This document shows positions 1-64,000 of a stretch of 64,000 nt of DNA, piece by piece. Origin of the DNA: Bacteroidales bacterium (GTDB lineage Bacteria > Bacteroidota > Bacteroidia > Bacteroidales > Marinilabiliaceae); contig JAFYCM010000010.1 in assembly GCA_017539645.1 (NCBI GenBank), positions 24,599 through 88,598 on the forward strand. The letters run 5' to 3'. Both the position numbers and the translations under genes were made by a program. Each line of letters starts with the position of its first letter. Positions within the stretch are counted from its first letter, which is position 1. The notes below the pieces were generated by a model, which worked only from the letters and a program-made list of their open reading frames with translations, was not told the DNA's origin and ran no database searches.

Positions 1-391
1 ACTCGGCATTCGTGGGCGTGCGCCAATCTTCTCCCCAATTCGCCGTTGCGGCATCGTCGGAGGCATCAAGAACGGTCTTTTTGTCGGTTCCCGCGTCGTC
101 TAATCGTGTATTGTATTTTGTTAGCGAACGTTCGTCGGCTGCCCACTTATATGAATCCCAATTGTAATCACTCTTAGCAGCCACCTCGCCCCAAGCGTAA
201 CTATTTCCACACTGTGCCGGAGCAGACGCACCAACATTCCAAGAAGCCCATTTCACCGACAAACCCATATCAACAGCATCGGCAATAGTTCCGCCACAAT
301 CGTCTCTCAGCGGCGACCTTTTGTTGCATGATGAAAATATCATCATGGTAGCCAATACGGACACTCCCCAAAGAATAGATTTAGTTTTCAT
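1..391 (-). CDS. FISUMP-domain lipoprotein, 3' end outside window
   Basis: Translating the minus strand from the ATG at 391 gives an open frame to the window edge (about 130 codons), so the gene is cut off at its 3' end. The N-terminus is a lipoprotein signal (MKTKSILWG..., hydrophobic core, lipobox ending FSSC at about residue 22). The mature part has the pattern AVDMGLSVKWASWNVG, then YAWGEVAAKSDYNW, LTKYN, and a final NWGEDWRTPTNAE. This is the Fibrobacter succinogenes major domain pattern (FISUMP), common in Bacteroidales surface lipoproteins. Likely outer-membrane anchored; substrate unknown. The domain call is strong, the function is not inferable. Confidence 0.85.
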   Translation of the reverse strand, partial: MKTKSILWGVSVLATMMIFSSCNKRSPLRDDCGGTIADAVDMGLSVKWASWNVGASAPAQCGNSYAWGEVAAKSDYNWDSYKWAADERSLTKYNTRLDDAGTDKKTVLDASDDAATANWGEDWRTPTNAE

Positions 392-613
392 TGTGCATTT
401 CTTTTTTATTACGACTGCGACGCCTAACAGTGTGCAAAATAGTGAATTAATATAGAAAAGCAGCGACAAAGCGATAGCAATATTTACATCGGTGCTGAGG
501 ATTTGCAACCCGTTTGAACAGATTGTGCGGATTTATAATTTTACTTCCTAATTCACTCGAATCTCGTAATTAGGAACCATTGATACAGAACTATTTAGCT
601 AATTAGGTATTAT

Positions 614-1291
614 CTACTTAGCTCTACCTTTACGCTCTTCCCACACCCTATTCCACTCTCTTTCATTACGCCATTTTATCACTGCACCCATTACGGAGAC
701 ACTTACGACAACTGCCACAACAATCGACACCCACACTTTTCGCGTCAATATTAGTGTGCCTATCCAACCGACGATAAATGCTATCCATCCAAATAGGCAA
801 ACACCGCCCATGACACGATCGTCAATATCCTTCTCTATATCATACACAATCCTACCCGCCGCCTCATTCATAAACATTCCTGCTCGACGAGTATCTATTC
901 TTAGTCGGTTACATAAATACTCCAACTTTGTCGTCTTAGTGCCACGTATTTCCACTATCAGCCAATGATCCTTATACTTTCCTCCTCTTTTTTTTCGCCT
1001 ATACTCAAAATAGCACTTCTCTACATAGCACCACCTAACTATCCATTCATTTGTCTCTATCCCATTCTCGTCTATCCTCAAGAATTCCTTTTCATCATCA
1101 TCCCTGTTCAATATCACCGCAAAGAAGAATCCTAAGAAAACTAAGAATGCAAAAAAATACCACTCATTCAACGCCTTGCCTTGTTCTATCGCCAAAAACA
1201 ATAAAAAGGCAACAGAGACAGCATAGATTACCAAAACCCACCTAACCTCAACTTTCTCTTTCTTCTTGTCAGGCCTAAACTCTAACACCAT
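614..1291 (-). CDS. hypothetical membrane protein with element-derived N-terminal extension
   Basis: No family recognised. From the ATG at 1291 (MVLEFRPDKKKEKVEVRW) the 225-residue product has two hydrophobic segments near its N-terminus, a charged central cytoplasmic-looking part rich in Lys/Arg, then two more hydrophobic segments near residues 165-205 and a basic tail. The frame stays open upstream to 1483 and passes through repeat element A, so starts at 1420 (element-encoded MKVQPNDIANVQG...) or 1483 are possible. I chose 1291 because the start context (acataacaaagATG) is A-rich and the protein-like composition begins there. AT-rich compared with the biosynthetic genes nearby, which suggests accessory DNA. 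Confidence 0.6.
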   Translation of the reverse strand: MVLEFRPDKKKEKVEVRWVLVIYAVSVAFLLFLAIEQGKALNEWYFFAFLVFLGFFFAVILNRDDDEKEFLRIDENGIETNEWIVRWCYVEKCYFEYRRKKRGGKYKDHWLIVEIRGTKTTKLEYLCNRLRIDTRRAGMFMNEAAGRIVYDIEKDIDDRVMGGVCLFGWIAFIVGWIGTLILTRKVWVSIVVAVVVSVSVMGAVIKWRNEREWNRVWEERKGRAK

Positions 1292-1332
1292 CTTTGTTAT
1301 GTCTGTTTCTCGATTATCTTTGGAGACCACCA

Positions 1333-1490
1333 CCCGTTTGGCGTAGCGTTTCGCTACGTCCTGTCTAAACGCAAGGCTCCTGCCTTGCACATTCGCTATA
1401 TCGTTGGGCTGAACTTTCATTTTTGCGCTTTTGTTTCTGCAAGGCTGGAGCCTTGCTATTATATCCGACGTAGGCAGAGACAACGCCGAA
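1333..1490 (-). repeat. dispersed double-hairpin element, copy A
   Basis: Read on the minus strand, this is one of three copies (others at 61965 and 63270). It contains two 18-bp self-complementary cores, 1439-1456 and 1371-1388, which are near reverse complements of each other (GCAAGGCTCCAGCCTTGC and GCAAGGCAGGAGCCTTGC). The linker encodes MKVQ.NDIANVQGRSLAF. The right end has the hairpin CGTAGCG-AAA-CGCTACG and ends AAACGGG. Two inverted half-units make it resemble a BIME-type REP pair. Here the coding frame runs uninterrupted into the downstream membrane-protein gene. Confidence 0.8.
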
Positions 1491-1543
1491 CAAGATGAGG
1501 TTATTCATCTCGACGTAACGTGGCGCCAAATGGGGATTCATTA

Positions 1544-1575
1544 CAAACGTATAGATATGTACACGCAAAAGCAAA
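1544..1575 (-). promoter_or_regulatory. Bacteroidetes-type promoter upstream of copy A
   Basis: On the minus strand the -7 box TACGTTTG lies at 1551-1544, and a -33 TTTG lies at 1575-1572, separated by exactly 20 nt. This fits the Bacteroides consensus TTTG-N(19-21)-TAnnTTTG. Transcription would start near 1537 and run through element A into the membrane-protein gene ending at 614. Confidence 0.6.
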
Positions 1576-1840
1576 CAAATGTTAATATTTACGCATGCAT
1601 TATTGATTTCGCATAAACTCATCGTAAGCCCCGAGTAAGCCCCTCGCAAGGATTTTCAAAGGATTTTGCCGAATTAAGTGCATAATAGTTTCTAAAACGC
1701 GTCTAAAAGCAATAAATACCTGCGCAAACGCGCCCAAAACTATTTTTTCGCGTACAAAAGTGTTTTTACGCAAACGCTCTGCTTTCGTCTATATGCACCC
1801 AATCTGTGCTGAAGGTGTGAAACGCAATTCTATATAGAAG

Positions 1841-2740
1841 TTATTCTTCTTTGCGGATTCCGTTCTCTATCATTTTGGGTCTAATGGCATAGACGATGCC
1901 TGGCAGTGCGCAAAGTAGCGAGTTGATGTAGAAAAGCAGCGATAGTGCGATGGCGATGTCGTTGTTGGTACTGAGGTATTGCGAACCAATAAGAAACGTC
2001 ATCTCGCGTGCACCGATGCCGCCTATCGTTATAGGTATGGCTGACGCTATGCTGCTGACGAAGAATAGGAAGAGATAGCTCTCGAACGAGCAGTCGGTGC
2101 CAGTGAGCGAAATAAGTATGAGCGTGGCAGAACACATCTGCAAGCCTTGCGAGATGGCCGATGTGAGCGTCACACGCCAGAAGGCTTGTATGGCGCAATG
2201 CTTGAAAATCTTTAGGAATATCCAGTAGCCAATCAGTACCAAAGGAATGGCAAGAAAATAGAACTCGTGATACGGAAATGGCAGCGACTCCAAAAAGAAA
2301 CTCGAAAAGATAAGTAGGAAAATAATTATGACGCACATGCCGTTCAGACGGTCGGCAAGCACAAGAGCAGTGAGCGCCTTCACGGGCTGATTATGATGGC
2401 GGTGCAGATAGTAAACCTTGTAGCCATCGCCGCCAACGCCGCCTGGGAGGAAGAAGTTGTAGAACAAACCAAGCCAGTAGAGCTTGATGTTGGCTATGCT
2501 CGAAATGCGGAATGGTATGGTGCGAAAAAGCATATTAAGCCTCTGTGCTGCTGCTATTTGCGAAAGCGCATACACAAAGATGGCTGCCACAATCAAGATG
2601 TTGTTGGCGCCACGAATGGTAGCCCACGTACTCTTTATGTCGATATGGGAGATTACCCACCACAAAGCGAGTGCCGACACACAGACCTTAACTGTCTGTT
2701 TTATAATATTTACGAGCTTCTTTTTGCGTTCTTCCATCAT
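1841..2740 (-). CDS. flippase-like/lysylphosphatidylglycerol synthase TM-region protein
   Basis: A 299-residue, highly hydrophobic protein with about seven or eight membrane segments. It matches the LPG_synthase_TM (UPF0104) family, seen in YFYNFFLPGGVGGDGYKVYYL at about residues 91-111 and the C-terminal SAIPITIGGIGAREM. Family members are inner-membrane proteins implicated in lipid or polyprenyl-linked substrate movement; the catalytic domain of MprF is absent, so no aminoacyl transfer is expected. Its ATG overlaps the stop of the upstream gene in an ATGA junction, indicating translational coupling. It is last in the operon after udk. The substrate cannot be told from sequence. Confidence 0.85.
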   Translation of the reverse strand: MMEERKKKLVNIIKQTVKVCVSALALWWVISHIDIKSTWATIRGANNILIVAAIFVYALSQIAAAQRLNMLFRTIPFRISSIANIKLYWLGLFYNFFLPGGVGGDGYKVYYLHRHHNQPVKALTALVLADRLNGMCVIIIFLLIFSSFFLESLPFPYHEFYFLAIPLVLIGYWIFLKIFKHCAIQAFWRVTLTSAISQGLQMCSATLILISLTGTDCSFESYLFLFFVSSIASAIPITIGGIGAREMTFLIGSQYLSTNNDIAIALSLLFYINSLLCALPGIVYAIRPKMIENGIRKEE

Positions 2741-3063
2741 GCGCTTGCGTACTTTTCAATGAGTTCATCGGCAACATCGACGCATGTGGGGCAAGGCACG
2801 CCGCTCTCTTTCAATTCTCTACAAGTAAGTGCGCCATTCTTAGCCTCAAACTCACTGATAATCTCATCTTTATGGGTTGGCAATGCGTTGATGGCAGCGA
2901 AGAGCGCGCCACACAAGCCTTCGGGAGCTCGCCCAGCGCTGTAGCCTTTCGACGCTTCTACAAATTCTGGATTATTCGCGAACAACTTATTCCATTTATA
3001 CACAATGCATTGCGCACAGTTGTGGCGATATTCTGGGTGGCGAAATGTTTCCGATGCTTTCAT
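2737..3063 (-). CDS. C_GCAxxG_C_C family (putative redox) protein
   Basis: A 108-residue cytosolic protein with cysteines spaced as in the C_GCAxxG_C_C family (PF09719): HNCAQC near residue 15, GLCGALFAA near 50, CRELKESGVPCPTCV near 81-95. Family members are small, helical, and thought to bind metal or act in redox chemistry, but no member's reaction is firmly known to me. The central motif reads CGALFAA rather than strict GCAxxG, so this is a divergent member. It sits 33 nt after udk and overlaps the flippase-like gene by 4 nt, so the three genes form one minus-strand operon. Confidence 0.75.
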   Translation of the reverse strand: MKASETFRHPEYRHNCAQCIVYKWNKLFANNPEFVEASKGYSAGRAPEGLCGALFAAINALPTHKDEIISEFEAKNGALTCRELKESGVPCPTCVDVADELIEKYASA

Positions 3064-3096
3064 TCCTATACGTATATATGATTATGCTCCGAAGTC

Positions 3097-3714
3097 CTAA
3101 ATCTGGTGGCTGATATTCTTCTTGAAGAAGTGCGATATAACATTGATAGCCTTCTGATTATGACCACCTTGCGGCACAATGATGTCGGCATAACGCTTGG
3201 TAGGTTCGATGAACTGTTCGTGCATAGGCTTGAGAGTCTCGGCGTAGCGTTTCAAAACAGCTTCGGCAGTGCGTCCGCGTTCGGCCATATCGCGAATAAT
3301 TACGCGAGCGAGGCGGTCGTCAGAATCGGCATCGACGAATATTTTGAGATCCATCATATTGCGGAGCTTCTCATCGGTGAGGATAAGTATACCCTCAATA
3401 ATGATTACATCGGCAGGCTCTACGTGTATTGTTTCGGGTAGGCGAGAGCACGTTAGGTATGAATATGTAGGCTGCTCGATGCACTGCCCATTGCGAAGCA
3501 TTTCTACATGTTTTGTAAGCAGCGAAAATTCAATAGATGATGGATGGTCGAAGTTTATCTTCTGACGTTCTTCCATTGGAATGTGGCTGCTATCATAGTA
3601 GTAAGAATCTTGTGGAATGACGGCCACACGCTCGCGGGGGAGCATCTTTACTATTTCCTTCACTACGGTGGTTTTGCCTGAACCTGTGCCACCTGCTATA
3701 CCTACTATAAGCAT
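3097..3714 (-). CDS. udk: uridine kinase
   Basis: A 205-residue kinase of the phosphoribulokinase/uridine kinase family. The P-loop GIAGGTGSGKTT is at residues 5-16, followed by DSYYYDSSHIPMEER (nucleoside site) and NFDHPSSIEF near residue 54, then IIIEGILIL (Walker B region) near 102. It phosphorylates uridine and cytidine to UMP/CMP for pyrimidine salvage in the cytoplasm. Length and motif order match typical Udk, so it is complete. It is the first gene of the minus-strand operon with the C_GCAxxG and flippase-like genes. The start is the first ATG, immediately before MLIVGIAGG. Confidence 0.95.
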   Translation of the reverse strand: MLIVGIAGGTGSGKTTVVKEIVKMLPRERVAVIPQDSYYYDSSHIPMEERQKINFDHPSSIEFSLLTKHVEMLRNGQCIEQPTYSYLTCSRLPETIHVEPADVIIIEGILILTDEKLRNMMDLKIFVDADSDDRLARVIIRDMAERGRTAEAVLKRYAETLKPMHEQFIEPTKRYADIIVPQGGHNQKAINVISHFFKKNISHQI

Positions 3715-3736
3715 ATCTATATTGATGATGAATTAT

Positions 3737-3744
3737 TACTTTTG
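3737..3744 (+). promoter_or_regulatory. TAnnTTTG -7 box upstream of Dabb gene
   Basis: TACTTTTG matches the Bacteroidetes -7 consensus, 70 nt upstream of the Dabb start in the divergent udk/Dabb intergenic region. No TTTG is found at the usual -33 spacing, so support is partial. Confidence 0.4.
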
Positions 3745-3813
3745 CGAGTCCTTCAACGGCTTTTCGAAAGCCATTCAAAAGGAGATGCAAAGTAACTCAA
3801 AACTCAACTAAAA

Positions 3814-4113
3814 ATGGTAAAGCATATAGTTCTTTTCAAATTGCGCGACGATGTTGATGCCGCAACCAAGGAATCGGAATTGAAAGCCATCAAGGCTGGA
3901 CTCGAAGCACTCAAAGGCATTGCACCCACTTTGCGCACCATTGAGGTAGGTATAAATATCAACCCGAACGAGAAATATCACCTTGCACTCACTTGCACGT
4001 TCGACGACATGGAAGGCTTGCAGGCATACGCTGTTCATCCTGAGCATGTTAAGGTTAGCCAACGCATACGTGCTTTGCTCGACCAACGTGCTTGCGTAGA
4101 TTACTTGTTATAA
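3814..4113 (+). CDS. Dabb (stress-responsive A/B barrel) domain protein
   Basis: A 99-residue protein that is essentially one Dabb domain: MVKHIVLFKLRDD at the N-terminus, the central GININPNEKYHLALTCTFDD strand-turn region, and AVHPEHVKVSQ near residue 73, the typical YxxHPxH-like motif. Dabb proteins are dimeric ferredoxin-like barrels. Some are stress induced or act on aromatic substrates, but many bacterial members are uncharacterised. It is transcribed divergently from udk and followed by an AT-rich spacer before the mutL cluster, so it is probably monocistronic. Family call is firm; no specific reaction is claimed. Confidence 0.85.
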   Translation: MVKHIVLFKLRDDVDAATKESELKAIKAGLEALKGIAPTLRTIEVGININPNEKYHLALTCTFDDMEGLQAYAVHPEHVKVSQRIRALLDQRACVDYLL

Positions 4114-4203
4114 TTACGAATTATAAATTACGAATTACGAGTTGTAAATTCTTCCTTATTCATTATGAATTAGGAATTATGCATTTGTAATTCGGAATTA
4201 AAT
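4114..4203. repeat. AT-rich degenerate TAATTCG-type spacer repeat
   Basis: The spacer consists of overlapping variants of aattacgaattataaatt and attcggaatt. The same vocabulary recurs in spacers near 10.6, 11.9, 42.1, 51.0, 55.5 and 61.8 kb. No gene is present. Confidence 0.6.
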
Positions 4204-4210
4204 ATTGACT

Positions 4211-4546
4211 ATGGGACTATCGTTTTTCAAGGTGCCTAAGCCGCATCAGTTTACATACGTACCACGCTACTACGACCCTGAAAAAGAGCGCCGTGACGAG
4301 ATTCGCCGCGAGCTCGAGAAGGAATCGCCCGAAGCAGGCAAGGATACTTATGTACCCGGCGACCTCATTCGCAACGTGGGTTTCAAGGCACGCCACGACC
4401 GTTTCGATGCCGACTCGCATCACAAGACGCTGCGCCGCCGTTCGCAATTGCTGACGATGGCTATCCTCGTCACGCTGATGGTGCTCGGCTATTACATGTT
4501 CCGCGACTTTTTGCCTGAGTTCAAAACCGCTTTGTTCGGAAAGTAA
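4211..4546 (+). CDS. conserved small membrane-anchored protein upstream of mutL
   Basis: A 111-residue protein starting at ATG 4211 (MGLSFFKVPKPHQFTYVPRYYDPEKE). A Pro/Tyr-rich N-terminus is followed by a highly charged RRDEIRRELEKES stretch, a basic KTLRRRSQ patch, and one transmembrane helix (about residues 79-100) close to the C-terminus, so most of the protein should be cytoplasmic. I recall similar short proteins beginning FxVPKPxxFxYxPxYYDPEKE in other Bacteroidales, but no function. A TTG 6 nt upstream is open but ATG is preferred. The stop lies 6 nt before mutL, so the two are probably co-transcribed. Confidence 0.75.
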   Translation: MGLSFFKVPKPHQFTYVPRYYDPEKERRDEIRRELEKESPEAGKDTYVPGDLIRNVGFKARHDRFDADSHHKTLRRRSQLLTMAILVTLMVLGYYMFRDFLPEFKTALFGK

Positions 4547-4552
4547 GGTAGC

Positions 4553-6466
4553 ATGGCTAACGTCATACATCTTTTGCCCGATGCTGTGGCCAATCAGATA
4601 GCCGCTGGTGAGGTGGTACAGCGCCCCGCGTCGGTAATAAAAGAGCTCACCGAGAACTCTATCGATGCTGGTGCTACCAACATAAAGGTGGTGGTGCGCG
4701 ATGCTGGTCGTTCGCTCATTCAGGTCACCGACAATGGCTGCGGTATGAGTGAATACGATGCGCGGCTCGCGTTCGAGCGTCATGCTACGTCGAAAATTAG
4801 CCAAGCCATCGACCTCTACTCGCTGCAAACCATGGGCTTCCGCGGCGAGGCGCTTGCGGCTATTGCTGCTGCGGCTCAGGTGGAGCTCTTCACACGCAAA
4901 GCCGACAGCGAACTTGGCGTACATATAGAGATTGCCGGCTCTAAAGTGACGAAGCAAGAGCCCATTGCCACCAACGTAGGCAGCCAATTTTGCGTGAAGA
5001 ATCTCTTCTACAATCTGCCCGTTCGTCGCCGCTTCATGAAGTCCGACACGGTGGAGATGCGCTACATAAATACCGAATTTCTGCGCGTGGCGTTGGCGCA
5101 CCCCGACATAAGTATCTCGCTGACAAGCAATAGCGCTCCAGTTTACAATTTCATTGGTGGCAACATCAAGCAACGCGTGGCGGCGGTGGCTGGCAAAGCA
5201 TTGTCGGACAAACTATTACCCGTCGAGGCGGAGACTTCGCTTGTGAAGATTAGCGGCTTCGTAGGTATGCCCGAGACTGCTCGCAAAGGTTCTGCCGACC
5301 AATATTTTTTCATAAACAATCGCTTCATGAAGCATCCTTATCTGCAAAAGGCGATTGTGGATGCTTATAAAAATCTTATCCCCGAGAATCTCACTCCGGC
5401 GTTCTATATATATTTTACTATTGATCCTCAGCAAGTTGACGTCAACAACGATCCACAGAAGATTGACGTGAAACTCGAAAATGAAGCTGCCATTTGGCCC
5501 ATCCTTAACGCTGCCGTACGCGAGTGCTTAGGTAAGTATAACGTCATGCCATCGTTCGACTTCGACACCGATAGCAGCATAGTTATACCTACGTATACCG
5601 AGCATAAAAATCCCGCCGATGCAATGAGCTACAACCCATTCGAGCGCGAGAAAGAGGAGCAGTGGATTCCCGAAGACGACGACGAAGTCAAACCAACGCG
5701 CACATCGTTTGGCGGCGGTGGTTTTTCGGGTGGCGGAAGCAGTTTCTCTGGCGGCGGACTGCTGAAGTCGAAAATTGGCGGCTGGGAGCAGCTATATCCG
5801 TCGCGAATGAATACGCCAGCAGAACAGCCACAAACCATTCAAAGCGAGCACAATAGCAATGATGTGCAACTCTTCTCTGCCGAAGATCTTGCCAATCTCG
5901 CCGAAGATGCCGTTTTCATTCAGTTCAAGGGCCGTTACATAGTTACGAATACGCCAGTTGGCCTCATATTTATTGACCAACATCGAGCACACGAGCGTGT
6001 CTTGTTCAATACACTCGAAAACGGACTGAAGGTCAGTACATTCCCATCGCAGCGACTGATGTTCCCAGAAAAGGTTACCATTGGTGCCGAAGATGCGTGC
6101 GTCATCGAGGAGATGTCGGCCGAACTTGCGCGTGTAGGTCTTGAAGTGCAGTACGAGGCTGAAGCCGGTTTACTGAGCGTGTCGAGCATCCCTGCCATCA
6201 TGCAACACTCTGATGTTCACATAATTATACGTACATTCCTATACGACTATAAAAATGGTGAACTCGATGTGCAGAAAGACCTGATGAATTACGTCATGCG
6301 CACCATGGCGGCTCAGAGCGCCTTGCCATACGGTAGACAGATGTCGCAAGCCGAGATGAAGTCGCTCTACACTAAGCTCTTCGAAGGCGATTCGCCACAA
6401 CTTACGCCCAACGGCAAACGCGTGTATAACATCTTGAATGTGAATGATATAAGCGCAATGTTCTGA
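4553..6466 (+). CDS. mutL: DNA mismatch repair protein MutL
   Basis: A 637-residue MutL. The N-terminal GHKL ATPase shows all motifs: QRPASVIKELTENSIDAGA (about residues 25-43), DNGCGM (about 60), and FRGEALAAIAA (about 97). A second N-terminal domain ends near 340 with QQVDVNNDPQKIDVKLE. A Gly/Ser-rich linker (GGGGFSGGGSSFSGGG, about 387-402) joins the C-terminal dimerisation domain. It couples MutS mismatch recognition to downstream excision. The usual endonuclease motif DQHA(x2)E(x4)E appears as DQHRAHERVLFN, so two positions deviate. Complete; follows a small membrane-protein gene by 6 nt and precedes two rhomboids. Confidence 0.97.
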   Translation: MANVIHLLPDAVANQIAAGEVVQRPASVIKELTENSIDAGATNIKVVVRDAGRSLIQVTDNGCGMSEYDARLAFERHATSKISQAIDLYSLQTMGFRGEALAAIAAAAQVELFTRKADSELGVHIEIAGSKVTKQEPIATNVGSQFCVKNLFYNLPVRRRFMKSDTVEMRYINTEFLRVALAHPDISISLTSNSAPVYNFIGGNIKQRVAAVAGKALSDKLLPVEAETSLVKISGFVGMPETARKGSADQYFFINNRFMKHPYLQKAIVDAYKNLIPENLTPAFYIYFTIDPQQVDVNNDPQKIDVKLENEAAIWPILNAAVRECLGKYNVMPSFDFDTDSSIVIPTYTEHKNPADAMSYNPFEREKEEQWIPEDDDEVKPTRTSFGGGGFSGGGSSFSGGGLLKSKIGGWEQLYPSRMNTPAEQPQTIQSEHNSNDVQLFSAEDLANLAEDAVFIQFKGRYIVTNTPVGLIFIDQHRAHERVLFNTLENGLKVSTFPSQRLMFPEKVTIGAEDACVIEEMSAELARVGLEVQYEAEAGLLSVSSIPAIMQHSDVHIIIRTFLYDYKNGELDVQKDLMNYVMRTMAAQSALPYGRQMSQAEMKSLYTKLFEGDSPQLTPNGKRVYNILNVNDISAMF

Positions 6467-6515
6467 TTTGCCATTTTGAAACGTATTTTTGTATATACAT
6501 AACAACAAAAAATCA

Positions 6516-7343
6516 ATGAGTTTTTCGTCTCCATATCAACTGACGCCTGCCGTTAAGAATCTGATAATCATAAATTTATTAGTCTACACAGCCGACTATG
6601 TGCTTGGCAATAACTTGCACATCGACATCGACCGATATTTCGGCTTACACTATTTTCTATCGGAGCAGTTCGGCTTTTGGCAGTTTGTGACGTTTGCCTT
6701 CCTCCACGGCAGTTTTAGTCACCTGTTTTTCAATATGTTTGCCGTGTTTATGTTCGGCAGAATAGTAGAGCAGACGTGGGGCGCGAAGAAATTCCTTGTT
6801 TACTATTTCGTCACCGCCATTGGCTCGGGTCTTATTCAGCAGATAGCGTTCTACTTCGATACCAACGCCATGGTCGACGCCATTGATGCATACTTATCCG
6901 ACCCGACTTCGCAATCGCTTCAAGCTCTCATAAGTAGCTACGGGCCGTTCTCCAACGAGAGCAACCAGCTGCTGCACGAGTTTATAAATACGTATAACAA
7001 CCTTGTAAACACCGACATGAACGCCGCTGTGGCAGCCTCGCGCAAGTTCGTTGTAGACTATCAACAACTCTACTTCAACGCCCACACGGTGATTGGTGCG
7101 TCGGGGGCAGTGTTTGGCATCTTGCTCGCCTTCGGCATGTTGTTTCCCAATATGCGCGTGATGTTGCTCATTCCACCAATTCCGCTGAAAGCTAAATATT
7201 TAGTAATTGGTTATGGCGTGCTCGAACTCTTCGGCGGCATCGCCAATTCGTCTACCGACAATGTGGCACACTGGGCGCACTTAGGCGGCATGTTGTTTGG
7301 CTTCTTGCTCATAAAACATTGGAATGAACGTAGTATTTACTAA
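6516..7343 (+). CDS. rhomboid family intramembrane serine protease
   Basis: A 275-residue polytopic protein with about six membrane segments. The catalytic serine is in GASGAVFG (about residue 197) and the catalytic histidine in AHWAHLGG (about 255). The HGSFSHLFFNMF motif near residue 64 marks the second helix. It should cleave single-span membrane proteins within the inner membrane. A loop of about 80 residues between the HGSFSHLFFN helix region and the serine helix is longer than in minimal rhomboids. The ATG at 6516 was chosen over an upstream TTG (6489). A second rhomboid gene begins 12 nt downstream, so the two form a tandem pair. Confidence 0.92.
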   Translation: MSFSSPYQLTPAVKNLIIINLLVYTADYVLGNNLHIDIDRYFGLHYFLSEQFGFWQFVTFAFLHGSFSHLFFNMFAVFMFGRIVEQTWGAKKFLVYYFVTAIGSGLIQQIAFYFDTNAMVDAIDAYLSDPTSQSLQALISSYGPFSNESNQLLHEFINTYNNLVNTDMNAAVAASRKFVVDYQQLYFNAHTVIGASGAVFGILLAFGMLFPNMRVMLLIPPIPLKAKYLVIGYGVLELFGGIANSSTDNVAHWAHLGGMLFGFLLIKHWNERSIY

Positions 7344-7355
7344 CCGCTAAGAGAA

Positions 7356-8194
7356 ATGTCGATAGTTTCCGAAATAAAAGAGTCGTTTAGAGAAAACGGC
7401 ACAGTAATTCGCCTGATTTACATCAACGTAGCGGTGTTTCTCGTCGTACGATTGGTGAGCGTAGTGTGGCCCAATTTTATTTACGCCACATTGGCAATGC
7501 CCACCACTTGGAGCGGCGCGCTCACACATCCGTGGACGCTCTTCACCTACATGTTTACGCATTTCGACCTCATACACATACTCTTCAACATGCTTTGCCT
7601 CTACTGGTTCGGGCGAATTTTCGAGCAGATTGCTGGCAATCATCTTGTGCTGCGTGTGTATCTGCTTGGCGGCTTGGCAGGTGCGCTGATGTGTCTGATT
7701 GGCCTAAATCTGAGCCCCGTAGGTAGTTTCATGATTGGCGCATCGGCAGCGATAATGGCACTTCTTGGTGCGGTGGCTGCACTTGCACCAAATTACGTTG
7801 TGAATATTATATTTGTTGGCAACATACTTTGAAATATTACGCGCTAATATTCTTTCTTATTGATATAGTGGGCGTTACTGGCTACGACAACATCGGCGGT
7901 CACCTCTCGCACATTGGCGGTGTGATAGCCGGCGTACTTATAGCTATGTATTGGAACAAGAAAGGACTTCCGAAGCCATCGGAACCGATAATAAAATTCA
8001 ACTTCCATACGAACAAAAAGCCAGCTATGCACGTAGAAAGAGGTTACCGCGTAGTTAGCGACCAAGAATACAACGCACGCAGAGCCGAACGTTCGCGCGA
8101 GGTAGACCGTATTTTGGAGAAGATAAAATCCACGGGCTACGATAGCCTCACCGACGCAGAAAAACAGACGCTTTTCGACGCAAGTAAACAGTAA
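7356..8194 (+). pseudogene. second rhomboid protease, single frameshift
   Basis: Two overlapping frames together make one rhomboid. The first (7356-7832) has HFDLIHILFNMLCLYWFG and the serine motif GASAAIMALLG, then ends at TGA 7830-7832. The second (from 7829) continues KYYALIFFLIDIVG and contains the histidine motif GGHLSHIGG plus a basic cytoplasmic tail. Adding one T in ATACTTTGAAA would restore ILLKYYAL, so a single-base deletion near 7827-7832 is the simplest explanation. The break separates the catalytic Ser and His. A sequencing error, or re-initiation at the TTG overlapping the TGA, cannot be excluded; no canonical slippery heptamer is visible. Confidence 0.8.
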
Positions 8195-8210
8195 AAAAAG
8201 GTTTTAGATA

Positions 8211-9287
8211 ATGCGCAGATTGGCAAAAGCAATATTATCCATTTTGGCAGTAGTCATTAGTTTGCTGCTGCTCTTTGCCTATTACTCCACAAGTGTGCCG
8301 CCGCAAAAACTCCACGGCTTAAGCCTATTGTGGTATGCCATTCCATACTTATGGTTAGCCAACCTCGCACTGCTCATAATACGCATATTCATTGGCAACA
8401 CGTTCACTTCACTCTTACAAATAGTAGCCATTCTACTCACCTCGCCTGGCGCATACGTAACGTTCAGTTTCGTAAATACTCACGAAGACCAACGCGCCGA
8501 TATTGAGGTACTTACATACAACGTGCGCGTGCTCTGCGGCTCGGAGCAGAGCGGTAAGATTCAGGTGAAAGATTTGGTTGAGTTCGTACAAAAACAAAAT
8601 GCCGACATTGTCTGCCTACAAGAGATGCCTACGGGGCTCTATCTGCAGACCAGCGGCAAAGCCGAAAGTTCCGACGTGGCTAAAGAATTCGGTTATAAAT
8701 ATGCATGTACGTCTGAAAAATATGGGCTCAATTCGCTTGTGATTCTCTCGCGCTATCCGCTGCACAAGATAAATATTCAGAAACCATCGCTCAATGGCTA
8801 TGTACTTATGGCTGAGGCAGATATTGATGGTAAAAAACTCAACGTGCTGAACTGTCATTTACAATCCAACAGCCTCACCGAGGATGAGATTACAGCCGTT
8901 AACCAGCTAAAAAATCTCGACACGCAGAAGCACGAAGATGAAGTAAAATCTACATACAGAAAGCTCTCGAAATCGTCATTGCTACGTTCGGCGCAAGTTG
9001 ACGATTTGGCGGAATACATATCGCGTTTGAAGCATCGCACACTCGTTTGCGGCGACTTCAACGACGTGCCTACATCATATACTTACCATAAAATATCTAA
9101 GGAACTCAACGATGCTTTTGTTGGCTCGGGAGTTGGCGTAGGCGACACTTACAATGGTAAATTGCCTCCGTTGCGTATCGATTATATATTCTACTCGTCG
9201 AAAGTAGAGGTAATTAGATACGATGAGCTCGACGCTCTGCTCTCCGACCATTACCCTGTGAAAGCCTCATTTGCACTGCTGAACTAA
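8211..9287 (+). CDS. endonuclease/exonuclease/phosphatase (EEP) family membrane protein
   Basis: A 358-residue protein with three N-terminal hydrophobic segments (about residues 7-25, 40-60 and 66-85), then an EEP fold domain. EEP motifs are visible: LTYNVRVL near residue 103, DIVCLQEMP with the metal-binding Glu, NVLNCHLQS with the catalytic His, LVCGDFNDVP near 278, and the terminal LSDHYPVKASF. Such proteins hydrolyse phosphodiester or phosphomonoester bonds, and the membrane-anchored Bacteroidetes forms are usually uncharacterised. The active site should lie on one side of the inner membrane, probably periplasmic. It lies 16 nt after the second rhomboid, suggesting a shared transcript. 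Confidence 0.88.
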   Translation: MRRLAKAILSILAVVISLLLLFAYYSTSVPPQKLHGLSLLWYAIPYLWLANLALLIIRIFIGNTFTSLLQIVAILLTSPGAYVTFSFVNTHEDQRADIEVLTYNVRVLCGSEQSGKIQVKDLVEFVQKQNADIVCLQEMPTGLYLQTSGKAESSDVAKEFGYKYACTSEKYGLNSLVILSRYPLHKINIQKPSLNGYVLMAEADIDGKKLNVLNCHLQSNSLTEDEITAVNQLKNLDTQKHEDEVKSTYRKLSKSSLLRSAQVDDLAEYISRLKHRTLVCGDFNDVPTSYTYHKISKELNDAFVGSGVGVGDTYNGKLPPLRIDYIFYSSKVEVIRYDELDALLSDHYPVKASFALLN

Positions 9288-9358
9288 GTTTTTGGTGATT
9301 TTTTTCATAAAAATCATTATAAATTTCAAAACACGCGTACACATAATCAGAAAATGTA

Positions 9359-9366
9359 TATTTTTG
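9359..9366 (+). promoter_or_regulatory. TAnnTTTG -7 box upstream of argR
   Basis: TATTTTTG matches the Bacteroidetes -7 consensus and lies 28 nt before the argR start, leaving a short leader. No TTTG is found at the -33 spacing. It probably drives the argR-led arginine cluster. Confidence 0.45.
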
Positions 9367-9394
9367 CAGTCGGTTTGAATAAACATACAACAAT

Positions 9395-9889
9395 ATGTCA
9401 AAAGCAAAGAACATTCGTCAAGTGGAGATTCGTGACATTATAAGCACGATGAACATCGCAAGTCAGGACGACCTGATGCAAGAACTCATGCGCCGTGGAC
9501 TTACGGTGACGCAGGCAACTCTTTCGAGAGACATCAAAGAGATGCGTATTGCCAAGACTACAGATATTGATGGCAGTTATCGCTACATTATTCCTAACAA
9601 CAGTGTAGGTCAAGCACAGCCGAGAATACCATCGATAGATATGATTCACACGGGCGTAATAAGTATTGAATTCTCTGGCAACATAGCCGTAATGAAGACA
9701 CAGCCCGGTTATGCTAACGTGGTAGCAAGTGCCATCGACAACACCAACACGCGCACCGTAATTGGCTGCGTAGCTGGCGACGACACAATATTCATTGCTC
9801 TCCGCGAACGATACAAGCAAGACGACATTCTGAACGAATTGCAGAGTGTTATCCCGAATTTGAAGGAAAAATTACTATCTGAAAACTGA
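9395..9889 (+). CDS. argR: arginine repressor ArgR
   Basis: A 164-residue regulator with the two ArgR domains. The N-terminal winged helix-turn-helix (about residues 8-70) has QDDLMQELMRRGLTVTQATLSRDIKEM, the recognition-helix pattern. The C-terminal oligomerisation and arginine-binding domain (about 85-155) has IGCVAGDDTIFIALR, matching the family motif GTIAGDDTIL. ArgR hexamers bind operators near arginine genes when arginine is abundant. It is the first gene of an arginine gene series, so autoregulation and control of the downstream genes are likely (inference). Length is typical and the start is the first ATG. Confidence 0.96.
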   Translation: MSKAKNIRQVEIRDIISTMNIASQDDLMQELMRRGLTVTQATLSRDIKEMRIAKTTDIDGSYRYIIPNNSVGQAQPRIPSIDMIHTGVISIEFSGNIAVMKTQPGYANVVASAIDNTNTRTVIGCVAGDDTIFIALRERYKQDDILNELQSVIPNLKEKLLSEN

Positions 9890-9916
9890 CAATAGAGGAA
9901 AAATTATTTTGCTACA

Positions 9917-10549
9917 ATGAGCGAAATTGACGTAATGGTGGCCTCCGACGAGCACCTACGGTATGTCGATGAGATATTGAAAACCATTAGCGATGCTGCC
10001 AAAGTGAGAGGTACGGGCATTGCAAAACGTAATCCCGGCTACGTAAAACAAAAAATGCGTGAAGGTAAAGCCGTGATTGCACTCGACGGAGAAAACTTCG
10101 CCGGCTTTAGTTATATAGAGACGTGGGGCGGCAAGCACTATGTAACCACTTCGGGACTTATTGTAAAAGACGAGTATCGCGGTTGTGGTCTATCACGTCG
10201 CATCAAGCACATGACTTTCACGCTCGCTCGTATGCGCTGGCCTAATGCCAAGATATTTAGTCTAACCTCGGGAGCTGCTGTTATGAAGCTCAACACCGAC
10301 CATGGCTATGTACCCGTAACCTTCGCACAACTTACCGACGATGAAACATTCTGGAAAGGTTGCGAAGGCTGCATCAACCACGATATTCTCGTGCGCACCA
10401 ATCGTCGTTACTGCGTATGTACTGGTATGCTCTACGACCCCGAACGTGCCCGCAGCGTGCGCGATGCCGATGAAGAGGTAGCCAAGGACAGAGCCTCAAT
10501 TGAGGAGAAAATCAGAGCGCGTTTCCCTGATGGGTTCCCAGAAGATTAA
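9917..10549 (+). CDS. GNAT acyltransferase, candidate N-acyl-glutamate synthase
   Basis: A 210-residue GNAT protein. The acetyl-CoA-binding region is KDEYRGCGLSRRIKHMTF (about residues 87-104), preceded by strands VIALDGENFAGFSYIETWG and followed by FSLTSGAAVMKLNTDHGYVPV. It lies 27 nt after argR and before argG-argC-argD, with no classic argA or argJ nearby, so it is a good candidate for the first step, acylation of glutamate. Bacteroides fragilis is known to use N-succinylated ornithine intermediates, so the acyl donor could be succinyl-CoA rather than acetyl-CoA. Function is inferred from family and context only. Confidence 0.75.
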   Translation: MSEIDVMVASDEHLRYVDEILKTISDAAKVRGTGIAKRNPGYVKQKMREGKAVIALDGENFAGFSYIETWGGKHYVTTSGLIVKDEYRGCGLSRRIKHMTFTLARMRWPNAKIFSLTSGAAVMKLNTDHGYVPVTFAQLTDDETFWKGCEGCINHDILVRTNRRYCVCTGMLYDPERARSVRDADEEVAKDRASIEEKIRARFPDGFPED

Positions 10550-10562
10550 TCAATTGAAAATT

Positions 10563-10593
10563 AGTAGAGACGTGGTGTGCTGCGTTCTCTACT
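10563..10593. repeat. REP-like imperfect palindrome
   Basis: AGTAGAGA-CGTGGTGTGCTGCG-TTCTCTACT has complementary ends AGTAGAGA and TCTCTACT. It belongs to the GTAGAGACG...CGTCTCTAC family seen again near 38.9, 39.6, 42.3 and 43.0 kb. It lies between the GNAT gene and argG, where it could form a hairpin in the mRNA. Confidence 0.55.
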
Positions 10594-10635
10594 CAGAAAT
10601 CAAAATTCGTAATACATAATTCGTAATTATACAAG

Positions 10636-11841
10636 ATGGAACAGAAGAAGAAAGTTGTGGTAGCCTTCAGCGGTGGTCTCGATACATCGTACACCGTGAT
10701 GTATTTGGCCAAAGAGAAAGGCTATGAAGTTTATGCTGCATGCGCCAACACTGGCGGTTTCAGTGCCGAGCAACTCAAAACCAACGAGGAGAACGCCTAT
10801 AAACTTGGTGCTACCAAGTATGTTACTCTCGACGTGACACAAGAATACTACGCCAAGAGCCTCCGATATATGGTCTACGGCAACGTGCTTCGCAACAACT
10901 GCTACCCAATTTCTGTAAGTTCCGAACGAATTTTCCAAGCCATAGCTATCGCGCGCTATGCCAAGGAGATTGGCGCACAAGCTATAGCTCACGGTTCGAC
11001 GGGTGCAGGCAACGACCAAATTCGCTTCGACATGACATTCCTCGTTATGGCGCCTGGCACTGAGATTATCACCCTCACCCGCGATGGCAACCTAAGCCGC
11101 CAAGAGGAGGTCGATTACCTAAATAAGAATGGCTACTTTGCCGACTTCACTAAGCTCAAATATTCATACAACGTAGGTATTTGGGGTACTTCGATTTGTG
11201 GCGGCGAGATTCTCGACTCGAAGCAAGGTCTACCTGAGTCGGCTTACCTCAAGCACCCAACCAAAGAGGGTCCAGAACTCCTCAAACTTGGTTTCGAGAA
11301 GGGTGAACTCTGCAGCGTCAATGGTACTAAGTACGACGACAAGATAAAAGCCATACAAGCCGTTGAAGAGATTGGTGCTGCATACGGCATTGGACGCGAC
11401 TGTCATGTGGGCGACACCATCATTGGCATCAAAGGCCGTGTGGGATTCGAAGCTGCTGCACCTATGCTAATTATTGGTGCGCACAGATTCCTCGAAAAAT
11501 TCACACTCTCGAAGTGGCAACAATATTGGAAAGATCAAGTGTCGAATTGGTACGGCATGTTCCTCCACGAGAGCCAATATCTCGAGCCTGTTATGCCCGA
11601 TATTGAAGCAATGCTCGAGAGTAGCCAGCGCAACGTAACCGGCGAAGTGACGCTCGAACTCCGTCCACTCTGCTTCCAAACTGTAGGTGTAGACTCACCA
11701 AACGATCTTGTGAAGAACAAACTCGGCGAATACGGCGAAACAGCCAAAGCATGGTCGAGCGACGATGCCAAAGGCTTCATCAAAGTGACATCTACAGCGC
11801 TGCGTGCATACTATCTTGCTCATCCTAATGAGCGTATGTAG
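10636..11841 (+). CDS. argG: argininosuccinate synthase
   Basis: A 401-residue enzyme joining citrulline and aspartate with ATP to give argininosuccinate, the penultimate arginine step. The PP-loop motif VVVAFSGGLDTSYTVMYLA is at residues 7-25. AIAHGSTGAGNDQIRFD (about 116-132) is the signature 2 region, and later VGIWGTSICGGEI and DCHVGDTIIGIKGRVGFEAAAPM match family blocks. Length is normal and the gene looks intact. The start is preceded by an A-rich tattatacaag context. It stands 86 nt downstream of the GNAT gene with a palindrome between, so it may have partly independent expression. Confidence 0.97.
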   Translation: MEQKKKVVVAFSGGLDTSYTVMYLAKEKGYEVYAACANTGGFSAEQLKTNEENAYKLGATKYVTLDVTQEYYAKSLRYMVYGNVLRNNCYPISVSSERIFQAIAIARYAKEIGAQAIAHGSTGAGNDQIRFDMTFLVMAPGTEIITLTRDGNLSRQEEVDYLNKNGYFADFTKLKYSYNVGIWGTSICGGEILDSKQGLPESAYLKHPTKEGPELLKLGFEKGELCSVNGTKYDDKIKAIQAVEEIGAAYGIGRDCHVGDTIIGIKGRVGFEAAAPMLIIGAHRFLEKFTLSKWQQYWKDQVSNWYGMFLHESQYLEPVMPDIEAMLESSQRNVTGEVTLELRPLCFQTVGVDSPNDLVKNKLGEYGETAKAWSSDDAKGFIKVTSTALRAYYLAHPNERM

Positions 11842-11957
11842 TTACGAATTACAAATTACGAATTACGGTTTGCTACAATGGCTTCGTAATTCGTAATACT
11901 TGATTCATAAATACTTTCACTTGTATCTCGGAATTTGGAACTCGGAATTCGGAATTA
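11842..11957. repeat. AT-rich degenerate TAATTCG-type spacer repeat
   Basis: The argG-argC spacer is built from variants of attacgaattac, ttcgtaattcgtaat and ctcggaattcggaatt. No gene or clear promoter is seen. It shares its vocabulary with other spacers in this window. Confidence 0.6.
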
Positions 11958-11963
11958 TAAAAA

Positions 11964-12929
11964 ATGATCAAAGTTGGAATTATTGGCGCTGCTGACTACA
12001 CGGCTGGCGAGCTAATCAGAATACTTATAAATCACCCCTGCGCTAACATACTTTTTGCCCAAAGCAAGAGCCACGCAGGACAACCAGTTTGGATGGCTCA
12101 TCACGATTTGATTGGCGAAACTTCGCTGACCTTCTCTGCCGATGCGCCAGTGCAGACGGTTGACGTGATATTTCTATGTATGGGTCACGGCAAGTCGAGA
12201 GCCTTTGTGGAGTCGCTTCCGAGTGATTTCAATGGCAAGATTATCGACCTCAGCCAAGATTACCGTCTTGCCGATTCGGCAGGTGATTTTGTCTATGGCT
12301 TGCCGGAGGCTTTCCGCAGAGAGATAAAGGCTGCCGACCATATTGCCAATCCAGGATGCTTCGCTACTGCTATTCAGTTGGCACTTCTACCAATGGCAAA
12401 AGCCGATAAGCTTAGCGAAATTCACGTTACGGGCATCACAGGCTCGACAGGTGCAGGACAAAATCCTTCGGAGACAACGCATTTCAGCTGGCGCGAGGGC
12501 AATCTCTCCACGTACAAAGCATTCTCGCACCAGCATCTGCTTGAGATAAACGAGACTCTTCACCGCCTTGCTCCAAGCTATAAGCAACCGCTCAACTTCG
12601 TGCCAGTTCGCGGCAATCACACGCGTGGTATAATGGCAAGTGTGTATTTCGATTGTGACCTCGACGAAGCTGATGCTGTAGATATTTATAAGCGTTATTA
12701 CAAAGACGAACCATTTGTCAATGTTGTTGATTTCAATCCCGACTTGAAAATGGTCGTAAATACCAATAAAGCAGTACTTTACGTGAAGAAGTACGACAAG
12801 AAATTGCACATAGTTTCTATGATAGACAATTTGGTGAAAGGCGCTTCGGGACAGGCAGTCGAAAATATGAACTTGATATTCGGATTACCCGAAAACACTG
12901 GCCTTAACCTCAAACCTTCAGCATTCTAA
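11964..12929 (+). CDS. argC: N-acetyl(succinyl)-gamma-glutamyl-phosphate reductase
   Basis: A 321-residue dehydrogenase of the ArgC family, reducing N-acyl-glutamyl phosphate to the semialdehyde. The Rossmann start is VGIIGAADYTAGELIRIL (residues 4-21). The catalytic cysteine is C132 in HIANPGCFATAIQLALLPM, and the substrate-handling PVRGNHTRGIMASVYF block lies near residue 212. Length is typical of the shorter ArgC class. The stop is 12 nt before argD, so argC and argD are co-transcribed. Whether the acyl group is acetyl or succinyl is open, because Bacteroides uses succinylated intermediates. Confidence 0.96.
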   Translation: MIKVGIIGAADYTAGELIRILINHPCANILFAQSKSHAGQPVWMAHHDLIGETSLTFSADAPVQTVDVIFLCMGHGKSRAFVESLPSDFNGKIIDLSQDYRLADSAGDFVYGLPEAFRREIKAADHIANPGCFATAIQLALLPMAKADKLSEIHVTGITGSTGAGQNPSETTHFSWREGNLSTYKAFSHQHLLEINETLHRLAPSYKQPLNFVPVRGNHTRGIMASVYFDCDLDEADAVDIYKRYYKDEPFVNVVDFNPDLKMVVNTNKAVLYVKKYDKKLHIVSMIDNLVKGASGQAVENMNLIFGLPENTGLNLKPSAF

Positions 12930-12941
12930 GTAAGTATAATT

Positions 12942-14066
12942 ATGGAACTTTTCGATGTCTATTCGCTTTTTGAAGTGACGCCCGTCTGTGGCAAAGGCTG
13001 CCGCGTGTGGGACGAAAACGATACTGAATATCTCGATTTGTACGGCGGTCATGCTGTGATTTCCGTCGGACATTCGCACCCTAAATACATAAAATCGATA
13101 ACCGACCAACTCAACAAGATTGGCTTCTATTCCAACTCGGTTATCAACCCATTGCAGACTACGCTCGCGCATAAAATAGGCAAACTCAGCGGCTACGACG
13201 ATTATTCGCTCTTCCTAATAAATTCGGGCGCTGAGGCTAACGAGAATGCGCTCAAACTTGCCTCGTTCCACACCGGGCGCGACAAAGTGGTAGCATTCAA
13301 ACGCAGTTTCCACGGTCGTACGTCGGGCGCTGTGGCTGTTACGGATAATCCTAAAATTGTTTCGCCATTCAACGCCGTACATAAGGTGGAATTTGCCGAG
13401 TTGAACAACATCGAATCGGTAGAGAAATTACTGAAGAACAACGATGTATCGGCTGTAATTATTGAAGGCATACAAGGTTGCGGCGGCATACATATACCTA
13501 CGCCACAATTCATGCAGGATTTGCGTGCAGTATGCGATAAATATGGCACTGTACTTATTCTCGATGAGATTCAGTCGGGTTATGGACGTAGTGGAAAATT
13601 CTTCGCACATCAATATTCAGGAATAAAGCCAGACATCATTACGATGGCTAAGGGCATAGCCAACGGATTTCCTGTCGGTGGCATACTCATAGCCCCAAAA
13701 TTTGAGGCCGTTAAGGGCATGCTCGGCACTACGTTTGGCGGCAATTATCTTGGCATGGCGGCTGCTATTGCCGTGGCCGACATCTTCGAGGAGGAGCATT
13801 TGGTCGAGAATGCTGCCAAAGTCGGTAAATATTTATTGGAGAACATACCTACGTCGCCCAGAATAAAAGAGGTTAGAGGTCAGGGACTTATGATTGGCAT
13901 CGAGTTCAACGAGCCAATGACCGAAATACGCAAGAAATTGCTCTACGAAAAGCACATATTTACAGGCGTAGCGGGTCAAAATATGATTCGTTTGTTGCCA
14001 CCATTGTGCTTGACAATTGAAGAGTGCGACGAATTTATAGCTGCATTCAAAGAGGTGTTGAAATAA
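12942..14066 (+). CDS. argD: N-acyl-ornithine aminotransferase
   Basis: A 374-residue class III aminotransferase. SGAEANENALKLA (about residues 95-107) binds the PLP phosphate, ILDEIQSGYGRSG (about 206-218) holds the PLP Asp, and the PLP lysine is K237 in ITMAKGIANGFPVGG. TTFGGNYLG lies near 269. It moves an amino group from glutamate to N-acyl-glutamate semialdehyde, making N-acylornithine; Bacteroides homologues may act on succinylated substrate. It follows argC by 12 nt and precedes proC by 6 nt, linking arginine and proline synthesis on one transcript. Confidence 0.95.
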   Translation: MELFDVYSLFEVTPVCGKGCRVWDENDTEYLDLYGGHAVISVGHSHPKYIKSITDQLNKIGFYSNSVINPLQTTLAHKIGKLSGYDDYSLFLINSGAEANENALKLASFHTGRDKVVAFKRSFHGRTSGAVAVTDNPKIVSPFNAVHKVEFAELNNIESVEKLLKNNDVSAVIIEGIQGCGGIHIPTPQFMQDLRAVCDKYGTVLILDEIQSGYGRSGKFFAHQYSGIKPDIITMAKGIANGFPVGGILIAPKFEAVKGMLGTTFGGNYLGMAAAIAVADIFEEEHLVENAAKVGKYLLENIPTSPRIKEVRGQGLMIGIEFNEPMTEIRKKLLYEKHIFTGVAGQNMIRLLPPLCLTIEECDEFIAAFKEVLK

Positions 14067-14072
14067 TTGGTA

Positions 14073-14879
14073 ATGATGATGTTATCGCAAAAGAAAATAG
14101 CCATCATCGGTGGTGGCAATATGGGCGGCGCAATTGCCAAAGGGTTGATAGCTTCGGGCAATATAGCGGCAAGCAACATAACAGTAACGCGCCATAAAGT
14201 TGAACTTTTGTCGGCTTTTGCAGACAAAGGTGTCAACGTGACGAGCGACAACAATGCTGCGGTGGCCAATGCCGACATTGTGATTTTTGCAGTAAAACCT
14301 TGGCTCATAGCCGATGTTATTGCTGACGTAAAATCCAATATTAAGACGCAAACGCTTGTAGTTTCGGTGGCTTCGGGTGTCTCTTTGGCGCAGCTTTCCG
14401 ATATGGTAGGTAGAACTAAGAGTATTGTTCGTGTAATGCCAAACACAGCTGCGGAAGTTGGCGAATCGGTAACTGCTGTTTGTCTACAAAACACAACGCC
14501 CGACGAGCAGCAACTTGTTGAAGATATTTTTCGTCCGATGGGTCTTACTATTGTCACCGATGAGGCTCACATGGCTGCTATTACGGCGCTTGCATCATGC
14601 GGCATAGCACATGCATTGCGATTCATCAGAGCCATGATGGAGTCGGGCATCGAGATGGGGTTGACCTCGCGCCAATCTGCCGATATTGCTGCTCAAACAG
14701 CTAAAGGTGCAGCTGAACTTATCTTGAAAAACCAAAGTCACCCTGAAGTTGAGGTCGATAAAGTATGTACGCCTGGTGGTGTTACCATTACGGGTATCAA
14801 TGCGCTTGAGCATGCAGGCTTCTCCTCGGCTGTGATAAAAGGCATTTTGGCTTCGTATAATAAAATCATAGGTAAGTAA
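14073..14879 (+). CDS. proC: pyrroline-5-carboxylate reductase
   Basis: A 268-residue NAD(P)H-dependent reductase catalysing the last step of proline synthesis. The Rossmann motif IAIIGGGNMGGAIAKGL is at residues 9-25. The C-terminal dimerisation domain has TALASCGIAHALRFI and the signature block CTPGGVTITGINALE near residue 229. Three consecutive ATG codons (14073, 14076, 14079) follow the argD stop; the first was chosen. A TTG at 14067 is less likely. It is tightly packed between argD and proB, consistent with a proline-arginine supercluster fed by glutamate. Confidence 0.95.
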   Translation: MMMLSQKKIAIIGGGNMGGAIAKGLIASGNIAASNITVTRHKVELLSAFADKGVNVTSDNNAAVANADIVIFAVKPWLIADVIADVKSNIKTQTLVVSVASGVSLAQLSDMVGRTKSIVRVMPNTAAEVGESVTAVCLQNTTPDEQQLVEDIFRPMGLTIVTDEAHMAAITALASCGIAHALRFIRAMMESGIEMGLTSRQSADIAAQTAKGAAELILKNQSHPEVEVDKVCTPGGVTITGINALEHAGFSSAVIKGILASYNKIIGK

Positions 14880-14900
14880 TTGTAAAAAACTATACATAAC

Positions 14901-15980
14901 GTGCGCATAACAATAAAAGTAGGTTCGAATGTATTGACGAGGCCTGACGGTACGCTCAATGTGGAGCGAATGGAGCATTTAGTGGCCGAAATAGCCGAAC
15001 TTCACAAGGCTGGTCACAAGGTGATTTTTGTTTCGTCGGGAGCTATGGCGGCTGGTCGCACGTTGGTGAAAAACTATAGTCACCTTGAGCCTGTGGCTCA
15101 ACGACAATTGCTTTCGAGCATCGGCCAGGTGAAACTTATCGACCAATACAAACGCATTTTCGATTGTCATAACATTTTCATCGGTCAGATTCTCGTCACG
15201 AAGCAAGATTTCCGCACGCGTGAGCACTATCTGAATATGAAGAGTTGCATACATACGTTGTGGGAAAATGGTGTTATTCCTGTGGTGAACGAGAACGATG
15301 CAATTTCTGTCACGGGCTTGATGTTCACCGACAACGACGAACTCTCAGGCCTCATGGCTTCGATGATGGATTGCGATAAACTATTCATACTTAGTAATGT
15401 AGATGGCATTTTCGATGGTAACCCAGCCGACGAAGGCACGAAAGTGATTCGCGAAATTGGTTGTCGTCAGAATGTAAGTAAGTATATGCAAGTGTCGAAG
15501 TCGAGCTTCGGACGCGGCGGAATGCAAACAAAATGTCATTCTGCTCAAAAAACTGCGGCTTCGGGCATCGATGTATATATTGCGAATGGCACGCGCGAGG
15601 GCGTAATTACAAGTCTCGCCAATAGCGACGACTCATTTGTATGTACGCACTTCATTGCGGGAGAGCGCATTCCAGCCGTAAAGAAATGGATTGCATATAG
15701 CGAAGGCTTCACGAAGGCCGAAGTGGTTGTAAATGAAGGCGCTAAGAATGCGTTGCTCTCACACAAGAAGGCTGCAAGTTTGCTCTTTTCGGGCATAGTT
15801 ACGATTCTCGGCGAATTCAAAGCTAAAGATTTGCTCACCATTCGCGACGAAGCCGGCACATATCTCGGCGTGGGTTGCAGCACTATGGATTCCGACAAAG
15901 CCCGTGCGCATGTCGGAGCACACAATCTTAAACCTCTTATCCATTACGATTATCTTTATATAGATAACGACTTGATATAG
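14901..15980 (+). CDS. proB: glutamate 5-kinase
   Basis: A 359-residue enzyme phosphorylating glutamate in the first proline step. The amino-acid kinase domain begins ITIKVGSNVLTRPDG (residues 3-17), with VIFVSSGAMAAGRTLV, VVNENDAISV and FTDNDELSGLMASMM following; GRGGMQTKCHSA is near residue 200. A C-terminal PUA domain (about 270-355) is present, giving full length. The start is GTG at 14901. The usual partner proA is not next; it lies 2 kb away beyond an inserted minus-strand pair. The end of proB therefore marks a broken operon. Confidence 0.95.
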   Translation: MRITIKVGSNVLTRPDGTLNVERMEHLVAEIAELHKAGHKVIFVSSGAMAAGRTLVKNYSHLEPVAQRQLLSSIGQVKLIDQYKRIFDCHNIFIGQILVTKQDFRTREHYLNMKSCIHTLWENGVIPVVNENDAISVTGLMFTDNDELSGLMASMMDCDKLFILSNVDGIFDGNPADEGTKVIREIGCRQNVSKYMQVSKSSFGRGGMQTKCHSAQKTAASGIDVYIANGTREGVITSLANSDDSFVCTHFIAGERIPAVKKWIAYSEGFTKAEVVVNEGAKNALLSHKKAASLLFSGIVTILGEFKAKDLLTIRDEAGTYLGVGCSTMDSDKARAHVGAHNLKPLIHYDYLYIDNDLI

Positions 15981-16123
15981 AGTTTCTCGCACAGACAGCA
16001 CGAGATACAGATTTTACGAGCGTTGTAATATGTAGGGAGGAGCCGTGCTACTACCGTAAAAAAGTCGCCCCGAAGGACAACTCTTTTACTTTTTCATTTC
16101 TTCTATTTGTACGAGCGAGAGTA

Positions 16124-16702
16124 TCAATGGTATTTTTGATATATTTCTAAATAACCAGGAATATCATCACCTGGATTTAGTAATACTTTATTTACATCTT
16201 TAGTAATATTCTGTAAGTTCCCTTCTTTATCCAACTGTACCCATATATAATTCGAAGAACCGTTGTATGCAATTATACAATTGAAAGCTGTAGGTTCTAA
16301 AAGAATAGCTGAAGATGATATTCTCAACGAATCCAGAGCATTTCTCCATGCAATTTCACTTACCAATTTTTGATTATACTTATGTAAGTCTGAAGTGTCA
16401 TGAGTTGCACCATATCTTTGGATTTCTTCTATATAAGATTTCTCTTGTTTTATGAGTCCTTTACAAAATTCAATATCATGATTTGCTTGCGATATTCTAT
16501 AATTTAAGTTGTCACCATATGTAACCGTATCTACATTTACCACGATAATACGATCAACATCACTATAAGTTTTTCGAGCATAATATTCCGCTTTTGAATC
16601 AATCGTATCGTTGCAAGCAGACATTAAACTAAGAAGCATTATTGATGATAGGCAATTTTTATTCATCAATTTTTTAGCTGTTTTTAGTACTAACTTTTTC
16701 AT
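16124..16702 (-). CDS. hypothetical lipoprotein
   Basis: A 192-residue protein with a lipoprotein signal: basic MKKLVLKTAKK, a hydrophobic stretch, and lipobox LMSAC at about residue 29. The mature part has a helical, charged middle (ISQANHDIEFCKGLIKQEKSYIEEIQ) and a C-terminal domain with FNCIIAYNGSSNYIWVQLDKEG, perhaps a small beta domain. No family recognised. Strongly AT-rich compared with proB and proA on either side, and oriented opposite to them, which suggests acquired DNA. An internal ATG at 16666 (MNKNCLSSIMLL) is an alternative start. Probably surface or periplasmic. Confidence 0.6.
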   Translation of the reverse strand: MKKLVLKTAKKLMNKNCLSSIMLLSLMSACNDTIDSKAEYYARKTYSDVDRIIVVNVDTVTYGDNLNYRISQANHDIEFCKGLIKQEKSYIEEIQRYGATHDTSDLHKYNQKLVSEIAWRNALDSLRISSSAILLEPTAFNCIIAYNGSSNYIWVQLDKEGNLQNITKDVNKVLLNPGDDIPGYLEIYQKYH

Positions 16703-16772
16703 ATTTATTCTGTATGTAAGTTGAAATTTGTTGCTATTTATTCATAATGGGCGCTATACAACTCGTAGTAAG

Positions 16773-17639
16773 CTAAAGCTTCTCCACTTCAGCAGTCGAC
16801 AGCCCCGTAACTTCCGCAATAAAATCGTTTGATAGACCTTTGGCTTTCATGTTACGCGCCGTAGCAAGAATTCCTTCGGCCCGACCAATAGATACGCCTT
16901 CGGCGTGGCCTTCCTCCCAGCCTTCTTCACGAGCACGTCTGCGGGCGTTGCGGTTAGTCTCTCGGTCCATAAGCATATCGCGATAGTTTTTGAGACTCTC
17001 TTCATATTGCATACGTTTCTTCTTGGGCATTGCTGCAACTTCTGCCCATGAATAGAATTTGTCAAATCCTTGTATTGCTGCTCGTGTCATTGTCTCTAAG
17101 TTTTTTATGTTGTATATCCAACAATCTAAATTATTCTCACACTCATCTGCCGTCTTGTTGAATGCTGGGAGGTCGATAAATATCATTCTGAGTTTATCAC
17201 AAAACAGATGTTGTCGTTCAGCATCTATCAGTTGCACGTCAGTAATGACATTATCCGTAACATCTTTATTCAAATGGAAGTTCATGAAATAGATGCCATA
17301 AACCGGCAGCAATTTATACCTCCAATCTTTGCCTTTTATGCCTTGCTCAACAATACTTCTCGACGCATAATATAGCGCTCTATCCTTGAACGTATCTTGA
17401 TATTTATTCTGCATCTCAAGAATGAAGTTGTCGCCCTTATCTACCTTGCAAAACACATCGTAAATAATCGTGCGGTCGGTAGGTTCTGTTGGCGTTTGCT
17501 CTTTGCTGAGGTAACGCACTTTGGTGATAACCTTTCCCTCTTTCTCGAAGAGCGCATTCAAAAACATTTTGAGCAACTCGGCATTACCAAAGATATATTT
17601 GAACCCAAAATCAGTAAACGGATTGATGTACTTCGACAT
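16773..17639 (-). CDS. Rpn family recombination-promoting nuclease/putative transposase
   Basis: A 288-residue member of the PD-(D/E)XK nuclease family transposases. The N-terminus YINPFTDFGFKYIFGN is the family hallmark. The nuclease core has IIYDVFCKVDKGDNFILEMQ (D...ExQ) near residues 58-77, followed by ALYYASRSIVEQGIKGKDW. The C-terminus carries a charged repeat-like segment (ARRRAREEGWEEGHAEG) and a short helical end (FIAEVTGLSTAEVEKL) typical of these proteins. E. coli RpnA is a DNA endonuclease that promotes recombination. It sits on the minus strand between proB and proA with an AT-rich lipoprotein gene. Confidence 0.88.
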   Translation of the reverse strand: MSKYINPFTDFGFKYIFGNAELLKMFLNALFEKEGKVITKVRYLSKEQTPTEPTDRTIIYDVFCKVDKGDNFILEMQNKYQDTFKDRALYYASRSIVEQGIKGKDWRYKLLPVYGIYFMNFHLNKDVTDNVITDVQLIDAERQHLFCDKLRMIFIDLPAFNKTADECENNLDCWIYNIKNLETMTRAAIQGFDKFYSWAEVAAMPKKKRMQYEESLKNYRDMLMDRETNRNARRRAREEGWEEGHAEGVSIGRAEGILATARNMKAKGLSNDFIAEVTGLSTAEVEKL

Positions 17640-17660
17640 AGATGGCGCGTTTTATTCCTA

Positions 17661-17668
17661 CAAAAATA
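17661..17668 (-). promoter_or_regulatory. TAnnTTTG -7 box upstream of Rpn gene
   Basis: On the minus strand TATTTTTG lies 21 nt before the Rpn start codon. No -33 TTTG is present at normal spacing. The leader would be very short. Confidence 0.4.
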
Positions 17669-17738
17669 GAAATTTCTATTCACTAAGTTTATTCACTTCC
17701 AGCGTATTTATAATATAGGATTAACGGACGCTATCACC

Positions 17739-17801
17739 AATCACCACAAATGAACCCACTAATTGTGATAAATATTCCATGATTTTATTTGTGGAGTGAT
17801 T
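17739..17801. repeat. inverted repeat between Rpn and proA
   Basis: AATCACCACAAAT at 17739-17751 faces ATTTGTGGAGTGATT at 17787-17801; the arms pair over 13 bp with a 2-nt bulge. This lies in the 318-bp gene-free stretch 17640-17957 upstream of proA, which otherwise shows only AT-rich sequence. It may be an operator or the scar of an insertion. Confidence 0.5.
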
Positions 17802-17957
17802 AGTCGCGATTTGTGAATCGATTCCAATCGGTGCCAATCCGTGTTATCTGCGAAATATGTGTTCTTATCTGTACGAGTCTATATGAATTGCTTCTGTTCA
17901 ATTTGTGTATAATTTGTGAAAAATAGAGATATTTGCAGGCGTAAAAAACATATCTAT

Positions 17958-19202
17958 ATGGAAGAGACGAAGCAGCAATTTGAGGCCGTAAAAGAAGCGG
18001 CACGTCAAATGACGGTAGTCACCGAGAAGAGTGCCAAGATTCTTGGCGACATTGCTGACGCATTGGTTAGCAATACGAAGCGAATTGTAGAAGCTAATGC
18101 GCTCGACCTCAGCCGAATGGATAAGGAGAACCCAAACTACGATCGCCTTATGCTAACTGCAGAACGAATCGAAGGAATTGCTGCTGACACTCGCAAAGTG
18201 GCTTCACTGCCAACACCAATTGGCGAACTGATGGAAAGCCGCAAACTGCCCAATGGGCTGAAACTTAGTAAGGTGCGCGTTCCGCTTGGCGTCGTTGGAG
18301 TTATCTACGAGGCTCGCCCAAATGTCACCGTTGATGTGGTTGCACTCTGCCTTCGCTCGGGCAACGCCGTTGTGCTCAAAGGCGGTTCGGATGCACGCGA
18401 GAGCAATACGGTGCTTGTAGATATTATGAAAGAAGTTCTTCGCGCCAACGATGTCAATCCCGATCTGATTCAGCTATTGCCTCATAATCACGAAGCTGCA
18501 GCCGATTTGATGTCTGCTGTGGGGTATATCGATGTGCTTATTCCGCGTGGCTCGCAGAAACTTATTCGCAGCGTGCGCGAACAGGCCAAAGTGCCCACTA
18601 TAGAGACGGGCGCTGGTGTCGTGCATACTTATTTCGATGCCTCGGGCACACTGAAGATTGGTCGCGACGTAATTACCAATGCCAAAACGCGCCGCGTGAG
18701 CGTTTGCAATGCTCTCGATTGTGCTATCATCCACTCATCGCGTTTGAGCGACTTGCCAGAACTGCTTAGCATCTGTGGCGAAAAGGGAGTTGAAGTGTTT
18801 GCCGACGAACGAGCATACGCAGTCCTCGATGGTAAATATGCAGCGCCTCTGCATCATGCTCAGCCAGAGGATTTTGGTCGCGAATTTCTATCTATGAAGA
18901 TGGCGGTGAAAACTGTCGATTCGCTCGATGAGGCGCTCGACCATATATATACATACGGACTTAAGCACTCCGAAGCCATAATTACCGAAGACGCCAATGC
19001 TGCTGCGCGTTTCCTCAACGAAGTTGATGCTGCTTGTGTATATGTCAACACCAGTACAGCTTTCACCGATGGAGCTCAGTTTGGCCTTGGTGCCGAGATA
19101 GGCATATCCACACAAAAACTTCATGCGCGTGGGCCAATGGCGTTGCGCGAACTTACCAGCTACAAGTGGCAAGTTGTTGGTAGCGGACAGACAAGATCTT
19201 GA
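17958..19202 (+). CDS. proA: glutamate-5-semialdehyde dehydrogenase
   Basis: A 414-residue aldehyde-dehydrogenase-fold enzyme reducing glutamyl-5-phosphate to the semialdehyde, second step of proline synthesis. Family blocks: PLGVVGVIYEARPNVTVD (about residues 109-126), LRSGNAVVLKGGSDA, VLIPRGSQKLI, and the catalytic cysteine C250 in RRVSVCNALDC. HARGPMALRELTSYKW is near the C-terminus. The ATG at 17958 (MEETKQQFEAVKE) was chosen; the frame extends 14 codons upstream without family similarity. It is separated from proB by the Rpn insert and probably has its own promoter now. Confidence 0.96.
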   Translation: MEETKQQFEAVKEAARQMTVVTEKSAKILGDIADALVSNTKRIVEANALDLSRMDKENPNYDRLMLTAERIEGIAADTRKVASLPTPIGELMESRKLPNGLKLSKVRVPLGVVGVIYEARPNVTVDVVALCLRSGNAVVLKGGSDARESNTVLVDIMKEVLRANDVNPDLIQLLPHNHEAAADLMSAVGYIDVLIPRGSQKLIRSVREQAKVPTIETGAGVVHTYFDASGTLKIGRDVITNAKTRRVSVCNALDCAIIHSSRLSDLPELLSICGEKGVEVFADERAYAVLDGKYAAPLHHAQPEDFGREFLSMKMAVKTVDSLDEALDHIYTYGLKHSEAIITEDANAAARFLNEVDAACVYVNTSTAFTDGAQFGLGAEIGISTQKLHARGPMALRELTSYKWQVVGSGQTRS

Positions 19203-19231
19203 TTTGTAAATAGTTATATAATACATATATA

Positions 19232-20101
19232 GTGAATACCGATAAACCCATTACTGCAATTCTTCGCATTCAAGCCTCCGATCAAAAGGGTTTGATTGCA
19301 CGAGTGACAGATTTCATTCAGCGTAACAATGGCAACATCGTTGCGCTCGATCAATATACCGATACTTTCGAAAAGCAATTCTTCATGCGTGTGGAGTGGG
19401 AAGTGGAAGGCTTTGCCATTGAGCGCGACCAAATAGGTGCTGCGTTTCAATATGCAATAGCTACACCTTGCCACATGGAGTGGGAACTCGACTTCAGCGA
19501 TCAACGCTTGCGCATGTGCATCATGGTGAGCAAGATGTCGCATTGTCTCTACGATCTTTTGGCTCGCTATCATGGTGGTGAACTCGATGTGGATATTCCG
19601 ATAATCATTGGTAATCATGAAGAGATGGCTGCGGTGGCTGCTCAATTTGGCATTCCTTTCGAACTGATAAAAATCACCAAAGAGAATAAAGCCGAGATGG
19701 AAGCGCGCCAGATGCAGTTGATGGCTGATAACAAAATCGACTTCATTGTGCTCGCTCGATATATGCAGATTCTTTCCAACGATTTCATTCGTGCATATCC
19801 AAATAGAATCATCAATATTCATCACTCCACGTTGCCAGCTTTTGTTGGCGCAAAACCCTATCATCAAGCCTATGCGCGTGGCGTGAAACTCATTGGCGCA
19901 ACAAGTCACTACGTAACAGAAGAACTTGATGCAGGACCAATTATCGACCAGGATATTATTCGTGTGACACATCACGATACGCCTTTTACGATGATTCAGA
20001 AAGGAAAAGATGTGGAGAAGATTGTACTTTCGCGTGCTGTAGAGGCTCATATTGCACGAAAAACTCTTGTGTATAAAAATAAAACAGTGATATTCAACTG
20101 A
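19232..20101 (+). CDS. purU: formyltetrahydrofolate deformylase
   Basis: A 289-residue PurU. An N-terminal ACT domain (about residues 8-80; AILRIQASDQKGLIARVTDFI) precedes a formyltransferase-fold domain. Catalytic residues appear in NIHHSTLPAFVGAKPYHQA and TEELDAGPIIDQD, the Asn-His-Asp set of this superfamily. It hydrolyses 10-formyl-THF to formate and THF, balancing one-carbon pools. The start is GTG at 19232; no nearer ATG fits the ACT domain. It lies upstream of hisH by 52 nt; since histidine synthesis consumes purine-derived carbon, co-location is plausible but the link is inference. Confidence 0.95.
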   Translation: MNTDKPITAILRIQASDQKGLIARVTDFIQRNNGNIVALDQYTDTFEKQFFMRVEWEVEGFAIERDQIGAAFQYAIATPCHMEWELDFSDQRLRMCIMVSKMSHCLYDLLARYHGGELDVDIPIIIGNHEEMAAVAAQFGIPFELIKITKENKAEMEARQMQLMADNKIDFIVLARYMQILSNDFIRAYPNRIINIHHSTLPAFVGAKPYHQAYARGVKLIGATSHYVTEELDAGPIIDQDIIRVTHHDTPFTMIQKGKDVEKIVLSRAVEAHIARKTLVYKNKTVIFN

Positions 20102-20153
20102 TTAGTGCGAGGTCTTGGTGTAGTATGCAGTTTGTTTAGTTGTCATTAGGTTG

Positions 20154-20753
20154 ATGAAAATTGTAATTATAAAATATAATGCGGGCAACATTCGTTCGGT
20201 TGCAAATGCCATAGCGCGACTTGGCTACGAAGCCGAAATAACCGACGATGAAGCTAAAATTCGTGCTGCCGATCGCGTCATTTTTCCCGGCGTGGGCGAG
20301 GCTGGCACTACTATGAAGTATCTGCGCGAGCACGGTCTCGACAAACTGATTTGCAGCCTCACGCAGCCTATTCTCGGCATTTGTCTTGGCATGCAACTGA
20401 TGTGCAGCCACTCCGAGGAGGGCGATACAGATTGCCTTGGCATCTTCGACGTGCCAGTTAAGCGATTTCAGCTTCCCTCTCAAAATATCTATAATCTGAA
20501 GATTCCGCAGATGGGGTGGAACGTCATCGAAAACTGCAAGGCTCCACTCTTCTCGACCGAGCAAAATGGTAAGTATGTATATTTTGTGCATAGCTACTAT
20601 GTGCCACTTTGCGACTATACGGCAGCCGAAACAGAGCATGTGGTTCGCTACTCTTCGGCGCTACACCGCGATAATTTCTACGCAACACAGTTTCACCCCG
20701 AAAAGAGCGGCGACGTGGGCGAATGTATACTGTCTAACTTCCTAAATCTGTAG
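20154..20753 (+). CDS. hisH: imidazole glycerol phosphate synthase, glutaminase subunit
   Basis: A 199-residue class I glutamine amidotransferase. The nucleophile is the Cys in [18 protein letters not shown] (about residues 77-94), and the His-Glu pair lies in [13 protein letters not shown] near the C-terminus. It releases ammonia from glutamine and channels it to HisF. ATG at 20154 follows an in-frame TTG. The gene stands 5 nt before hisA, starting a tight hisH-A-F-IE unit; hisG, hisD, hisC and hisB are not in this window, as in Bacteroidales with a split his operon. Confidence 0.95.
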
Positions 20754-20758
20754 TACTT

Positions 20759-21478
20759 ATGGATATTATTCCAGCAATAGATATGATTGGTGGCAAGTGC
20801 GTGCGCCTTAGCAAAGGCGACTACGACACCAAGAAAGTCTACAACGAAGACCCTGTTGAGGTTGCAAAAATGTTCGAAGATGGAGGCATACGTCGTCTTC
20901 ATCTTGTCGACCTCGATGGCGCAAAAGCTGGGCATATTGTCAATTATAAGCGATTGGAGCAGATAGTTACGCAGACGAATCTTATCGTAGATTTTGGTGG
21001 TGGGCTGAAGACTACCAAGGATCTCGAGATAGCTTTTGAGTGTGGTGCTCAGATGGTTACAGGCGGTAGCATCGCTGTGAAAAATCCTACTGAATTTCTC
21101 TCTTGGTTCGATAAATATGGCAGCGAGCGCATTATACTTGGTGCCGACGCTAATGATGGTAAAATAGCCGTAACGGGCTGGCAAGAAGGCACCGACAAGG
21201 AGTTGTTGCCGTTCATTCAAGACTATTATGCCAAAGGCTTACGCAAGGTTATCTGCACCGACATAAGTAAAGATGGTATGCTGCAAGGACCTTCGGTGGC
21301 GTTGTATAGAGATATTCTTGCCGCCATTCCCGATTTATATCTTGTGGCAAGTGGCGGTGTTGGTTCGATGCACGATTTGGAAGAACTTGCGAGCATAAAT
21401 ATGCCAGCAGTAATTATCGGTAAGGCCATTTACGAAAACCACATTTCGCTTACAGACCTTGCTAAATTCGTAGATTAA
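20759..21478 (+). CDS. hisA: ProFAR isomerase
   Basis: A 239-residue TIM barrel isomerising ProFAR to PRFAR. The N-terminal catalytic Asp is D8 in [22 protein letters not shown], the second in [17 protein letters not shown] (about residue 125). [14 protein letters not shown] and the phosphate-binding [15 protein letters not shown] match family blocks. Complete and in normal order, between hisH (5 nt) and hisF (24 nt). It resembles HisF through ancient duplication but lacks the ammonia-channel residues, so the assignment is clear. Confidence 0.95.
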
Positions 21479-21502
21479 TACATACGTACATACATAAACA
21501 AA

Positions 21503-22258
21503 ATGATAGCAAAGCGTATTATCCCATGCCTCGATATTCGCGGCGGACAAGTAGTAAAAGGTATCAATTTCGTAGGTATAAAAGAGGTTGGTGATCCTGT
21601 GGAACTTGGTGCGCAGTATGCTCGCGATGGTGCCGACGAACTCGTTTTCCTCGATATTACAGCTTCGCACGAAGGACGCAAAACTTTCAGTGAACTTGTC
21701 GAACGCATTGCTCGTCATATAAATATTCCATTTACTGTAGGTGGTGGCATCAGCGAACTTGCCGATGCCGACAAACTTCTATCTGCAGGTGCCGACAAAA
21801 TCAGTTTGAACTCAGCTGCGGTGCGTCGTCCCGAACTTATTGATGAAATGGCGCATTCGTTTGGAAGCCAATTCGTTGTTGCTGCTATCGATGCACGTTT
21901 CGATGAAAATGGCGAATGGGTTGTTACGGTGAATGGAGGTCGCATACCTACCGAAAAACGCCTATTCTCGTGGGCCCACGAAGCTCAAGAGCGCGGCGCG
22001 GGCGAAATACTTTTCACTTCGATGAACCACGATGGCACTAAAAACGGCTTTGCAAACGAAGCTCTTGCTAAACTTTCCGAAGAGCTCTCCATCCCTATTA
22101 TAGCCTCAGGTGGTGCGGGCAAAATGGAGCATTTCCGCGACGTTTTCACCATCGGAAAAGCCGACGCCGGACTCGCTGCAAGCATATTTCATTATGGCGA
22201 AATTGCTATTCAAGACCTCAAAAACTACCTTCGCGCTGAACATATCAGCGTTCGATAA
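21503..22258 (+). CDS. hisF: imidazole glycerol phosphate synthase, cyclase subunit
   Basis: A 251-residue TIM barrel that, with HisH, makes imidazole glycerol phosphate and AICAR from [28 protein letters not shown] at the N-terminus holds catalytic D11; the second Asp is in [45 protein letters not shown] and [13 protein letters not shown] bind phosphates. Length is typical. It is 21 nt upstream of hisIE, in the same operon. Confidence 0.96.
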
Positions 22259-22279
22259 TCAATAAATAATTACATAAAT

Positions 22280-22894
22280 ATGTTAGACTTCAAGAAATCG
22301 AGCGACGGACTCTGTCCCGCCATCATTCAAGACAGCCGCACCGGAAAAGTGCTGATGTTAGGATATATGAACGAGGAATCGTACAAAATCACGCAAGAAA
22401 CCGGTAAGGTGACTTTCTTTAGCCGTTCGCGCAAAACGCTTTGGACTAAGGGCGAAACGAGTGGTAACTATCTCACTGTAGTGTCGATGAAAGAAGATTG
22501 CGATCACGACACGCTTCTTGTACAAGCTATCCCGTCTGGTCCTACATGCCATACCGGCACCGACACTTGCTGGGGCGAAGAGAACAAAGTCAATCCGCTG
22601 ACGTTCCTTTCTGAATTGCAGGATTTTATAGAGACTCGCTACAAAGAGATGCCTGAAGGCTCTTACACTACAAGCCTCTTCAAAGATGGTCTTAACCGTA
22701 TGGCACAAAAAGTTGGAGAGGAAGCTCTCGAACTTGTTATCGAAGCTACTAATGGCACCAACGATCGTCTTATCTACGAAGGTTCAGATATGCTCTATCA
22801 CCTCATTGTGTTGCTCACTTCTAAAGGTTTGCGCATCGAGCAGATGGCTGCCGAACTTGCAGAGCGCCACAATCCTGGTTGGAAAAAGCACTAA
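22280..22894 (+). CDS. hisIE: bifunctional phosphoribosyl-AMP cyclohydrolase/phosphoribosyl-ATP pyrophosphatase
   Basis: A 204-residue fusion. The N-terminal HisI domain (about 1-110) has LMLGYMNEESYKIT, FFSRSRKTLWTKGETSGNYL, and the zinc-binding CDHDTLLVQ and PTCHTGTDTCW cysteines. The C-terminal HisE domain (about 115-204) has KVGEEALELVIEATNG and EGSDMLYHLIVLL. It performs histidine steps 2 and 3. The fused form is usual in Bacteroidetes and enterics. It is the last gene of the his unit and is followed 22 nt later by a strong intrinsic terminator. Confidence 0.96.
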   Translation: MLDFKKSSDGLCPAIIQDSRTGKVLMLGYMNEESYKITQETGKVTFFSRSRKTLWTKGETSGNYLTVVSMKEDCDHDTLLVQAIPSGPTCHTGTDTCWGEENKVNPLTFLSELQDFIETRYKEMPEGSYTTSLFKDGLNRMAQKVGEEALELVIEATNGTNDRLIYEGSDMLYHLIVLLTSKGLRIEQMAAELAERHNPGWKKH

Positions 22895-22916
22895 TATTTT
22901 TTTTCTAATATGTATT

Positions 22917-22947
22917 AGCCCGAGGTCGCGTTGCCTTGGGCTTTTTT
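22917..22947 (+). terminator. intrinsic terminator after hisIE
   Basis: AGCCCGAGG (22917-22925) pairs with CCTTGGGCT (22934-22942) through an 8-nt loop, with one G-T pair, followed by six T residues. It closes the his operon. Confidence 0.85.
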
Positions 22948-22990
22948 GCTTTTGCGAAATGTATAGGCACTACTATAGCATTATAAATTC

Positions 22991-22998
22991 TACTTTTG
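22991..22998 (+). promoter_or_regulatory. TAnnTTTG -7 box of the HD-domain gene
   Basis: TACTTTTG lies only 13 nt before the start codon at 23012, after the his terminator, so this gene probably has its own promoter with a very short leader. Confidence 0.45.
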
Positions 22999-23011
22999 TG
23001 CTCTCATAACT

Positions 23012-23566
23012 ATGATTATTATGAACCCGAAGGACATTATAGAGAAATTCTACAAAAAAGATAGCGAGCTATATCGCATTCTTGTTACACACTCAGAATC
23101 AGTCGCAAAATACGCTACTAAAATTGTAGATAAACACCCAGAACTTGGTGCCGACCGCCGTTTGGTCTTCGAAGGTGCTATGCTTCACGATATAGGCATT
23201 ATAAAAACTTCTGCTCCTGCCATTCACTGCTCTGGTAAATACGATTATATATGTCATGGATACCTTGGCCGTGAGATGCTCGAAAGCCTCGGGCTGAACG
23301 AACTCGCGCTCTTCTGCGAACATCACACTGGCGCTGGTATGACAAAAGAGGAGATTGAACTCCGCGAACTGCCTCTTCCTCATCGCGATATGTTGCCTAC
23401 AACCATCGAGGAGGAGATTGTATGCTACGCCGACAAGTTCTTCAGCAAAACTAAGAACCTACGTGAGCCAAAGACTTTCGAGAAGGCTCTCGCTTCCATC
23501 GAGAAACATGGCGAAGAGCCCAAAGCTCGCTTCTTAGCAATGCACGAACGCTTCAAAATTGAATGA
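23012..23566 (+). CDS. HD-domain phosphohydrolase-like protein
   Basis: A 184-residue cytosolic protein with a complete HD metal-binding pattern: LVTHSESVAKYA (His), FEGAMLHDIGIIKT (His-Asp pair near residue 70), FCEHHTGAGMTKEE, and the distal Asp in EIVCYADKFFSKT. HD proteins of this size hydrolyse phosphate esters or nucleotides; the exact substrate is unknown. Starts at 23012 or 23021 (MNPKDIIEKF) are both possible. It is monocistronic: own promoter box in front, own terminator behind. Confidence 0.85.
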   Translation: MIIMNPKDIIEKFYKKDSELYRILVTHSESVAKYATKIVDKHPELGADRRLVFEGAMLHDIGIIKTSAPAIHCSGKYDYICHGYLGREMLESLGLNELALFCEHHTGAGMTKEEIELRELPLPHRDMLPTTIEEEIVCYADKFFSKTKNLREPKTFEKALASIEKHGEEPKARFLAMHERFKIE

Positions 23567-23595
23567 TTAACAGGTTATAAATAAGGATATTAAGG

Positions 23596-23630
23596 CATCG
23601 GATTAGTCTTTTGATTAGTCCGATGTTTTT
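23596..23630 (+). terminator. intrinsic terminator after HD gene
   Basis: CATCGGATTAGTC (23596-23608) pairs with GATTAGTCCGATG (23613-23625) across a TTTT loop with two wobble positions, then five T residues. Confidence 0.8.
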
Positions 23631-23637
23631 ATAATAC

Positions 23638-23674
23638 TTCACCAAACACGCGAATTATTATTGTGTTTGGTGAA
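23638..23674. repeat. palindrome TTCACCAAACAC, distal flank of ATPase gene
   Basis: TTCACCAAACAC (23638-23649) and GTGTTTGGTGAA (23663-23674) are perfect 12-bp inverted arms around a 13-nt AT-rich spacer. Near-identical sequence recurs at 25210-25246 on the other side of the ATPase gene. Confidence 0.75.
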
Positions 23675-23688
23675 TTATCGCACGATAC

Positions 23689-23724
23689 TTCACCAAACTG
23701 GTGATTTTTCTTTGTATTTGGTGA
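23689..23724. repeat. palindrome TTCACCAAA, second distal copy
   Basis: TTCACCAAA (23689-23697) faces TTTGGTGA (23717-23724), a third member of the same palindrome family, just 3' of the ATPase stop codon at 23730. It may double as a weak terminator or be part of a boundary repeat. Confidence 0.65.
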
Positions 23725-23729
23725 GTTAT

Positions 23730-25169
23730 CTATGCGTTACTAACGTTACTAAATAGGTCATCAATAGTGACAACTTCCTTTATTTGGCTGCTGTATTTGC
23801 CATTTGTGATGCCAAATGGAGCGATCAGCGTAAGTAGGAGGCCATAGCGTGTGGCAGTCTCGGCTCTAAAGTTGGCAAGGCAGACGCGAAATTTCATATC
23901 TTCGTCTTTGTCTATAACGTATGGAGCATCGCAAAACTTTATCTCACAGATATTTATCATTCTGTCGGCACGCTCTATGGCAAGGTCTATTTGCGATTTG
24001 GTGTCGCTGGCTGAGCTTCGCCACGAGTAGTGCTCGGTGCGTATTCTGTCTATGCCTAACGCTCTCTTTATCTGATTGATATGCAGAAAACAGAGTCGCT
24101 CAAAAGCATAGCCCGACCATGTATTTACGGACGGTGTATTTACGGAGTGCGTCCAGTAATTTTCATCGGTTGTCTCTTCGCGGCAGAAGCGGATATGAAA
24201 CATCGTAAACATATCTACCACTTGATAAATATGTTTATTGCTACGAATCTTTTTGCCTTTAGAACGAAAATGGCGAATAAAGTCGCAATTCTCTAAATCT
24301 CTGAGGATTATCGTTAGTTGCGAACCAGAACTTATTTTCGTTTTCGCTACTATTTCGTCGCGAGTTACGCCGCCTTGTGCCGAAGCCAAAACTTCCATAA
24401 CCTGCATATATGGCACCGAATTTCGGAAGAGCGACTTGAACAATCGTTCATACTCGGTTCTCAGTTGTGCCGATGCGCCGAAGAAGAGTCGGTCGATATT
24501 TTGCGCCACACTTTTCGTGCTATCCAAAAGACTCAAGTAATACGGCACCCCACCAATAGCCATGTACAGTTGGCAGATGGAGTAACGGTCGTAGGCAAAA
24601 CCATATTCGGCAAGGTACTGCTCAGTTTCGCCAAGGTTGAACGGCCGCAAGTACATCTCGTGAGTGATGCGATTGTGCAACCCGCCATGATTGTCTATTA
24701 TATTATTAATAATCCACGAAGTGGCTGAGCCACAGACAATAAGCATTACATTACTATGATCGGCACACCAAGTATTCCAGAAGTGGTCCAACGCTCCAAT
24801 AAAACCCGATTTAGGCGTGTCGAGACAAGGTATTTCATCGATAAAAATGACGCAACGCTTCTTAGTGCCAACTTTGGTGCTAAGCACTTGCTTAAGCATT
24901 GCGAATGCATCTTGCCAATTCTTGGGCAGTCGAGCATCCTCGAGGCCAGCATTGATAAGCCCTTCGCGAAAATTGGCAAGCTGCACCGATTTTCCCGCAT
25001 CTATTGTACCCGACATATAGAAATCGAACTTATTGCCGAAGTGCTGTTTTATTAGATACGTTTTGCCAATGCGTCGGCGCCCATAAAGTGCTACAAATTC
25101 AGACTTGCCCGACTTTATATATTGGTCGAGAGTTGCGCGTTCTGCCTGTCTGCCAATGAGTTTATCCAT
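23730..25169 (-). CDS. AAA ATPase with DUF234 nuclease-like C-terminus
   Basis: A 479-residue protein starting at ATG 25169 (MDKLIGRQAERATLDQYI). The N-terminal AAA domain has Walker A ALYGRRRIGKTYLI (about residues 26-39) and Walker B KKRCVIFIDEIPCLD (about 103-117), with CGSATSWI sensor-like sequence. A winged-helix segment follows near 270-330. The C-terminal DUF234 region holds SQIDLAIERADRMINICEIKF, a D...ExK arrangement of PD-(D/E)XK nucleases. Members are patchily distributed and often multicopy in Bacteroidales; function is unproven. Palindromes of one family flank it on both sides, suggesting a mobile or cassette-like unit. Confidence 0.85.
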   Translation of the reverse strand: MDKLIGRQAERATLDQYIKSGKSEFVALYGRRRIGKTYLIKQHFGNKFDFYMSGTIDAGKSVQLANFREGLINAGLEDARLPKNWQDAFAMLKQVLSTKVGTKKRCVIFIDEIPCLDTPKSGFIGALDHFWNTWCADHSNVMLIVCGSATSWIINNIIDNHGGLHNRITHEMYLRPFNLGETEQYLAEYGFAYDRYSICQLYMAIGGVPYYLSLLDSTKSVAQNIDRLFFGASAQLRTEYERLFKSLFRNSVPYMQVMEVLASAQGGVTRDEIVAKTKISSGSQLTIILRDLENCDFIRHFRSKGKKIRSNKHIYQVVDMFTMFHIRFCREETTDENYWTHSVNTPSVNTWSGYAFERLCFLHINQIKRALGIDRIRTEHYSWRSSASDTKSQIDLAIERADRMINICEIKFCDAPYVIDKDEDMKFRVCLANFRAETATRYGLLLTLIAPFGITNGKYSSQIKEVVTIDDLFSNVSNA

Positions 25170-25209
25170 GTGTATATGCTTTTTCTGCGCTTCAAATATA
25201 CACAAATAC

Positions 25210-25246
25210 TTCACCAAACATGCGAATTATCATTGCGTTTGGTGAA
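25210..25246. repeat. palindrome TTCACCAAAC, promoter-proximal flank of ATPase gene
   Basis: TTCACCAAAC (25210-25219) and GTTTGGTGAA (25237-25246) are perfect inverted arms around 17 nt. It matches 23638-23674 in arms and in part of the spacer (gcgaattat.att). It lies 40 nt upstream of the ATPase start, so it could also be an operator. Confidence 0.75.
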
Positions 25247-25266
25247 TTATCTGCATACGTATATAC

Positions 25267-25302
25267 AAAAAAACACCGCCATAATCGTGAAGACTACGGC
25301 GG
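25267..25302 (-). terminator. intrinsic terminator after DUF4465-like gene
   Basis: On the minus strand CCGCCGTA pairs with TATGGCGG (plus 25276-25283 and 25295-25302) and is followed by seven T residues. It ends the lipoprotein transcript before the ATPase gene. Confidence 0.7.
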
Positions 25303-25330
25303 CGTGGTAGGTTATAAATAATTTTACTTA

Positions 25331-26344
25331 TTAGAACAATGAAACTAGCTTAGAAAGAAGGTTTGCACTTTCGAATGTCAAATCATCAACCCAAACGTAG
25401 CCGAGGTCTAAGTTCGACGAAGAATCTATTGTATAAGAAGTGCTTGTTTGTCCTGTTTTTGTGTCAATTACATTAATGTATGCTTCATACAAATAGTATT
25501 TCTCAAGTGACGATAAATCCAATTCCTGCCATTCGGTGTTTACTGTTACATTACCATTTGCATCAGATTCTGCGAGAACGACTTCTCCTCCAAGAGTTCC
25601 GCCTTTTGCTGATTTTGATGCTGCATTTTTGAATGTTGATATTACATTCTTGAAACTACTTACATTGAAGTGGTCTACATAACCATATATTTGGAATACA
25701 ATTTTATGATTTGCAGGTAAAGCTGCGACATCAAAAGCGCCTGCCTCATACCCAGCAACAAACGAGCTGTCGTATAGAGCCTTGTAACTCTTGTTTGGCT
25801 GAACATACAATTTTTCCAATTTACCTACTGACATTGCTGCCAACAAAGCGTCAAAGTCGCCAGAAAGGTGCTTGCTAAAAAATGCTTTACAAATTTGACC
25901 TGGATTACAAATAAGCGCATTCGTACCATTCGAAGAGTGGTATTCTCCACTTATAGGCAAGTAAAATTCGTAACCATCTTTACTATCATTAGCCGAAGTC
26001 CATGCTGGAGTAAATCCGCCGCCATTTTTTTCAAAAAGAGTAGGCATAAACGAATGATCCAAAGCAACTCCGGTAGTATCAAAGCCAGCGTCTACAATGT
26101 CGTTAGCTGGCAATTGGCTGTAATGCCATGCGTCCACATATCCACTGCCTCCGTCTTGAAGTACATACGAATATACGCCACCATATTGTAGAATTTTTGT
26201 AAAAACGCTTTCGGAAATCTTAGGTGAATAGAAACTTGCTACATAAGAACCTTCTTCGTCTTCGCTGTCACTATCATGACAAGCTGTGAATGATGTGCCA
26301 ACTACTGCGGCCATCATGAAAGCATAGAATGCTGTTTTTTTCAT
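25331..26344 (-). CDS. DUF4465-like lipoprotein
   Basis: A 337-residue secreted protein with start ATG 26344 (MKKTAFYAFMMAAVVG). The lipobox FTAC lies near residue 22 and is followed by an acidic HDSDSEDEEGS stretch, as in surface-exposed Bacteroidetes lipoproteins. The body is rich in aromatic and Gly/Ser residues, with FTPAWTSANDSKDGYEFYLPISGEYHSS and the C-terminal LGYVWVDDLTFESANLLS, resembling DUF4465 proteins found near B12 or carbohydrate uptake genes. No TonB receptor is adjacent here. The domain assignment is by eye and moderate; the lipoprotein call is firm. Confidence 0.7.
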   Translation of the reverse strand: MKKTAFYAFMMAAVVGTSFTACHDSDSEDEEGSYVASFYSPKISESVFTKILQYGGVYSYVLQDGGSGYVDAWHYSQLPANDIVDAGFDTTGVALDHSFMPTLFEKNGGGFTPAWTSANDSKDGYEFYLPISGEYHSSNGTNALICNPGQICKAFFSKHLSGDFDALLAAMSVGKLEKLYVQPNKSYKALYDSSFVAGYEAGAFDVAALPANHKIVFQIYGYVDHFNVSSFKNVISTFKNAASKSAKGGTLGGEVVLAESDANGNVTVNTEWQELDLSSLEKYYLYEAYINVIDTKTGQTSTSYTIDSSSNLDLGYVWVDDLTFESANLLSKLVSLF

Positions 26345-26501
26345 CGTAAATAAGTTTTGAAGTTTTATAAAAATATCTGTGTTCTCCATTATTCATAGTA
26401 ATGTAAACACACAAAGATATGTAAATAATTGTTTTACGTGTTTAGATTTGCTGTTGAAAAAACTGTGCGCTCTTTGACTAACTTCGCGTAAAAACTTATC
26501 A

Positions 26502-27797
26502 ATGAATCGCAATCCGCAAATACAATATAAAAGCACGCAAGAAATTGCTGATTATCAAAATGGTAGACTGCGTGAAACTATAGCATACGTAGCCGAAAAA
26601 TCGCCTTACTATCGCCGCCTTTTTGCCGAAAACAACATCGACCCAACTCAAATTCAAACCGTTGCTGATTTGACCAAAATTCCAGTAACAACCAAGGCTG
26701 AGTTACAACGATACAACAACGATTTTCTTTGTGTAAGCGAGCGCGAAGTGGTGGATATTGTCACTACCTCGGGCACTACGGGCGACCCAGTTGTGGTGAA
26801 GCTCACCGAAAACGATCTTCAGCGCCTTGCCTACAACGAGTGGCTATCGTTCTCTACGGCAGGTTGCACGCCCGACGATGTGCTGCAACTAATGACCACT
26901 ATCGACCGCCGTTTCATGGCTGGACTTGCATATTTCATGGGCGCGCGCTCACTTGGCATGGGCGTTTGCCGCGTTGGAAATGGTATTCCAGAACTTCAGT
27001 GGGACACCATAAGACGCATCGGCTCTACGTGCGGAATGGTCATTCCATCGTTCATAATGAAACTCATCGACTACGCCAAGAAAGAGGGCATCGACTACCG
27101 CCACTCTACCATGAAGAAGTGCGTATGCATAGGCGAAGCGCTCTACAAACCCAATGGCGAACGCACGGCTCTTGGCAACCGCATACATACGGAATGGCCA
27201 GAGCTGCAATTATATACCACATACGCATCAACCGAAATGCAGTCGTCGTTTACAGATTGCGAACATTTCTGCGGCGGCCACGTGCAGCCCGAACTGATTT
27301 ACGTAGAACTCCTCGACGAGAATAATCAGCCTGTGAAAGCTGGCGAGGCCGGCGAGGTGACCATCACGAATTTTGGCATTGAGGGTATGCCGCTTGTGCG
27401 CTTCAAGACGGGCGACATCTGTTATATGTACGATGAGCCTTGCAAATGCGGTCGCAACACCAAGCGCTTGAGTTCGGTGATTGGCCGTAAGAATCAGATG
27501 ATTAAGTACAAAGGCACGACAGTTTATCCGCCTGTTATGTTCGACATTCTCGACAATATCGAAGGCGTGGTGAACTATGCCGTTGAAGTCTACACCAATT
27601 CTCTCGGCACCGATGAGATAAAAGTGCGAGTAGGCAGCGACCGCACCGACGAGGGTTTTGTGAAGCATATCAAAGATCTCTTCCGCGCCAAAGTCCGCGT
27701 TGCGCCGCAGGTATCGATAGAGAATCCGGACTATGTGAATAAACTTATCCATCCGCAGATGAGCCGCAAGCCGGTGAAGTTCTTCGACCTAAGGTGA
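26502..27797 (+). CDS. phenylacetate--CoA ligase family protein
   Basis: A 431-residue adenylate-forming enzyme of the PaaK group. The phosphate-binding loop is TTSGTTGDPVVVKLTEND (about residues 89-106), the adenylate-binding motif YASTEMQSSFTDCEH lies near 241, and MPLVRFKTGDICYMYDEPCKCGRNTKR (hinge region plus a Cys pair) near 300. PaaK joins phenylacetate or other aryl acids to CoA. No other phenylacetate degradation genes are here, and Bacteroidales carry stand-alone copies, so the natural acid is uncertain. Monocistronic by context: 157 nt from the divergent lipoprotein start and 232 nt before lysC. Confidence 0.88.
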   Translation: MNRNPQIQYKSTQEIADYQNGRLRETIAYVAEKSPYYRRLFAENNIDPTQIQTVADLTKIPVTTKAELQRYNNDFLCVSEREVVDIVTTSGTTGDPVVVKLTENDLQRLAYNEWLSFSTAGCTPDDVLQLMTTIDRRFMAGLAYFMGARSLGMGVCRVGNGIPELQWDTIRRIGSTCGMVIPSFIMKLIDYAKKEGIDYRHSTMKKCVCIGEALYKPNGERTALGNRIHTEWPELQLYTTYASTEMQSSFTDCEHFCGGHVQPELIYVELLDENNQPVKAGEAGEVTITNFGIEGMPLVRFKTGDICYMYDEPCKCGRNTKRLSSVIGRKNQMIKYKGTTVYPPVMFDILDNIEGVVNYAVEVYTNSLGTDEIKVRVGSDRTDEGFVKHIKDLFRAKVRVAPQVSIENPDYVNKLIHPQMSRKPVKFFDLR

Positions 27798-27964
27798 GTT
27801 ATAAATATTTACGAGCTACGAAGTCGGCTGAAAATCAAGGAATAGACTGAATGGCTAAAGAAAGGCGCCGTAAATAAGTAATTGAAAGAATAAATAAATT
27901 TACGGAGGCATACATAACTATACATATTTATAATACTATAACGCGACAATTACACAAAGTGTTA

Positions 27965-27972
27965 TAAATTTG
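27965..27972 (+). promoter_or_regulatory. TAnnTTTG -7 box upstream of lysC
   Basis: TAAATTTG lies 57 nt before the lysC start in the 232-bp spacer following the PaaK-like gene. No clear -33 TTTG is present at normal spacing. Confidence 0.4.
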
Positions 27973-28029
27973 CACTCGCTGTTTGAAATTATACATACAT
28001 ACGAATAACAAGAAAAATAGATATACATA

Positions 28030-29340
28030 ATGAAAGTAATGAAGTTTGGCGGCACGTCTGTAGGCAGTGCTGCACGCATGAAGGAAGTTGCCAAGTTGAT
28101 AATCGATGGCGAACAGAAAATTGTGGTTCTCTCGGCTATGTCGGGCACTACGAATAGCTTGATAGAAATATCTAACTACCTATATAAGAAGAATAGCGAC
28201 GGCGCAGGCGAGGTGATTCGCCGCTTGGAGCAGAAATATATCGACGAGGTGAACAACCTTTATGCTTCGGACGAGTTCAAGAAGAAAGGTATGGAACTTA
28301 TCCGCGAGCGTTTCGACTACATCAAGTCGTTCTGTAACAACATCTTCACAATTTTCGAGGAGAAGGTTATCGTGTCGCAAGGCGAGCTGATTTCTACGGG
28401 TATGTTCAATTTGTACCTACAAGAGATTGGCGAGAACTCGTACCTTTTGCCAGCGCTCGACTTCATGCGCATCGACAAAAACAACGAGCCCGACACGGCA
28501 TATATACGCGAGAACCTCGCTGCACTACTCGAGAAGAATGCCGGCCACGATATTTACATCACGCAAGGCTTCATCTGTCGCAACGCTTTTGGCGAGGTTG
28601 ACAACCTTCAGCGCGGCGGTTCGGACTATACAGCATCGCTCATTGGTGCAGCCGTTTTGGCCAACGAAATCCAAATTTGGACCGACATCGACGGCATGCA
28701 CAACAACGACCCACGCTTCGTGGAGAACACCAAGCCAGTGAAAGACCTCTCGTTCGATGAAGCTGCCGAGCTCGCATATTTTGGTGCTAAGATTCTTCAC
28801 CCAACGTGCGTTTTGCCTGCTAAGATGAATAATATTCCCGTTCGACTACTAAATACTATGGATCCGAAGGCTCACGGCACGCTCATCTCGTCGAAGCAGT
28901 GCACAGGTCGCATTGCAGCTATTGCGGCTAAGGACAACATCACCGCTATACGTATAAAATCTGGCAGAATGCTGTTAGCATACGGATTTATGCGCAAGGT
29001 GTTTGAGATTTTCGAGAGCTACAAGACGCCTATCGACATGATTTCTACGTCGGAAGTTGGCGTATCTATAACTATAGACAACACCCGCCACTTAGACGAC
29101 ATTGTGGACGACCTCAAGAAATTCGGCACGGTGGAAGTAGATAAAGATCAGGTAATTATATGTATAGTAGGCGACCTCGTGCCCGAGAGCAAAGGTTACG
29201 CCGCACAGGTATTCGAAGCGTTGAAAAATACGCCGATACATATGATTTCGTACGGCGGCAGCTCGCACAACATCTCGGTTGTGGTGAACGCGTCGGACAA
29301 GATAGAGGCGCTTCGTGCGTTGAGTGCAAAACTTTTCTAA
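28030..29340 (+). CDS. lysC: aspartate kinase
   Basis: A 436-residue monofunctional aspartokinase. The N-terminus MKVMKFGGTSVGSAARM is the kinase signature, followed by IVVLSAMSGTTNSL, ITQGFICRNAFGEVDNLQRGGSDYTASL and IQIWTDIDGMHNNDPRFV. Two ACT-type regulatory segments occupy the C-terminal third (about 300-436), so feedback by lysine or threonine is expected. It makes aspartyl phosphate for lysine, threonine, methionine and diaminopimelate. lysA starts 13 nt after its stop, so the two form a lysine/DAP operon. Confidence 0.96.
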   Translation: MKVMKFGGTSVGSAARMKEVAKLIIDGEQKIVVLSAMSGTTNSLIEISNYLYKKNSDGAGEVIRRLEQKYIDEVNNLYASDEFKKKGMELIRERFDYIKSFCNNIFTIFEEKVIVSQGELISTGMFNLYLQEIGENSYLLPALDFMRIDKNNEPDTAYIRENLAALLEKNAGHDIYITQGFICRNAFGEVDNLQRGGSDYTASLIGAAVLANEIQIWTDIDGMHNNDPRFVENTKPVKDLSFDEAAELAYFGAKILHPTCVLPAKMNNIPVRLLNTMDPKAHGTLISSKQCTGRIAAIAAKDNITAIRIKSGRMLLAYGFMRKVFEIFESYKTPIDMISTSEVGVSITIDNTRHLDDIVDDLKKFGTVEVDKDQVIICIVGDLVPESKGYAAQVFEALKNTPIHMISYGGSSHNISVVVNASDKIEALRALSAKLF

Positions 29341-29353
29341 ACCATACATAATT

Positions 29354-30523
29354 ATGGCTACACAATTTCCTATCGGTCGATTCGAGCATCTACAGACACC
29401 CTTTTACTACTACGACATAGACCTGCTTCAACAGACGTTGGGCACTATTGCCGAACAGCAACAGAAATATGGATTCCACGTGCATTTTGCAGTGAAAGCC
29501 AATGCCAATCCGCGCATACTTAGCGAGATACAGCGTTACGGCCTTGGCATCGACTGCGTTAGCGGACCAGAAATTCAGCGCGCTATAGACACGGGCTTCG
29601 ACGCTCGCAAGATTGTTTTTGCCGGCGTTGGTAAGAGCGATGATGAGATTACGCTTGCATTGCGCAGCAACATCTGCTGCCTCAACGTGGAGTCGCGTCC
29701 AGAGTTGGAGATTATCAACGAGATTGCAGGCAAGATGGGCAAAGTGGCAGACGTGGCGCTACGCATCAACCCGAATGTAAACGCACATACGCATCACTAC
29801 ATAACTACCGGCCTCGAAGAGAATAAATTTGGCATCGGACTGTGGGAAGTGGAGCAGATTGCCGAACTCACACGCACGTTGCCTAACATTCGCCTTGTTG
29901 GTCTGCACTTCCATATTGGTTCTCAGATAACTGAACTTGAAGTGTTTCAGCAACTTTGCAGCCGCATAAATGAGCTTCAGAAATGGTTCGAAGCCAACCA
30001 CTACGAGATACGTATTATCAACGTTGGTGGTGGCTTGGGCATCGACTACGAGCACCCCGATACCATGGCAATGCCCGACTTCGAGGGCTATTTCGCTACG
30101 TTCCACAAATTCCTCGAACTTCGCGACGGACAGGAGGTACATTTCGAACTCGGTCGCGCGGTGGTAGCACAGTGCGGAACGCTTATTTCGCGCGTGCTCT
30201 ACGTGAAAGATGGCCAGAAAAAACGCTTTGTCATTATCGATGCAGGTATGAACGACCTCATCCGTCCGGCACTCTATCATGCATATCATAAAATCGAAAA
30301 TATCAGTGTAGAGATTGAGTCGAACAACACGCCTCTTACTGACAAATTCGATGTTGTAGGACCGGTTTGCGAATCGTCGGATTGTTTTGGCTTTGAGGTT
30401 ACGCTGCCTAAGGTTACGAGCCGCGGCAACTTTATAGCTATTCGTTCGGCTGGCGCATACGGCGAGGTGATGGCTTCGCACTACAACCTCCGTCCATTAG
30501 CAGAGGCGATTTTTAGCAGATAG
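29354..30523 (+). CDS. lysA: diaminopimelate decarboxylase
   Basis: A 389-residue fold-type III PLP enzyme. The PLP lysine is in VHFAVKANANPRILSEI (about residue 44). GLHFHIGSQI, INVGGGLGIDYEH and the late PVCESSDCFG contain the substrate and dimer-interface residues typical of LysA. It decarboxylates meso-DAP to lysine. The start ATG 29354 (MATQFPIGRFEH) lies 13 nt after lysC; the frame extends upstream into lysC without similarity. The gene is followed at once by a large inverted repeat (30527-30630). Confidence 0.95.
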   Translation: MATQFPIGRFEHLQTPFYYYDIDLLQQTLGTIAEQQQKYGFHVHFAVKANANPRILSEIQRYGLGIDCVSGPEIQRAIDTGFDARKIVFAGVGKSDDEITLALRSNICCLNVESRPELEIINEIAGKMGKVADVALRINPNVNAHTHHYITTGLEENKFGIGLWEVEQIAELTRTLPNIRLVGLHFHIGSQITELEVFQQLCSRINELQKWFEANHYEIRIINVGGGLGIDYEHPDTMAMPDFEGYFATFHKFLELRDGQEVHFELGRAVVAQCGTLISRVLYVKDGQKKRFVIIDAGMNDLIRPALYHAYHKIENISVEIESNNTPLTDKFDVVGPVCESSDCFGFEVTLPKVTSRGNFIAIRSAGAYGEVMASHYNLRPLAEAIFSR

Positions 30524-30526
30524 TTG

Positions 30527-30630
30527 TCATCACCGAATTAAACGTCGTAACAATTCGTTTCGATTAGCTTTTGGCTTCATTGCGAATGAAACGAATTTTG
30601 TTCGTATGAATTAGTTTAATTCGGTGATGA
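30527..30630. repeat. 104-bp palindromic element (TCACCGAATT family), copy 1
   Basis: Perfect 17-bp outer arms TCATCACCGAATTAAAC (30527-30543) and GTTTAATTCGGTGATGA (30614-30630) enclose a nested pair built on AATTCGTTTC and GAAACGAATT. A related element with the arms TCACCGAATTGAACGA is at 59871-59977. Located between lysA and the SpmAB gene. Confidence 0.8.
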
Positions 30631-30654
30631 TTATGATTATAAATACGTAACTCG

Positions 30655-31887
30655 ATGGCGCTCAACTACATCTGGATATTCTTCGTTATAAGTGCATTCA
30701 TAATAGCATTGCTTCGCGGCTTGATAGGCGGCGAATGGTTTGTTATGCAAGACATAGTAGACCAGACGTTCGTGCAGGCGCGCAACGGATTCGAAATATC
30801 GCTATACCTAACTGGCGTACTTACGCTATGGCTCGGCATAATGCGCGTAGGCGAAGCGGGCGGTGCGGTGAATGTGCTATCGAAACTTGTGTCGCCATTT
30901 TTTACGCGCATCTTTCCGTCTATTCCTAAAGGACACCCAGTGTTTGGTTCAATAATGATGAACCTGTCGGCAAACATGCTCGGGCTCGACAATGCCGCTA
31001 CACCAATGGGTCTCAAAGCCATGGGACAGTTGCAAGAGCTCAACGATGACAAGAAGACGGCATCGAACGCGCAGATTATGTTCTTGGTGCTCAACACCTC
31101 GGGGCTCACGCTCATACCCATAACTATTATGGCTTACCGCACGCAATGCGGCGCAGCCAATCCAGCCGACATCTTCCTGCCGTTGCTTCTCGCCACATTC
31201 TTCTCGACGTTGGCTGGCCTCATAATAGTATCTATAATACAGAAAATCAACCTGCTGCACCCCATCACACTTGCCTACATACTTGGCATTTCGGGCATAA
31301 TAGGCTTAATTCTTTGGGGTGCTTCGAGCATGGATTCAGCGCAACTCGAAAAGTGGTCGAAGGTTGTTTCGTCGGTCATTTTGGTAGGCATAATAGCGTC
31401 ATTCGTGGCTATGGCGGCAGTGAAAAAAGTGAACGTCTACGACGCTTTTATAGAGGGCGCCAAAGACGGCTTCAACACCGCGATAAAAATCATACCATTC
31501 CTCATAGCTATTTTGGTAGCAGTGGGCATGTTCAGAGCAGCAGGTGCACTCGATTTTCTAATCGACGGATTACGCCATTTCTTCGCGCTCTTCCTCTCCG
31601 ACACGCAATTTGTAGACGCGCTGCCGACAGCCTTTATGAAACCGCTCAGTGGCTCTGGCGCGCGCGGCTTTATGATTGAAGCAATGCAGCAATATGGCGC
31701 CGACTCGTTCGTTGGTCGTCTGTCGTGCATATTCCAAGGTGCTGCCGACACAACGTTCTATATCATAGCCGTTTACTTCGGTTCGGTAGGTATAAAGAAG
31801 ACCCGCTACGCCGTTCCGTGCGGTCTCTTTGCCGACTTGGCAGGCGTGATTGCAGCCATATTTATTGCATACGTATTCTTCGGGTAA
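30655..31887 (+). CDS. fused spore maturation protein A/B-like (nucleoside recognition domain) membrane protein
   Basis: A 410-residue polytopic membrane protein joining SpmA-like (about 1-190) and SpmB-like (about 200-410) halves, each with the nucleoside-recognition (Gate) domain. The motif MMNLSANMLGLDNAATPMGLKAM near residue 102 and LPTAFMKPLSGSGARGF near 325 are diagnostic. Members outside Firmicutes are not sporulation proteins; some relate to nucleoside or amino-acid transport (human nucleobase transporter gate domain similarity). The fused form is widespread in Bacteroidetes. It is 12 nt upstream of trmN6, so probably co-transcribed. Confidence 0.88.
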   Translation: MALNYIWIFFVISAFIIALLRGLIGGEWFVMQDIVDQTFVQARNGFEISLYLTGVLTLWLGIMRVGEAGGAVNVLSKLVSPFFTRIFPSIPKGHPVFGSIMMNLSANMLGLDNAATPMGLKAMGQLQELNDDKKTASNAQIMFLVLNTSGLTLIPITIMAYRTQCGAANPADIFLPLLLATFFSTLAGLIIVSIIQKINLLHPITLAYILGISGIIGLILWGASSMDSAQLEKWSKVVSSVILVGIIASFVAMAAVKKVNVYDAFIEGAKDGFNTAIKIIPFLIAILVAVGMFRAAGALDFLIDGLRHFFALFLSDTQFVDALPTAFMKPLSGSGARGFMIEAMQQYGADSFVGRLSCIFQGAADTTFYIIAVYFGSVGIKKTRYAVPCGLFADLAGVIAAIFIAYVFFG

Positions 31888-31899
31888 GTGCCTACATAG

Positions 31900-32613
31900 A
31901 TGTCGAACACCTATTTCCAATTCAAGAAATTCACCGTCAATCAGGAGCGCTGCGCCATGAAAGTTGGCACCGACGGCGTTGTGCTTGGTGTGTTGGCAAG
32001 TTGCGCAGAGCCGCAGCGCATACTCGACATTGGCACGGGAACGGGGCTTGTGGCGCTTATGATGGCACAGCGCTACGCGCAAGCTACCATCGATGCGGTT
32101 GAGATTGTTGACGAGGCAGCACAGCAAGCCAATGAAAATGCGCAGCAATCGCCTTTTGCTGAACGCGTAAATATTTATAAATCAGACATAAATACGTACG
32201 AAACCGAGCATAAGTACGACATGATTGTGTCGAATCCGCCGTACTTTGTCAACTCGCTGCTCAACCCCGACGAAGCTCGCGCTACGGCTCGTCATACGCA
32301 AAGTCTTACGTACGAAAACCTTGTGCGTGCCGTGGCTCGACTGGTAAACACCGATGGCGTCTTTGCCGTAATTATCCCGTCGGAAGCCAAAGAGCAGATG
32401 CGATACTTATGCGAACTGAGCGGTTTGCGCTTGTTTTCGGCCATATACATACGTACGACCGAACGCAAGCAGCCTAAGAGAGTCGTGCTGCAATTCCGCT
32501 TTGGCGCAACAACCGACATTGAACAACGAACGCTGGTACTTCAAAATTCTGATGGTAGTTTGTCTGCTGAATTCCAGGCTCTAACACACGATTTCTATTT
32601 AGACAAAGTGTAA
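31900..32613 (+). CDS. trmN6: tRNA1(Val) (adenine(37)-N6)-methyltransferase
   Basis: A 237-residue class I SAM-dependent methyltransferase. The N-terminus FQFKKFTVNQERCAMKVGTDGVVLG is typical of the YfiC/TrmN6 family, followed by SAM motif I RILDIGTGTGLVALMMAQRY (about residues 40-59) and the catalytic motif IVSNPPYFVNSLLN (about 109-122). It methylates A37 in valine tRNA1. Complete length. It follows the SpmAB gene by 12 nt. Confidence 0.92.
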   Translation: MSNTYFQFKKFTVNQERCAMKVGTDGVVLGVLASCAEPQRILDIGTGTGLVALMMAQRYAQATIDAVEIVDEAAQQANENAQQSPFAERVNIYKSDINTYETEHKYDMIVSNPPYFVNSLLNPDEARATARHTQSLTYENLVRAVARLVNTDGVFAVIIPSEAKEQMRYLCELSGLRLFSAIYIRTTERKQPKRVVLQFRFGATTDIEQRTLVLQNSDGSLSAEFQALTHDFYLDKV

Positions 32614-32712
32614 ATATCGAAACGCTATTGTATGTCATAAATAGATGATTTATATTGGCGTTGTAATCAACTGGAAAACAAAGAAATACACATAACATAA
32701 AAACTAAAAATC

Positions 32713-33264
32713 ATGGCAAAATTTATTTGTACCGTATGCGGATTCGTATACGAAGGTGATGAGGCTCCTGCAAAATGTCCTCAGTGTGGTGTTCCAGCAT
32801 CGAAATTCAAGGTTCTCGACGAAACGGCACAGCTTCAGTTCCCAACCGAGCACGAACTTGGTGTAGCTAAAGGCTGCGACGCAGAGATGCTTCAAGACCT
32901 CAATTCGCATTTCAATGGTGAGTGCACCGAAGTTGGTATGTATTTGGCTATGAGCCGTCAAGCCGATCGCGAAGGCTATCCCGAAGTGGCAGAAGCATTC
33001 AAGCGCTATGCATTTGAGGAGGCAGAGCACGCAGCAAAATTTGCAGAACTTCTCGGCGAAGTTGTTTGGGATACCAAGACAAACCTCGAAAAACGTATGA
33101 ATGCAGAGGCTGGCGCTTGCGAAGATAAGTTCCGCATTGCTAAGCGCGCCAAAGAGCTCGGTCTTGACGCAATTCATGACACTGTACACGAAATGGCGAA
33201 AGATGAAGCACGCCACGGACGTGGTTTCTATGCGCTATTCAATCGCTATTTCGGCAAGAAATAG
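32713..33264 (+). CDS. reverse rubrerythrin
   Basis: A 183-residue protein with a rubredoxin-type iron site at the N-terminus ([20 protein letters not shown], residues 6-25), followed by a ferritin-like diiron domain (about 50-183) with [36 protein letters not shown] and [13 protein letters not shown]. Classical rubrerythrin has the opposite order, so this is the reverse rubrerythrin class of anaerobes, which reduces peroxide with NADH-derived electrons. Cytoplasmic and oxidative-stress related. Stand-alone gene, ended by a clear terminator. Confidence 0.93.
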
Positions 33265-33330
33265 TAAGGATTTCTAATGGATAGTTCAAGACAATCGAGT
33301 GATTCGGTTGTTTTGGGAGATTAGTATGGG

Positions 33331-33363
33331 CACGGATTCATGTGATATGAGTCCGTGTTTTTT
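33331..33363 (+). terminator. intrinsic terminator after reverse rubrerythrin
   Basis: CACGGATTCAT (33331-33341) pairs with ATGAGTCCGTG (33347-33357) over a 5-nt loop, followed by six T residues. Confidence 0.85.
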
Positions 33364-33392
33364 GTACCATATAAATATTTATAGTGATTCGT

Positions 33393-33420
33393 CCGACAAT
33401 GAATTATGCCGCATTGTCGG
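33393..33420. repeat. perfect inverted repeat CCGACAATG/CATTGTCGG
   Basis: Nine-base perfect arms at 33393-33401 and 33412-33420 lie between convergent genes. No T-run follows on either strand, so it is not a classic terminator. Related GACAAG...CTTGTC sequence occurs at about 39686-39708 beside murI. Confidence 0.55.
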
Positions 33421-33442
33421 CGGATAAACCTACGGATTGACC

Positions 33443-34930
33443 TCATCGATTTCTAACCTCGCGCACCATTTCGTAGATGTCGCGAATCTTGGGCGGATTG
33501 CGGCGCATTTTTTCCGTCTTGTACTTCTGCATCTGCTGCGCCACGGCGGTAACAAGGCGCTCTTCGGTGGGAGCAGGCGCGGGCGAGAGTGCCAAACGAC
33601 CTTCGGGATCGATTAGAAAATATGAAGGTTCGTGCGTTATGCCATAGCGAAGTACCACTGCCTGATCGTTGGTGTAGCTGAGCGGCAGCCAATTGTACTT
33701 TCCGCGCGCCACAAGGGCTTTAGCCTCGTCTACATTCTCGTCGGTGAAAATGTTCACTACGTACATAAGACGCTCGTACTTCTTATTTATCACCTGAAGC
33801 GCCGGAAAATCTTTCTGCGAGGCAAAATTTTTAGAGTGCTGAAAACTTAGGTAGACAAACAAACCGCGGAAATCGCTGAGTTTGCGCTCCACGCCATCGA
33901 AGTCGTAGAGTGTGAAGTCGGGCGCCATAGTGCCAACGCGCATGCGATTGAGGCGCACAAGGATGTTGTTGGCCGCAATCTGTGCTGGCTCGGTAGTAGC
34001 CTCAGCCACTGCAGAAAAGAGTAGCGTGTCGGTAGCCATGGGCGAGAGCGAACCCGAATAATATGCATCGTAGATACCCTTAACTATGAGCATCTCGCGC
34101 AGCTGTGGGGCGTTGAGAAACGACGAATCGGCGGATATGGCAGCAGACAAATCGGCGAAATGTGGAGCTGGCTGCGAAAGCACATCGCGAACCTTAGCGG
34201 AAGCCTTGCCCTTGAGCGTCATCGAGAGGAAATTGTTGTAAACCAAGTCGAGCGTCTGCCAATATGCCTCGTGGTTGAACGCTACGCTGTCGTGGAGGAA
34301 GTATTTTTCGGCAACTTTTTGTGGTGCTTTCAGACGTGCAAGCGTAAATATTCTGGCCTGCTGATAACGCACAAAATCGTTGAAATACTTATCGTCGCAC
34401 TGCTGAAGCCGCGCCACAGAATCGCACGCTGCAATGACCTTGTCGGCAAGGCGGCGGTTGCGTTGCTTCACGATACGCAGGGCGTTGGCGTTGTAGAGGC
34501 TGTCGGCGTATACATAGAAATTGCGAAGCGCCTCGTTGAGCCGGCTGGTAGTCTGCGCAATGCCCATCTCTACAAGTTCGGGCTGAAAATATGGATTGAG
34601 GCGGTCGACATCGGCGCGGGGCGTGAAGGGCGGCAACACAAGTTCGTACTCCTTTTCGGGCTCTACATATATATATGCACGAAGAGCGCCCAAATCGGCA
34701 AAAGCGTAGGTAACATCTTCTACATCGGTCGTTACATCGAAGTTGCCAACGCTGTCGACATCAAGCACGCAGACGGGCAAAAGTTCATGGGTGATGAAGT
34801 CGGCGTATTTATTCATCTCTATCGCCATGCCTTTATACTCGGGCGCATAGCCATAGAAACGAACGGGCGCGGCGTGCACCGCAAGCATTGTAATATTTAT
34901 AAGTATGAAAGCTAAAAAAGCTCTAAGCAT
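33443..34930 (-). CDS. thioredoxin-fold secreted protein lacking the CxxC motif
   Basis: A 495-residue protein with an N-terminal signal peptide (MLRAFLAFILINITMLAVHAAPV). The long helical middle resembles the DUF4369/TlpA-type lead segment, and a C-terminal thioredoxin-like domain begins GTMAPDFTLYDFDGVERKLSDFRG (about 332-355). Where TlpA proteins have WCxxC, this one reads SFQHSKNFASQKDF, so the redox cysteines are absent. ITHEPSYFLIDPEGRL corresponds to the cis-Pro region (EPSYFLID). It is probably a periplasmic non-redox binding or chaperone-like protein. It is last in a minus-strand operon, 11 nt after coaD. Confidence 0.75.
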   Translation of the reverse strand: MLRAFLAFILINITMLAVHAAPVRFYGYAPEYKGMAIEMNKYADFITHELLPVCVLDVDSVGNFDVTTDVEDVTYAFADLGALRAYIYVEPEKEYELVLPPFTPRADVDRLNPYFQPELVEMGIAQTTSRLNEALRNFYVYADSLYNANALRIVKQRNRRLADKVIAACDSVARLQQCDDKYFNDFVRYQQARIFTLARLKAPQKVAEKYFLHDSVAFNHEAYWQTLDLVYNNFLSMTLKGKASAKVRDVLSQPAPHFADLSAAISADSSFLNAPQLREMLIVKGIYDAYYSGSLSPMATDTLLFSAVAEATTEPAQIAANNILVRLNRMRVGTMAPDFTLYDFDGVERKLSDFRGLFVYLSFQHSKNFASQKDFPALQVINKKYERLMYVVNIFTDENVDEAKALVARGKYNWLPLSYTNDQAVVLRYGITHEPSYFLIDPEGRLALSPAPAPTEERLVTAVAQQMQKYKTEKMRRNPPKIRDIYEMVREVRNR

Positions 34931-34941
34931 CTATATCGTAA

Positions 34942-35433
34942 TTAGTTATGCAATTTGTCATTCATAACCATAGAGCGTATTTTTTCGGGAAGGAACATCG
35001 ACGCATCGCCGCCGTGCGAAAGAATGTCGCGCACGATGGAGCTGTTCACTGGCGTATGCTCGGGCGTGGTGAGCAAGAAGGCCGTGTCGACACCCGACAT
35101 TTGGCGGTTGACCTGAGCTATAGCGCGCTCAAACTCGAAGTCGGCCGCCGTACGTATGCCACGCAGCAGATGCGATGCGCCAATCTCGCGTACGAAGTCG
35201 ACCGTCAAACCGCTGTAGCTGCACGCACTTACACGCGGCTCGTCTCGGAAGACTTCGCGAATGAATTCGAGTCGGCGCTCAACGGAGAAAAACGAGTGTT
35301 TCTCGCTGTTGCTGCCCACTGCCACAACAATCTCGTCGAACAGGCGGAGTGCACGCAGCACTATGTCCTCATGACCTACCGTGAAGGGGTCGAACGAACC
35401 GGGGAAAACGGCTAATGTCTTATTGTTTGGCAT
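34942..35433 (-). CDS. coaD: phosphopantetheine adenylyltransferase
   Basis: A 163-residue nucleotidyltransferase. AVFPGSFDPFTVGHEDIVLRAL (residues 8-29) contains the TxGH motif, LLRGIRTAADFEFERAIAQVNRQM (about 89-112) binds pantetheine phosphate, and VNSSIVRDI (about 128-136) is the ISSTxxR-type motif. It transfers AMP from ATP to 4'-phosphopantetheine in CoA synthesis. Full length. It is embedded between the methyltransferase-glycosyltransferase gene (12 nt) and the thioredoxin-like gene (11 nt) in one operon. Confidence 0.96.
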   Translation of the reverse strand: MPNNKTLAVFPGSFDPFTVGHEDIVLRALRLFDEIVVAVGSNSEKHSFFSVERRLEFIREVFRDEPRVSACSYSGLTVDFVREIGASHLLRGIRTAADFEFERAIAQVNRQMSGVDTAFLLTTPEHTPVNSSIVRDILSHGGDASMFLPEKIRSMVMNDKLHN

Positions 35434-35445
35434 AGGTATAAATAT

Positions 35446-36849
35446 TTATCGGAAACGAATTTTTGTAGCAGCGAACGCGCTCATTCTTAGCAGTATGAAA
35501 CCGTGGCGGAAGCGCGAAATATTAGTAGAACCATACTTACGCTCGCGATAGCGAATGGGCAAATCGACGATGCGAAGGTTGAGTTTATATGCACCAAAAA
35601 GTAGGTCGAAGTCGCCAAACGGGTCGAAGTCGCCAAAGAACTTACGACCTTCGGCAAGTCTCAAATAGTCGGTGCGGAACATCACCTTGGTACCACAAAG
35701 CGTATCCTTGACTGGCGTCTCGAGAATCCACGAGAAGAGACGACTAAAGAAGTGATTGCCGATATTATTGAGCGTGCGCATAGCCTCCTGCTCCATAGGA
35801 TATACGAGGCGAACGCCGTTGACAAACTCGCCCTTGCCCGTAGCTATGGCGCGGTAGAACTTTGGCAAATCTTCGGGCGGCACGGTGAGGTCGGCATCGA
35901 GAATCATAAGTATGTCGCCCGTAGCAGCAGCGTAACCTTTGCGGACGGCATCGCCCTTGCCACGCCCATCCTGACGCATAATCTTTATATCGCGTTTGCC
36001 ATCATATTCGCTACTTATGCGCTGAATCTCGTCCCAAGTATCGTCGGTGGAGTTGCCCTCTACGAAGATAATCTCGGTGTGGCTACCCATATCGGGGACA
36101 CGTTCTACGGCAGCGCGGATGTTGCCACTCTCGTTGCGCGCCGGCACAACCACCGACACCGAGTAGCGTTTCTGCCAATCGCCATCTTCGGGCGCAGGAC
36201 GTGCGAAAAAGTAGTTGTTCAGCGACAACGCGCCCATCAGCGGAAGGTGCGAAATGACCTTGTTCATCAGCGTAGATATGAGCGGTATGTATACTGGGCA
36301 AAGCATATTGCTGTTGAAACGATAGGTCTCAAAGCCGCTCAAGTATAGCATATTGCAAAGGTCGTCGCGCGAAATCCAGTTTTGTTGCGGAGTGCGGCGT
36401 TTTATATGTATGAACTCGGCAAAGCGAATCATAGGTTCCCAGAGGCGGTTGTACGACGTAACTATGACGCGTGTACGTTCGTGGCATACCTTGCGAATCT
36501 CGCGTAGCACCTTCTCGATGTCGTCGAGGAAGCCAACGAGGTTCGATAGCACTATCACGTCGAACTTCTCGTCGAGCGTAATATTTTCGGCATCCATAAC
36601 ATAGAAATCTACGCCGTCGGGGTGTGCCTCGCGAGCCTGCGCTATAAGGCTCTCGCAAAAGTCGATGCCCACCTTGTGGCTGCCGTTCACCGAGGCAATT
36701 AGTTCGCCAGTGCCGCAACCAATCTCGAGCACAGAGTTGTCGGGGTGTATGTAGTAACCAACGTAGTCGGTTATCGAGTTCCAATAGTACGAGCGGCGAC
36801 GGCGATATTTCTGCCAGCCAGCGGCCGCTTTCTCAAAATATTCTTTCAT
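35446..36849 (-). CDS. fusion of SAM methyltransferase and GT2 glycosyltransferase
   Basis: A 467-residue two-domain protein. Residues about 1-210 form a class I methyltransferase (SVLEIGCGTGELIASVNGS, FYVMDAENITLDEKFDVIVLSNLVGF). Residues about 228-467 form a GT2 domain (VSVVVPARNESGNIRAAVERV, VEGNSTDDTWDEIQ, ILMILDADLTVPPEDL with the DxD-like metal site), resembling dolichol-phosphate mannosyltransferase-type enzymes that use lipid-linked acceptors. The two activities in one chain suggest modification of one glycan or lipid carrier. The neighbour upstream is a GT39-like membrane protein, consistent with envelope glycan assembly. Confidence 0.85.
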   Translation of the reverse strand: MKEYFEKAAAGWQKYRRRRSYYWNSITDYVGYYIHPDNSVLEIGCGTGELIASVNGSHKVGIDFCESLIAQAREAHPDGVDFYVMDAENITLDEKFDVIVLSNLVGFLDDIEKVLREIRKVCHERTRVIVTSYNRLWEPMIRFAEFIHIKRRTPQQNWISRDDLCNMLYLSGFETYRFNSNMLCPVYIPLISTLMNKVISHLPLMGALSLNNYFFARPAPEDGDWQKRYSVSVVVPARNESGNIRAAVERVPDMGSHTEIIFVEGNSTDDTWDEIQRISSEYDGKRDIKIMRQDGRGKGDAVRKGYAAATGDILMILDADLTVPPEDLPKFYRAIATGKGEFVNGVRLVYPMEQEAMRTLNNIGNHFFSRLFSWILETPVKDTLCGTKVMFRTDYLRLAEGRKFFGDFDPFGDFDLLFGAYKLNLRIVDLPIRYRERKYGSTNISRFRHGFILLRMSAFAATKIRFR

Positions 36850-36888
36850 TGTTCAGTTTCTGGTTTGCTGCTAAATATCGAGCATCAT

Positions 36889-38613
36889 CTAATTGGACGA
36901 ATTATCCGCTTTTGCTTCGTTTTCGTTCTCTGACGAAGCCGCTGCGAGCTGCCGACGCACAGCATCTACATGCTCATAATCGATATAGAAAAGTTGCGCA
37001 GGCTCGTTGTTTTCGCTGCCCATCATCTTCTGAAATACAAACGCTTTCGGATACTTCTGCATAACGTAATAGCAGTAGCGATGTATGGTATTTATAATCT
37101 TATCGCGTGGTACGAGCGGGTCGCGGCGAAGGCTGGCAGCTATGATGTGCGTAACATTGTGGTTGCGAAGGTTGTCAATCAGTTCGTCGGCATCTTCGGT
37201 GGTAAAGTTGAAAATGCCAAAGAATTTCTTGCCACCGCAGTAGATACGCGCCATATCGGGTTTGCGGCAAGCCACATAACTGCCCTCGGGCAGAGTGCCG
37301 CAATATTCGCAGAGTGCCAAATAGTTATAGAAATCGGTGGTATAGCCATAAATATTGTCGCCCTGCATATTCTTTCGCAGCGCCATCAGGTCAATCTTGT
37401 CGCCCGTCTGCACCATGGAGGTTAGGCAGACTATAGCGCCCATAACCATAGTTATGTATGCAGCATATTTACGCGTGGCGAGCCGCAGCAGGCTATATAT
37501 ACCATAGAGCAGCACTACAAAACTGGTCACTATCGATGGCACTATTAGTCGTTGCTGGTCCCAAAGGGCTTGCAGCATGACGAACGTCAGACCAAGTACG
37601 GCGGCTGTAAGTATGGCGAGCCAGAATACGGCGCGATTGCGTTTGTAGCCAAAGAATCCGCCCGCTATGAAGAGCGCGTAGAAGAGCAGCGTAACGAATC
37701 CGCTTGTCTTACGGTCGACCTCTTTCTTGAAACCGAGCACATACATCATACGTTTCGATAGGTAGAGGTTCGAGTTGTCCACTATGCGCCCCAAGTAGCC
37801 CTTGAAATCCTCCTTACCTTTCTCAACCTCGTAGGGATGCTTGCGCATGAGTTGCTCGAGTTGCGAATTGCCGTGGTCTACTTTGCCGCTCCAAATGGCA
37901 GTGCGCACGCCTATCCAAGCCATAGACAAAACTACCGTCAGTCCAGCAACAGCCACGGCTTTGCGCCACTGACGTCCTACGAGCATAAATATTATTACGG
38001 CCACTACTATAGAGAGCGCCATAGTACGTATAAGTATGGCGGCAACGAGCAGCAACGCTATTGGTGCGGCACGTTTGATGAGCGCAAGCCAACCGTCGCA
38101 CTCCTGAGCATCGAAACGTAGCACGAGCCACGTGATGCAGAACTCCACAAAGATGAACATTGCCTCGCTGTAGGTCAGACTTGCGTAGGCGAGATACCAC
38201 GAGTTGATGCTCGCAAGCGCCATAACCATAAGTATCAAACGCACGTTCACACGCCCACGAAGCGAGCGATAGAATATCCATTGCGAAGCTGTTATGAAGA
38301 GTAGCGATGTAAGTTTCAGCACAAAGAGGCTCGAGCCGAATAGCGATATTATTACTGCCAAAAACATCGGGTAGAGCGGACCTTGATAGTTCGGATAACG
38401 CCCCGACTCTATTAGGTCGAAGGCGCGGCATATATATGCCGAATCGTCGCCACCCTCGTCTACACGCATATTGAAGAGCAGCAGCGACACAATGGCTGTG
38501 AGCGCCGTGAGCACAATAGCTATGACGTTGGCATATTTATCGAAAAAATCAGTTTTGGCAGCAGGCTGTGGTGCTGCGGCAGACGATTGTGGTTTGGGTT
38601 GTTGTTTTTTCAT
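36889..38613 (-). CDS. GT39-like integral membrane glycosyltransferase
   Basis: A 574-residue protein with a Lys/Pro/Gln/Ala-rich cytoplasmic N-terminus (MKKQQPKPQSSAAAP), then about ten to twelve membrane helices and a C-terminal soluble domain (about 430-574). The first loop holds MRVDEGGDDSAYICRAFDLI and RYPNYQGPLYPMFLAV, the acidic and GxxY patterns of the PMT/ArnT (GT-C) superfamily, which move sugars from polyprenyl phosphate. Start ATG 38613 was chosen over 38670. It lies 39 nt before the methyltransferase-GT2 fusion, which could make the lipid-linked donor (inference). Confidence 0.8.
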   Translation of the reverse strand: MKKQQPKPQSSAAAPQPAAKTDFFDKYANVIAIVLTALTAIVSLLLFNMRVDEGGDDSAYICRAFDLIESGRYPNYQGPLYPMFLAVIISLFGSSLFVLKLTSLLFITASQWIFYRSLRGRVNVRLILMVMALASINSWYLAYASLTYSEAMFIFVEFCITWLVLRFDAQECDGWLALIKRAAPIALLLVAAILIRTMALSIVVAVIIFMLVGRQWRKAVAVAGLTVVLSMAWIGVRTAIWSGKVDHGNSQLEQLMRKHPYEVEKGKEDFKGYLGRIVDNSNLYLSKRMMYVLGFKKEVDRKTSGFVTLLFYALFIAGGFFGYKRNRAVFWLAILTAAVLGLTFVMLQALWDQQRLIVPSIVTSFVVLLYGIYSLLRLATRKYAAYITMVMGAIVCLTSMVQTGDKIDLMALRKNMQGDNIYGYTTDFYNYLALCEYCGTLPEGSYVACRKPDMARIYCGGKKFFGIFNFTTEDADELIDNLRNHNVTHIIAASLRRDPLVPRDKIINTIHRYCYYVMQKYPKAFVFQKMMGSENNEPAQLFYIDYEHVDAVRRQLAAASSENENEAKADNSSN

Positions 38614-38626
38614 TACGTACGACGCT

Positions 38627-38836
38627 TTATTTTTCCATATCGGTGACGTTGAGTTTCGATGCATGTTCAATCCTATCCGCCGACTGCACGCAGTTGATGC
38701 CGCGGTCGCGCATGGCCTTGCTCTGCCCCACGTGTTGCGAATGGAACGTGCCGCCGCGCTTTATAAGTATGCGAACTGCAAACAGCAACAGCGCCACGCC
38801 TACGAGTATCAATGTCGATAGAAATATCTTTATCAT
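38627..38836 (-). CDS. small membrane protein, conserved in Bacteroidales
   Basis: A 69-residue protein with one N-terminal transmembrane helix (MIKIFLSTLILVGVALLLFAVRILI), then a short soluble tail with GGTFHSQHVGQSKAMRDRGINCVQS. I recall similar short proteins (membrane helix, then KGGKFPNTHxxxxKAMRxRGIxCxxSxD) in Bacteroides and Prevotella, which supports this as a real gene. Function unknown. It heads the minus-strand operon, with its stop 13 nt before the GT39-like start. The single Cys in GINC is conserved in my memory of the family. Confidence 0.72.
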   Translation of the reverse strand: MIKIFLSTLILVGVALLLFAVRILIKRGGTFHSQHVGQSKAMRDRGINCVQSADRIEHASKLNVTDMEK

Positions 38837-38889
38837 AATTGGAAGCCAAAATTATATCATATTGATTTATTGACAAGGGGGCGTTTATT

Positions 38890-38917
38890 GTAGAGACGCG
38901 GCGCGCAACGTCCGTAC
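38890..38917. repeat. degenerate REP-like palindrome
   Basis: GTAGAGACG...CGTCCGTAC, with one arm decayed. It belongs to the GTAGAGACG/CGTCTCTAC family. Located at the start of the gene-free stretch 38837-39712. Confidence 0.45.
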
Positions 38918-38980
38918 AAATAAAATCTGTGAATTTCCGCGAACATATTAGTCGGGGGATTGAAAATTTCCTCCAACGAG

Positions 38981-39059
38981 AATTTTCATTGAGTCGCGTA
39001 AATGGTTTTTTGCACGTGCGCAGAAATTTTCATTGAGTCGCGTAAACGGTTTTTTGCAC
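38981..39059. repeat. two-copy 44-bp direct repeat
   Basis: A 35-nt block beginning AATTTTCATTGAGTCGCG and ending GGTTTTTTGCAC occurs at 38981-39015 and 39025-39059 with one mismatch. Non-coding and immediately upstream of the 41-bp array. Confidence 0.75.
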
Positions 39060-39092
39060 ATTGCACAAAATCCATTGTTATGATTAAATCAT

Positions 39093-39297
39093 GGTTTCTG
39101 ACGCTCAGAAACCCTCAATCAGTCGTGAAAACGCATATCTGACGCTCAGCAAGTCCCAATCAGTCATGAAAATGCATATCTGACGCTCAGCAAGTCCCAA
39201 TCAGTTGTGAAAATGCATATCTGACGCTCAGCAAGTCCCAATCAATCGTGAAAATGCATATCTGACGCTCAGCAAGTCCCAATCAGTCATGAAAATC
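39093..39297. repeat. tandem array, five 41-bp units
   Basis: Units start at 39093 (degenerate), 39134, 39175, 39216 and 39257, with exact 41-bp spacing. Each contains CTGACGCTCAG, GCAAGTCCCAATCA and GTGAAAATGCAT-like blocks; the last four differ mainly at the AGTCAT/AGTTGT/AATCGT position. Since 41 is not a multiple of three and no spacer diversity exists, it is neither coding nor CRISPR. Confidence 0.85.
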
Positions 39298-39373
39298 ATT
39301 TTTGATGCGAAACAAGAAACCGCCACCGAAGTGCATCGATGAGGGTTATATATATGTACTTATGTATACAAAT

Positions 39374-39405
39374 AAAAAACTCGTAGGCTATCGCAGCTCA
39401 CGAGT
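39374..39405 (-). terminator. possible distal intrinsic terminator for murI transcript
   Basis: On the minus strand ACTCGT (39405-39400) pairs with ACGAGT (39384-39379) plus inner AG/CT, followed by six T residues. It lies 300 nt beyond the murI stop and would back up the proximal one. Confidence 0.55.
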
Positions 39406-39423
39406 GTTTGACCTTTGTCATAG

Positions 39424-39450
39424 AAAAAGCGTTGCGTATATAACGCAACG
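39424..39450 (-). terminator. intrinsic terminator downstream of murI
   Basis: CGTTGCGT (39430-39437) and ACGCAACG (39443-39450) are perfect 8-bp arms with a 5-nt loop. On the minus strand the hairpin is followed by GCTTTTT. Confidence 0.65.
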
Positions 39451-39580
39451 GTTATTATTCCCCTAATGTGTAGTGCTTTTGTAGCACTGTCGAGCAAGTC
39501 ACTAAACTCGATGGTAAACAAATTACGTGTGCAAATGTAATGAGGAATTTGAAAATTGAATACGTATAGACTGGTGGGTT

Positions 39581-39609
39581 GTAGAGACGTCACAATGTGG
39601 CGTCTCTAC
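39581..39609. repeat. REP-like palindrome
   Basis: GTAGAGACG (39581-39589) and CGTCTCTAC (39601-39609) are perfect 9-bp arms with an 11-nt centre. Same family as 10563, 38890, 42309 and 42986. Confidence 0.65.
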
Positions 39610-39632
39610 ATACAGCTTATGTGGTGTATTTT

Positions 39633-39660
39633 GTATAGACGTGGCGCACCACGTCTATAC
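39633..39660. repeat. perfect 12-bp-arm REP-like palindrome
   Basis: GTATAGACGTGG (39633-39644) and CCACGTCTATAC (39649-39660) around CGCA. Variant of the GTAGAGACG family, 50 nt from the end of murI. Confidence 0.7.
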
Positions 39661-39712
39661 GTTCCGTTCGAGGATGGATTTATTGACAAGAGGGCATGCC
39701 GCCTTGTCGGGG

Positions 39713-40531
39713 TTATAGATGCGAAATATCTATGTCGCCATCGAAGAAGAGGCGAGCCATAGAGCCAAATTTTTCGGGGTTTTCGGTGGTATAGAAGCGC
39801 ACCGAGCCACCTTTGGTAAGTCGGCTCTGCATCTCGGTGTGGCGCTGCAAGTAATCTTTGAGGCTACGCGCAACTATGTCGCCTTGGCTGAGCAGTGTGA
39901 CGCTCTTAGGAAGATAGGCCTCTATCTTCTTGCGCAGCAATGGGAAATGCGTGCAAGCGAGTATTATAGTATCTATGTCGGCCGATTGCGACATGAGTTC
40001 GTTTACATATTTACGTACGAAATAGTCGGCGCCGGGTTTGTCGTATTCGCCATTCTCGACGAGCGGAACCCACATGGGGCAGGCTTGCTGAAAGACGCGG
40101 ATGTCGGGGTTAATCTTGGCTATTTCTATAGGATACGACATTGAATCTACCGTGCCTTGTGTGCCCATAACACCCACCACGCGCGAACGAGTGACGTCGC
40201 CCACCGCCTCTACACTCGGGCGAATGACGCCAAGCACTCTGCGCGATGCATCGATATTTGGCAAGTCGCACTGCTGAATGTTGCGCAAAGCCTTTGCCGA
40301 CGCGGTGTTGCAGGCAAGCACTATGAGCGGTGCGCCCATATCGAAAAGGCGAACAACGGCTTCGCGCGTGTATTTATACACAATATCGAAAGAGCGCGTT
40401 CCGTAAGGCGCACGGGCATTGTCGCCGAGATATATATAGTCATACTCGGGCATCAGTCGGCGCACGCTGTCCAAGATGGTCAAGCCGCCGTAGCCCGAAT
40501 CGAATAGTGCTATAGGTACAGTTGTCGTCAA
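39713..40531 (-). CDS. murI: glutamate racemase
   Basis: A 272-residue racemase making D-glutamate for peptidoglycan. PIALFDSGYGGLTIL at the N-terminus, the first catalytic Cys in VLACNTASAKAL (about residue 75) and the second in ILACTHFPLLRKK (about 190) define MurI. The family N-terminus sits right at TTG 40531 (MTTTVPIALFDSG), 4 nt after the stop of the upstream FAD gene, so I take this TTG. An ATG at 40582 would add 17 unrelated residues and overlap the upstream gene. The C-terminal YTTENPEKFG is typical. Confidence 0.93.
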   Translation of the reverse strand: MTTTVPIALFDSGYGGLTILDSVRRLMPEYDYIYLGDNARAPYGTRSFDIVYKYTREAVVRLFDMGAPLIVLACNTASAKALRNIQQCDLPNIDASRRVLGVIRPSVEAVGDVTRSRVVGVMGTQGTVDSMSYPIEIAKINPDIRVFQQACPMWVPLVENGEYDKPGADYFVRKYVNELMSQSADIDTIILACTHFPLLRKKIEAYLPKSVTLLSQGDIVARSLKDYLQRHTEMQSRLTKGGSVRFYTTENPEKFGSMARLFFDGDIDISHL

Positions 40532-40535
40532 GGCC

Positions 40536-42101
40536 TTATTTCTTGAGAGATTGAGCAATTTTCTCGGCGCAGAGTTCGCCATCGATAGCCGACGACACAA
40601 TGCCGCCTGCAAAACCAGCGCCCTCGCCGCACGGATAGAGTCCGCTGAGCTGTGGGTGACACATCGTCTCGGCATCACGCGGAATACGTATGGGCGACGA
40701 CGTGCGGCTCTCTACGCCTAGTATCAGTGCGTCGTTGGTTACGAAGCCTCGCATGCGGCGATCGAACTGTGCGAAACCGTCACGCAGTCGCTTGCCTATG
40801 TTGTCGGGCATCCAGAAGTGCATCGGCGATGACACCACGCCTGGTATGTATGAAGTCTCTGGCAGTTCGAAAGATAGTCTGCCATCAACAAAATCGGCCA
40901 ACCCTTGAGCTGGAGCCACTATGCCGTGTCCGCCATTTATGAATGCAAGGCGTTCATATTCTTGCTGATAGTGCATAGCGCCAAGTGGACCTTCGTTTTG
41001 GTATGCGCCTATATCTTCAGGGCTAATTTCCACCACAATGCCCGAGTTGGCGTATGGCGAGCTACGACGCGACGGCGACATGCCGTTAACTACCATCTCG
41101 TTGTCGGCCGTCATGGCTGGCACTATGAAACCACCCGGACACATGCAGAACGAGTATACGCCGCGGCCATCGCTCTGTGCCACGAGGCTATATGTAGCAG
41201 GCGGCAGATATTCGCCACGTCCGCTTGGCATGTGATATTGCAGTTCGTCGATGAGCTCTTGCGGATGCTCCACGCGCACGCCCATAGCCCACGTCTTAGC
41301 TTCGAGAGCAAGACCTTTAGCGTTAAGCATTTCGTATACGTCGCGTGCCGAATGACCGGTAGCCAAGATGACCGCATCGGCCTCTATTGTGCGACCATCG
41401 GCAAGCTTCACACCTTTGACGGCGTCGCCCGAGGTGAGCAAATCGACAACCTTGGCTTGGAAAAGCACTTCGCCACCATTCTCTATGATGGTCTCGCGCA
41501 TTCGTTTTATTACGGATGGCAAAACGTCGGTGCCTATATGCGGATGGGCATCTATAAGTATGTCGCGTTGTGCACCGTGATGCACAAAAGTTTCGAGAAT
41601 CTTACGTACGTTGCCACGTTTGGTGCTGCGCGTATATAGTTTGCCGTCGGAATAGGTACCGGCACCACCCTCGCCAAAAGCATAATTACTCTCTGGGTCG
41701 ACAACGTGGTTACGTTGCAATTGTGCGAGGTCGACTTTGCGCGTACTTACATCCTTGCCGCGCTCCACAACGATAGGACGCAAGCCAAGTTCTATAAGGC
41801 GCAATGCAGCAAACAATCCGCCAGGGCCAGCGCCTACAACTATCACAGGTTGTGCGCTGCGAACATCTTTATAACCTGGCATTTCGGCGAGGCGCTCCTC
41901 TTGCGGCTCTTCGCCTACATATACATCGAACGTCAGCAGCACCATCACTTGACGTTGGCGCGCATCTATAGCACGGCGCACAAGACGCATGGCTGTTATG
42001 TCGCGCTGCTGTATGTCGAGTTGCTTTGCCACACGGCTGCGACATAAGTTTTCGTCGGCAGCCTCTTGCGGAAGCAAGCGTAATTCTATCGTTTTATTCA
42101 T
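40536..42101 (-). CDS. FAD-dependent dehydrogenase (COG2509 family)
   Basis: A 521-residue flavoprotein. After an N-terminal ferredoxin-like region (about 1-85), the FAD-binding motif VIVVGAGPGGLFAALRLIE appears near residue 86, then YAFGEGGAGTYSDGKLYTR near 142, diagnostic of this family, and GEGAGFAGGIVSSAIDGELCAE near the C-terminus. Substrate is unknown; relatives are annotated as uncharacterised dehydrogenases or NAD(P)/FAD-dependent oxidoreductases. It directly precedes murI on the minus strand, giving a two-gene operon. The start ATG is preceded by the A-rich ctataaaa context. Confidence 0.9.
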   Translation of the reverse strand: MNKTIELRLLPQEAADENLCRSRVAKQLDIQQRDITAMRLVRRAIDARQRQVMVLLTFDVYVGEEPQEERLAEMPGYKDVRSAQPVIVVGAGPGGLFAALRLIELGLRPIVVERGKDVSTRKVDLAQLQRNHVVDPESNYAFGEGGAGTYSDGKLYTRSTKRGNVRKILETFVHHGAQRDILIDAHPHIGTDVLPSVIKRMRETIIENGGEVLFQAKVVDLLTSGDAVKGVKLADGRTIEADAVILATGHSARDVYEMLNAKGLALEAKTWAMGVRVEHPQELIDELQYHMPSGRGEYLPPATYSLVAQSDGRGVYSFCMCPGGFIVPAMTADNEMVVNGMSPSRRSSPYANSGIVVEISPEDIGAYQNEGPLGAMHYQQEYERLAFINGGHGIVAPAQGLADFVDGRLSFELPETSYIPGVVSSPMHFWMPDNIGKRLRDGFAQFDRRMRGFVTNDALILGVESRTSSPIRIPRDAETMCHPQLSGLYPCGEGAGFAGGIVSSAIDGELCAEKIAQSLKK

Positions 42102-42110
42102 TTTTATAGT

Positions 42111-42177
42111 TACGAATTACGAGTTCCTAATTACGAGTTACGAGTTATGAATTATGAATTCCGAGTTCATGAATTCG
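42111..42177. repeat. AT-rich degenerate TAATTCG-type spacer repeat
   Basis: Variants of tacgaattacgagtt, gttatgaattatgaatt and gaattccgagttcatg fill the upstream region of the FAD gene, with no gene seen. Confidence 0.55.
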
Positions 42178-42268
42178 GGGGGCAAAGATAAAACGGATTT
42201 TCTCTTGTTCTGTTTTCGCACTGATGTCTTTGGGGCACGCACAGATGACACAGATAGGTGGGTGTTTT

Positions 42269-42331
42269 GAACACAGATTGAATGAATTGAACGAATTTAT
42301 TTTGGAAGATGCGGCGCGCTACGTCTCTACA
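42269..42331. repeat. direct repeat on distal side of toxin-antitoxin pair
   Basis: Begins GAACACAGATTGAA and continues GAACGAATTTATTTTGG to a decayed REP palindrome ending GCGCTACGTCTCTACA. Nearly the same string (54 bp, lacking 9 internal bases) recurs at 42958-43011 on the other side of the toxin-antitoxin genes. Confidence 0.75.
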
Positions 42332-42333
42332 TG

Positions 42334-42630
42334 CTAATCATGCATATTCTGCGCGTGACAAGCGTCAACCACAATAATTGTATCGCCCTCAATAGTGTAG
42401 GCGTAATACCACTTGTCGGTGTTTGCCATGTGATAGCCATTCCATCGGCTGATGGTTGGGCGGCGGCGCGGCAGCGTTCGCTCTATTGCATAGATAGCAA
42501 AGAATGCATTGCGCACATTGCGCTCCATATCTTCGTATGAATATGTATGATAATACTTCTTACCCACGTTCAGGTAGAAGCTCCTTATCTTCGCGGCTGT
42601 ACGCTTGGTATAGAAATACTTATATTGCAT
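42334..42630 (-). CDS. RelE/ParE-like toxin candidate
   Basis: A 98-residue basic, aromatic-rich protein (MQYKYFYTKRTAAKIRSFYLNVGKKYYH...), with a C-terminal strand pattern WYYAYTIEGDTIIVVDACHAQN, which looks like the last two beta strands and terminal motif of RelE/ParE toxins (..YRIxxdxIxIlxVxHxrr). The upstream partner overlaps it by 11 nt, the usual toxin-antitoxin arrangement with the antitoxin first. If active it would inhibit translation or gyrase; which one cannot be told. Both genes lie between long direct repeats. Confidence 0.65.
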   Translation of the reverse strand: MQYKYFYTKRTAAKIRSFYLNVGKKYYHTYSYEDMERNVRNAFFAIYAIERTLPRRRPTISRWNGYHMANTDKWYYAYTIEGDTIIVVDACHAQNMHD

Positions 42631-42886
42631 TTTTATCGTCGTAGATAGCCTTGATGTCCTTCATTGTTAGTTTATAGGCTTCTTCGGGCGTATACAACTC
42701 CTTGTCCATGTCGGGGAAATCCTCCTCGATGGGTGTATCAAAGAGAGGCTTAGTTTGTATGGGCTTTACGCTCTCTATGAGCATTGTTGCCAACTCCAAT
42801 TTCTGCGTCTCGTCCATATCTTTCACCATCTCCCAATAGTAACTCATGGGGTTTGGCTGGGATTTTCTTGTGGTTGTTGTTGCCAT
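42620..42886 (-). CDS. antitoxin-like partner (addiction module component type)
   Basis: An 88-residue acidic protein. MSYYWEMVKDMDETQKLELATMLIESVKP (about residues 14-42) resembles the LSxxEKLELAExLxeS helix of addiction-module components (PF09720 type) that pair with RelE/ParE toxins. The C-terminal half (DFPDMDKELYTPEEAYKLTMKDI) is acidic, as in toxin-neutralising tails. No clear DNA-binding fold is seen. It precedes and overlaps the toxin candidate. Assignment by pattern and context, moderate. Confidence 0.6.
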   Translation of the reverse strand: MATTTTRKSQPNPMSYYWEMVKDMDETQKLELATMLIESVKPIQTKPLFDTPIEEDFPDMDKELYTPEEAYKLTMKDIKAIYDDKNAI

Positions 42887-42957
42887 ATATTCTTGCGCTT
42901 TGCCAATTTCACGTTGCTAATATACTAATATTGTTTTAGCACCGATTTTTATATATA

Positions 42958-43011
42958 GAACACAGATTGAACGAATTTATTTTGGGAGACGTAGCGCGCT
43001 ACGTCTCTACA
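42958..43011. repeat. direct repeat on promoter side of toxin-antitoxin pair, with palindrome
   Basis: GAACACAGATTGAACGAATT... followed by GAGACGTAGCG/CGCTACGTCTC, a perfect 11-bp-arm palindrome (42986-43007). It pairs with 42269-42331 as a direct repeat bracketing the toxin-antitoxin genes. Confidence 0.75.
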
Positions 43012-43013
43012 AT

Positions 43014-43037
43014 ACGTGCAACCAGACGATTCGAGGG
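43014..43037. repeat. 24-bp direct repeat, left copy flanking BspA-like gene
   Basis: Contains CAACCAGACGATTCGAGGG. The same 24 bp, with one mismatch, is at 46197-46220 on the far side of the BspA-like gene. Confidence 0.75.
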
Positions 43038-43049
43038 GATAACCAATAC

Positions 43050-43083
43050 AAAAAAATGGCGGCCACATTGCTGCAGCCGCCAT
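43050..43083 (-). terminator. intrinsic terminator of BspA-like gene
   Basis: On the minus strand ATGGCGGC (43083-43076) pairs with GCCGCCAT (43063-43056) and is followed by seven T residues. A second GC-rich hairpin (AATGGGGC/GCCCCATT, 43103-43120) sits between it and the stop codon. Confidence 0.85.
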
Positions 43084-43122
43084 ACTTATTACTTATTATG
43101 CAAATGGGGCGTGCCCCATTGT

Positions 43123-45975
43123 TTATTTCACTACTTTGCCAGTAATGTCGTACTTCACGCCATCTACTTCGATAATCAATGAGCCATTCTCAACGTATTT
43201 CTTCACGTTCTGGCTCTTGGCGTTTTGTGCATCTTGAACACCGGTAACTGTTGCTTTCGTTACTATCACCAGCATATTACCCGATACGGTTTCGTAGTTA
43301 ACGGGATCTGGGTTGTAGTTGAGTGCAACGGTGTTTTCTCCAAGATTCAAGGTCTGCTCAGCATTCACAAACGAATAGCCTTCTGGCAAGGTTACATCTG
43401 CCAAAGTCTGCGTGCTTTCGATTACTTGGCTTTCAATCTCCACGAATACTGGTGTAGCCTTGCCGATAGTGAACGTTACTTCGGTTTCACCAGTGTAATT
43501 GCCAATACCAGTGATGGTAACTGTAGCAGTGCCAGCGTTTACGTTGTTGCTATACGCCACAGTGTAGTCGGTGTTCTCGGTAAGAGGCGTTACGTCGTCG
43601 GCGATGTCAACTGCAGGTTTTAGTTCTTCGCCTGTGTAGGTTTGTTCTGCAATGGTAGCTATGCTGATAGCCGCGTGGGTAATTAGCTTACGTGTGGCAA
43701 TCTCAACATCGCTATTTATAGCGCTAAGCGTTTTGCCTGTCAATTCTGCTTCGCCTGAAGCTACTACGTATACATAACCATCCATATCGGAGAGCTTGAT
43801 TTCTGCGCCAGCTTTCACAAACACCATGTTGCCGCATTTGCCTACTATGACACCCTCTTCGGCTGTTGCCTCTGCACCTGCGGGCAAAACCACATGGTAG
43901 TCGAAATTGGTGCCTTTGTAGCATATAGTAGTAGTGTTGCTATTGTAGTTAGAACCATATCCATCTTGACGGAAAAGACCAGTATTTGTACTTTCTACGA
44001 ATATGGTGTCGAGTGAAGAGCAGCCCCGAAATGCATCCCTATCAATATAAATTACTCCATCAGGAATGACAACCGATTCAAGTGCTTCGCAATTGTAAAA
44101 TGCACCATTGCCAATCTCGGTAACACCTTCAGGAATGACAACCGATTGGAGTGAGCTGCAATACTCAAATGCATCATCACTAATGGTAGTAACTCCTTTG
44201 GGAATGACAACCGATTGGAGTGAGCTGCAATCACTAAATGCACTTTTGCCAATAGTGGTTACTCCTTCAGGAATGACAACCGATTGGAGTGAGCTGCAAT
44301 ATGCAAATGCATTATCGCCAATGGAAGTAACACCTTCAGGAATGACAACCGATTGGAGATCGTAGTTATCATGAAATCCGTAATCGCTAATGCTTGTTAC
44401 TTTGTATTCTTCTCCATTGATGGTTACTTGCGAAGGAATCACTATGTGCTCTGGGGTGTAGTAGCTCCCAATATCTGCTGTCTTTGTTTCATCATTGGGG
44501 TAGAATCCAAATGTAGGCGCAATGGTGATGTCAGCGGTTATATTGCTAAATACGGTAGGAGAGATGCCATTGTCGGTAGTAAAGCCATCGGCAGGTGAAG
44601 CTGTAAAAAGAACTGCAATTTCAGGTTCAGGAAAACTTGCTCTAATTGTGGCGCCATCTACTACATATAGCATTTTGTCGGCGGTATAGATAATATTGCC
44701 GGGTTCAGCGGTGTATTCGTAATTCTCGTCGCGCAAGGTAACTTTATGGAATTCGCCTTCATAGTAAATAGAGGCATCGGCATCGATAGAGGCATCGGCA
44801 AGATTAAGATTCTCTTTAGTGTTATCTGCGATAACAGTTGTGAGAGCCGAACAGCCTTCGAAAGCGTCATTGCCTACATTCGCTACGCTTTGTGGCAAAA
44901 GCATCGTAGTAATGCCAGTGCAACCTTCGAAAGCATTGCTGCCAATAGCCGACACTCCGTTGAGTTTGACTTGGCTTATATTGGCATTGCCATAGAAAGG
45001 AGATTCGCCAGTTTCGTAGTTGGCCATGGTGCCATCGGTGCCAGGTCTGGCGGTAATATTAAGTAATGCACCGTCCTCAGATAAGTACCAAAGACAGTTG
45101 CCACTTTCGCCCCAACCTTCGCTATTGCTATAGTAAACAGTTGTAAAATAGGACATTGCGCAGTTGTCCAAGTTTAATTCTTCTTTTGTTTTAGGGACAA
45201 AAATCGCACTATTATTAGCTAAATAGTAAAAAGCTCCGTTTCCGACAGTGACAACACTCTCTGGCAGAATTACCATTGATAAGGGAGTGTCAGAGAATGC
45301 GTACGATTCTATGGTTGTCAATCCTTCGGGAAGAGAGATCGATGAGAGCTTGCGGCACAAATTAAATGCTCGTTCGCCGATACTTACAAGTTTGCTTCCT
45401 TCGGCAAATACAACAGATTGAAGCTTACAACCAGAGAAGGCACTTTGGCCAATGCTTGTTACGCTTGCAGGAATGGTGATAGAGGTTATAGCACAATTCA
45501 TGAAGGTCTCTTCCCCAATAGTCTCTATACCATCTGGAATGTTTACCGAAGCAAGCGACGTACAGCCACAAAAAGCATAGTTGTCAATGGCAGTAACGCT
45601 CGTAGGAATGGAGATGGATTTGAGAGCGTTGCAATTCCAAAAAGCGAAACTTCCAATGCTTTTCAATTGCGTACCTTCTGAAAAGGTTACCGATTCAATC
45701 TGACTGCACCTATTGAATGCTTTGGCTCCAATGCTGGTTACACCATCAAAATTGACGGTTTTTATGTTCCCATTGCCACCGAAAGGCGATGGGCTAGATT
45801 CGTAACTGGCCATGGTGCCATCGGTGCCATCCTTAGCAACAATGTTGAGAACTGTGCCCTCTTCAGTGAAATAGTAGTTACAATTGCCGCTTTCACCATC
45901 ATAGATGTCGGCAGCATTTGCTGTTACGGAGAGTACCGTAGCAGATAAAAGGGATAGTAAATGTTTTATTTTCAT
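43123..45975 (-). CDS. BspA-type leucine-rich-repeat surface protein
   Basis: A 950-residue secreted protein. Signal peptide MKIKHLLSLLSATVLSVTANA is followed by GNCNYYFTEEGTVLNI, then many 23-residue TpLRR/LRR_5 repeats (LQSVVIPEGVTSIGDNAFAYCSS type) in two blocks (about residues 70-300 and 530-680). An Ig-like segment with YTGEELKPAVDI and TDYTVAYSNNVNAGTATVTI lies near 800-850. The C-terminus (KKYVENGSLIIEVDGVKYDITGKVVK) resembles short sorting-type tails of Prevotella/Bacteroides surface proteins. BspA relatives bind fibronectin and fibrinogen and mediate adhesion or coaggregation. Bracketed by 24-bp direct repeats, beside a toxin-antitoxin pair. Confidence 0.88.
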   Translation of the reverse strand: MKIKHLLSLLSATVLSVTANAADIYDGESGNCNYYFTEEGTVLNIVAKDGTDGTMASYESSPSPFGGNGNIKTVNFDGVTSIGAKAFNRCSQIESVTFSEGTQLKSIGSFAFWNCNALKSISIPTSVTAIDNYAFCGCTSLASVNIPDGIETIGEETFMNCAITSITIPASVTSIGQSAFSGCKLQSVVFAEGSKLVSIGERAFNLCRKLSSISLPEGLTTIESYAFSDTPLSMVILPESVVTVGNGAFYYLANNSAIFVPKTKEELNLDNCAMSYFTTVYYSNSEGWGESGNCLWYLSEDGALLNITARPGTDGTMANYETGESPFYGNANISQVKLNGVSAIGSNAFEGCTGITTMLLPQSVANVGNDAFEGCSALTTVIADNTKENLNLADASIDADASIYYEGEFHKVTLRDENYEYTAEPGNIIYTADKMLYVVDGATIRASFPEPEIAVLFTASPADGFTTDNGISPTVFSNITADITIAPTFGFYPNDETKTADIGSYYTPEHIVIPSQVTINGEEYKVTSISDYGFHDNYDLQSVVIPEGVTSIGDNAFAYCSSLQSVVIPEGVTTIGKSAFSDCSSLQSVVIPKGVTTISDDAFEYCSSLQSVVIPEGVTEIGNGAFYNCEALESVVIPDGVIYIDRDAFRGCSSLDTIFVESTNTGLFRQDGYGSNYNSNTTTICYKGTNFDYHVVLPAGAEATAEEGVIVGKCGNMVFVKAGAEIKLSDMDGYVYVVASGEAELTGKTLSAINSDVEIATRKLITHAAISIATIAEQTYTGEELKPAVDIADDVTPLTENTDYTVAYSNNVNAGTATVTITGIGNYTGETEVTFTIGKATPVFVEIESQVIESTQTLADVTLPEGYSFVNAEQTLNLGENTVALNYNPDPVNYETVSGNMLVIVTKATVTGVQDAQNAKSQNVKKYVENGSLIIEVDGVKYDITGKVVK
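44063..44360 (-). repeat. in-gene 69-bp tandem repeats (23-residue LRR units)
   Basis: The string GGAATGACAACCGATT recurs at 44063, 44132, 44201, 44270 and 44339, an exact 69-bp period, with much of each unit identical. It encodes consecutive LRRs and is suited to recombination-driven change in repeat number. Confidence 0.85.
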
Positions 45976-46196
45976 ATCGTTATAAAAAAATGGAATTGTT
46001 TATCGAGAATAAAATATGTGCTGAAAAAAGGCTTGGCGTTGAGTTGTCATAGTTATGAGTGTACGCTAAGATTTTGTTGTGTAAGTGTATATGCATATAA
46101 TGCATGCGTTTTGATTAGTCGTTTTTTCGGTCGTAAAAGTACGTAAAGAATTAATATTCATAAAAATTTATTTTGTGCCGAATGAATGGCGTTTAT

Positions 46197-46220
46197 ACGT
46201 ACAACCAGACGATTCGAGGG
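46197..46220. repeat. 24-bp direct repeat, right copy flanking BspA-like gene
   Basis: Contains CAACCAGACGATTCGAGGG; partner of 43014-43037. It lies in the 381-bp gene-free stretch 45976-46356, which otherwise shows only AT-rich upstream sequence of the BspA-like gene and no other recognisable feature. Confidence 0.75.
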
Positions 46221-46356
46221 TATTTGTAATTATCCGAGCATTGGTCGGTAGATTTCAAATCCGCCTAAACAGATTCCCGCACCAATGACACTGATAACAC
46301 TTTATATAAGGGAATAATTTCGTGCTCTCTGAGCACTCTGCATTCTCTGTGAAATT

Positions 46357-47067
46357 TTATTCTTCTTCGTCGTCGCTATCATCGCGAGCCTTGATTTTCT
46401 CGCAGCCAGCCACCACCATAACAATCTCGCCGCGCGGGGGCGTAGCGGTGAAGTGTTCGGCGAGTTCGGTAAGCGTGCCACGCACCGTCTCTTCGTGAAT
46501 CTTGCTAATCTCTCGCGAGACACTGGCTTGTCGGTCGGCGCCAAAAGCTTCGGCAAGTTGAGTGAGAGTCTTTACAAGGCGGAATGGGGATTCATATATA
46601 ATCATCGTACGCGGCTCATTGGCAAGGCGTTCTATGGCAGTCTTGCGGCCTTTCTTGTGCGGGAGGAAACCTTCGAAGCAGAATTTGTCGTTGGGCAAGC
46701 CGCTACTCACAAGCGCAGGGACAAACGCCGTAGCGCCAGGCAGACATTCTACATCTATACCAGCATCGATGCAATGACGCACAATGAGATAGCCAGGATC
46801 GGAGATGGCAGGCGTACCCGCGTCGGAGACCAAACATGCCGACTCGCCAGCCTCTATGCGGCGCACGATATTGTCGACAACCTGATGTTCGTTGTATTTA
46901 TGATAACTTATGAGTTTGGCCTCAATGCCGTAGTGCTTCAGCAAATTGCCAGACGTGCGTGTGTCTTCAGCCAACACGAACGATGCCTCTTTGAGCATAC
47001 GTAGCGCGCGCTGTGTTATATCTTCCAAATTACCTACGGGTGTGGGCACCACCGTCAATTTTGCCAT
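46357..47067 (-). CDS. rsmI: 16S rRNA (cytidine(1402)-2'-O)-methyltransferase
   Basis: A 236-residue member of the tetrapyrrole methylase fold family. LTVVPTPVGNLEDITQRALRML (residues 3-24) and CLVSDAGTPAISDPGYLIVR (about 78-97) are RsmI signatures; ETVRGTLTELAEHF lies near 192. It 2'-O-methylates C1402 in the ribosomal P site, together with RsmH. At 236 residues it is shorter than E. coli RsmI (286) and lacks the C-terminal extension, as is usual in Bacteroidetes. It is divergent from priA, with a 170-bp spacer. Confidence 0.93.
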   Translation of the reverse strand: MAKLTVVPTPVGNLEDITQRALRMLKEASFVLAEDTRTSGNLLKHYGIEAKLISYHKYNEHQVVDNIVRRIEAGESACLVSDAGTPAISDPGYLIVRHCIDAGIDVECLPGATAFVPALVSSGLPNDKFCFEGFLPHKKGRKTAIERLANEPRTMIIYESPFRLVKTLTQLAEAFGADRQASVSREISKIHEETVRGTLTELAEHFTATPPRGEIVMVVAGCEKIKARDDSDDEEE

Positions 47068-47236
47068 TTTAGTATTTTATGTTTTTATCCTTATAGAAAT
47101 CAACGAATTGAACGAATTTATACTAATCACAAAATTCGGTCACTTATTTATCTATTTACACGTATTTCGTTTCTTTCGGTGACTAAGAATTTGTATCTCA
47201 CGATTTTTATAAACGGAGCGCAATATTAGCTATAAT

Positions 47237-49762
47237 ATGGGATTATTTGATTGGAAAATGAGTGATAACTTGCACCCGTTTTCTAACGAGCCAATGAACG
47301 AGCAAACCTATGCCGATATAATAATGCCAGTGCCGCTGCGACGGTTGTTCACCTACGAAGTGCCAGCCGAAATGCAGAGCACCATAGCCATCGGCTCACG
47401 CGTATTGGTGCAGTTCGGCGCCAAGAAATTCTACTCGGGCATTGTGGCTAATATCCACCACACGCGCCCCATCAACTACGACACTAAGCCTATCAGCCAA
47501 GTGGTCGATTCCACGCCAATAATATTGCCGCTGCAACTGAAGCTTTGGCAATGGATTTCCGACTACTATATATGCGCTATGGGCGATGTATACCGCGCTG
47601 CACTGCCGTCGGGCTTGAAACTCGAGAGCGAAAGCCGCCTCATAAGTAACCCCGAATTCGTTGCCGACACGCTCTTCGACGAGAAAACAGAGAAGGTGCT
47701 CAACTTTGTGGAAGCGCAGAAATCGTGCACCATTGCCGAACTCTCGCAGCACTGCGCTCCACACAATCCGCTGCCGCAGCTGCGTACGCTCATAGAGCAA
47801 AACGCCATATTTATAAGCGAACAACTCCGCGACGCCTATAAGCCCAAGAAAGAGCCTTTCTATTCTATAAATGAGAAACTTAGTACCGAAGAGGGGCTCT
47901 GCATAATTATGGACAAACTCGAAAAAGCTCCGCGCCAACTTGAGTCGTTCATGCTACTTATGCAAAAACTTGGCGGTGCATACGGCGTGGCGAAGCACAA
48001 CAAAGTGGGGCGCTCCGAGCTTGTCACCGACAGCCGCATAAGTATTCCGGCGCTCAAAGCCATAGCCGAGCGTGGGTTCATAAATATTGAGCAACTCGCC
48101 ATCTCGCGCCTCAAAAACGACTTCGACGAATGCGAACCGCCGCACGCGCTCAACCAAGCACAACAAAAAGCTCTCGACGACATTCACGAGGCTTGGCAGA
48201 CGAAGCAAGTATCTCTGCTTCACGGCGTTACGTCGAGCGGAAAGACGGAAATATATATACATACCATAAATGAGATGCTGCGCCAAGGCAAGCAGGTGCT
48301 GTACCTATTGCCCGAAATTGCTCTCACAGCGCAGATTACCAATCGCTTACGTAGGCATTTTGGCAACTTGATGGGTATATACCACTCCAAATTCAGCGAC
48401 GCCGAACGCGTGGAGGTGTGGAACAAGCAACTATCGTCCGAGCCGTATCAGCTAATCGTTGGCGTGCGCTCATCGGTGATGCTGCCTTTTCATAACCTCG
48501 GTTTGATAATAGTGGACGAGGAGCACGAGCAGAGCTACAAACAGCAAGCCCCCGCGCCTCGCTACCATGCCCGCGACGTAGCTACGGTGCTCGCCGGCTA
48601 CTTCGATGCCAAAGTGCTACTTGGCAGCGCCACACCGTCGATGGAGAGCTATATGAACGCGCAGCAAGGTAAATATGGTTATGCCTCGCTCACAACGCGT
48701 TATGCCGACATAGAACTGCCCGAAATCATTCCCGTTGATATGCGCGAAGAGAACGCCCACAAGACGTCGACGGGTATGTTCTCATCGAAACTCAAAGATG
48801 CTATCGACGAGGCGATAAAGAATGGCGAGCAAGTCATTCTGTTTCAGAACCGCCGCGGCTATTCGCCATACATAGAGTGCAACGACTGCTCGTGGATTCC
48901 CAAGTGCAACAACTGCGACGTCAGCCTCACGTACCACAAAATTACGTCGCAACTCATCTGCCACTACTGCTCATACACCATGGGCGTGCCTAAGATTTGC
49001 CCCGTCTGCGGTCAGCCACATTTGAGTCCGCACGGATTTGGCACCGAGAAGATCGAAGAGCAGGTGAAGGATGTCTTTCCGCAGGCGCGCGTCGTACGTA
49101 TGGACCGCGACACAGCCAACGGACGCAAAGCACTGGAGCAGATTATTGCCGATTTTGAGATGCATAAGTACGACATACTTATAGGTACGCAGATGATTTC
49201 CAAGGGTTTGGACTTCGAGAAAGTCTCCATAGTAGGTATTATGAATGCCGATGCCACTATGAACATGCCCGATTTTCGCGCTATAGAGCGTAGTTATCAG
49301 CTCATTGCACAAGTGAGCGGCCGCGCAGGCAGACACGGCAAGCGAGGACGCGTATATATACAAACGCGCTCCATCGATAGCCCGCTGATAGCCAACATAG
49401 TAAAGAGCGACTTCAAAGCCAACCTAATGTGGCAAGCCGCTGAGCGCCAGCAATATCACTATCCGCCATTTTACAGACTTATATATTTGACGGTGAAGCA
49501 TCGCACCGAATACATATCGCGCAATGCAGCACAAGCGTTGGCAGCCGACCTCCGCGCCACATTCGGCGAGCGCATTATAGGTCCGCAAGCACCCATGATA
49601 AACCGCATCGATACCTATTTCCAGCAACGCATAATGGTGAAGATGGAGCGTTCGGCATCGCCGGCTACCATAAAAAATATAGTTATGGATAAGGTGAACA
49701 ACCTCCTCGGCGACCAGCAGTGGCGAAGCGTGCAAGTGGAGATTGACGTAGACCCGAACTAA
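47237..49762 (+). CDS. priA: primosomal replication protein PriA
   Basis: An 841-residue DEAH helicase that restarts stalled forks. The N-terminal DNA-binding domain starts around YADIIMPVPLRRLFTYEVP. Walker A is VTSSGKTEIYIHTI (about 335), Walker B LIIVDEEHEQSYKQ (about 425). Zinc-binding cysteines lie in CNDCSWIPKCNNCDVSLTY and CHYCSYTMGVPKICPVCG (about 545-595). The helicase block QVSGRAGRHGKRGRVYIQT is complete. By homology the start could be the ATG at 47294 (MNEQTYADIIM) or 47258; the outermost ATG is given. Divergent from rsmI, followed 41 nt later by pdxB. Confidence 0.95.
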   Translation: MGLFDWKMSDNLHPFSNEPMNEQTYADIIMPVPLRRLFTYEVPAEMQSTIAIGSRVLVQFGAKKFYSGIVANIHHTRPINYDTKPISQVVDSTPIILPLQLKLWQWISDYYICAMGDVYRAALPSGLKLESESRLISNPEFVADTLFDEKTEKVLNFVEAQKSCTIAELSQHCAPHNPLPQLRTLIEQNAIFISEQLRDAYKPKKEPFYSINEKLSTEEGLCIIMDKLEKAPRQLESFMLLMQKLGGAYGVAKHNKVGRSELVTDSRISIPALKAIAERGFINIEQLAISRLKNDFDECEPPHALNQAQQKALDDIHEAWQTKQVSLLHGVTSSGKTEIYIHTINEMLRQGKQVLYLLPEIALTAQITNRLRRHFGNLMGIYHSKFSDAERVEVWNKQLSSEPYQLIVGVRSSVMLPFHNLGLIIVDEEHEQSYKQQAPAPRYHARDVATVLAGYFDAKVLLGSATPSMESYMNAQQGKYGYASLTTRYADIELPEIIPVDMREENAHKTSTGMFSSKLKDAIDEAIKNGEQVILFQNRRGYSPYIECNDCSWIPKCNNCDVSLTYHKITSQLICHYCSYTMGVPKICPVCGQPHLSPHGFGTEKIEEQVKDVFPQARVVRMDRDTANGRKALEQIIADFEMHKYDILIGTQMISKGLDFEKVSIVGIMNADATMNMPDFRAIERSYQLIAQVSGRAGRHGKRGRVYIQTRSIDSPLIANIVKSDFKANLMWQAAERQQYHYPPFYRLIYLTVKHRTEYISRNAAQALAADLRATFGERIIGPQAPMINRIDTYFQQRIMVKMERSASPATIKNIVMDKVNNLLGDQQWRSVQVEIDVDPN

Positions 49763-49803
49763 TTAGTATACAGAATATTACACGATTATATAATTCCAAG
49801 AAA

Positions 49804-50904
49804 TTGAAAATTGTAGCAGACGATAAGATCCCCTTTCTGAAAGGCGTTTTAGAGAATGAAGCCACCGTTGTCTACCTTGGTGGCAGTGCCATCACCCCTG
49901 CCGACGTTCGCGATGCCGACGCGCTGATAGTTCGCACGCGCACACGTTGCAACGAGCAATTGCTTAGCGGCAGCTCCGTTCGCGCCATATTTACAGCCAC
50001 CATCGGTTTCGACCATATCGACCGCCGCTATTGCGAGAGCCGCGGTATTTATTGGGAGAATGCCCCCGGTTGCAATGCGCCATCGGTGCAGCAATATATT
50101 GGTTCGGCGCTCTCGGTGCTAAAGATGCGAACTGGCATTTCGCTGAAAGATAGCACTATAGCTATCGTCGGCGTGGGCAACGTTGGTAAACTCGTAGAAA
50201 AGTGGGCGCGCCTCATAGGTATGCGCGTCATACTCGTCGACCCAATTCGTGCCGAAGCAGAAGGCGATGAGGCGTTTTCCGAATATCGTAAGGCGCTCAG
50301 CCAAGCCGACATAGTGACGTTTCACGTGCCATTGCGCCGCACGGGACGCCACGCCACCTACCACCTCTTCGACCATAACACACTCGTGTCGCTCAAGCGC
50401 GGCGTGGTGGTTATAAATAGTTCGCGCGGCGAAGTGTGCGACACCGAAGCACTCCACGAAGGTCTCGATAGCGGCATAATTAGCAACGTGATTGTAGACG
50501 TTTGGGAGAACGAGACGCATTTCGACCGCCGCTTGATGCAGCGCGCATTGATAGCTACGCCACACATTGCCGGCTATTCTACCGACAGCAAACTGCGCGG
50601 CACGCAGATGTCTGTAGATGCTTTGCGCCGCCATTTCTGCATGACGGGAAGCAACGTTTGGCCAAAGCTCCCCGAACCAGAAAAGCCTATCGTAAATATT
50701 GATGCCACAACGCCCGAAGATGCACTCGCACAAATGATGCTTGCCGTATACGACATCACCACCGACAATCGCGCTCTGCTTGCCAACCCAGACGCCTTCG
50801 AGAGCATACGCGGCAACTACCACCTCCGCCGCGAGATTGGCTCGTTCCACCTTGCCGATGGTGCACCTTTTGCGGAATATTTACGCCAGTTTGGAATAAA
50901 TTGA
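49804..50904 (+). CDS. pdxB: erythronate-4-phosphate dehydrogenase
   Basis: A 366-residue D-2-hydroxyacid dehydrogenase of pyridoxal 5'-phosphate synthesis. The NAD-binding motif AIVGVGNVGKLVEKWARLIG lies near residues 119-138. The catalytic Arg is in GVVVINSSRGEVCDTEAL, the Glu in DVWENE and the His in LIATPHIAGYSTD. The extra C-terminal dimerisation domain (about 285-366) distinguishes PdxB from other family members. The start appears to be TTG at 49804 (MKIVADDKIPFLKG), since the family N-terminus begins there and no ATG is nearby. Probably co-transcribed with priA. Confidence 0.92.
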   Translation: MKIVADDKIPFLKGVLENEATVVYLGGSAITPADVRDADALIVRTRTRCNEQLLSGSSVRAIFTATIGFDHIDRRYCESRGIYWENAPGCNAPSVQQYIGSALSVLKMRTGISLKDSTIAIVGVGNVGKLVEKWARLIGMRVILVDPIRAEAEGDEAFSEYRKALSQADIVTFHVPLRRTGRHATYHLFDHNTLVSLKRGVVVINSSRGEVCDTEALHEGLDSGIISNVIVDVWENETHFDRRLMQRALIATPHIAGYSTDSKLRGTQMSVDALRRHFCMTGSNVWPKLPEPEKPIVNIDATTPEDALAQMMLAVYDITTDNRALLANPDAFESIRGNYHLRREIGSFHLADGAPFAEYLRQFGIN

Positions 50905-51018
50905 AAGTTGAAAGTTGAAAGGTGAAAGTTGAAAATTGAAAGGTGAAAGTTGAAAATTCAGAATTCAATTTTCTGTGCTCAAAATCTCGGAACTCGTAAT
51001 TCGTAACTCGTAATTATA
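50898..51018. repeat. simple heptamer-like and TAATTCG-type spacer repeats
   Basis: Iterations of GTTGAAA, GGTGAAA and ATTGAAA run to about 50970, followed by aactcgtaattcgtaact-type sequence up to recO. Non-coding. Confidence 0.65.
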
Positions 51019-51021
51019 CAA

Positions 51022-51750
51022 ATGAACGCTCCTGTCATAATCACCGACGCCATAGTCATTCAAGCCATTCGCCACACCGACAACACCATGGTGGCAACGC
51101 TCTTCACCGAGCAATTTGGGCGTATGGCAATGATAGTGAGCGTCAACCGTCGCAGCCATAAGCAGTCGGTTATTCCGCTCCTTGCGCCGCTTTCGCTCGT
51201 GACGGTGGAGGCCTATGCACACCGAGGCAACAAACTGCCGCGCATCACCGAGATTCATTGCCGCTATCCGCTCAGCTCCATTCCGTTCAGCGCTGTGAAG
51301 CGTTCCATAGCTATGTTTATGGGCGAACTTCTTGCTCGCACTCTCCGCGACGAAGGCCGCGACGAACATCTCTATAACATGATTGACGAAAGCATTCGCC
51401 TACTCGACAGTGGTTTGCCTGGCGAGCACAATTTTCATATTCTATTTATGTACAGATTGGCGTCGGCGCTTGGTTTCGAACCCGACATTGCTGCCACATC
51501 GCTGCCATTCTTCGACATGGTCGATGGCGTCATGACTGCCCAGATTCCGCTTCATCGCCATTTCCTCTCGGGCGACGAGAAATCGCTATTCACACGCCTT
51601 GCCCGCACCGACGTGAGCCACCTTGCCGACATTGCGCAAAACGTGGAGGAGCGCAACACACTAATAAAGATACTCGAAGACTATTTTCGCCTACACATAC
51701 CTCAGTTCGAGGGGCTTAACTCGCCATACATTCTTAGTCTGCTGCGATGA
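51022..51750 (+). CDS. recO: DNA repair protein RecO
   Basis: A 242-residue RecO. The N-terminal OB-fold (about 8-80) has ITDAIVIQAIRHTDNTMVATLFTEQFGRMAMIV. The helical C-terminal part contains FMGELLARTLRDEGRDEHLYNMI and FHILFMYRLASALGFEPDI, matching the Bacteroidetes RecO type. It helps RecR load RecA onto SSB-coated single-stranded DNA. The four-cysteine zinc site of Gram-positive RecO is absent, as in E. coli. It follows pdxB by 117 nt of repetitive spacer and ends at a bidirectional terminator. Confidence 0.92.
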   Translation: MNAPVIITDAIVIQAIRHTDNTMVATLFTEQFGRMAMIVSVNRRSHKQSVIPLLAPLSLVTVEAYAHRGNKLPRITEIHCRYPLSSIPFSAVKRSIAMFMGELLARTLRDEGRDEHLYNMIDESIRLLDSGLPGEHNFHILFMYRLASALGFEPDIAATSLPFFDMVDGVMTAQIPLHRHFLSGDEKSLFTRLARTDVSHLADIAQNVEERNTLIKILEDYFRLHIPQFEGLNSPYILSLLR

Positions 51751-51767
51751 ATTAGCAGTCCACCAAC

Positions 51768-51805
51768 AAAAAAAACGAAGCCGACAACTCTTCGACTTCG
51801 CTTTT
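51768..51805. terminator. bidirectional intrinsic terminator
   Basis: CGAAGCCGA (51776-51784) pairs with TCGACTTCG (51792-51800), one mismatch. On the plus strand it is followed by CTTTT, on the minus strand by eight T residues, serving recO and the convergent gene at 51841. Confidence 0.8.
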
Positions 51806-51840
51806 CCATATATAAAACACAATTATTTTTCGTTATCGCC

Positions 51841-52419
51841 TTAGCAAGCCATCGGCTCGAGCGTTGAGCGGCGGTCGGCGAGACCAGCTTGCCAAATGGT
51901 ATAGAGATCGTTGGATATGTTGCGGGCATTGCCTTCGGTCTGAACCAATTTGCTGCGGCGTGCTATTATGAGCGAACCTTCGCTCTGTGGGCAAACCAAA
52001 AAGTCGATGTTGTATTTGTCAATATCGGCCATGGTGTAGTCTTCGCGGCTATTGTCGGCAATGAGCGAACGGCGATATTTGCGAGAGAGTTCACCAATTT
52101 TGTTGAGGTCTTCAGCGCTAACCTCGCTGCCGCAAAGTATGTGGGAGATATTTCTGTTTACCGAAAGAATAGTTTCAAGGGCTGTAGCAATATCATTATC
52201 TACATCGATAGTTGAAACGTTTACATCGAGCGCCTTACAAGTCTTACGCCATGCTGCCGACTGCTCACTCTGTCCGATTACAAGGAGCTCATTATTATAT
52301 CCAATCATAGAAGCTATAACAGTCTCATAAACAGCTTCATAATTTCCATTAACTCTGACGCTTTCGAAGCCAGTACGATAGAAGTGCTCTTCGTGTAATA
52401 TGTCGATAAATGCAGCCAT
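51841..52419 (-). CDS. degenerate class V aminotransferase-like protein
   Basis: A 192-residue protein. Its pattern follows the small core of class V aminotransferases: YNNELLVIGQSEQSAAWRKTCKALDVNVSTID (like the xLVLxxGxFGxRW..A...G..V block), ISHILCGSEVSAEDLNKIGELSRKYRRSLIAD (like the HxETSTGVxxDxxxIG..... block) and FLVCPQSEGSLIIARRS where the PLP-lysine segment would be expected. The usual Lys and the SSxKGL-type motif are not seen, and the N-terminal and C-terminal thirds are missing. So it may be a non-catalytic relative. Convergent with recO, own terminator. Moderate confidence. Confidence 0.6.
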   Translation of the reverse strand: MAAFIDILHEEHFYRTGFESVRVNGNYEAVYETVIASMIGYNNELLVIGQSEQSAAWRKTCKALDVNVSTIDVDNDIATALETILSVNRNISHILCGSEVSAEDLNKIGELSRKYRRSLIADNSREDYTMADIDKYNIDFLVCPQSEGSLIIARRSKLVQTEGNARNISNDLYTIWQAGLADRRSTLEPMAC

Positions 52420-52548
52420 AATAGATGCGTTTTTTCTTGTTAGACATAACTAAGACAACGCAACGCCGCCGCACACGTACGCGATGAGTAAGTTTTTTTC
52501 AAATTTTTCTACAAATAAGTACGTAACTCAATTTTTGGACGATAAATC

Positions 52549-52556
52549 TATCTTTG
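52549..52556 (+). promoter_or_regulatory. TAnnTTTG -7 box upstream of GH26 gene
   Basis: TATCTTTG lies 27 nt before the GH26 start. A TTTTTGG stretch lies 12 nt upstream, closer than the normal -33 spacing. It probably drives the GH26-birA pair. Confidence 0.45.
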
Positions 52557-52583
52557 CCACAGAAATCATTGATACATAATAGT

Positions 52584-53699
52584 ATGAAGAACGTCATCAT
52601 TCTTATTGCGATAGTAGCAGCATTTGCGGCTTGCCGTCCGGAGCGCAGACACTTGCTCGAACCTGCAGTACGCCAAATTAGCGACGAGGCTATGCTGCTT
52701 CGCCAACAGATAACCGACATAGCTTATCGTGGCTATATGATTGGCCATCACGATGATCCTATTTATGGCATTGGCTGGAATCTCGACGAAGACAGAAGCG
52801 ACATAAAATCGGTGTGCGGCGACTATCCCGCGCTGATGTCGTTCGACTTGGGCCACATTGAGCTCGGCCACACGCACAACCTCGACAGCGTTCCGTTCGA
52901 CCGCATACGTAAGGAGATTATTGCGCAATATGAACGTGGCGGCGTGTCTACTATTAGTTGGCATTTGAACAATCCGGTGACTGGTGGCGATGCGTGGGAC
53001 ACGAGCGACTCGTCGGTTGTGGCAAAAATCCTTCCCGACGGCGAAGCTAATGAGTTGTTTATTAGTTGGATAGATAGCTTGGCAAAGTTCGTAAATAGCG
53101 TTGTAACCGAAGATGGTGTTAAGGTGCCGATGATTTTCCGTCCGTGGCACGAACACACGGGCAGCTGGTTTTGGTGGGGCGAGAAACTCTGCACTGCCGA
53201 GCAATATATCAACCTTCAGCGCATGACGTTCAACCGCTTGCAAGAGGATAGCGTCACACAGCTGCTTTTCGGGTTCTCTACTGGCTGCGAACCTGCTACT
53301 GTTGATGAATTTCTCGAACGCTATCCGGGCGACGATATGATTGATATTATCGGCTTCGACGCGTATCAGTTTTCGCCAGATAATCAACTATTTATAAATA
53401 TGGTACGACGCAGTTTGGCAGTTGTCGACAGCGTTGGCGCTCAGCATAGCAAGCCATACGCGCTATGCGAAATGGGCTACGAAACCATTCCATACGCAAA
53501 GTGGTGGACCGATGTGGTTATCAATGCGTTAGCCGACTATCACCCAAGCTACGCACTCTTTTGGCGCAACGCACGCGAGAAGAAAAATCACTACTATGCA
53601 CCGTATCCAGGACATATCTCGGCTGACGACTTTGTGAATTTCTACGACGACGACCGCACAATCTTCGTTAGCGATATGACGACAAGCGAAAATGAATAA
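52584..53699 (+). CDS. GH26 beta-mannanase lipoprotein
   Basis: A 371-residue lipoprotein (MKNVIILIAIVAAFAAC, lipobox AFAAC at 14-18). The glycoside hydrolase family 26 core is clear: GYMIGHHDDPIYGIGW, SFDLGHIE, VSTISWHLNNPVTGGDAWD, the acid/base Glu in IFRPWHEHTGSWFWWG (about residue 190) and the nucleophile Glu in ALCEMGYETIPYAKWW (about 291). GH26 enzymes cleave beta-mannan internally or release mannobiose. No PUL genes (susC/D) are nearby, so this is an orphan enzyme, presumably surface or periplasmic. Start ATG 52584 gives the signal. It overlaps birA by 8 nt. Confidence 0.92.
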   Translation: MKNVIILIAIVAAFAACRPERRHLLEPAVRQISDEAMLLRQQITDIAYRGYMIGHHDDPIYGIGWNLDEDRSDIKSVCGDYPALMSFDLGHIELGHTHNLDSVPFDRIRKEIIAQYERGGVSTISWHLNNPVTGGDAWDTSDSSVVAKILPDGEANELFISWIDSLAKFVNSVVTEDGVKVPMIFRPWHEHTGSWFWWGEKLCTAEQYINLQRMTFNRLQEDSVTQLLFGFSTGCEPATVDEFLERYPGDDMIDIIGFDAYQFSPDNQLFINMVRRSLAVVDSVGAQHSKPYALCEMGYETIPYAKWWTDVVINALADYHPSYALFWRNAREKKNHYYAPYPGHISADDFVNFYDDDRTIFVSDMTTSENE

Positions 53700-54438
53700 A
53701 CACTTTTCTGAGATTGACTCCACCAACGCAGAGATGCATCGCTGGCTAAACTCCGGCGATAAGGTGGATAATTATAGCTACATCACGGCTGATTTTCAGA
53801 CTACTGGCCGCGGTCAGGTGGGAAACACGTGGGAGAGCGAACCGCAAGCTAACCTTTTGTTCACGGCTGTAGTTCGCCCGCAAGAGCTCGATGTGCGCAA
53901 GCAATTTTATCTGTCGATGGCAGTCTCGTTGGCTATCGTCGAGGCTATAGAAACTGCTATTAATCAGCGGCTTAGCGACATACATATAAAATGGCCGAAC
54001 GACATTTACTATAAGAATTACAAACTTGGCGGCATACTTATAGAGAATTCACTTCAAGAGCATTTTATACGTAATAGCATTATCGGCCTTGGGCTCAACG
54101 TCAATCAGCGCGAGTTCCATAGCGATGCGCCGAACCCTATTTCGCTCGCAAGCATAACGGGAAAGAACTGGAACACAGCCGATTTTGCCACAAGCATCAT
54201 CGATAGTCTAAAACGCTGGATTCCGCGCGTAGATATGGAAGATTGGCCATACATAGTTACGGCGTACATGTCGCGACTCTATCTATACGATGGCAAGATG
54301 CATCCATTTTGTGCCGATGGCGTAGCGTTTGAGGCTCAGATAAAACGCATAGAGACCGATGGTCGTTTGGTACTTTCCACGAGCGACGGCACAGAAAAAT
54401 CGTTCTTTTTCAAGGAAGTAGAATACGTATTGAGGTAG
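53692..54438 (+). CDS. birA: biotin--[acetyl-CoA-carboxylase] ligase
   Basis: A 248-residue class I (no DNA-binding domain) biotin protein ligase. ISTNAEMHRW-type N-terminus (IDSTNAEMHRWL), the biotin-binding loop QTTGRGQVGNTWESEPQANLLFT (about 41-63), and IHIKWPNDIYYKNYKLGGILIEN (about 98-120) are diagnostic. It makes biotinyl-AMP and attaches biotin to carboxylase carriers. The ATG lies inside the 3' end of the GH26 gene, an 8-nt overlap, so translation may be coupled. Lacking a winged helix, it should not repress biotin genes itself. Confidence 0.95.
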   Translation: MNKHFSEIDSTNAEMHRWLNSGDKVDNYSYITADFQTTGRGQVGNTWESEPQANLLFTAVVRPQELDVRKQFYLSMAVSLAIVEAIETAINQRLSDIHIKWPNDIYYKNYKLGGILIENSLQEHFIRNSIIGLGLNVNQREFHSDAPNPISLASITGKNWNTADFATSIIDSLKRWIPRVDMEDWPYIVTAYMSRLYLYDGKMHPFCADGVAFEAQIKRIETDGRLVLSTSDGTEKSFFFKEVEYVLR

Positions 54439-54487
54439 TAATTTGGGCAAAGAATCTACTGCAGCAACTTTCTATGACGGCGCGTCA

Positions 54488-55504
54488 TCAGAACGATAAG
54501 TCGCTGAATTTTTGTTTTTTACGTACGTAGTAATCCACAACTATACTACGCTTATAAATCTGGTCGGGCAACGAACGGCTGCGCTGCTTTTTCAAGGCTT
54601 TGCGCTGCTTGAGCACAGACTTCAAACGACCGAAGAGCGACCAATGCGCCCTCACTATAGCCCAACAATGCGCCGCCTCGCCCGAAGCCAAAAATTTAGC
54701 CCCAGCAACACCATCGAGCAACAGTCGCGCAACAAAGATGCAGAACCACGCGCACGAATTGTAGTTCTTGATGAGCATAGCGAGATTGTTGCGGAAATTC
54801 AAGTATGTCTTACGTGGATTGGCCGCCGAGAGTGTAGCTCCGCCAAGATGATAGATTTTGCCTTTGCTGCAAGCCACCACACGCCAACCTGCGTTGCGCA
54901 TTCGCCAACACAAGTCAATCTCCTCCATGTGGGCAAAAAAACTTTCGTCGAGGCCGCCAATTTCATTGTAAATATTACGACGAACCATCAGCGCAGCACC
55001 ACTAACCCACAGCGCGTCAATGTCCGTATTGTATTGATTGCAATTGGTTTCGATGGTATCGAAAATTCTACCACGGCAAAACGGATAACCAAGGAAATCT
55101 ACAAAACCGCCTGCTGCTCCGGCATATTCAAAATATTCGTGCCGCTTATCATCCATAATTATGGGCGCACATGCGGCAATCGTTGTGTCGTTCTGCATCA
55201 ACTCGAGCTGCGGGCGTAGCCATCCTTCGGCAGGAGCGACGTCGGAATTTAGAAGCACTACATATTCATAATCAAGCTGTTGCAATGCTCGATTGTAGCC
55301 AGCCGCAAAACCATAGTTCTGCGCGAAAGGCAAAACCTTCACTTGCGGGAACTCGTCGCGAAGCACGGCAAGGCTCTCGTCTGTAGAACCATTGTCGGCT
55401 ACCCACACGTCGGCAATGTCGGCAGGCGTGGTGGCGATGACTTGTGGCAAGTATCGGCGCAAGAGCGACGCGCCATTCCAGTTTAGTATAACTACTGCAA
55501 TCAC
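54488..55504 (-). CDS. GT2 family glycosyltransferase (rhamnosyltransferase-like)
   Basis: A 338-residue protein with GT2 fold. AVVILNWNGASLLRRYLPQV at residues 3-22, VWVADNGSTDESL near 33, YVVLLNSDVAPAEGWL (metal-binding DxD-like NSDV, about 81-96) and WVSGAALMVRRNIYNEIGGLDESFFAHMEEIDLCWRMRNAGW (about 168-209; the HMEEID acceptor/base region) are typical of the WbbL/RfbN-type subgroup acting in O-antigen or capsule assembly. The C-terminus is basic and amphipathic, suggesting peripheral membrane binding. Convergent with birA. Acceptor unknown. Confidence 0.88.
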   Translation of the reverse strand: MIAVVILNWNGASLLRRYLPQVIATTPADIADVWVADNGSTDESLAVLRDEFPQVKVLPFAQNYGFAAGYNRALQQLDYEYVVLLNSDVAPAEGWLRPQLELMQNDTTIAACAPIIMDDKRHEYFEYAGAAGGFVDFLGYPFCRGRIFDTIETNCNQYNTDIDALWVSGAALMVRRNIYNEIGGLDESFFAHMEEIDLCWRMRNAGWRVVACSKGKIYHLGGATLSAANPRKTYLNFRNNLAMLIKNYNSCAWFCIFVARLLLDGVAGAKFLASGEAAHCWAIVRAHWSLFGRLKSVLKQRKALKKQRSRSLPDQIYKRSIVVDYYVRKKQKFSDLSF

Positions 55505-55533
55505 TTTTTAGTTCCGAGTTATGAGTTCCGAGT

Positions 55534-55670
55534 TTTATATAATTCCAAGTTATGAATTACGAGTTCCGAGTTTTAGGACGCAGATTTATATAATTCCAAG
55601 TTATGAATTACGAGTTCCGAGTTTTAGAACGCATATTTATATAATTCCGAGTTATGAATTCTGAGTTGTT
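55534..55670. repeat. 51-bp tandem repeat, about 2.7 copies
   Basis: Units at 55534-55584, 55585-55635 and a partial at 55636, each starting TTTATATAATTCC and continuing with tatgaattacgagttccg, fill the 183-bp spacer between suhB and the GT2 gene. It is built from the same AT-rich vocabulary as other spacers. Confidence 0.75.
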
Positions 55671-55687
55671 TGGCATTCTACTCGTAA

Positions 55688-56488
55688 TTAGGAATTCGTA
55701 ATTGACAATAGCGGATCGATAATATCCTCGAGTTCGCTATGTATGAGCCCGTTAGAGGCGAGCATCTCCTTGCCGAAGATATAATCTTTTCCACGGCGAT
55801 AGTCCGACACTTTGCCGCCCGCTTCGGTGAGAATTATCGAGCCACCTGCCACATCGTAAGGCTTGAGGTCGTATTCAAAATATGCATCGAAACGGCCGCA
55901 AGCAATGTAGCAAAGGTCGGTAGCCGCCGAACCGAGACGGCGCAAACCGTGGCATGTGCGCATGAGCACATCGATAGCTTGCAAAAGGCCTTTGGCGCGG
56001 CTGAAATTAGCGTATGGGAAGCCCATAGTTATGAGCGCATCGGCAACGGTCGGACGCGTAGAGACGTGTATTGGCTTGCCGTTGAGCGTTGCGCCACCGC
56101 CCTTGTAAGCTGCAAAAAGTTCGTCGCGCGACATCTCGTAGACCACGCCAAGCGTAATCTCATCGCCATCGAGCAGACCAATACTTATGGCAAACGGCGG
56201 CACACCGTGAATGAAGTTTGTGGTACCGTCGATAGGATCGACAACCCAGTTGTAGCGGTCGGCGCGGTCGGTGCGAGTGCCTTCCTCGGCAATGAAACCA
56301 GCTTCGGGTAAGAGCTCCGATAGCTTCTGCACCAGCGTTTGTTCGGAATATTTATCGAGAGTCGTAACAAAATCGTTGCGGCCTTTGGTCATCACATCGA
56401 ACGCCATTTCTGCGCGTTTCTGCATCAATTCGCGGCCAAGCGTGCGAGCCATCTCAGCCACTGTGCTGCAAAGTTCCTTCAGCTCCAT
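55688..56488 (-). CDS. suhB: inositol monophosphatase family protein
   Basis: A 266-residue metal-dependent phosphatase. FIAEEGTRTDR (about residue 64), WVVDPIDGTTNFIHGVPPFAISIGL (about 80-104) and the C-terminal PYDVAGGSIILTEAGGKVSDY (about 205-225) are the three metal and substrate motifs. It hydrolyses inositol phosphates or related sugar phosphates; E. coli SuhB also binds ribosomal antitermination complexes, which need not hold here. Complete. Last gene of the lpxH-DUF4870-antiporter-mtaB-suhB minus-strand series, 25 nt after mtaB. Confidence 0.9.
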   Translation of the reverse strand: MELKELCSTVAEMARTLGRELMQKRAEMAFDVMTKGRNDFVTTLDKYSEQTLVQKLSELLPEAGFIAEEGTRTDRADRYNWVVDPIDGTTNFIHGVPPFAISIGLLDGDEITLGVVYEMSRDELFAAYKGGGATLNGKPIHVSTRPTVADALITMGFPYANFSRAKGLLQAIDVLMRTCHGLRRLGSAATDLCYIACGRFDAYFEYDLKPYDVAGGSIILTEAGGKVSDYRRGKDYIFGKEMLASNGLIHSELEDIIDPLLSITNS

Positions 56489-56513
56489 ATTTATATATAC
56501 AATATGTTTACAA

Positions 56514-57833
56514 TCAATCTATTACCGACACAAGCACTGCCGATTTATCCATCGTAAGGCTATCGATACGTACGCGGTGAATGGTGTTCGACAACGAAGC
56601 ATCGTAAGGCAAATCTACCTTGAGGTAGTTATCGGTGAAGCCACTCATGCGCCCTTCGTGTTCCGACGACTCGAAAAGCACGGTAGCCTCAGTATTTATG
56701 AAACGCTTATAGAACGCAATACGCTTCTGCTCAGAGAGTTCGTGCAGCACGGCATTGCGTCGATGACGCTCAGGAATCTCCACAACGGGCTTCAGTTTGA
56801 GAGCCAGAGTTCCAGGACGCTCGCTATAAGTAAAGACGTGCAACTGCGAAAAATCGATGCCTTCGAGCAGCGTTTTAGTCTCTTCGAAATATTCGGGAGT
56901 TTCGCCATTCACGCCCACGATCACATCGATGCCAACGAAGGCGCGCGGAATTAGGCTACGTATGGAAGCAATCTTATCGGCAAAAAACTCCGCGGTATAT
57001 CTGCGATGCATCATCTGAAGCACGGCATTGCTGCCCGACTGAAGCGGCACGTGGAAATGCGGCATAAATTTCTTCGATTTTGCCACAAGCTCTAAAACTC
57101 TATCGGTTAGTAGGTTTGGCTCTATCGACGAAATACGATAACGCTCAATGCCTTCTACATCTTCGAGAGCTTCAACGAGCTGTTCGAAAGTTTCGCCATT
57201 GTTGCGACCAAAATCGCCAATATTTACGCCCGTAAGTATCACCTCTTTTGCGCCAGCGTGAGCCGCCCGACGAGCTTCGGCAATGGTATTCTCTACGGTG
57301 TCGCTGCGACTTGTGCCACGCGCAAAGGGAATTGTGCAATAGGTACAGAAATAGTTGCAGCCATCTTGTATTTTGAGAAACGAGCGCGTTCTGTCGCCCG
57401 ACGAGAACGATGGACGAAAGCGCTTATCTTTCATTATGTCGCCAGCTTCAATTCGTGCATTGTCCGAGTGGCAAGCGTTGCCAATGAGCGTAGCAATGTC
57501 GTTCTTTTCGTTGTTGCCTATAACCAAGCTAACACCTTCGATATTAGCCACTTGCTGAGCTTCTAGTTGCGCATAACAGCCCGTAACCACCACAAAGGCA
57601 TCACCATTGCGGCGTATGCAGCGTTTTATCACTTGGCGGCATTTTTTGTTGGCCTCCTCGGTTACGGAGCAGGTGTTTATCACATAAATATCGGCCACCT
57701 CATCAAAGTCGACACGCGAATAGCCACGCTCTTGCAGTCGGCGCGCCATTTCGGACGTCTCGCTGAAATTGAGTTTGCAACCTAATGTGTGAAAAGCAAC
57801 GGTTTTTCTACTAAAAGTCTCGTTGTCAATCAT
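56514..57833 (-). CDS. mtaB: tRNA t6A37 methylthiotransferase MtaB
   Basis: A 439-residue radical SAM methylthiotransferase. The N-terminal UPF0004 domain has GCKLNFSETSEM, NTCSVTEEANKKCRQVIKR and VVTGCYAQLEAQQ, giving three cluster cysteines. The radical SAM CxxxCxxC motif is in LKIQDGCNYFCTYCTIPFARG (about 145-165). HFHVPLQSGSNAVLQMMHRRYT lies near 260, and a C-terminal TRAM domain follows. It converts t6A to ms2t6A at tRNA position 37. The SEQ pattern (HTLGCKLN rather than GCQMN) favours MtaB over MiaB. It is 6 nt after the antiporter gene. Confidence 0.94.
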   Translation of the reverse strand: MIDNETFSRKTVAFHTLGCKLNFSETSEMARRLQERGYSRVDFDEVADIYVINTCSVTEEANKKCRQVIKRCIRRNGDAFVVVTGCYAQLEAQQVANIEGVSLVIGNNEKNDIATLIGNACHSDNARIEAGDIMKDKRFRPSFSSGDRTRSFLKIQDGCNYFCTYCTIPFARGTSRSDTVENTIAEARRAAHAGAKEVILTGVNIGDFGRNNGETFEQLVEALEDVEGIERYRISSIEPNLLTDRVLELVAKSKKFMPHFHVPLQSGSNAVLQMMHRRYTAEFFADKIASIRSLIPRAFVGIDVIVGVNGETPEYFEETKTLLEGIDFSQLHVFTYSERPGTLALKLKPVVEIPERHRRNAVLHELSEQKRIAFYKRFINTEATVLFESSEHEGRMSGFTDNYLKVDLPYDASLSNTIHRVRIDSLTMDKSAVLVSVID

Positions 57834-57839
57834 TTGTAT

Positions 57840-58784
57840 TTATTTACCGATAGTATATATAATATAGGCAACATACGTAGCCAAAAGCAAAATGCCCTGC
57901 TTGCGCCCCACGTGATGGCTATGCGACGATGCAAAAATCTGTAGCATCATAGTAGCCACCATCAAGAGCATCAGTTCTATGTTGAACGATGCGTTGTACT
58001 CGATTGGCGCCAGCGTGCAGCTAACGCCAAGAATGAGCAGTATATTGTAGATATTCGAGCCAATGATGTTTCCCATTGCGAGGTCGGCATTGCCATGGTA
58101 GCTCGATATTATCGACGTTGCAAGTTCGGGCAGCGACGTACCTATAGCCACTATCGTCAGACCGATAATTTTTTCGCTAACTCCCAATTGCTCGGCTATA
58201 TCCACCGAACCGTTGAGCATAAGGTTACTGCCGCCCACAAGAGCCGCTACGCCGATAATTACCAATATTATGCTGCGCGCGAGTGTTAGCTCTATACCGC
58301 CACCAACGTTGTCGTCTTTGGCGTTTTTTACTATAAATATTATGTAGCCTATTATGCAGATTATGAACAAAATACCATCAAGTCTACTGATGTAGCTTGG
58401 CTCGGAGCGTTGAAAGAAAAAGTCGTTTGCAAGACAGAACAGTAGTGCTGTGAAGACGAGCGACAACGGCAAATCGCGGCGTTTGGCAGTTTTGTCAATA
58501 GCTATGGGGAATATCAATCCCGAAAGACCAAGCACCACAAGAATGTTCACATTGTTAGAGCCCACAACATTTGCCAATGCCAATTCGCTATGCCCATTGA
58601 GCGACGAAGTGATATTTACAAAAAGTTCGGGCGACGATGTAGCCAAACTCGTAATCACAAGACCAGCCACCAAATTACTCACGCCGAAGTGCCGCGAAAG
58701 GTTGACAGAACCCTTTTCGAGCCAATTACCGCCTACGACGAGCAAAATCAAGCCGATGATGAGATACGCTATACTTATAATCAT
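57840..58784 (-). CDS. calcium/sodium antiporter (CaCA family, YrbG-like)
   Basis: A 314-residue membrane protein with about ten helices and the two alpha-repeats of the CaCA family: GLVITSLATSSPELFVNI...ALANVVGSNNVNILVVLG (about 45-85) and GLTIVAIGTSLPELATSI...AMGNIIGSNIYNILLILG (about 193-235). These hold the acidic ion-binding residues. It exchanges cation for Na+ or H+ across the inner membrane. The start ATG 58784 (MIISIAYLIIGL) overlaps the DUF4870 stop as ATGA. An upstream extension to 58919 has no membrane-protein character and was rejected. Confidence 0.92.
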   Translation of the reverse strand: MIISIAYLIIGLILLVVGGNWLEKGSVNLSRHFGVSNLVAGLVITSLATSSPELFVNITSSLNGHSELALANVVGSNNVNILVVLGLSGLIFPIAIDKTAKRRDLPLSLVFTALLFCLANDFFFQRSEPSYISRLDGILFIICIIGYIIFIVKNAKDDNVGGGIELTLARSIILVIIGVAALVGGSNLMLNGSVDIAEQLGVSEKIIGLTIVAIGTSLPELATSIISSYHGNADLAMGNIIGSNIYNILLILGVSCTLAPIEYNASFNIELMLLMVATMMLQIFASSHSHHVGRKQGILLLATYVAYIIYTIGK

Positions 58785-59104
58785 CGCAAAAATTGGAACG
58801 CGTTGTTGAAAAATCTTCCAAGAAATGGCACATAACGGCGCTCGCCTTTGTAGGCATACACGCCGCAATAGATATAGAGCGCGAACACAAGCACCGTGCA
58901 AAATTGCGACAGCACCCATACGGATATTATGGGGAGCAGCACGGAGAAGAACACAGCCAACAAGTTGAGTCCCAACCCCTGGCGCAAGTGAAACATGACG
59001 AAATGGTTATCCTCGCCAAGCAACAGATGCGCCATGTAGGCAACAATCCAGCCCACAGGAGTGATGTAGGCTGCGGTGGCTATGGTAAATGAATCACGAT
59101 TCAT
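58781..59104 (-). CDS. DUF4870-like small membrane protein
   Basis: A 107-residue protein with three hydrophobic segments (about 8-28, 42-62 and 65-84). The layout YITPVGWIVAYMAHLLLGEDNHFVMFHLRQGLGLNLLAV is characteristic of DUF4870, where an amphipathic FHxxQ-type motif joins helices one and two. Function unknown; probably inner membrane. It overlaps lpxH by 11 nt at its start and the antiporter by 4 nt at its stop, so all three are translated from one message. Confidence 0.82.
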   Translation of the reverse strand: MNRDSFTIATAAYITPVGWIVAYMAHLLLGEDNHFVMFHLRQGLGLNLLAVFFSVLLPIISVWVLSQFCTVLVFALYIYCGVYAYKGERRYVPFLGRFFNNAFQFLR

Positions 59105-59843
59105 TGTAGTGCAAAATATTTATGTCGGACCCGTCAAACAGTGCGTAGGAGCAAGTCTTTATCCATTCGCCGAGCACAAGCACGCGCGCCTCGCCTAGCG
59201 GATAATCGAGTATTATATGGCGATGACCGAAGATGAAGTAGTCAATCTTTTCGCCACGGTCGAGCAGTTGCTTGGCATAGCGCAGTTGGAACTCTTTTTC
59301 GGCTCCCATGAAGGGCTGCGGGTCGTTATTCTTGTTATGCTGCATACGGCTATGACGCGACCACACGCCAGCAAACCAGAATGTGAAATCGGGGTGAAGC
59401 CACGAGTAGAGAATCTGTATCAAACGACAGTTGAAGATCCACTTCATGAAGTTGTAGGCAGGCTCGAAGTTGCCAAGTCCATCACCATGATGAAGCAGGA
59501 AAGTCTTGCTACCAAGCGTAACAGTCAGCGGTTTGGAATGCACCTTCACGCCGCACTCCTCTTGCAGATATTGGAACATCCACACATCGTGGTTGCCAGT
59601 GAAGAAATGCACATCGATGCCAGCATCGGTCAGCTCACAAATCTTACCCAAGAAACGAGCGAAACCACGCGGCACAACATGCTTATACTCAAACCAATAA
59701 TCGAAAATATCGCCAAGAAAATATATAGCATCGGCATCGGCTTTCACCTTATTGAGCCAACGCACAACACGCGTTTCGTGGGCTCTATGGTCGGTTATGT
59801 ATGGAGCCCCAAGGTGCAAGTCGGAAGCAAAGTATATTTTCAT
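59094..59843 (-). CDS. lpxH: UDP-2,3-diacylglucosamine diphosphatase
   Basis: A 249-residue calcineurin-like phosphoesterase. Metal-binding motifs are in order: YFASDLHLGAPY (residues 4-15), FLGDIFDYWFEYK (about 42-54), FFTGNHDVWMFQYL (about 79-92), LLHHGDGLGNFEPAY and FGHRHIILDYPLG. The DYWFE and GNHD context matches LpxH in lipid A synthesis. ATG 59843 was chosen; a GTG one codon earlier is open. It is the first gene of a five-gene minus-strand operon. A palindromic element (59871-59977) occupies its promoter region. Confidence 0.9.
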   Translation of the reverse strand: MKIYFASDLHLGAPYITDHRAHETRVVRWLNKVKADADAIYFLGDIFDYWFEYKHVVPRGFARFLGKICELTDAGIDVHFFTGNHDVWMFQYLQEECGVKVHSKPLTVTLGSKTFLLHHGDGLGNFEPAYNFMKWIFNCRLIQILYSWLHPDFTFWFAGVWSRHSRMQHNKNNDPQPFMGAEKEFQLRYAKQLLDRGEKIDYFIFGHRHIILDYPLGEARVLVLGEWIKTCSYALFDGSDINILHYNES

Positions 59844-59870
59844 CACGAATTTTTCTTTTGAAGATAATTA

Positions 59871-59977
59871 TCACCGAATTGAACGAATGAAACGAATCTT
59901 GTAATTCGCTCAATCAGAAGCAATTCAAACATATTACAAACGAATATGTTTGGTATAACACTCGTTCAATTCGGTGA
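59871..59977. repeat. 107-bp palindromic element (TCACCGAATT family), copy 2
   Basis: Perfect 16-bp arms TCACCGAATTGAACGA (59871-59886) and TCGTTCAATTCGGTGA (59962-59977) enclose a nested pair AAACATATT/AATATGTTT. Size and arm sequence match copy 1 at 30527-30630. It lies between lpxH and the thioredoxin-like gene. Confidence 0.8.
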
Positions 59978-59983
59978 GATATG

Positions 59984-61132
59984 TTAGTGAATGAGATCTT
60001 TTATCTTCGCATCGAGACGCGTGCCGAAAAGGTCCTTACCAATCAACTCGCCATCTTTGGCAAGAATGAAGTTGGCAGGATAAGTAGATACATTGTAAGT
60101 ACTTACGGCAGGCGAATATTGTCCTCGCAAGTCGCAAGTGTTCACCCACGTGATGTTGTCTTTGAGTGTAGCGTCTTCCCAAAGTATTTTACTGCGGTCG
60201 AGGCAGACGCTGTATATTTCAAGACCTTTAGAGTGATATTTCTCGTAGAGCTTAGCCAACTGGCGATTTGCCTCGCGCGAATTGCGGTCGGTCGAAAGCC
60301 AATAGTGAAGTATCACATATTTACCACGCAAATCGGAGAGTTTAACCGTTTCGCCATCGAGCGTAGGCATCGACAAATCGGGCGATTTCACCTCAACAGC
60401 GTTTTCGAGAAGATGCTGGCTGTCGTGCAAAAGTTTACGACGGCGGCGAGCACTCAGTACGTAGTTACAAAGTGCTTTCACATCTTCGTTGTCGGGATAG
60501 GCAACGTTGAGGCTGGTAGCGAGAGCCGAGAAGAGAATGTGGTCTTCGTCGGCCATAACGTCGAACACGCTGTAGTCTGCCACGTTGATGTAGAGCGCAT
60601 AGTAGCCTACAAACGACTGTGGGTGCTCGAATATGTATGTACGTACGTAGTTCTTATAGCCTTGGATAAGTTCAGAGAGATTTTTGCCAGCTTTCTCCTG
60701 CTCTTCGCCCGTCGCGTTGATAGTCTTCTCTACGGCTTGGCGCAAAATGACGGCACGCATACTTATGGCTTGAAGTTCCATCGACTGAGCAGAACCTTCG
60801 ATTTTTATCGATTCGTACCAATTGTTAGCCGCCAAATCGGCGTTTACTTTGATGGTTTCGGTAGAATCGAGCAGCAGCATAATCTGCTTAGCCTCATCGA
60901 CGCGAAGGTTGTAGAACGCTGGGCGCGACACTGGCGCACCCTTGAAACGGAATGAGCCATCTTGAGCGATAACAGCCGAATCTATTACAGACTTCAAACC
61001 CATCGGGCTTTCGAGGTATATTTTTTTGCCAGCGGCATTGTCCACCGTGCCTTCGATGGTGAATTTATCTGAGTTTGAGCACGCTGCCAACATTGCGGCA
61101 ACAGCTATGAAAGACAAGTGTTTGAGTTTCAT
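59984..61132 (-). CDS. DUF4369/thioredoxin-fold lipoprotein lacking CxxC
   Basis: A 382-residue lipoprotein (MKLKHLSFIAVAAMLAAC, lipobox LAAC). An N-terminal DUF4369 region (about 22-120; FTIEGTVDNAAGKKIYLES, VIAQDGSFRFKG, FYNLRV) is followed by a helical stretch and a thioredoxin-like domain (about 250-382; SPDLSMPTLDGETVKLSDLRGKYVILHYW). In TlpA-type relatives the active site WCxxC follows here; this protein reads WLSTDRNSREAN, without cysteines, although a cis-Pro-type YPANFILAKDGELIGKDL segment remains. So disulphide chemistry is unlikely. Periplasmic or outer membrane, role unknown. Confidence 0.82.
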   Translation of the reverse strand: MKLKHLSFIAVAAMLAACSNSDKFTIEGTVDNAAGKKIYLESPMGLKSVIDSAVIAQDGSFRFKGAPVSRPAFYNLRVDEAKQIMLLLDSTETIKVNADLAANNWYESIKIEGSAQSMELQAISMRAVILRQAVEKTINATGEEQEKAGKNLSELIQGYKNYVRTYIFEHPQSFVGYYALYINVADYSVFDVMADEDHILFSALATSLNVAYPDNEDVKALCNYVLSARRRRKLLHDSQHLLENAVEVKSPDLSMPTLDGETVKLSDLRGKYVILHYWLSTDRNSREANRQLAKLYEKYHSKGLEIYSVCLDRSKILWEDATLKDNITWVNTCDLRGQYSPAVSTYNVSTYPANFILAKDGELIGKDLFGTRLDAKIKDLIH

Positions 61133-61243
61133 TTGGTAGTAACAAAAGATTTGGGCGCAAAGATAATTTTTTTGTTACCAATTCTATTTTTTTTACTGAC
61201 GAGTACACCAGCAATGCAGCAATTGGCAGATGAAAGCCAAACG

Positions 61244-61762
61244 CTATGTGATGGTAACTTGTGAGAGATGATGTCGAAACCAGCAGATGTTGCTGTAGTG
61301 CTGCCACGTGGGACAGTGCGGCTGTGTGTGTTTATATGGAGCAACCATGCGCGGCGAAGTTTGCAACGCACTGAGCGACAATTGTAAATATACGACAGCT
61401 AAAGCGTTGGCTTGCTGGCGATTGACGTGCAGTTTCGACATGCGCAATTTGAGCCGACTCAGATAGTGTGCGCGAGCAAGTCCGCGGGCTGTTTTGTAGC
61501 GCGACTGTTTTTGCTGGCGTTGAATCCAATATTGACGTTTTTGCGGATTGGCAAAGTCGGCAGCAACGAGTTGATTGGCTTTGGCAAAGAGCGACCAATT
61601 TTTCTCTTGTTGTTCGGTGCGCGGCTGCACTGGGCGAGGTTTGCGCTGAGTGAAGATTTTTCCGTGACGAGTGTTTATGGTGATGCCGCTATTGTCTCGC
61701 TGCATAAGACGGCGAGTGCGTTTGATGGCAGCCGATGTATAAGTTGATAGCAGTATACGCAT
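61244..61762 (-). CDS. conserved hypothetical protein
   Basis: A 172-residue basic protein. The N-terminal 115 residues (MRILLSTYTSAAIKRTRRLMQRDNSG..., then FAKANQLVAADFANPQKRQYWIQRQQKQSRYKTARGLARAHYLSRL) look like a family of short, Lys/Arg/Tyr-rich Bacteroidetes proteins that I recall but for which I know no function. The last 55 residues are of low protein-like quality and may be read-through in this copy. No signal or membrane segment is seen. It is isolated, between the thioredoxin-like gene and the AT-rich right end. Confidence 0.55.
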   Translation of the reverse strand: MRILLSTYTSAAIKRTRRLMQRDNSGITINTRHGKIFTQRKPRPVQPRTEQQEKNWSLFAKANQLVAADFANPQKRQYWIQRQQKQSRYKTARGLARAHYLSRLKLRMSKLHVNRQQANALAVVYLQLSLSALQTSPRMVAPYKHTQPHCPTWQHYSNICWFRHHLSQVTIT

Positions 61763-61803
61763 ATTACTCTGTCATTGGATTGTTATTGCAAACATACGAC
61801 AAA

Positions 61804-61868
61804 TTAGTTACGAATTATGAGTTATGAGTTACGAGTTTTGAATTACGAATTACGAGTTTTGAATTATA
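61804..61868. repeat. AT-rich degenerate TAATTCG-type spacer repeat
   Basis: Runs of gttacgaattatgagtt, gagttttgaattacg and similar. This belongs to the 421-bp gene-free stretch 61763-62183, which also holds a promoter and element B. Confidence 0.6.
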
Positions 61869-61875
61869 TATTGCT

Positions 61876-61907
61876 TTTGCCTATAGGCTCAAAATCAGAT
61901 AACTTTG
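61876..61907 (+). promoter_or_regulatory. Bacteroidetes-type promoter upstream of copy B
   Basis: TTTG (61876-61879) and TAACTTTG (61900-61907) are separated by exactly 20 nt, a full match to the Bacteroides promoter architecture. Transcription would run through element B into the SH3-domain gene, with a leader of about 270 nt. Confidence 0.65.
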
Positions 61908-61964
61908 TATCATACATATTTGAGTTGAATAAATACTAAACAGACAAATGCCAATCTCCCAACG

Positions 61965-62124
61965 CTCGGCGTAGCATCTCGCTACGTCGCATCAGATAGT
62001 AAGGCTCCAACCTTGCAAAAAATAAAGGAACAGCAAAAATGAAAGTGCAAAATGATATAGCAAATGTGCAAGGCAGGAGCCTGGCTTTTAGCTCGGATGT
62101 AGGCGCAGCATACGCCCAAACGGG
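61965..62124 (+). repeat. dispersed double-hairpin element, copy B
   Basis: Same element as copy A. The left outer hairpin is CGTAGC-ATCTC-GCTACG; inner cores lie near 62001-62016 and 62068-62085, each with one substitution relative to copy C. The right end is AAACGGG, where the G-run expands to 11. It lies in the leader of the SH3-domain gene, upstream of which is a full promoter. Confidence 0.8.
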
Positions 62125-62194
62125 GGGGGGGGCCGATTTTGATGTGTTAACTAAAGAATTGGATTTCAGAATAGAGTATTATCATGAAAAATAA
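62039..62194 (+). CDS. element-B leader ORF, 51 aa
   Basis: ATG 62039 in an A-rich context (cagcaaaaatg) opens MKVQNDIANVQGRSLAFSSD, then passes the poly-G tract and stops at TAA 62192-62194, overlapping the SH3-gene start (62184) by 11 nt. The same first 20 codons are kept in copies A and C. No known domain. The conserved start and the overlap suggest a translated leader, but it could equally be a by-product of conserved repeat DNA. Low confidence as a gene, recorded because its position is regular across copies. Confidence 0.35.
   Translation: MKVQNDIANVQGRSLAFSSDVGAAYAQTGGGADFDVLTKELDFRIEYYHEK
62122..62132 (+). repeat. 11-G homopolymer
   Basis: Eleven consecutive G residues at the right boundary of element B, where copies A and C have only GGG. 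It lies inside the leader ORF and 51 nt before the SH3-gene start. Such runs are prone to slippage. Confidence 0.8.
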
Positions 62195-63281
62195 CGTATT
62201 ACTATGCATTTGCCTTACGACATCGCTTTTTGCGCAAGCACAAAAAAAACAAGAAGTTATCGACTTCATTGAAAAATTGCCAACGATAGAATATGGTACT
62301 TTGCCTTATTGGCAAGGTGTGTATGAAAATACAAGTCGTTTCATACATGGATATGATTACCACGAGTATGATACCATAAATTATATTAACAACTATCTAA
62401 TGAAAATAGCATTATGTGATAGTAGTTATGTAATTAATAAAGGCAAGAAAGTTCAAGTCGAGATTGAAAATGTGGAATTTCTCGACAAATTCAATTTTGG
62501 ACAAGGTACATATGTGAAGAATCATGAATGTTTTAGTGCTGCATTCACACCGCCACTTTATGCATCTGCCAAGTCTATATACAAAGACAAATTCTACGTT
62601 GTATATTTTTGGCGCGCTTCTGCAACTGAGAGTATATATTATTATGCTTTAGTTTTTGATTTTTATGGCAATTTACTCTCGTATCAACATTTTGATTATT
62701 GGATGGTTAATCCGCCCGTTTTCCCGTTTTATTCACCAACCAATAAAATACGCAACACTGACTATGCAAAAACAGAGGTTGTATATCTTCCTAACAAATT
62801 GTTGTTGGCCATAGATGTAGATCGAATGTTAGGAGGTGGTTATTATGAGTTGTCATTTCTAAATAAAAATGGACACTACGAAATAATCAAATCGTGGAGT
62901 GAAATTGGCGAGGTGGAAGAGTCCCCCGTGAAAGGTGGCAAATATGTTAATTACGTAGGAGATAATTTCGAAGGCAATAGATTTATGATTCAAATTCCTT
63001 TTGTAGTTCACGATAAAGACGGCTATTCCAATATTCGTACGGAAGCCAATGGTAATGCCAAGATAGTTCGTACAATAAACGATGGCGATATGGTATGGGG
63101 CACGTATTTGGCAAATGGTTGGTGCAAGATTGCATTCACGGCAGACAGCAACGGAAAAATTGTTGAAGGTGGATATATTCATTCGTCAAGACTCGAAAAA
63201 ATTAGCGACCCGTATTATGATGGATTTATCAAACTGTCTTCAAAAGAAGAATGGGAGAAATCTATAAAACGCATCAGATAG
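62184..63281 (+). CDS. secreted SH3-domain protein
   Basis: A 365-residue exported protein with signal peptide MKNNVLLCICLTTSLFAQAQ (cleavage after AQA). The large middle part, rich in Tyr/Phe/Asn, has no recognised family. A bacterial SH3 domain lies near the C-terminus (about 275-345): YSNIRTEANGNAKIVRTINDGDMV, GWCKIAF, and GGYIHSSRL. Such domains bind peptides or glycans. The gene is distinctly AT-rich. Its last codons and stop (GCATCAGATAG) are part of the conserved left end of repeat element C, so the element supplies the stop codon. Confidence 0.75.
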   Translation: MKNNVLLCICLTTSLFAQAQKKQEVIDFIEKLPTIEYGTLPYWQGVYENTSRFIHGYDYHEYDTINYINNYLMKIALCDSSYVINKGKKVQVEIENVEFLDKFNFGQGTYVKNHECFSAAFTPPLYASAKSIYKDKFYVVYFWRASATESIYYYALVFDFYGNLLSYQHFDYWMVNPPVFPFYSPTNKIRNTDYAKTEVVYLPNKLLLAIDVDRMLGGGYYELSFLNKNGHYEIIKSWSEIGEVEESPVKGGKYVNYVGDNFEGNRFMIQIPFVVHDKDGYSNIRTEANGNAKIVRTINDGDMVWGTYLANGWCKIAFTADSNGKIVEGGYIHSSRLEKISDPYYDGFIKLSSKEEWEKSIKRIR

Positions 63282-63401
63282 TAAGGCTCCAGCCTTGCAA
63301 AAACAAAACAGAAAAAATGGAAGTGCAAAATGATATAGCAAATGTGCAAGGCAGGAGCCTTGCTTTTAGCTCGGACGTAGGCGCAGCCTACGGAAAACGG
63401 G
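63270..63401 (+). repeat. dispersed double-hairpin element, copy C
   Basis: Starts within the last codons of the SH3-domain gene (GCATCAGATAGTAAGG). Inner cores at 63283-63298 and 63346-63363 (GCAAGGCAGGAGCCTTGC, a perfect 7-bp hairpin), right outer hairpin CGTAGGC-GCA-GCCTACG, end AAACGGG. The left outer hairpin of copy B is missing. Copies B and C flank the SH3-domain gene in the same orientation. Confidence 0.8.
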
Positions 63402-63454
63402 AGTCTTTGCTAATAAAATGGACAAGACAATTGATTACTTTTTCGTACAAATAA
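63317..63454 (+). CDS. element-C leader ORF, 45 aa
   Basis: ATG 63317 in an A-rich context (cagaaaaaatg) opens MEVQNDIANVQGRSLAFSSD and ends at TAA 63452-63454, 9 nt before the next gene's ATG. It matches the leader ORFs in copies A and B through the element. No domain is recognised. Position suggests translational coupling to the membrane-protein gene; expression is unproven. Confidence 0.35.
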   Translation: MEVQNDIANVQGRSLAFSSDVGAAYGKRESLLIKWTRQLITFSYK

Positions 63455-63463
63455 ATAGACAAA

Positions 63464-64000
63464 ATGTCAAAAAAATCGAATAATGTAAATATTATTATTC
63501 ACGTAATAGGTTGTATACTATCCATATGTGGATGCTTTTATATTCATTCTAATATGAATGTGTTGTGTGTTATATGCTTTGGTGTTTTTGTATATATGTT
63601 GATAAAAACAATTAGTAATGCACCAACATCTCTCTTATTTATGCTTATACCATTGCTTTCGTTAGCATTCGTGTTGGCATATTTTGAAAAACAACAAACA
63701 CAAAAGGAAATAGATTGTTATGGAAGTGTAGTAACTATCGCAATTGTTGAAGATGTGTACAATTATAAAGGAATTCACAGAATAGTTTTTCATTATAAAA
63801 CCATATCTGATCTCACATTACATATGAGTTGTAGTTGCGAACAAGAAATAGTTAGTAATATGCGGATAAACGATACTATATTAATTGAGTATTCTAAGTT
63901 GTCACATGATAGGTTTTTTATTTATAACTATTTTCCTTCCAAAGAGGAAATTTCGAAATACAAAAATGGAGTTCCATACGAACCTAAGAAGAAACAGTAA
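63464..64000 (+). CDS. hypothetical membrane protein
   Basis: A 178-residue protein that ends exactly at the window edge (TAA 63998-64000). Three hydrophobic segments occupy residues about 10-28, 31-48 and 55-72, followed by a soluble domain of about 100 residues with VVTIAIVEDVYNYKGIHRIVFHYKT and NMRINDTILIEYSKLSHDRFFIYNYFPS, which looks like a small beta-rich fold. No family recognised. AT-rich like the SH3-domain gene before it. It follows leader ORF C by 9 nt, so it is probably transcribed with the SH3-domain gene from the 61876 promoter. Confidence 0.65.
   Translation: MSKKSNNVNIIIHVIGCILSICGCFYIHSNMNVLCVICFGVFVYMLIKTISNAPTSLLFMLIPLLSLAFVLAYFEKQQTQKEIDCYGSVVTIAIVEDVYNYKGIHRIVFHYKTISDLTLHMSCSCEQEIVSNMRINDTILIEYSKLSHDRFFIYNYFPSKEEISKYKNGVPYEPKKKQ

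Follow-up and report, generated by a model that had tools for sequence, protein, structure and literature searches.

A Two-Hairpin REP/BIME-Like Repeat of Bacteroidales Whose Half-Units Bracket RAYT Genes in Related Genomes

The DNA analysed here, a 64,000-nt stretch referred to as the window, carries three copies of a repeat that is probably a Bacteroidales REP/BIME (REPIN-like) element; its module would be a half-unit that brackets RAYT genes in relatives, and some of its short inverted pairs would be deleted RAYT units. The repeat has a palindrome with a GTAG foot, many mostly intergenic copies, an arrangement in inverted pairs and compensatory base changes, and a RAYT gene flanked by its units was seen in relatives only.

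Results

Copies of the Repeat in the Window

The three copies claimed in the original prediction, at 1333-1490 (minus strand), 61965-62124 and 63270-63401 (both plus strand), were all found in place and are not due to chance. A 29-nt core had 3 matches in the window against a mean of 0 in 100 shuffles, and all 10 window matches to the 18-nt palindrome (at most 3 mismatches) lie inside the three copies. Outer hairpins had been assigned to every copy; they are present in copies 1 and 2 and in half of copy 3, whose left outer hairpin is lost. An Rfam scan of the window gave 0 matches above the gathering score. Features are listed below in window coordinates, which equal the coordinates on the window's contig (C45) minus 24598; bit scores refer to the covariance model R1 described in the next section.

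614..1420, minus strand: 268-aa ORF with its first codons inside copy 1 (spacer and right half-unit); the true start may be further in
1331..1388, minus strand: right-type half-unit of copy 1, with palindrome GCAAGGCAGGAGCCTTGC, linker, GTAG...CTAC hairpin and outer end CCAAACGGG (R1 match C45:25929-25986, 70.6 bits)
1389..1438, minus strand: spacer of copy 1, holding the ATG of the open frame MKVQPNDIANVQGRSLAF...
1439..1496, plus strand: left-type half-unit of copy 1, inverted (R1 match C45:26037-26094, 64.0 bits)
61959..62016, minus strand: left-type half-unit of copy 2 (R1 match C45:86557-86614, 57.0 bits)
62017..62067, plus strand: spacer of copy 2, with open frame MKVQNDIANVQ...
62068..62125, plus strand: right-type half-unit of copy 2 (R1 match C45:86666-86723, 58.2 bits)
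62184..63281, plus strand: gene of a 365-aa protein, starting 58 bp past copy 2, with a weak SH3_3 match below the cut-off and its stop codon inside the left end of copy 3
63272..63298, minus strand: shortened left half-unit of copy 3, the palindrome and little more (R1 match C45:87870-87896, 20.7 bits, E = 0.011)
63346..63403, plus strand: right-type half-unit of copy 3 (R1 match C45:87944-88001, 71.3 bits)
63464..64000, plus strand: gene of a 178-aa protein, 60 bp past copy 3, with its stop at the final bases of the window and the contig

Proteins resembling the 178-aa protein also come after other copies of the element (L241, L251).

Structure of the Half-Unit

The half-unit of about 58 nt consists of the 18-nt palindrome GCAAGGC-NGGA-GCCTTGC (hairpin 1), a linker, a GTAGNN...NNCTAC hairpin (hairpin 2) and an outer end that is usually GGGG. 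The linker reads TTTTAG... in right-type half-units, and TATTATAT... and variants in left-type ones. A full element in the window's genome (G000) is made of two such half-units, inverted and flanking a spacer of 47-57 nt. The predicted likeness to a REP/BIME pair of inverted half-units was borne out: there are pairs with a short linker, and their structure is kept by compensatory change. An attC-like integron site was considered as a candidate and set aside.

The covariance model R1 was built from an alignment (A2) of 79 half-units chosen by eye from 116 distinct pattern matches, with chance palindromes, truncated copies and near-identical copies left out. Under the two-hairpin structure, which was set beforehand, 90.9% of 1342 cells pair, compared with 81.9% after shuffling and 22-38% with the partners slid. 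Changes on both sides occur at 9 pairs, a number reached by 2 of 500 shuffles, and the covariation score of the alignment is 0.196 versus 0.070 shuffled, with 0 of 500 shuffles as high. The compensatory base changes looked for in the hairpins are strong in hairpin 2, where both sides have changed in 41/79 and 25/79 sequences at its two loop-side pairs; pair 31-51 of the model is unpaired in 52/79. Hairpin 1 is almost invariant, in part because the sequence set was picked by the hairpin 1 sequence. Exact GTAG is found in 71 of the 79 half-units and exact CTAC in 59.

Copy Number and Distribution

The genome-wide count with the covariance model gave at least 76 matches in G000 at E<=1, at least 56 of them at E<=1e-3; these are lower bounds, as 150 of 1645 first-look candidates were scored. 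BLAST listed 43 element matches at E<=1. The half-units are scattered over 21 contigs, and 44 of the 56 overlap no called ORF. Twelve inverted pairs were recognized by distance, and 31 of the 51 half-units outside the window (E<=1e-3) have no inverted mate within 130 bp. Eleven clusters of elements are found no further than about 1.1 kb from where a contig ends: on C45 (window position 64000), C16, C21 (both ends), C22, C29, C39, C49, C61, C69 and C96. Islands with elements look as if they break the assembly.

An exact 24-nt pattern was found in 45 stretches from 18 genomes: Bacteroidales, among them MAGs from rumen and horse faeces, plus a single MAG labelled Spirochaetales. Some of the Bacteroidales genera are known from termite guts. 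R1 matched in 18/18 of these genomes (E<=1e-3), as expected because they had been selected by the pattern, with from 1 to at least 145 half-units each when up to 150 candidates were scored. The richest were G001 (at least 145), G013 (at least 69) and G017 (at least 51). G001 is the MAG labelled Spirochaetales (Gx481_bin132; L031, L042, L058, L071, L073, L074), and its half-units reflect either cross-phylum spread or misbinned contigs. Across the order, where 14 candidates were scored in each genome, at least 27 of 393 genomes were positive for R1 (E<=1e-6).

Half-Units Bracket RAYT Genes in Relatives

A search with the Pfam family Y1_Tnp found one gene in G000 (on C60) and 28 matches in 9 of the 18 pattern-positive genomes. 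R1 matched at E<=1e-3 in 4 of 29 Y1_Tnp loci (L099, L102, L091 and L076); at L099 and L102, where PF01797 scored above the cut-off, half-units lie close by on both sides of the RAYT. The L099 RAYT protein was searched against 19 element-bearing genomes. Seven matched at E<=1e-3, including 5 strong matches; the other 12, among them the richest (G001, G013 and G017, which are draft MAGs), gave no close RAYT at this threshold. Order-wide, RAYTs of the L099 type (E<=1e-30) were found in 74 of 393 genomes. They occur in 19 of 27 half-unit-positive genomes versus 55 of 366 others (p=1.4e-9; with the window's genus excluded, p=1.9e-8), and 8 of the 27 had none at E<=1e-30.

We examined 36 RAYT loci, 30 from the search of the 393 genomes and 6 from the search of the element-bearing genomes; where a locus had no entered end, the RAYT end was taken as start + 540 nt. 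A half-unit (R1, E<=1e-3) lies within 300 bp of 19 of the 24 RAYTs with at least 52% identity to the reference (L099), compared with 3 of the 12 below 52% (p=0.003), and at several loci it is present on one side only. The lower R1 scores at distant RAYTs fit diverged palindromes such as CTTAGGC...GCCTAAG and CGAAGTC...GACTTCG. Two RAYTs that are inside the clade by identity, L178 and L191, are bracketed by GGAATT- or GAATT-type palindromes.

The HUH motif and the tyrosine motif Y-[IL]-x-x-N-P were recognized by pattern at 35 of the 36 loci; at L184, no stop-free frame with this combination was found. Among the 24 closest loci, 18 have W-T rather than W-Q, and the tyrosine motif is mostly Y-I-H-[NQE]-N-P. 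Over the 36 loci, W-T proteins tend to accompany GTAG units and W-Q proteins other palindromes, with L188 and L191 as exceptions.

Inverted Pairs That Retain the Ends of a RAYT Unit

Some inverted pairs in three genomes (G012, G020 and G048) keep RAYT sequence or its immediate flank at both spacer ends, that is, both ends of an autonomous element with the inside missing, as in a MITE; no such remnants were seen in the G237 pair spacer or in the two main spacer types of G000. The spacer of the G012 pair opens like the RAYT start (ATGAGTACAGG...) and closes with the last RAYT codons, the stop and the 3' flank (38/39 nt), and copies of this RAYT 3' end are also present at 8 sites spread over 5 further contigs. 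A 165-nt spacer in G020 joins 70 nt of the RAYT 3' end to 86 nt from just upstream of the RAYT. The same junction is present on contigs C24 and C26, where homology begins with the outer CCCC; on C26, part of the left half-unit is missing and the match ends soon after the right palindrome. G020 also contains two RAYT units, 94% identical and 2.9 kb apart, for which a local duplication is possible. The 275-nt spacer in G048 combines 180 nt of the RAYT 5' part and some flank with 39 nt of the 3' end.

The pair spacer of G237 does not match its own RAYT, and that of G007 aligns with its RAYT over 14 nt only, with a 5' flank that is similar over 21 nt by eye. For G000, an origin of the spacers from RAYT ends was tried and rejected for the two main spacer types, which match at shuffle level; a third type has as its sole match the same module next to the genome's own RAYT. 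The deletion derivatives of G012, G020 and G048 would fit the predicted mobile, non-autonomous nature of the element; the main spacer types of G000 give it no support.

The order of events could also have been reversed, with a RAYT gene inserting into an older inverted REP pair that was moved by other means, so that pairs would not derive from RAYT units. This would agree with the excess of mateless half-units over pairs in G000, with the RAYT loci that have a half-unit on a single side and with the many element-bearing genomes without a close RAYT. Insertion, however, would leave no RAYT remnants inside pairs that lack a RAYT, and the pairs of G012, G020 and G048 hold RAYT coding or immediate flank sequence at both ends, with one deletion junction present on two contigs. 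We regard this order of events as very unlikely.

We favour the RAYT unit as the starting point. Outward-facing half-units would bracket a RAYT gene, predicted to encode a HUH/Y1 single-strand DNA nuclease (TnpA-REP), as in the relatives, and deletion of the inside of this unit would give a short inverted pair, likely in at least three genomes. The G020 deletion product at two sites may represent a miniature non-autonomous derivative. The RAYT presumably cuts and moves half-units on single-stranded DNA. The pairs of G000 could have arisen likewise from a RAYT that has since been lost or has escaped detection; today their spacers match no RAYT end.

RAYT Genes in the Window's Genus

A RAYT had been suggested as the partner gene of the repeat. 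This held in relatives (the 19 of 24 close loci above), but no cognate RAYT was found in G000 or in 14 other genomes of its genus (74-99% complete). Among these 15 genomes, only G000 and SIG108 gave any RAYT match. SIG108 belongs to the same genus, as its genome (G010) shares match coordinates with G333, which is listed there. The only RAYT of G000, on C60, is of a different lineage; it has 42% identity to the query and a W-Q motif, and is bracketed by CGTTCGGATTTGAAATCCGAACG and GAGCGGGATTACAAATCCCGCTC; both SIG108 RAYTs are bracketed by near-identical palindromes. We infer that the cognate RAYT of the GTAG elements in G000 was lost, is absent from the assemblies or serves in trans.

A second family of REP-like palindromes, CGGATTTN..AAATCCG and GGGATT..AATCCC, brackets the RAYTs of the genus (L076/L138 on G000:C60; L137 and L142 in SIG108), and two patterns for this family had no match in the window. 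Two similar 176-aa genes (L252:2408-2938 and 3021-3551) stand in tandem adjoining the element and the RAYT on C60.

Orientation Relative to the Next Gene

All copies had been predicted to point the same way toward the next gene. This is true to a large extent within the genus. Of 33 right-type half-units in G000, 28 face a gene start: 20 do so cleanly, and 8 read into an ORF whose beginning lies inside the element or ahead of it. Another 4 face the end of a gene or an antisense ORF, and 1 lies at a contig edge (p=1.9e-5 assuming independent copies, a doubtful assumption given the related leaders). All 12 paired right half-units face a start, and in the 20 clean cases the start is 4 to 400 bp away. 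The corresponding count in SIG108 is 15 of 18 (p=0.0075), with some loci orthologous to those of G000 and so not independent; 30 of its 32 model matches were used, two partial ones being left out. Outside the genus there is no such bias: the GTAG side of 50 half-units faced a START in 15 and an END in 23 with a 100-aa cut, and a START in 5 and an END in 16 with a 70-aa cut. The bias therefore does not belong to the element family as such.

Unpaired left-type units in G000 displayed no clear bias either (START 6, END 3, antisense 1, edge 1; n=11). A plainer ORF caller applied to left and right units mixed gave START 11, END 10, inside 14 and none 2 (n=37), which indicates that the bias is visible only once the two types are split by linker sequence. 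These counts rest on heuristic ORFs, with ATG ORFs of at least 70 aa added to the calls; the gene caller, trained on typical codon use, missed most of the short AT-rich genes after elements.

Such polarity might suggest a regulatory leader, an attenuator or a terminator/antiterminator hairpin held upstream of genes by selection, as the original prediction had it. The facing of gene starts in G000 and SIG108 would fit, as would the TTTT directly after the palindrome and the folding of copy 2 as a single DNA strand, which is better than that of its shuffles (z -2.8; 1/200 as good). However, terminator-like sites occur at the shuffle rate (1 vs a mean of 0.8), other genomes show no bias and the distance to the start varies a hundredfold in the clean cases. 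Sister genomes also carry different genes after the same half-unit, and a fixed regulon is therefore absent. A leader role is accordingly quite improbable in our judgement; swappable genes that start at the outer end of the element account better for the polarity.

Rickettsia carries in-frame palindromic elements that are coding mobile elements. By analogy, the half-unit could be selected as an N-terminal peptide (Q-G-R-S-L-A-F...), and the consensus right half-unit does have a single open frame (..QGRSLAF..). An in-frame ATG is present in 12 of 21 upstream types in G000, versus 1 and 5 in the other frames, and in 8 of 10 in SIG108, versus 0 and 3; some of the G000 types with this ATG have signal-peptide-like leaders. 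Against a coding role, the count in other genomes is 17 of 46 versus 15 and 10, the in-frame ATG is partly the trivial junction AT|GCAAGG, a separate gene begins past the element in 20 of 33 right units and half-unit copies with a frameshift occur. We hold this explanation to be very improbable.

Gene Exchange at the Outer End of the Half-Unit

The genes after right half-units are AT-rich, with a mean GC of 0.347 (n=25) versus 0.477 for 34 long window genes (p=1.7e-8), although short heuristic ORFs may lean AT-rich. Twenty neighbour proteins scanned singly included one barstar (1.7e-15), one Imm26 (1.1e-9), two ankyrin proteins and one LRR protein, and 12 of the 20 had no family at E<=0.05. 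The barstar homologue (L238:5659-5946) ends 20 bp from a left half-unit, and the Imm26 gene (L240:7008-7478) starts 15 bp past a right one. Upstream of several half-units lies a common Rhs-like start (YGYDACGNRV..., read from translation), and an Rhs-core remnant lies about 1 kb from an element (L234:12354-12614; G000:C55:48347-48541). A link to Rhs was dropped as too thin to claim, as this was the one of three Rhs-core matches in G000 found near an element.

When G000 was compared with SIG108, 8 of the 50 block ends fell no more than 8 bp from a half-unit outer end, against 0.17 expected (0/20000 random draws). This is partly expected because half-units resemble one another and alignments run through to the outer end. 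The count covers 9 of 12 region pairs, without L237/L287 (internal repeats), L248/L292 and L259/L291 and without small repeat blocks inside L238, L240, L253 and L234; block ends at region edges were kept among the 50.

More solid evidence comes from the junctions themselves. At 5 of 10 junctions, identity is 95-97% over the 200 bp leading to the outer end, and in the bases beyond it falls to or near the shuffled level (0.66-0.81 against 0.73-0.75). Three further junctions have 80-89% identity upstream and shuffle level downstream, and two (L243/L284 and L238/L283) are conserved on both sides. At L253/L290, an insert of about 0.9 kb separates the half-unit from a conserved gene in SIG108. Conserved upstream DNA followed by changed or extra DNA downstream implies that genes were swapped or added right past the half-unit.

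These alignments suggest that in this genus the right half-unit often forms the boundary at which conserved upstream DNA gives way to exchangeable AT-rich, immunity-like genes. Since the exchangeable genes would begin at the outer end, the common orientation in this genus would follow. The likeliest route of exchange would be recombination in the shared leader and half-unit, and RAYT action is possible. A bolder version, in which the half-unit is a working exchange site where a RAYT-type HUH nuclease cuts the outer GGGG end and loads immunity genes by one-ended strand transfer (Helitron- or ISCR-like capture), appears unlikely. If true, the repeat would serve interbacterial defence as a platform for cassettes, and RAYTs would act as gene-capture machines instead of only moving small palindromes.

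The exchange at the outer end, the co-oriented short AT-rich genes past right half-units and the barstar and Imm26 among their neighbours could also be expected if the half-unit were the site of a system like rAID (recombinase-associated acquired interbacterial defence), an intergenic motif between co-oriented orphan immunity genes served by a tyrosine recombinase. Yet the half-unit is common to many genomes and brackets RAYTs in some, its G000 copies on 21 contigs form no single array, and there was no recombinase among the 25 of 75 families listed for 62 neighbour proteins, a weak test. A rAID-like system seems a doubtful explanation; exchange at a REP half-unit through recombination in shared sequence is the one we prefer.

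Discussion

The pairs that hold both ends of a RAYT unit, together with a deletion product on two contigs, constitute fossil evidence for a RAYT-unit origin of such pairs. An intact unit, a deletion product and a singlet stand side by side in these genomes, which makes the origin of REPINs directly testable. The abrupt replacement of conserved DNA by swapped immunity-like genes beyond the half-unit's outer end gives a clue to how these genes are distributed in the genus.

The open-access literature gave no description of the two-hairpin family or of RAYT remnants inside pairs; most subscription papers were outside the search, and the comparisons below draw on the portions of each paper available to us. 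The rAID orphan-immunity arrays of Bacteroidales (PMC12247911) are alike in their co-oriented short immunity-like genes and conserved intergenic sequence. In contrast, the intergenic sequence here is a REP half-unit, the cassettes are dispersed and no recombinase was seen in linkage with them (the weak test above). The GTAG/CGTC palindromic repeat families (PMC3733652) share GTAG-tagged stem-loops that occur as singles and dimers. The text available from that study places GTAG families in Proteobacteria, Cyanobacteria, Chloroflexi and the PVC group; for Bacteroidetes and Spirochaetes it names CGTC families only, and it describes no two-hairpin unit, whereas here a two-hairpin GTAG unit is found in Bacteroidales.

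Among the TnpA-REP subclasses, judged from motifs alone, subclass 2.6 (PMC6006769) is alike in its Bacteroidetes hosts, the HUH motif N-H-[ILV]-H and Y-I-H-[QN]-N-P. The accessible part of that report gives it atypical structures without GT[AG]G; the proteins here with a 2.6-like tyrosine motif mostly go with GTAG double-foot units or diverged versions, and GTAG is present in the flanks of L135, L136, L176, L177 and others. Subclass 2.4 (PMC6006769) resembles our units in the GTAG plus CTAC double foot. Its proteins are defined by Y-I-x-N-N-P and W-Q; among the 24 closest loci here, 18 have W-T and most have Y-I-H-[NQE]-N-P.

The nearest relatives are the REP/BIME (REPIN) elements and RAYTs of E. 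coli and Pseudomonas (PMC3116915, PMC8266576), which, as far as the consulted portions go, share the inverted palindromic pair, the GTAG foot, the short linker, the mostly intergenic singlets and pairs and the Y1 HUH gene bracketed by units. Those portions raise a RAYT-unit origin of pairs as a possibility (PMC3116915, PMC8266576), and present REPIN origin and past RAYT-gene mobility as open questions (PMC3116915; PMC8266576). They describe tnpAREP as mostly single copy with 'no evidence of tnpAREP mobility' (PMC8266576, PMC3116915), in contrast to the two 94%-identical RAYT units of G020. The Bacteroidales element differs further in having two conserved hairpins per half-unit at a near-fixed distance and pair spacers that in three genomes keep RAYT ends. 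It is ordinary in kind, a REP/BIME with RAYT, and new as a variant.
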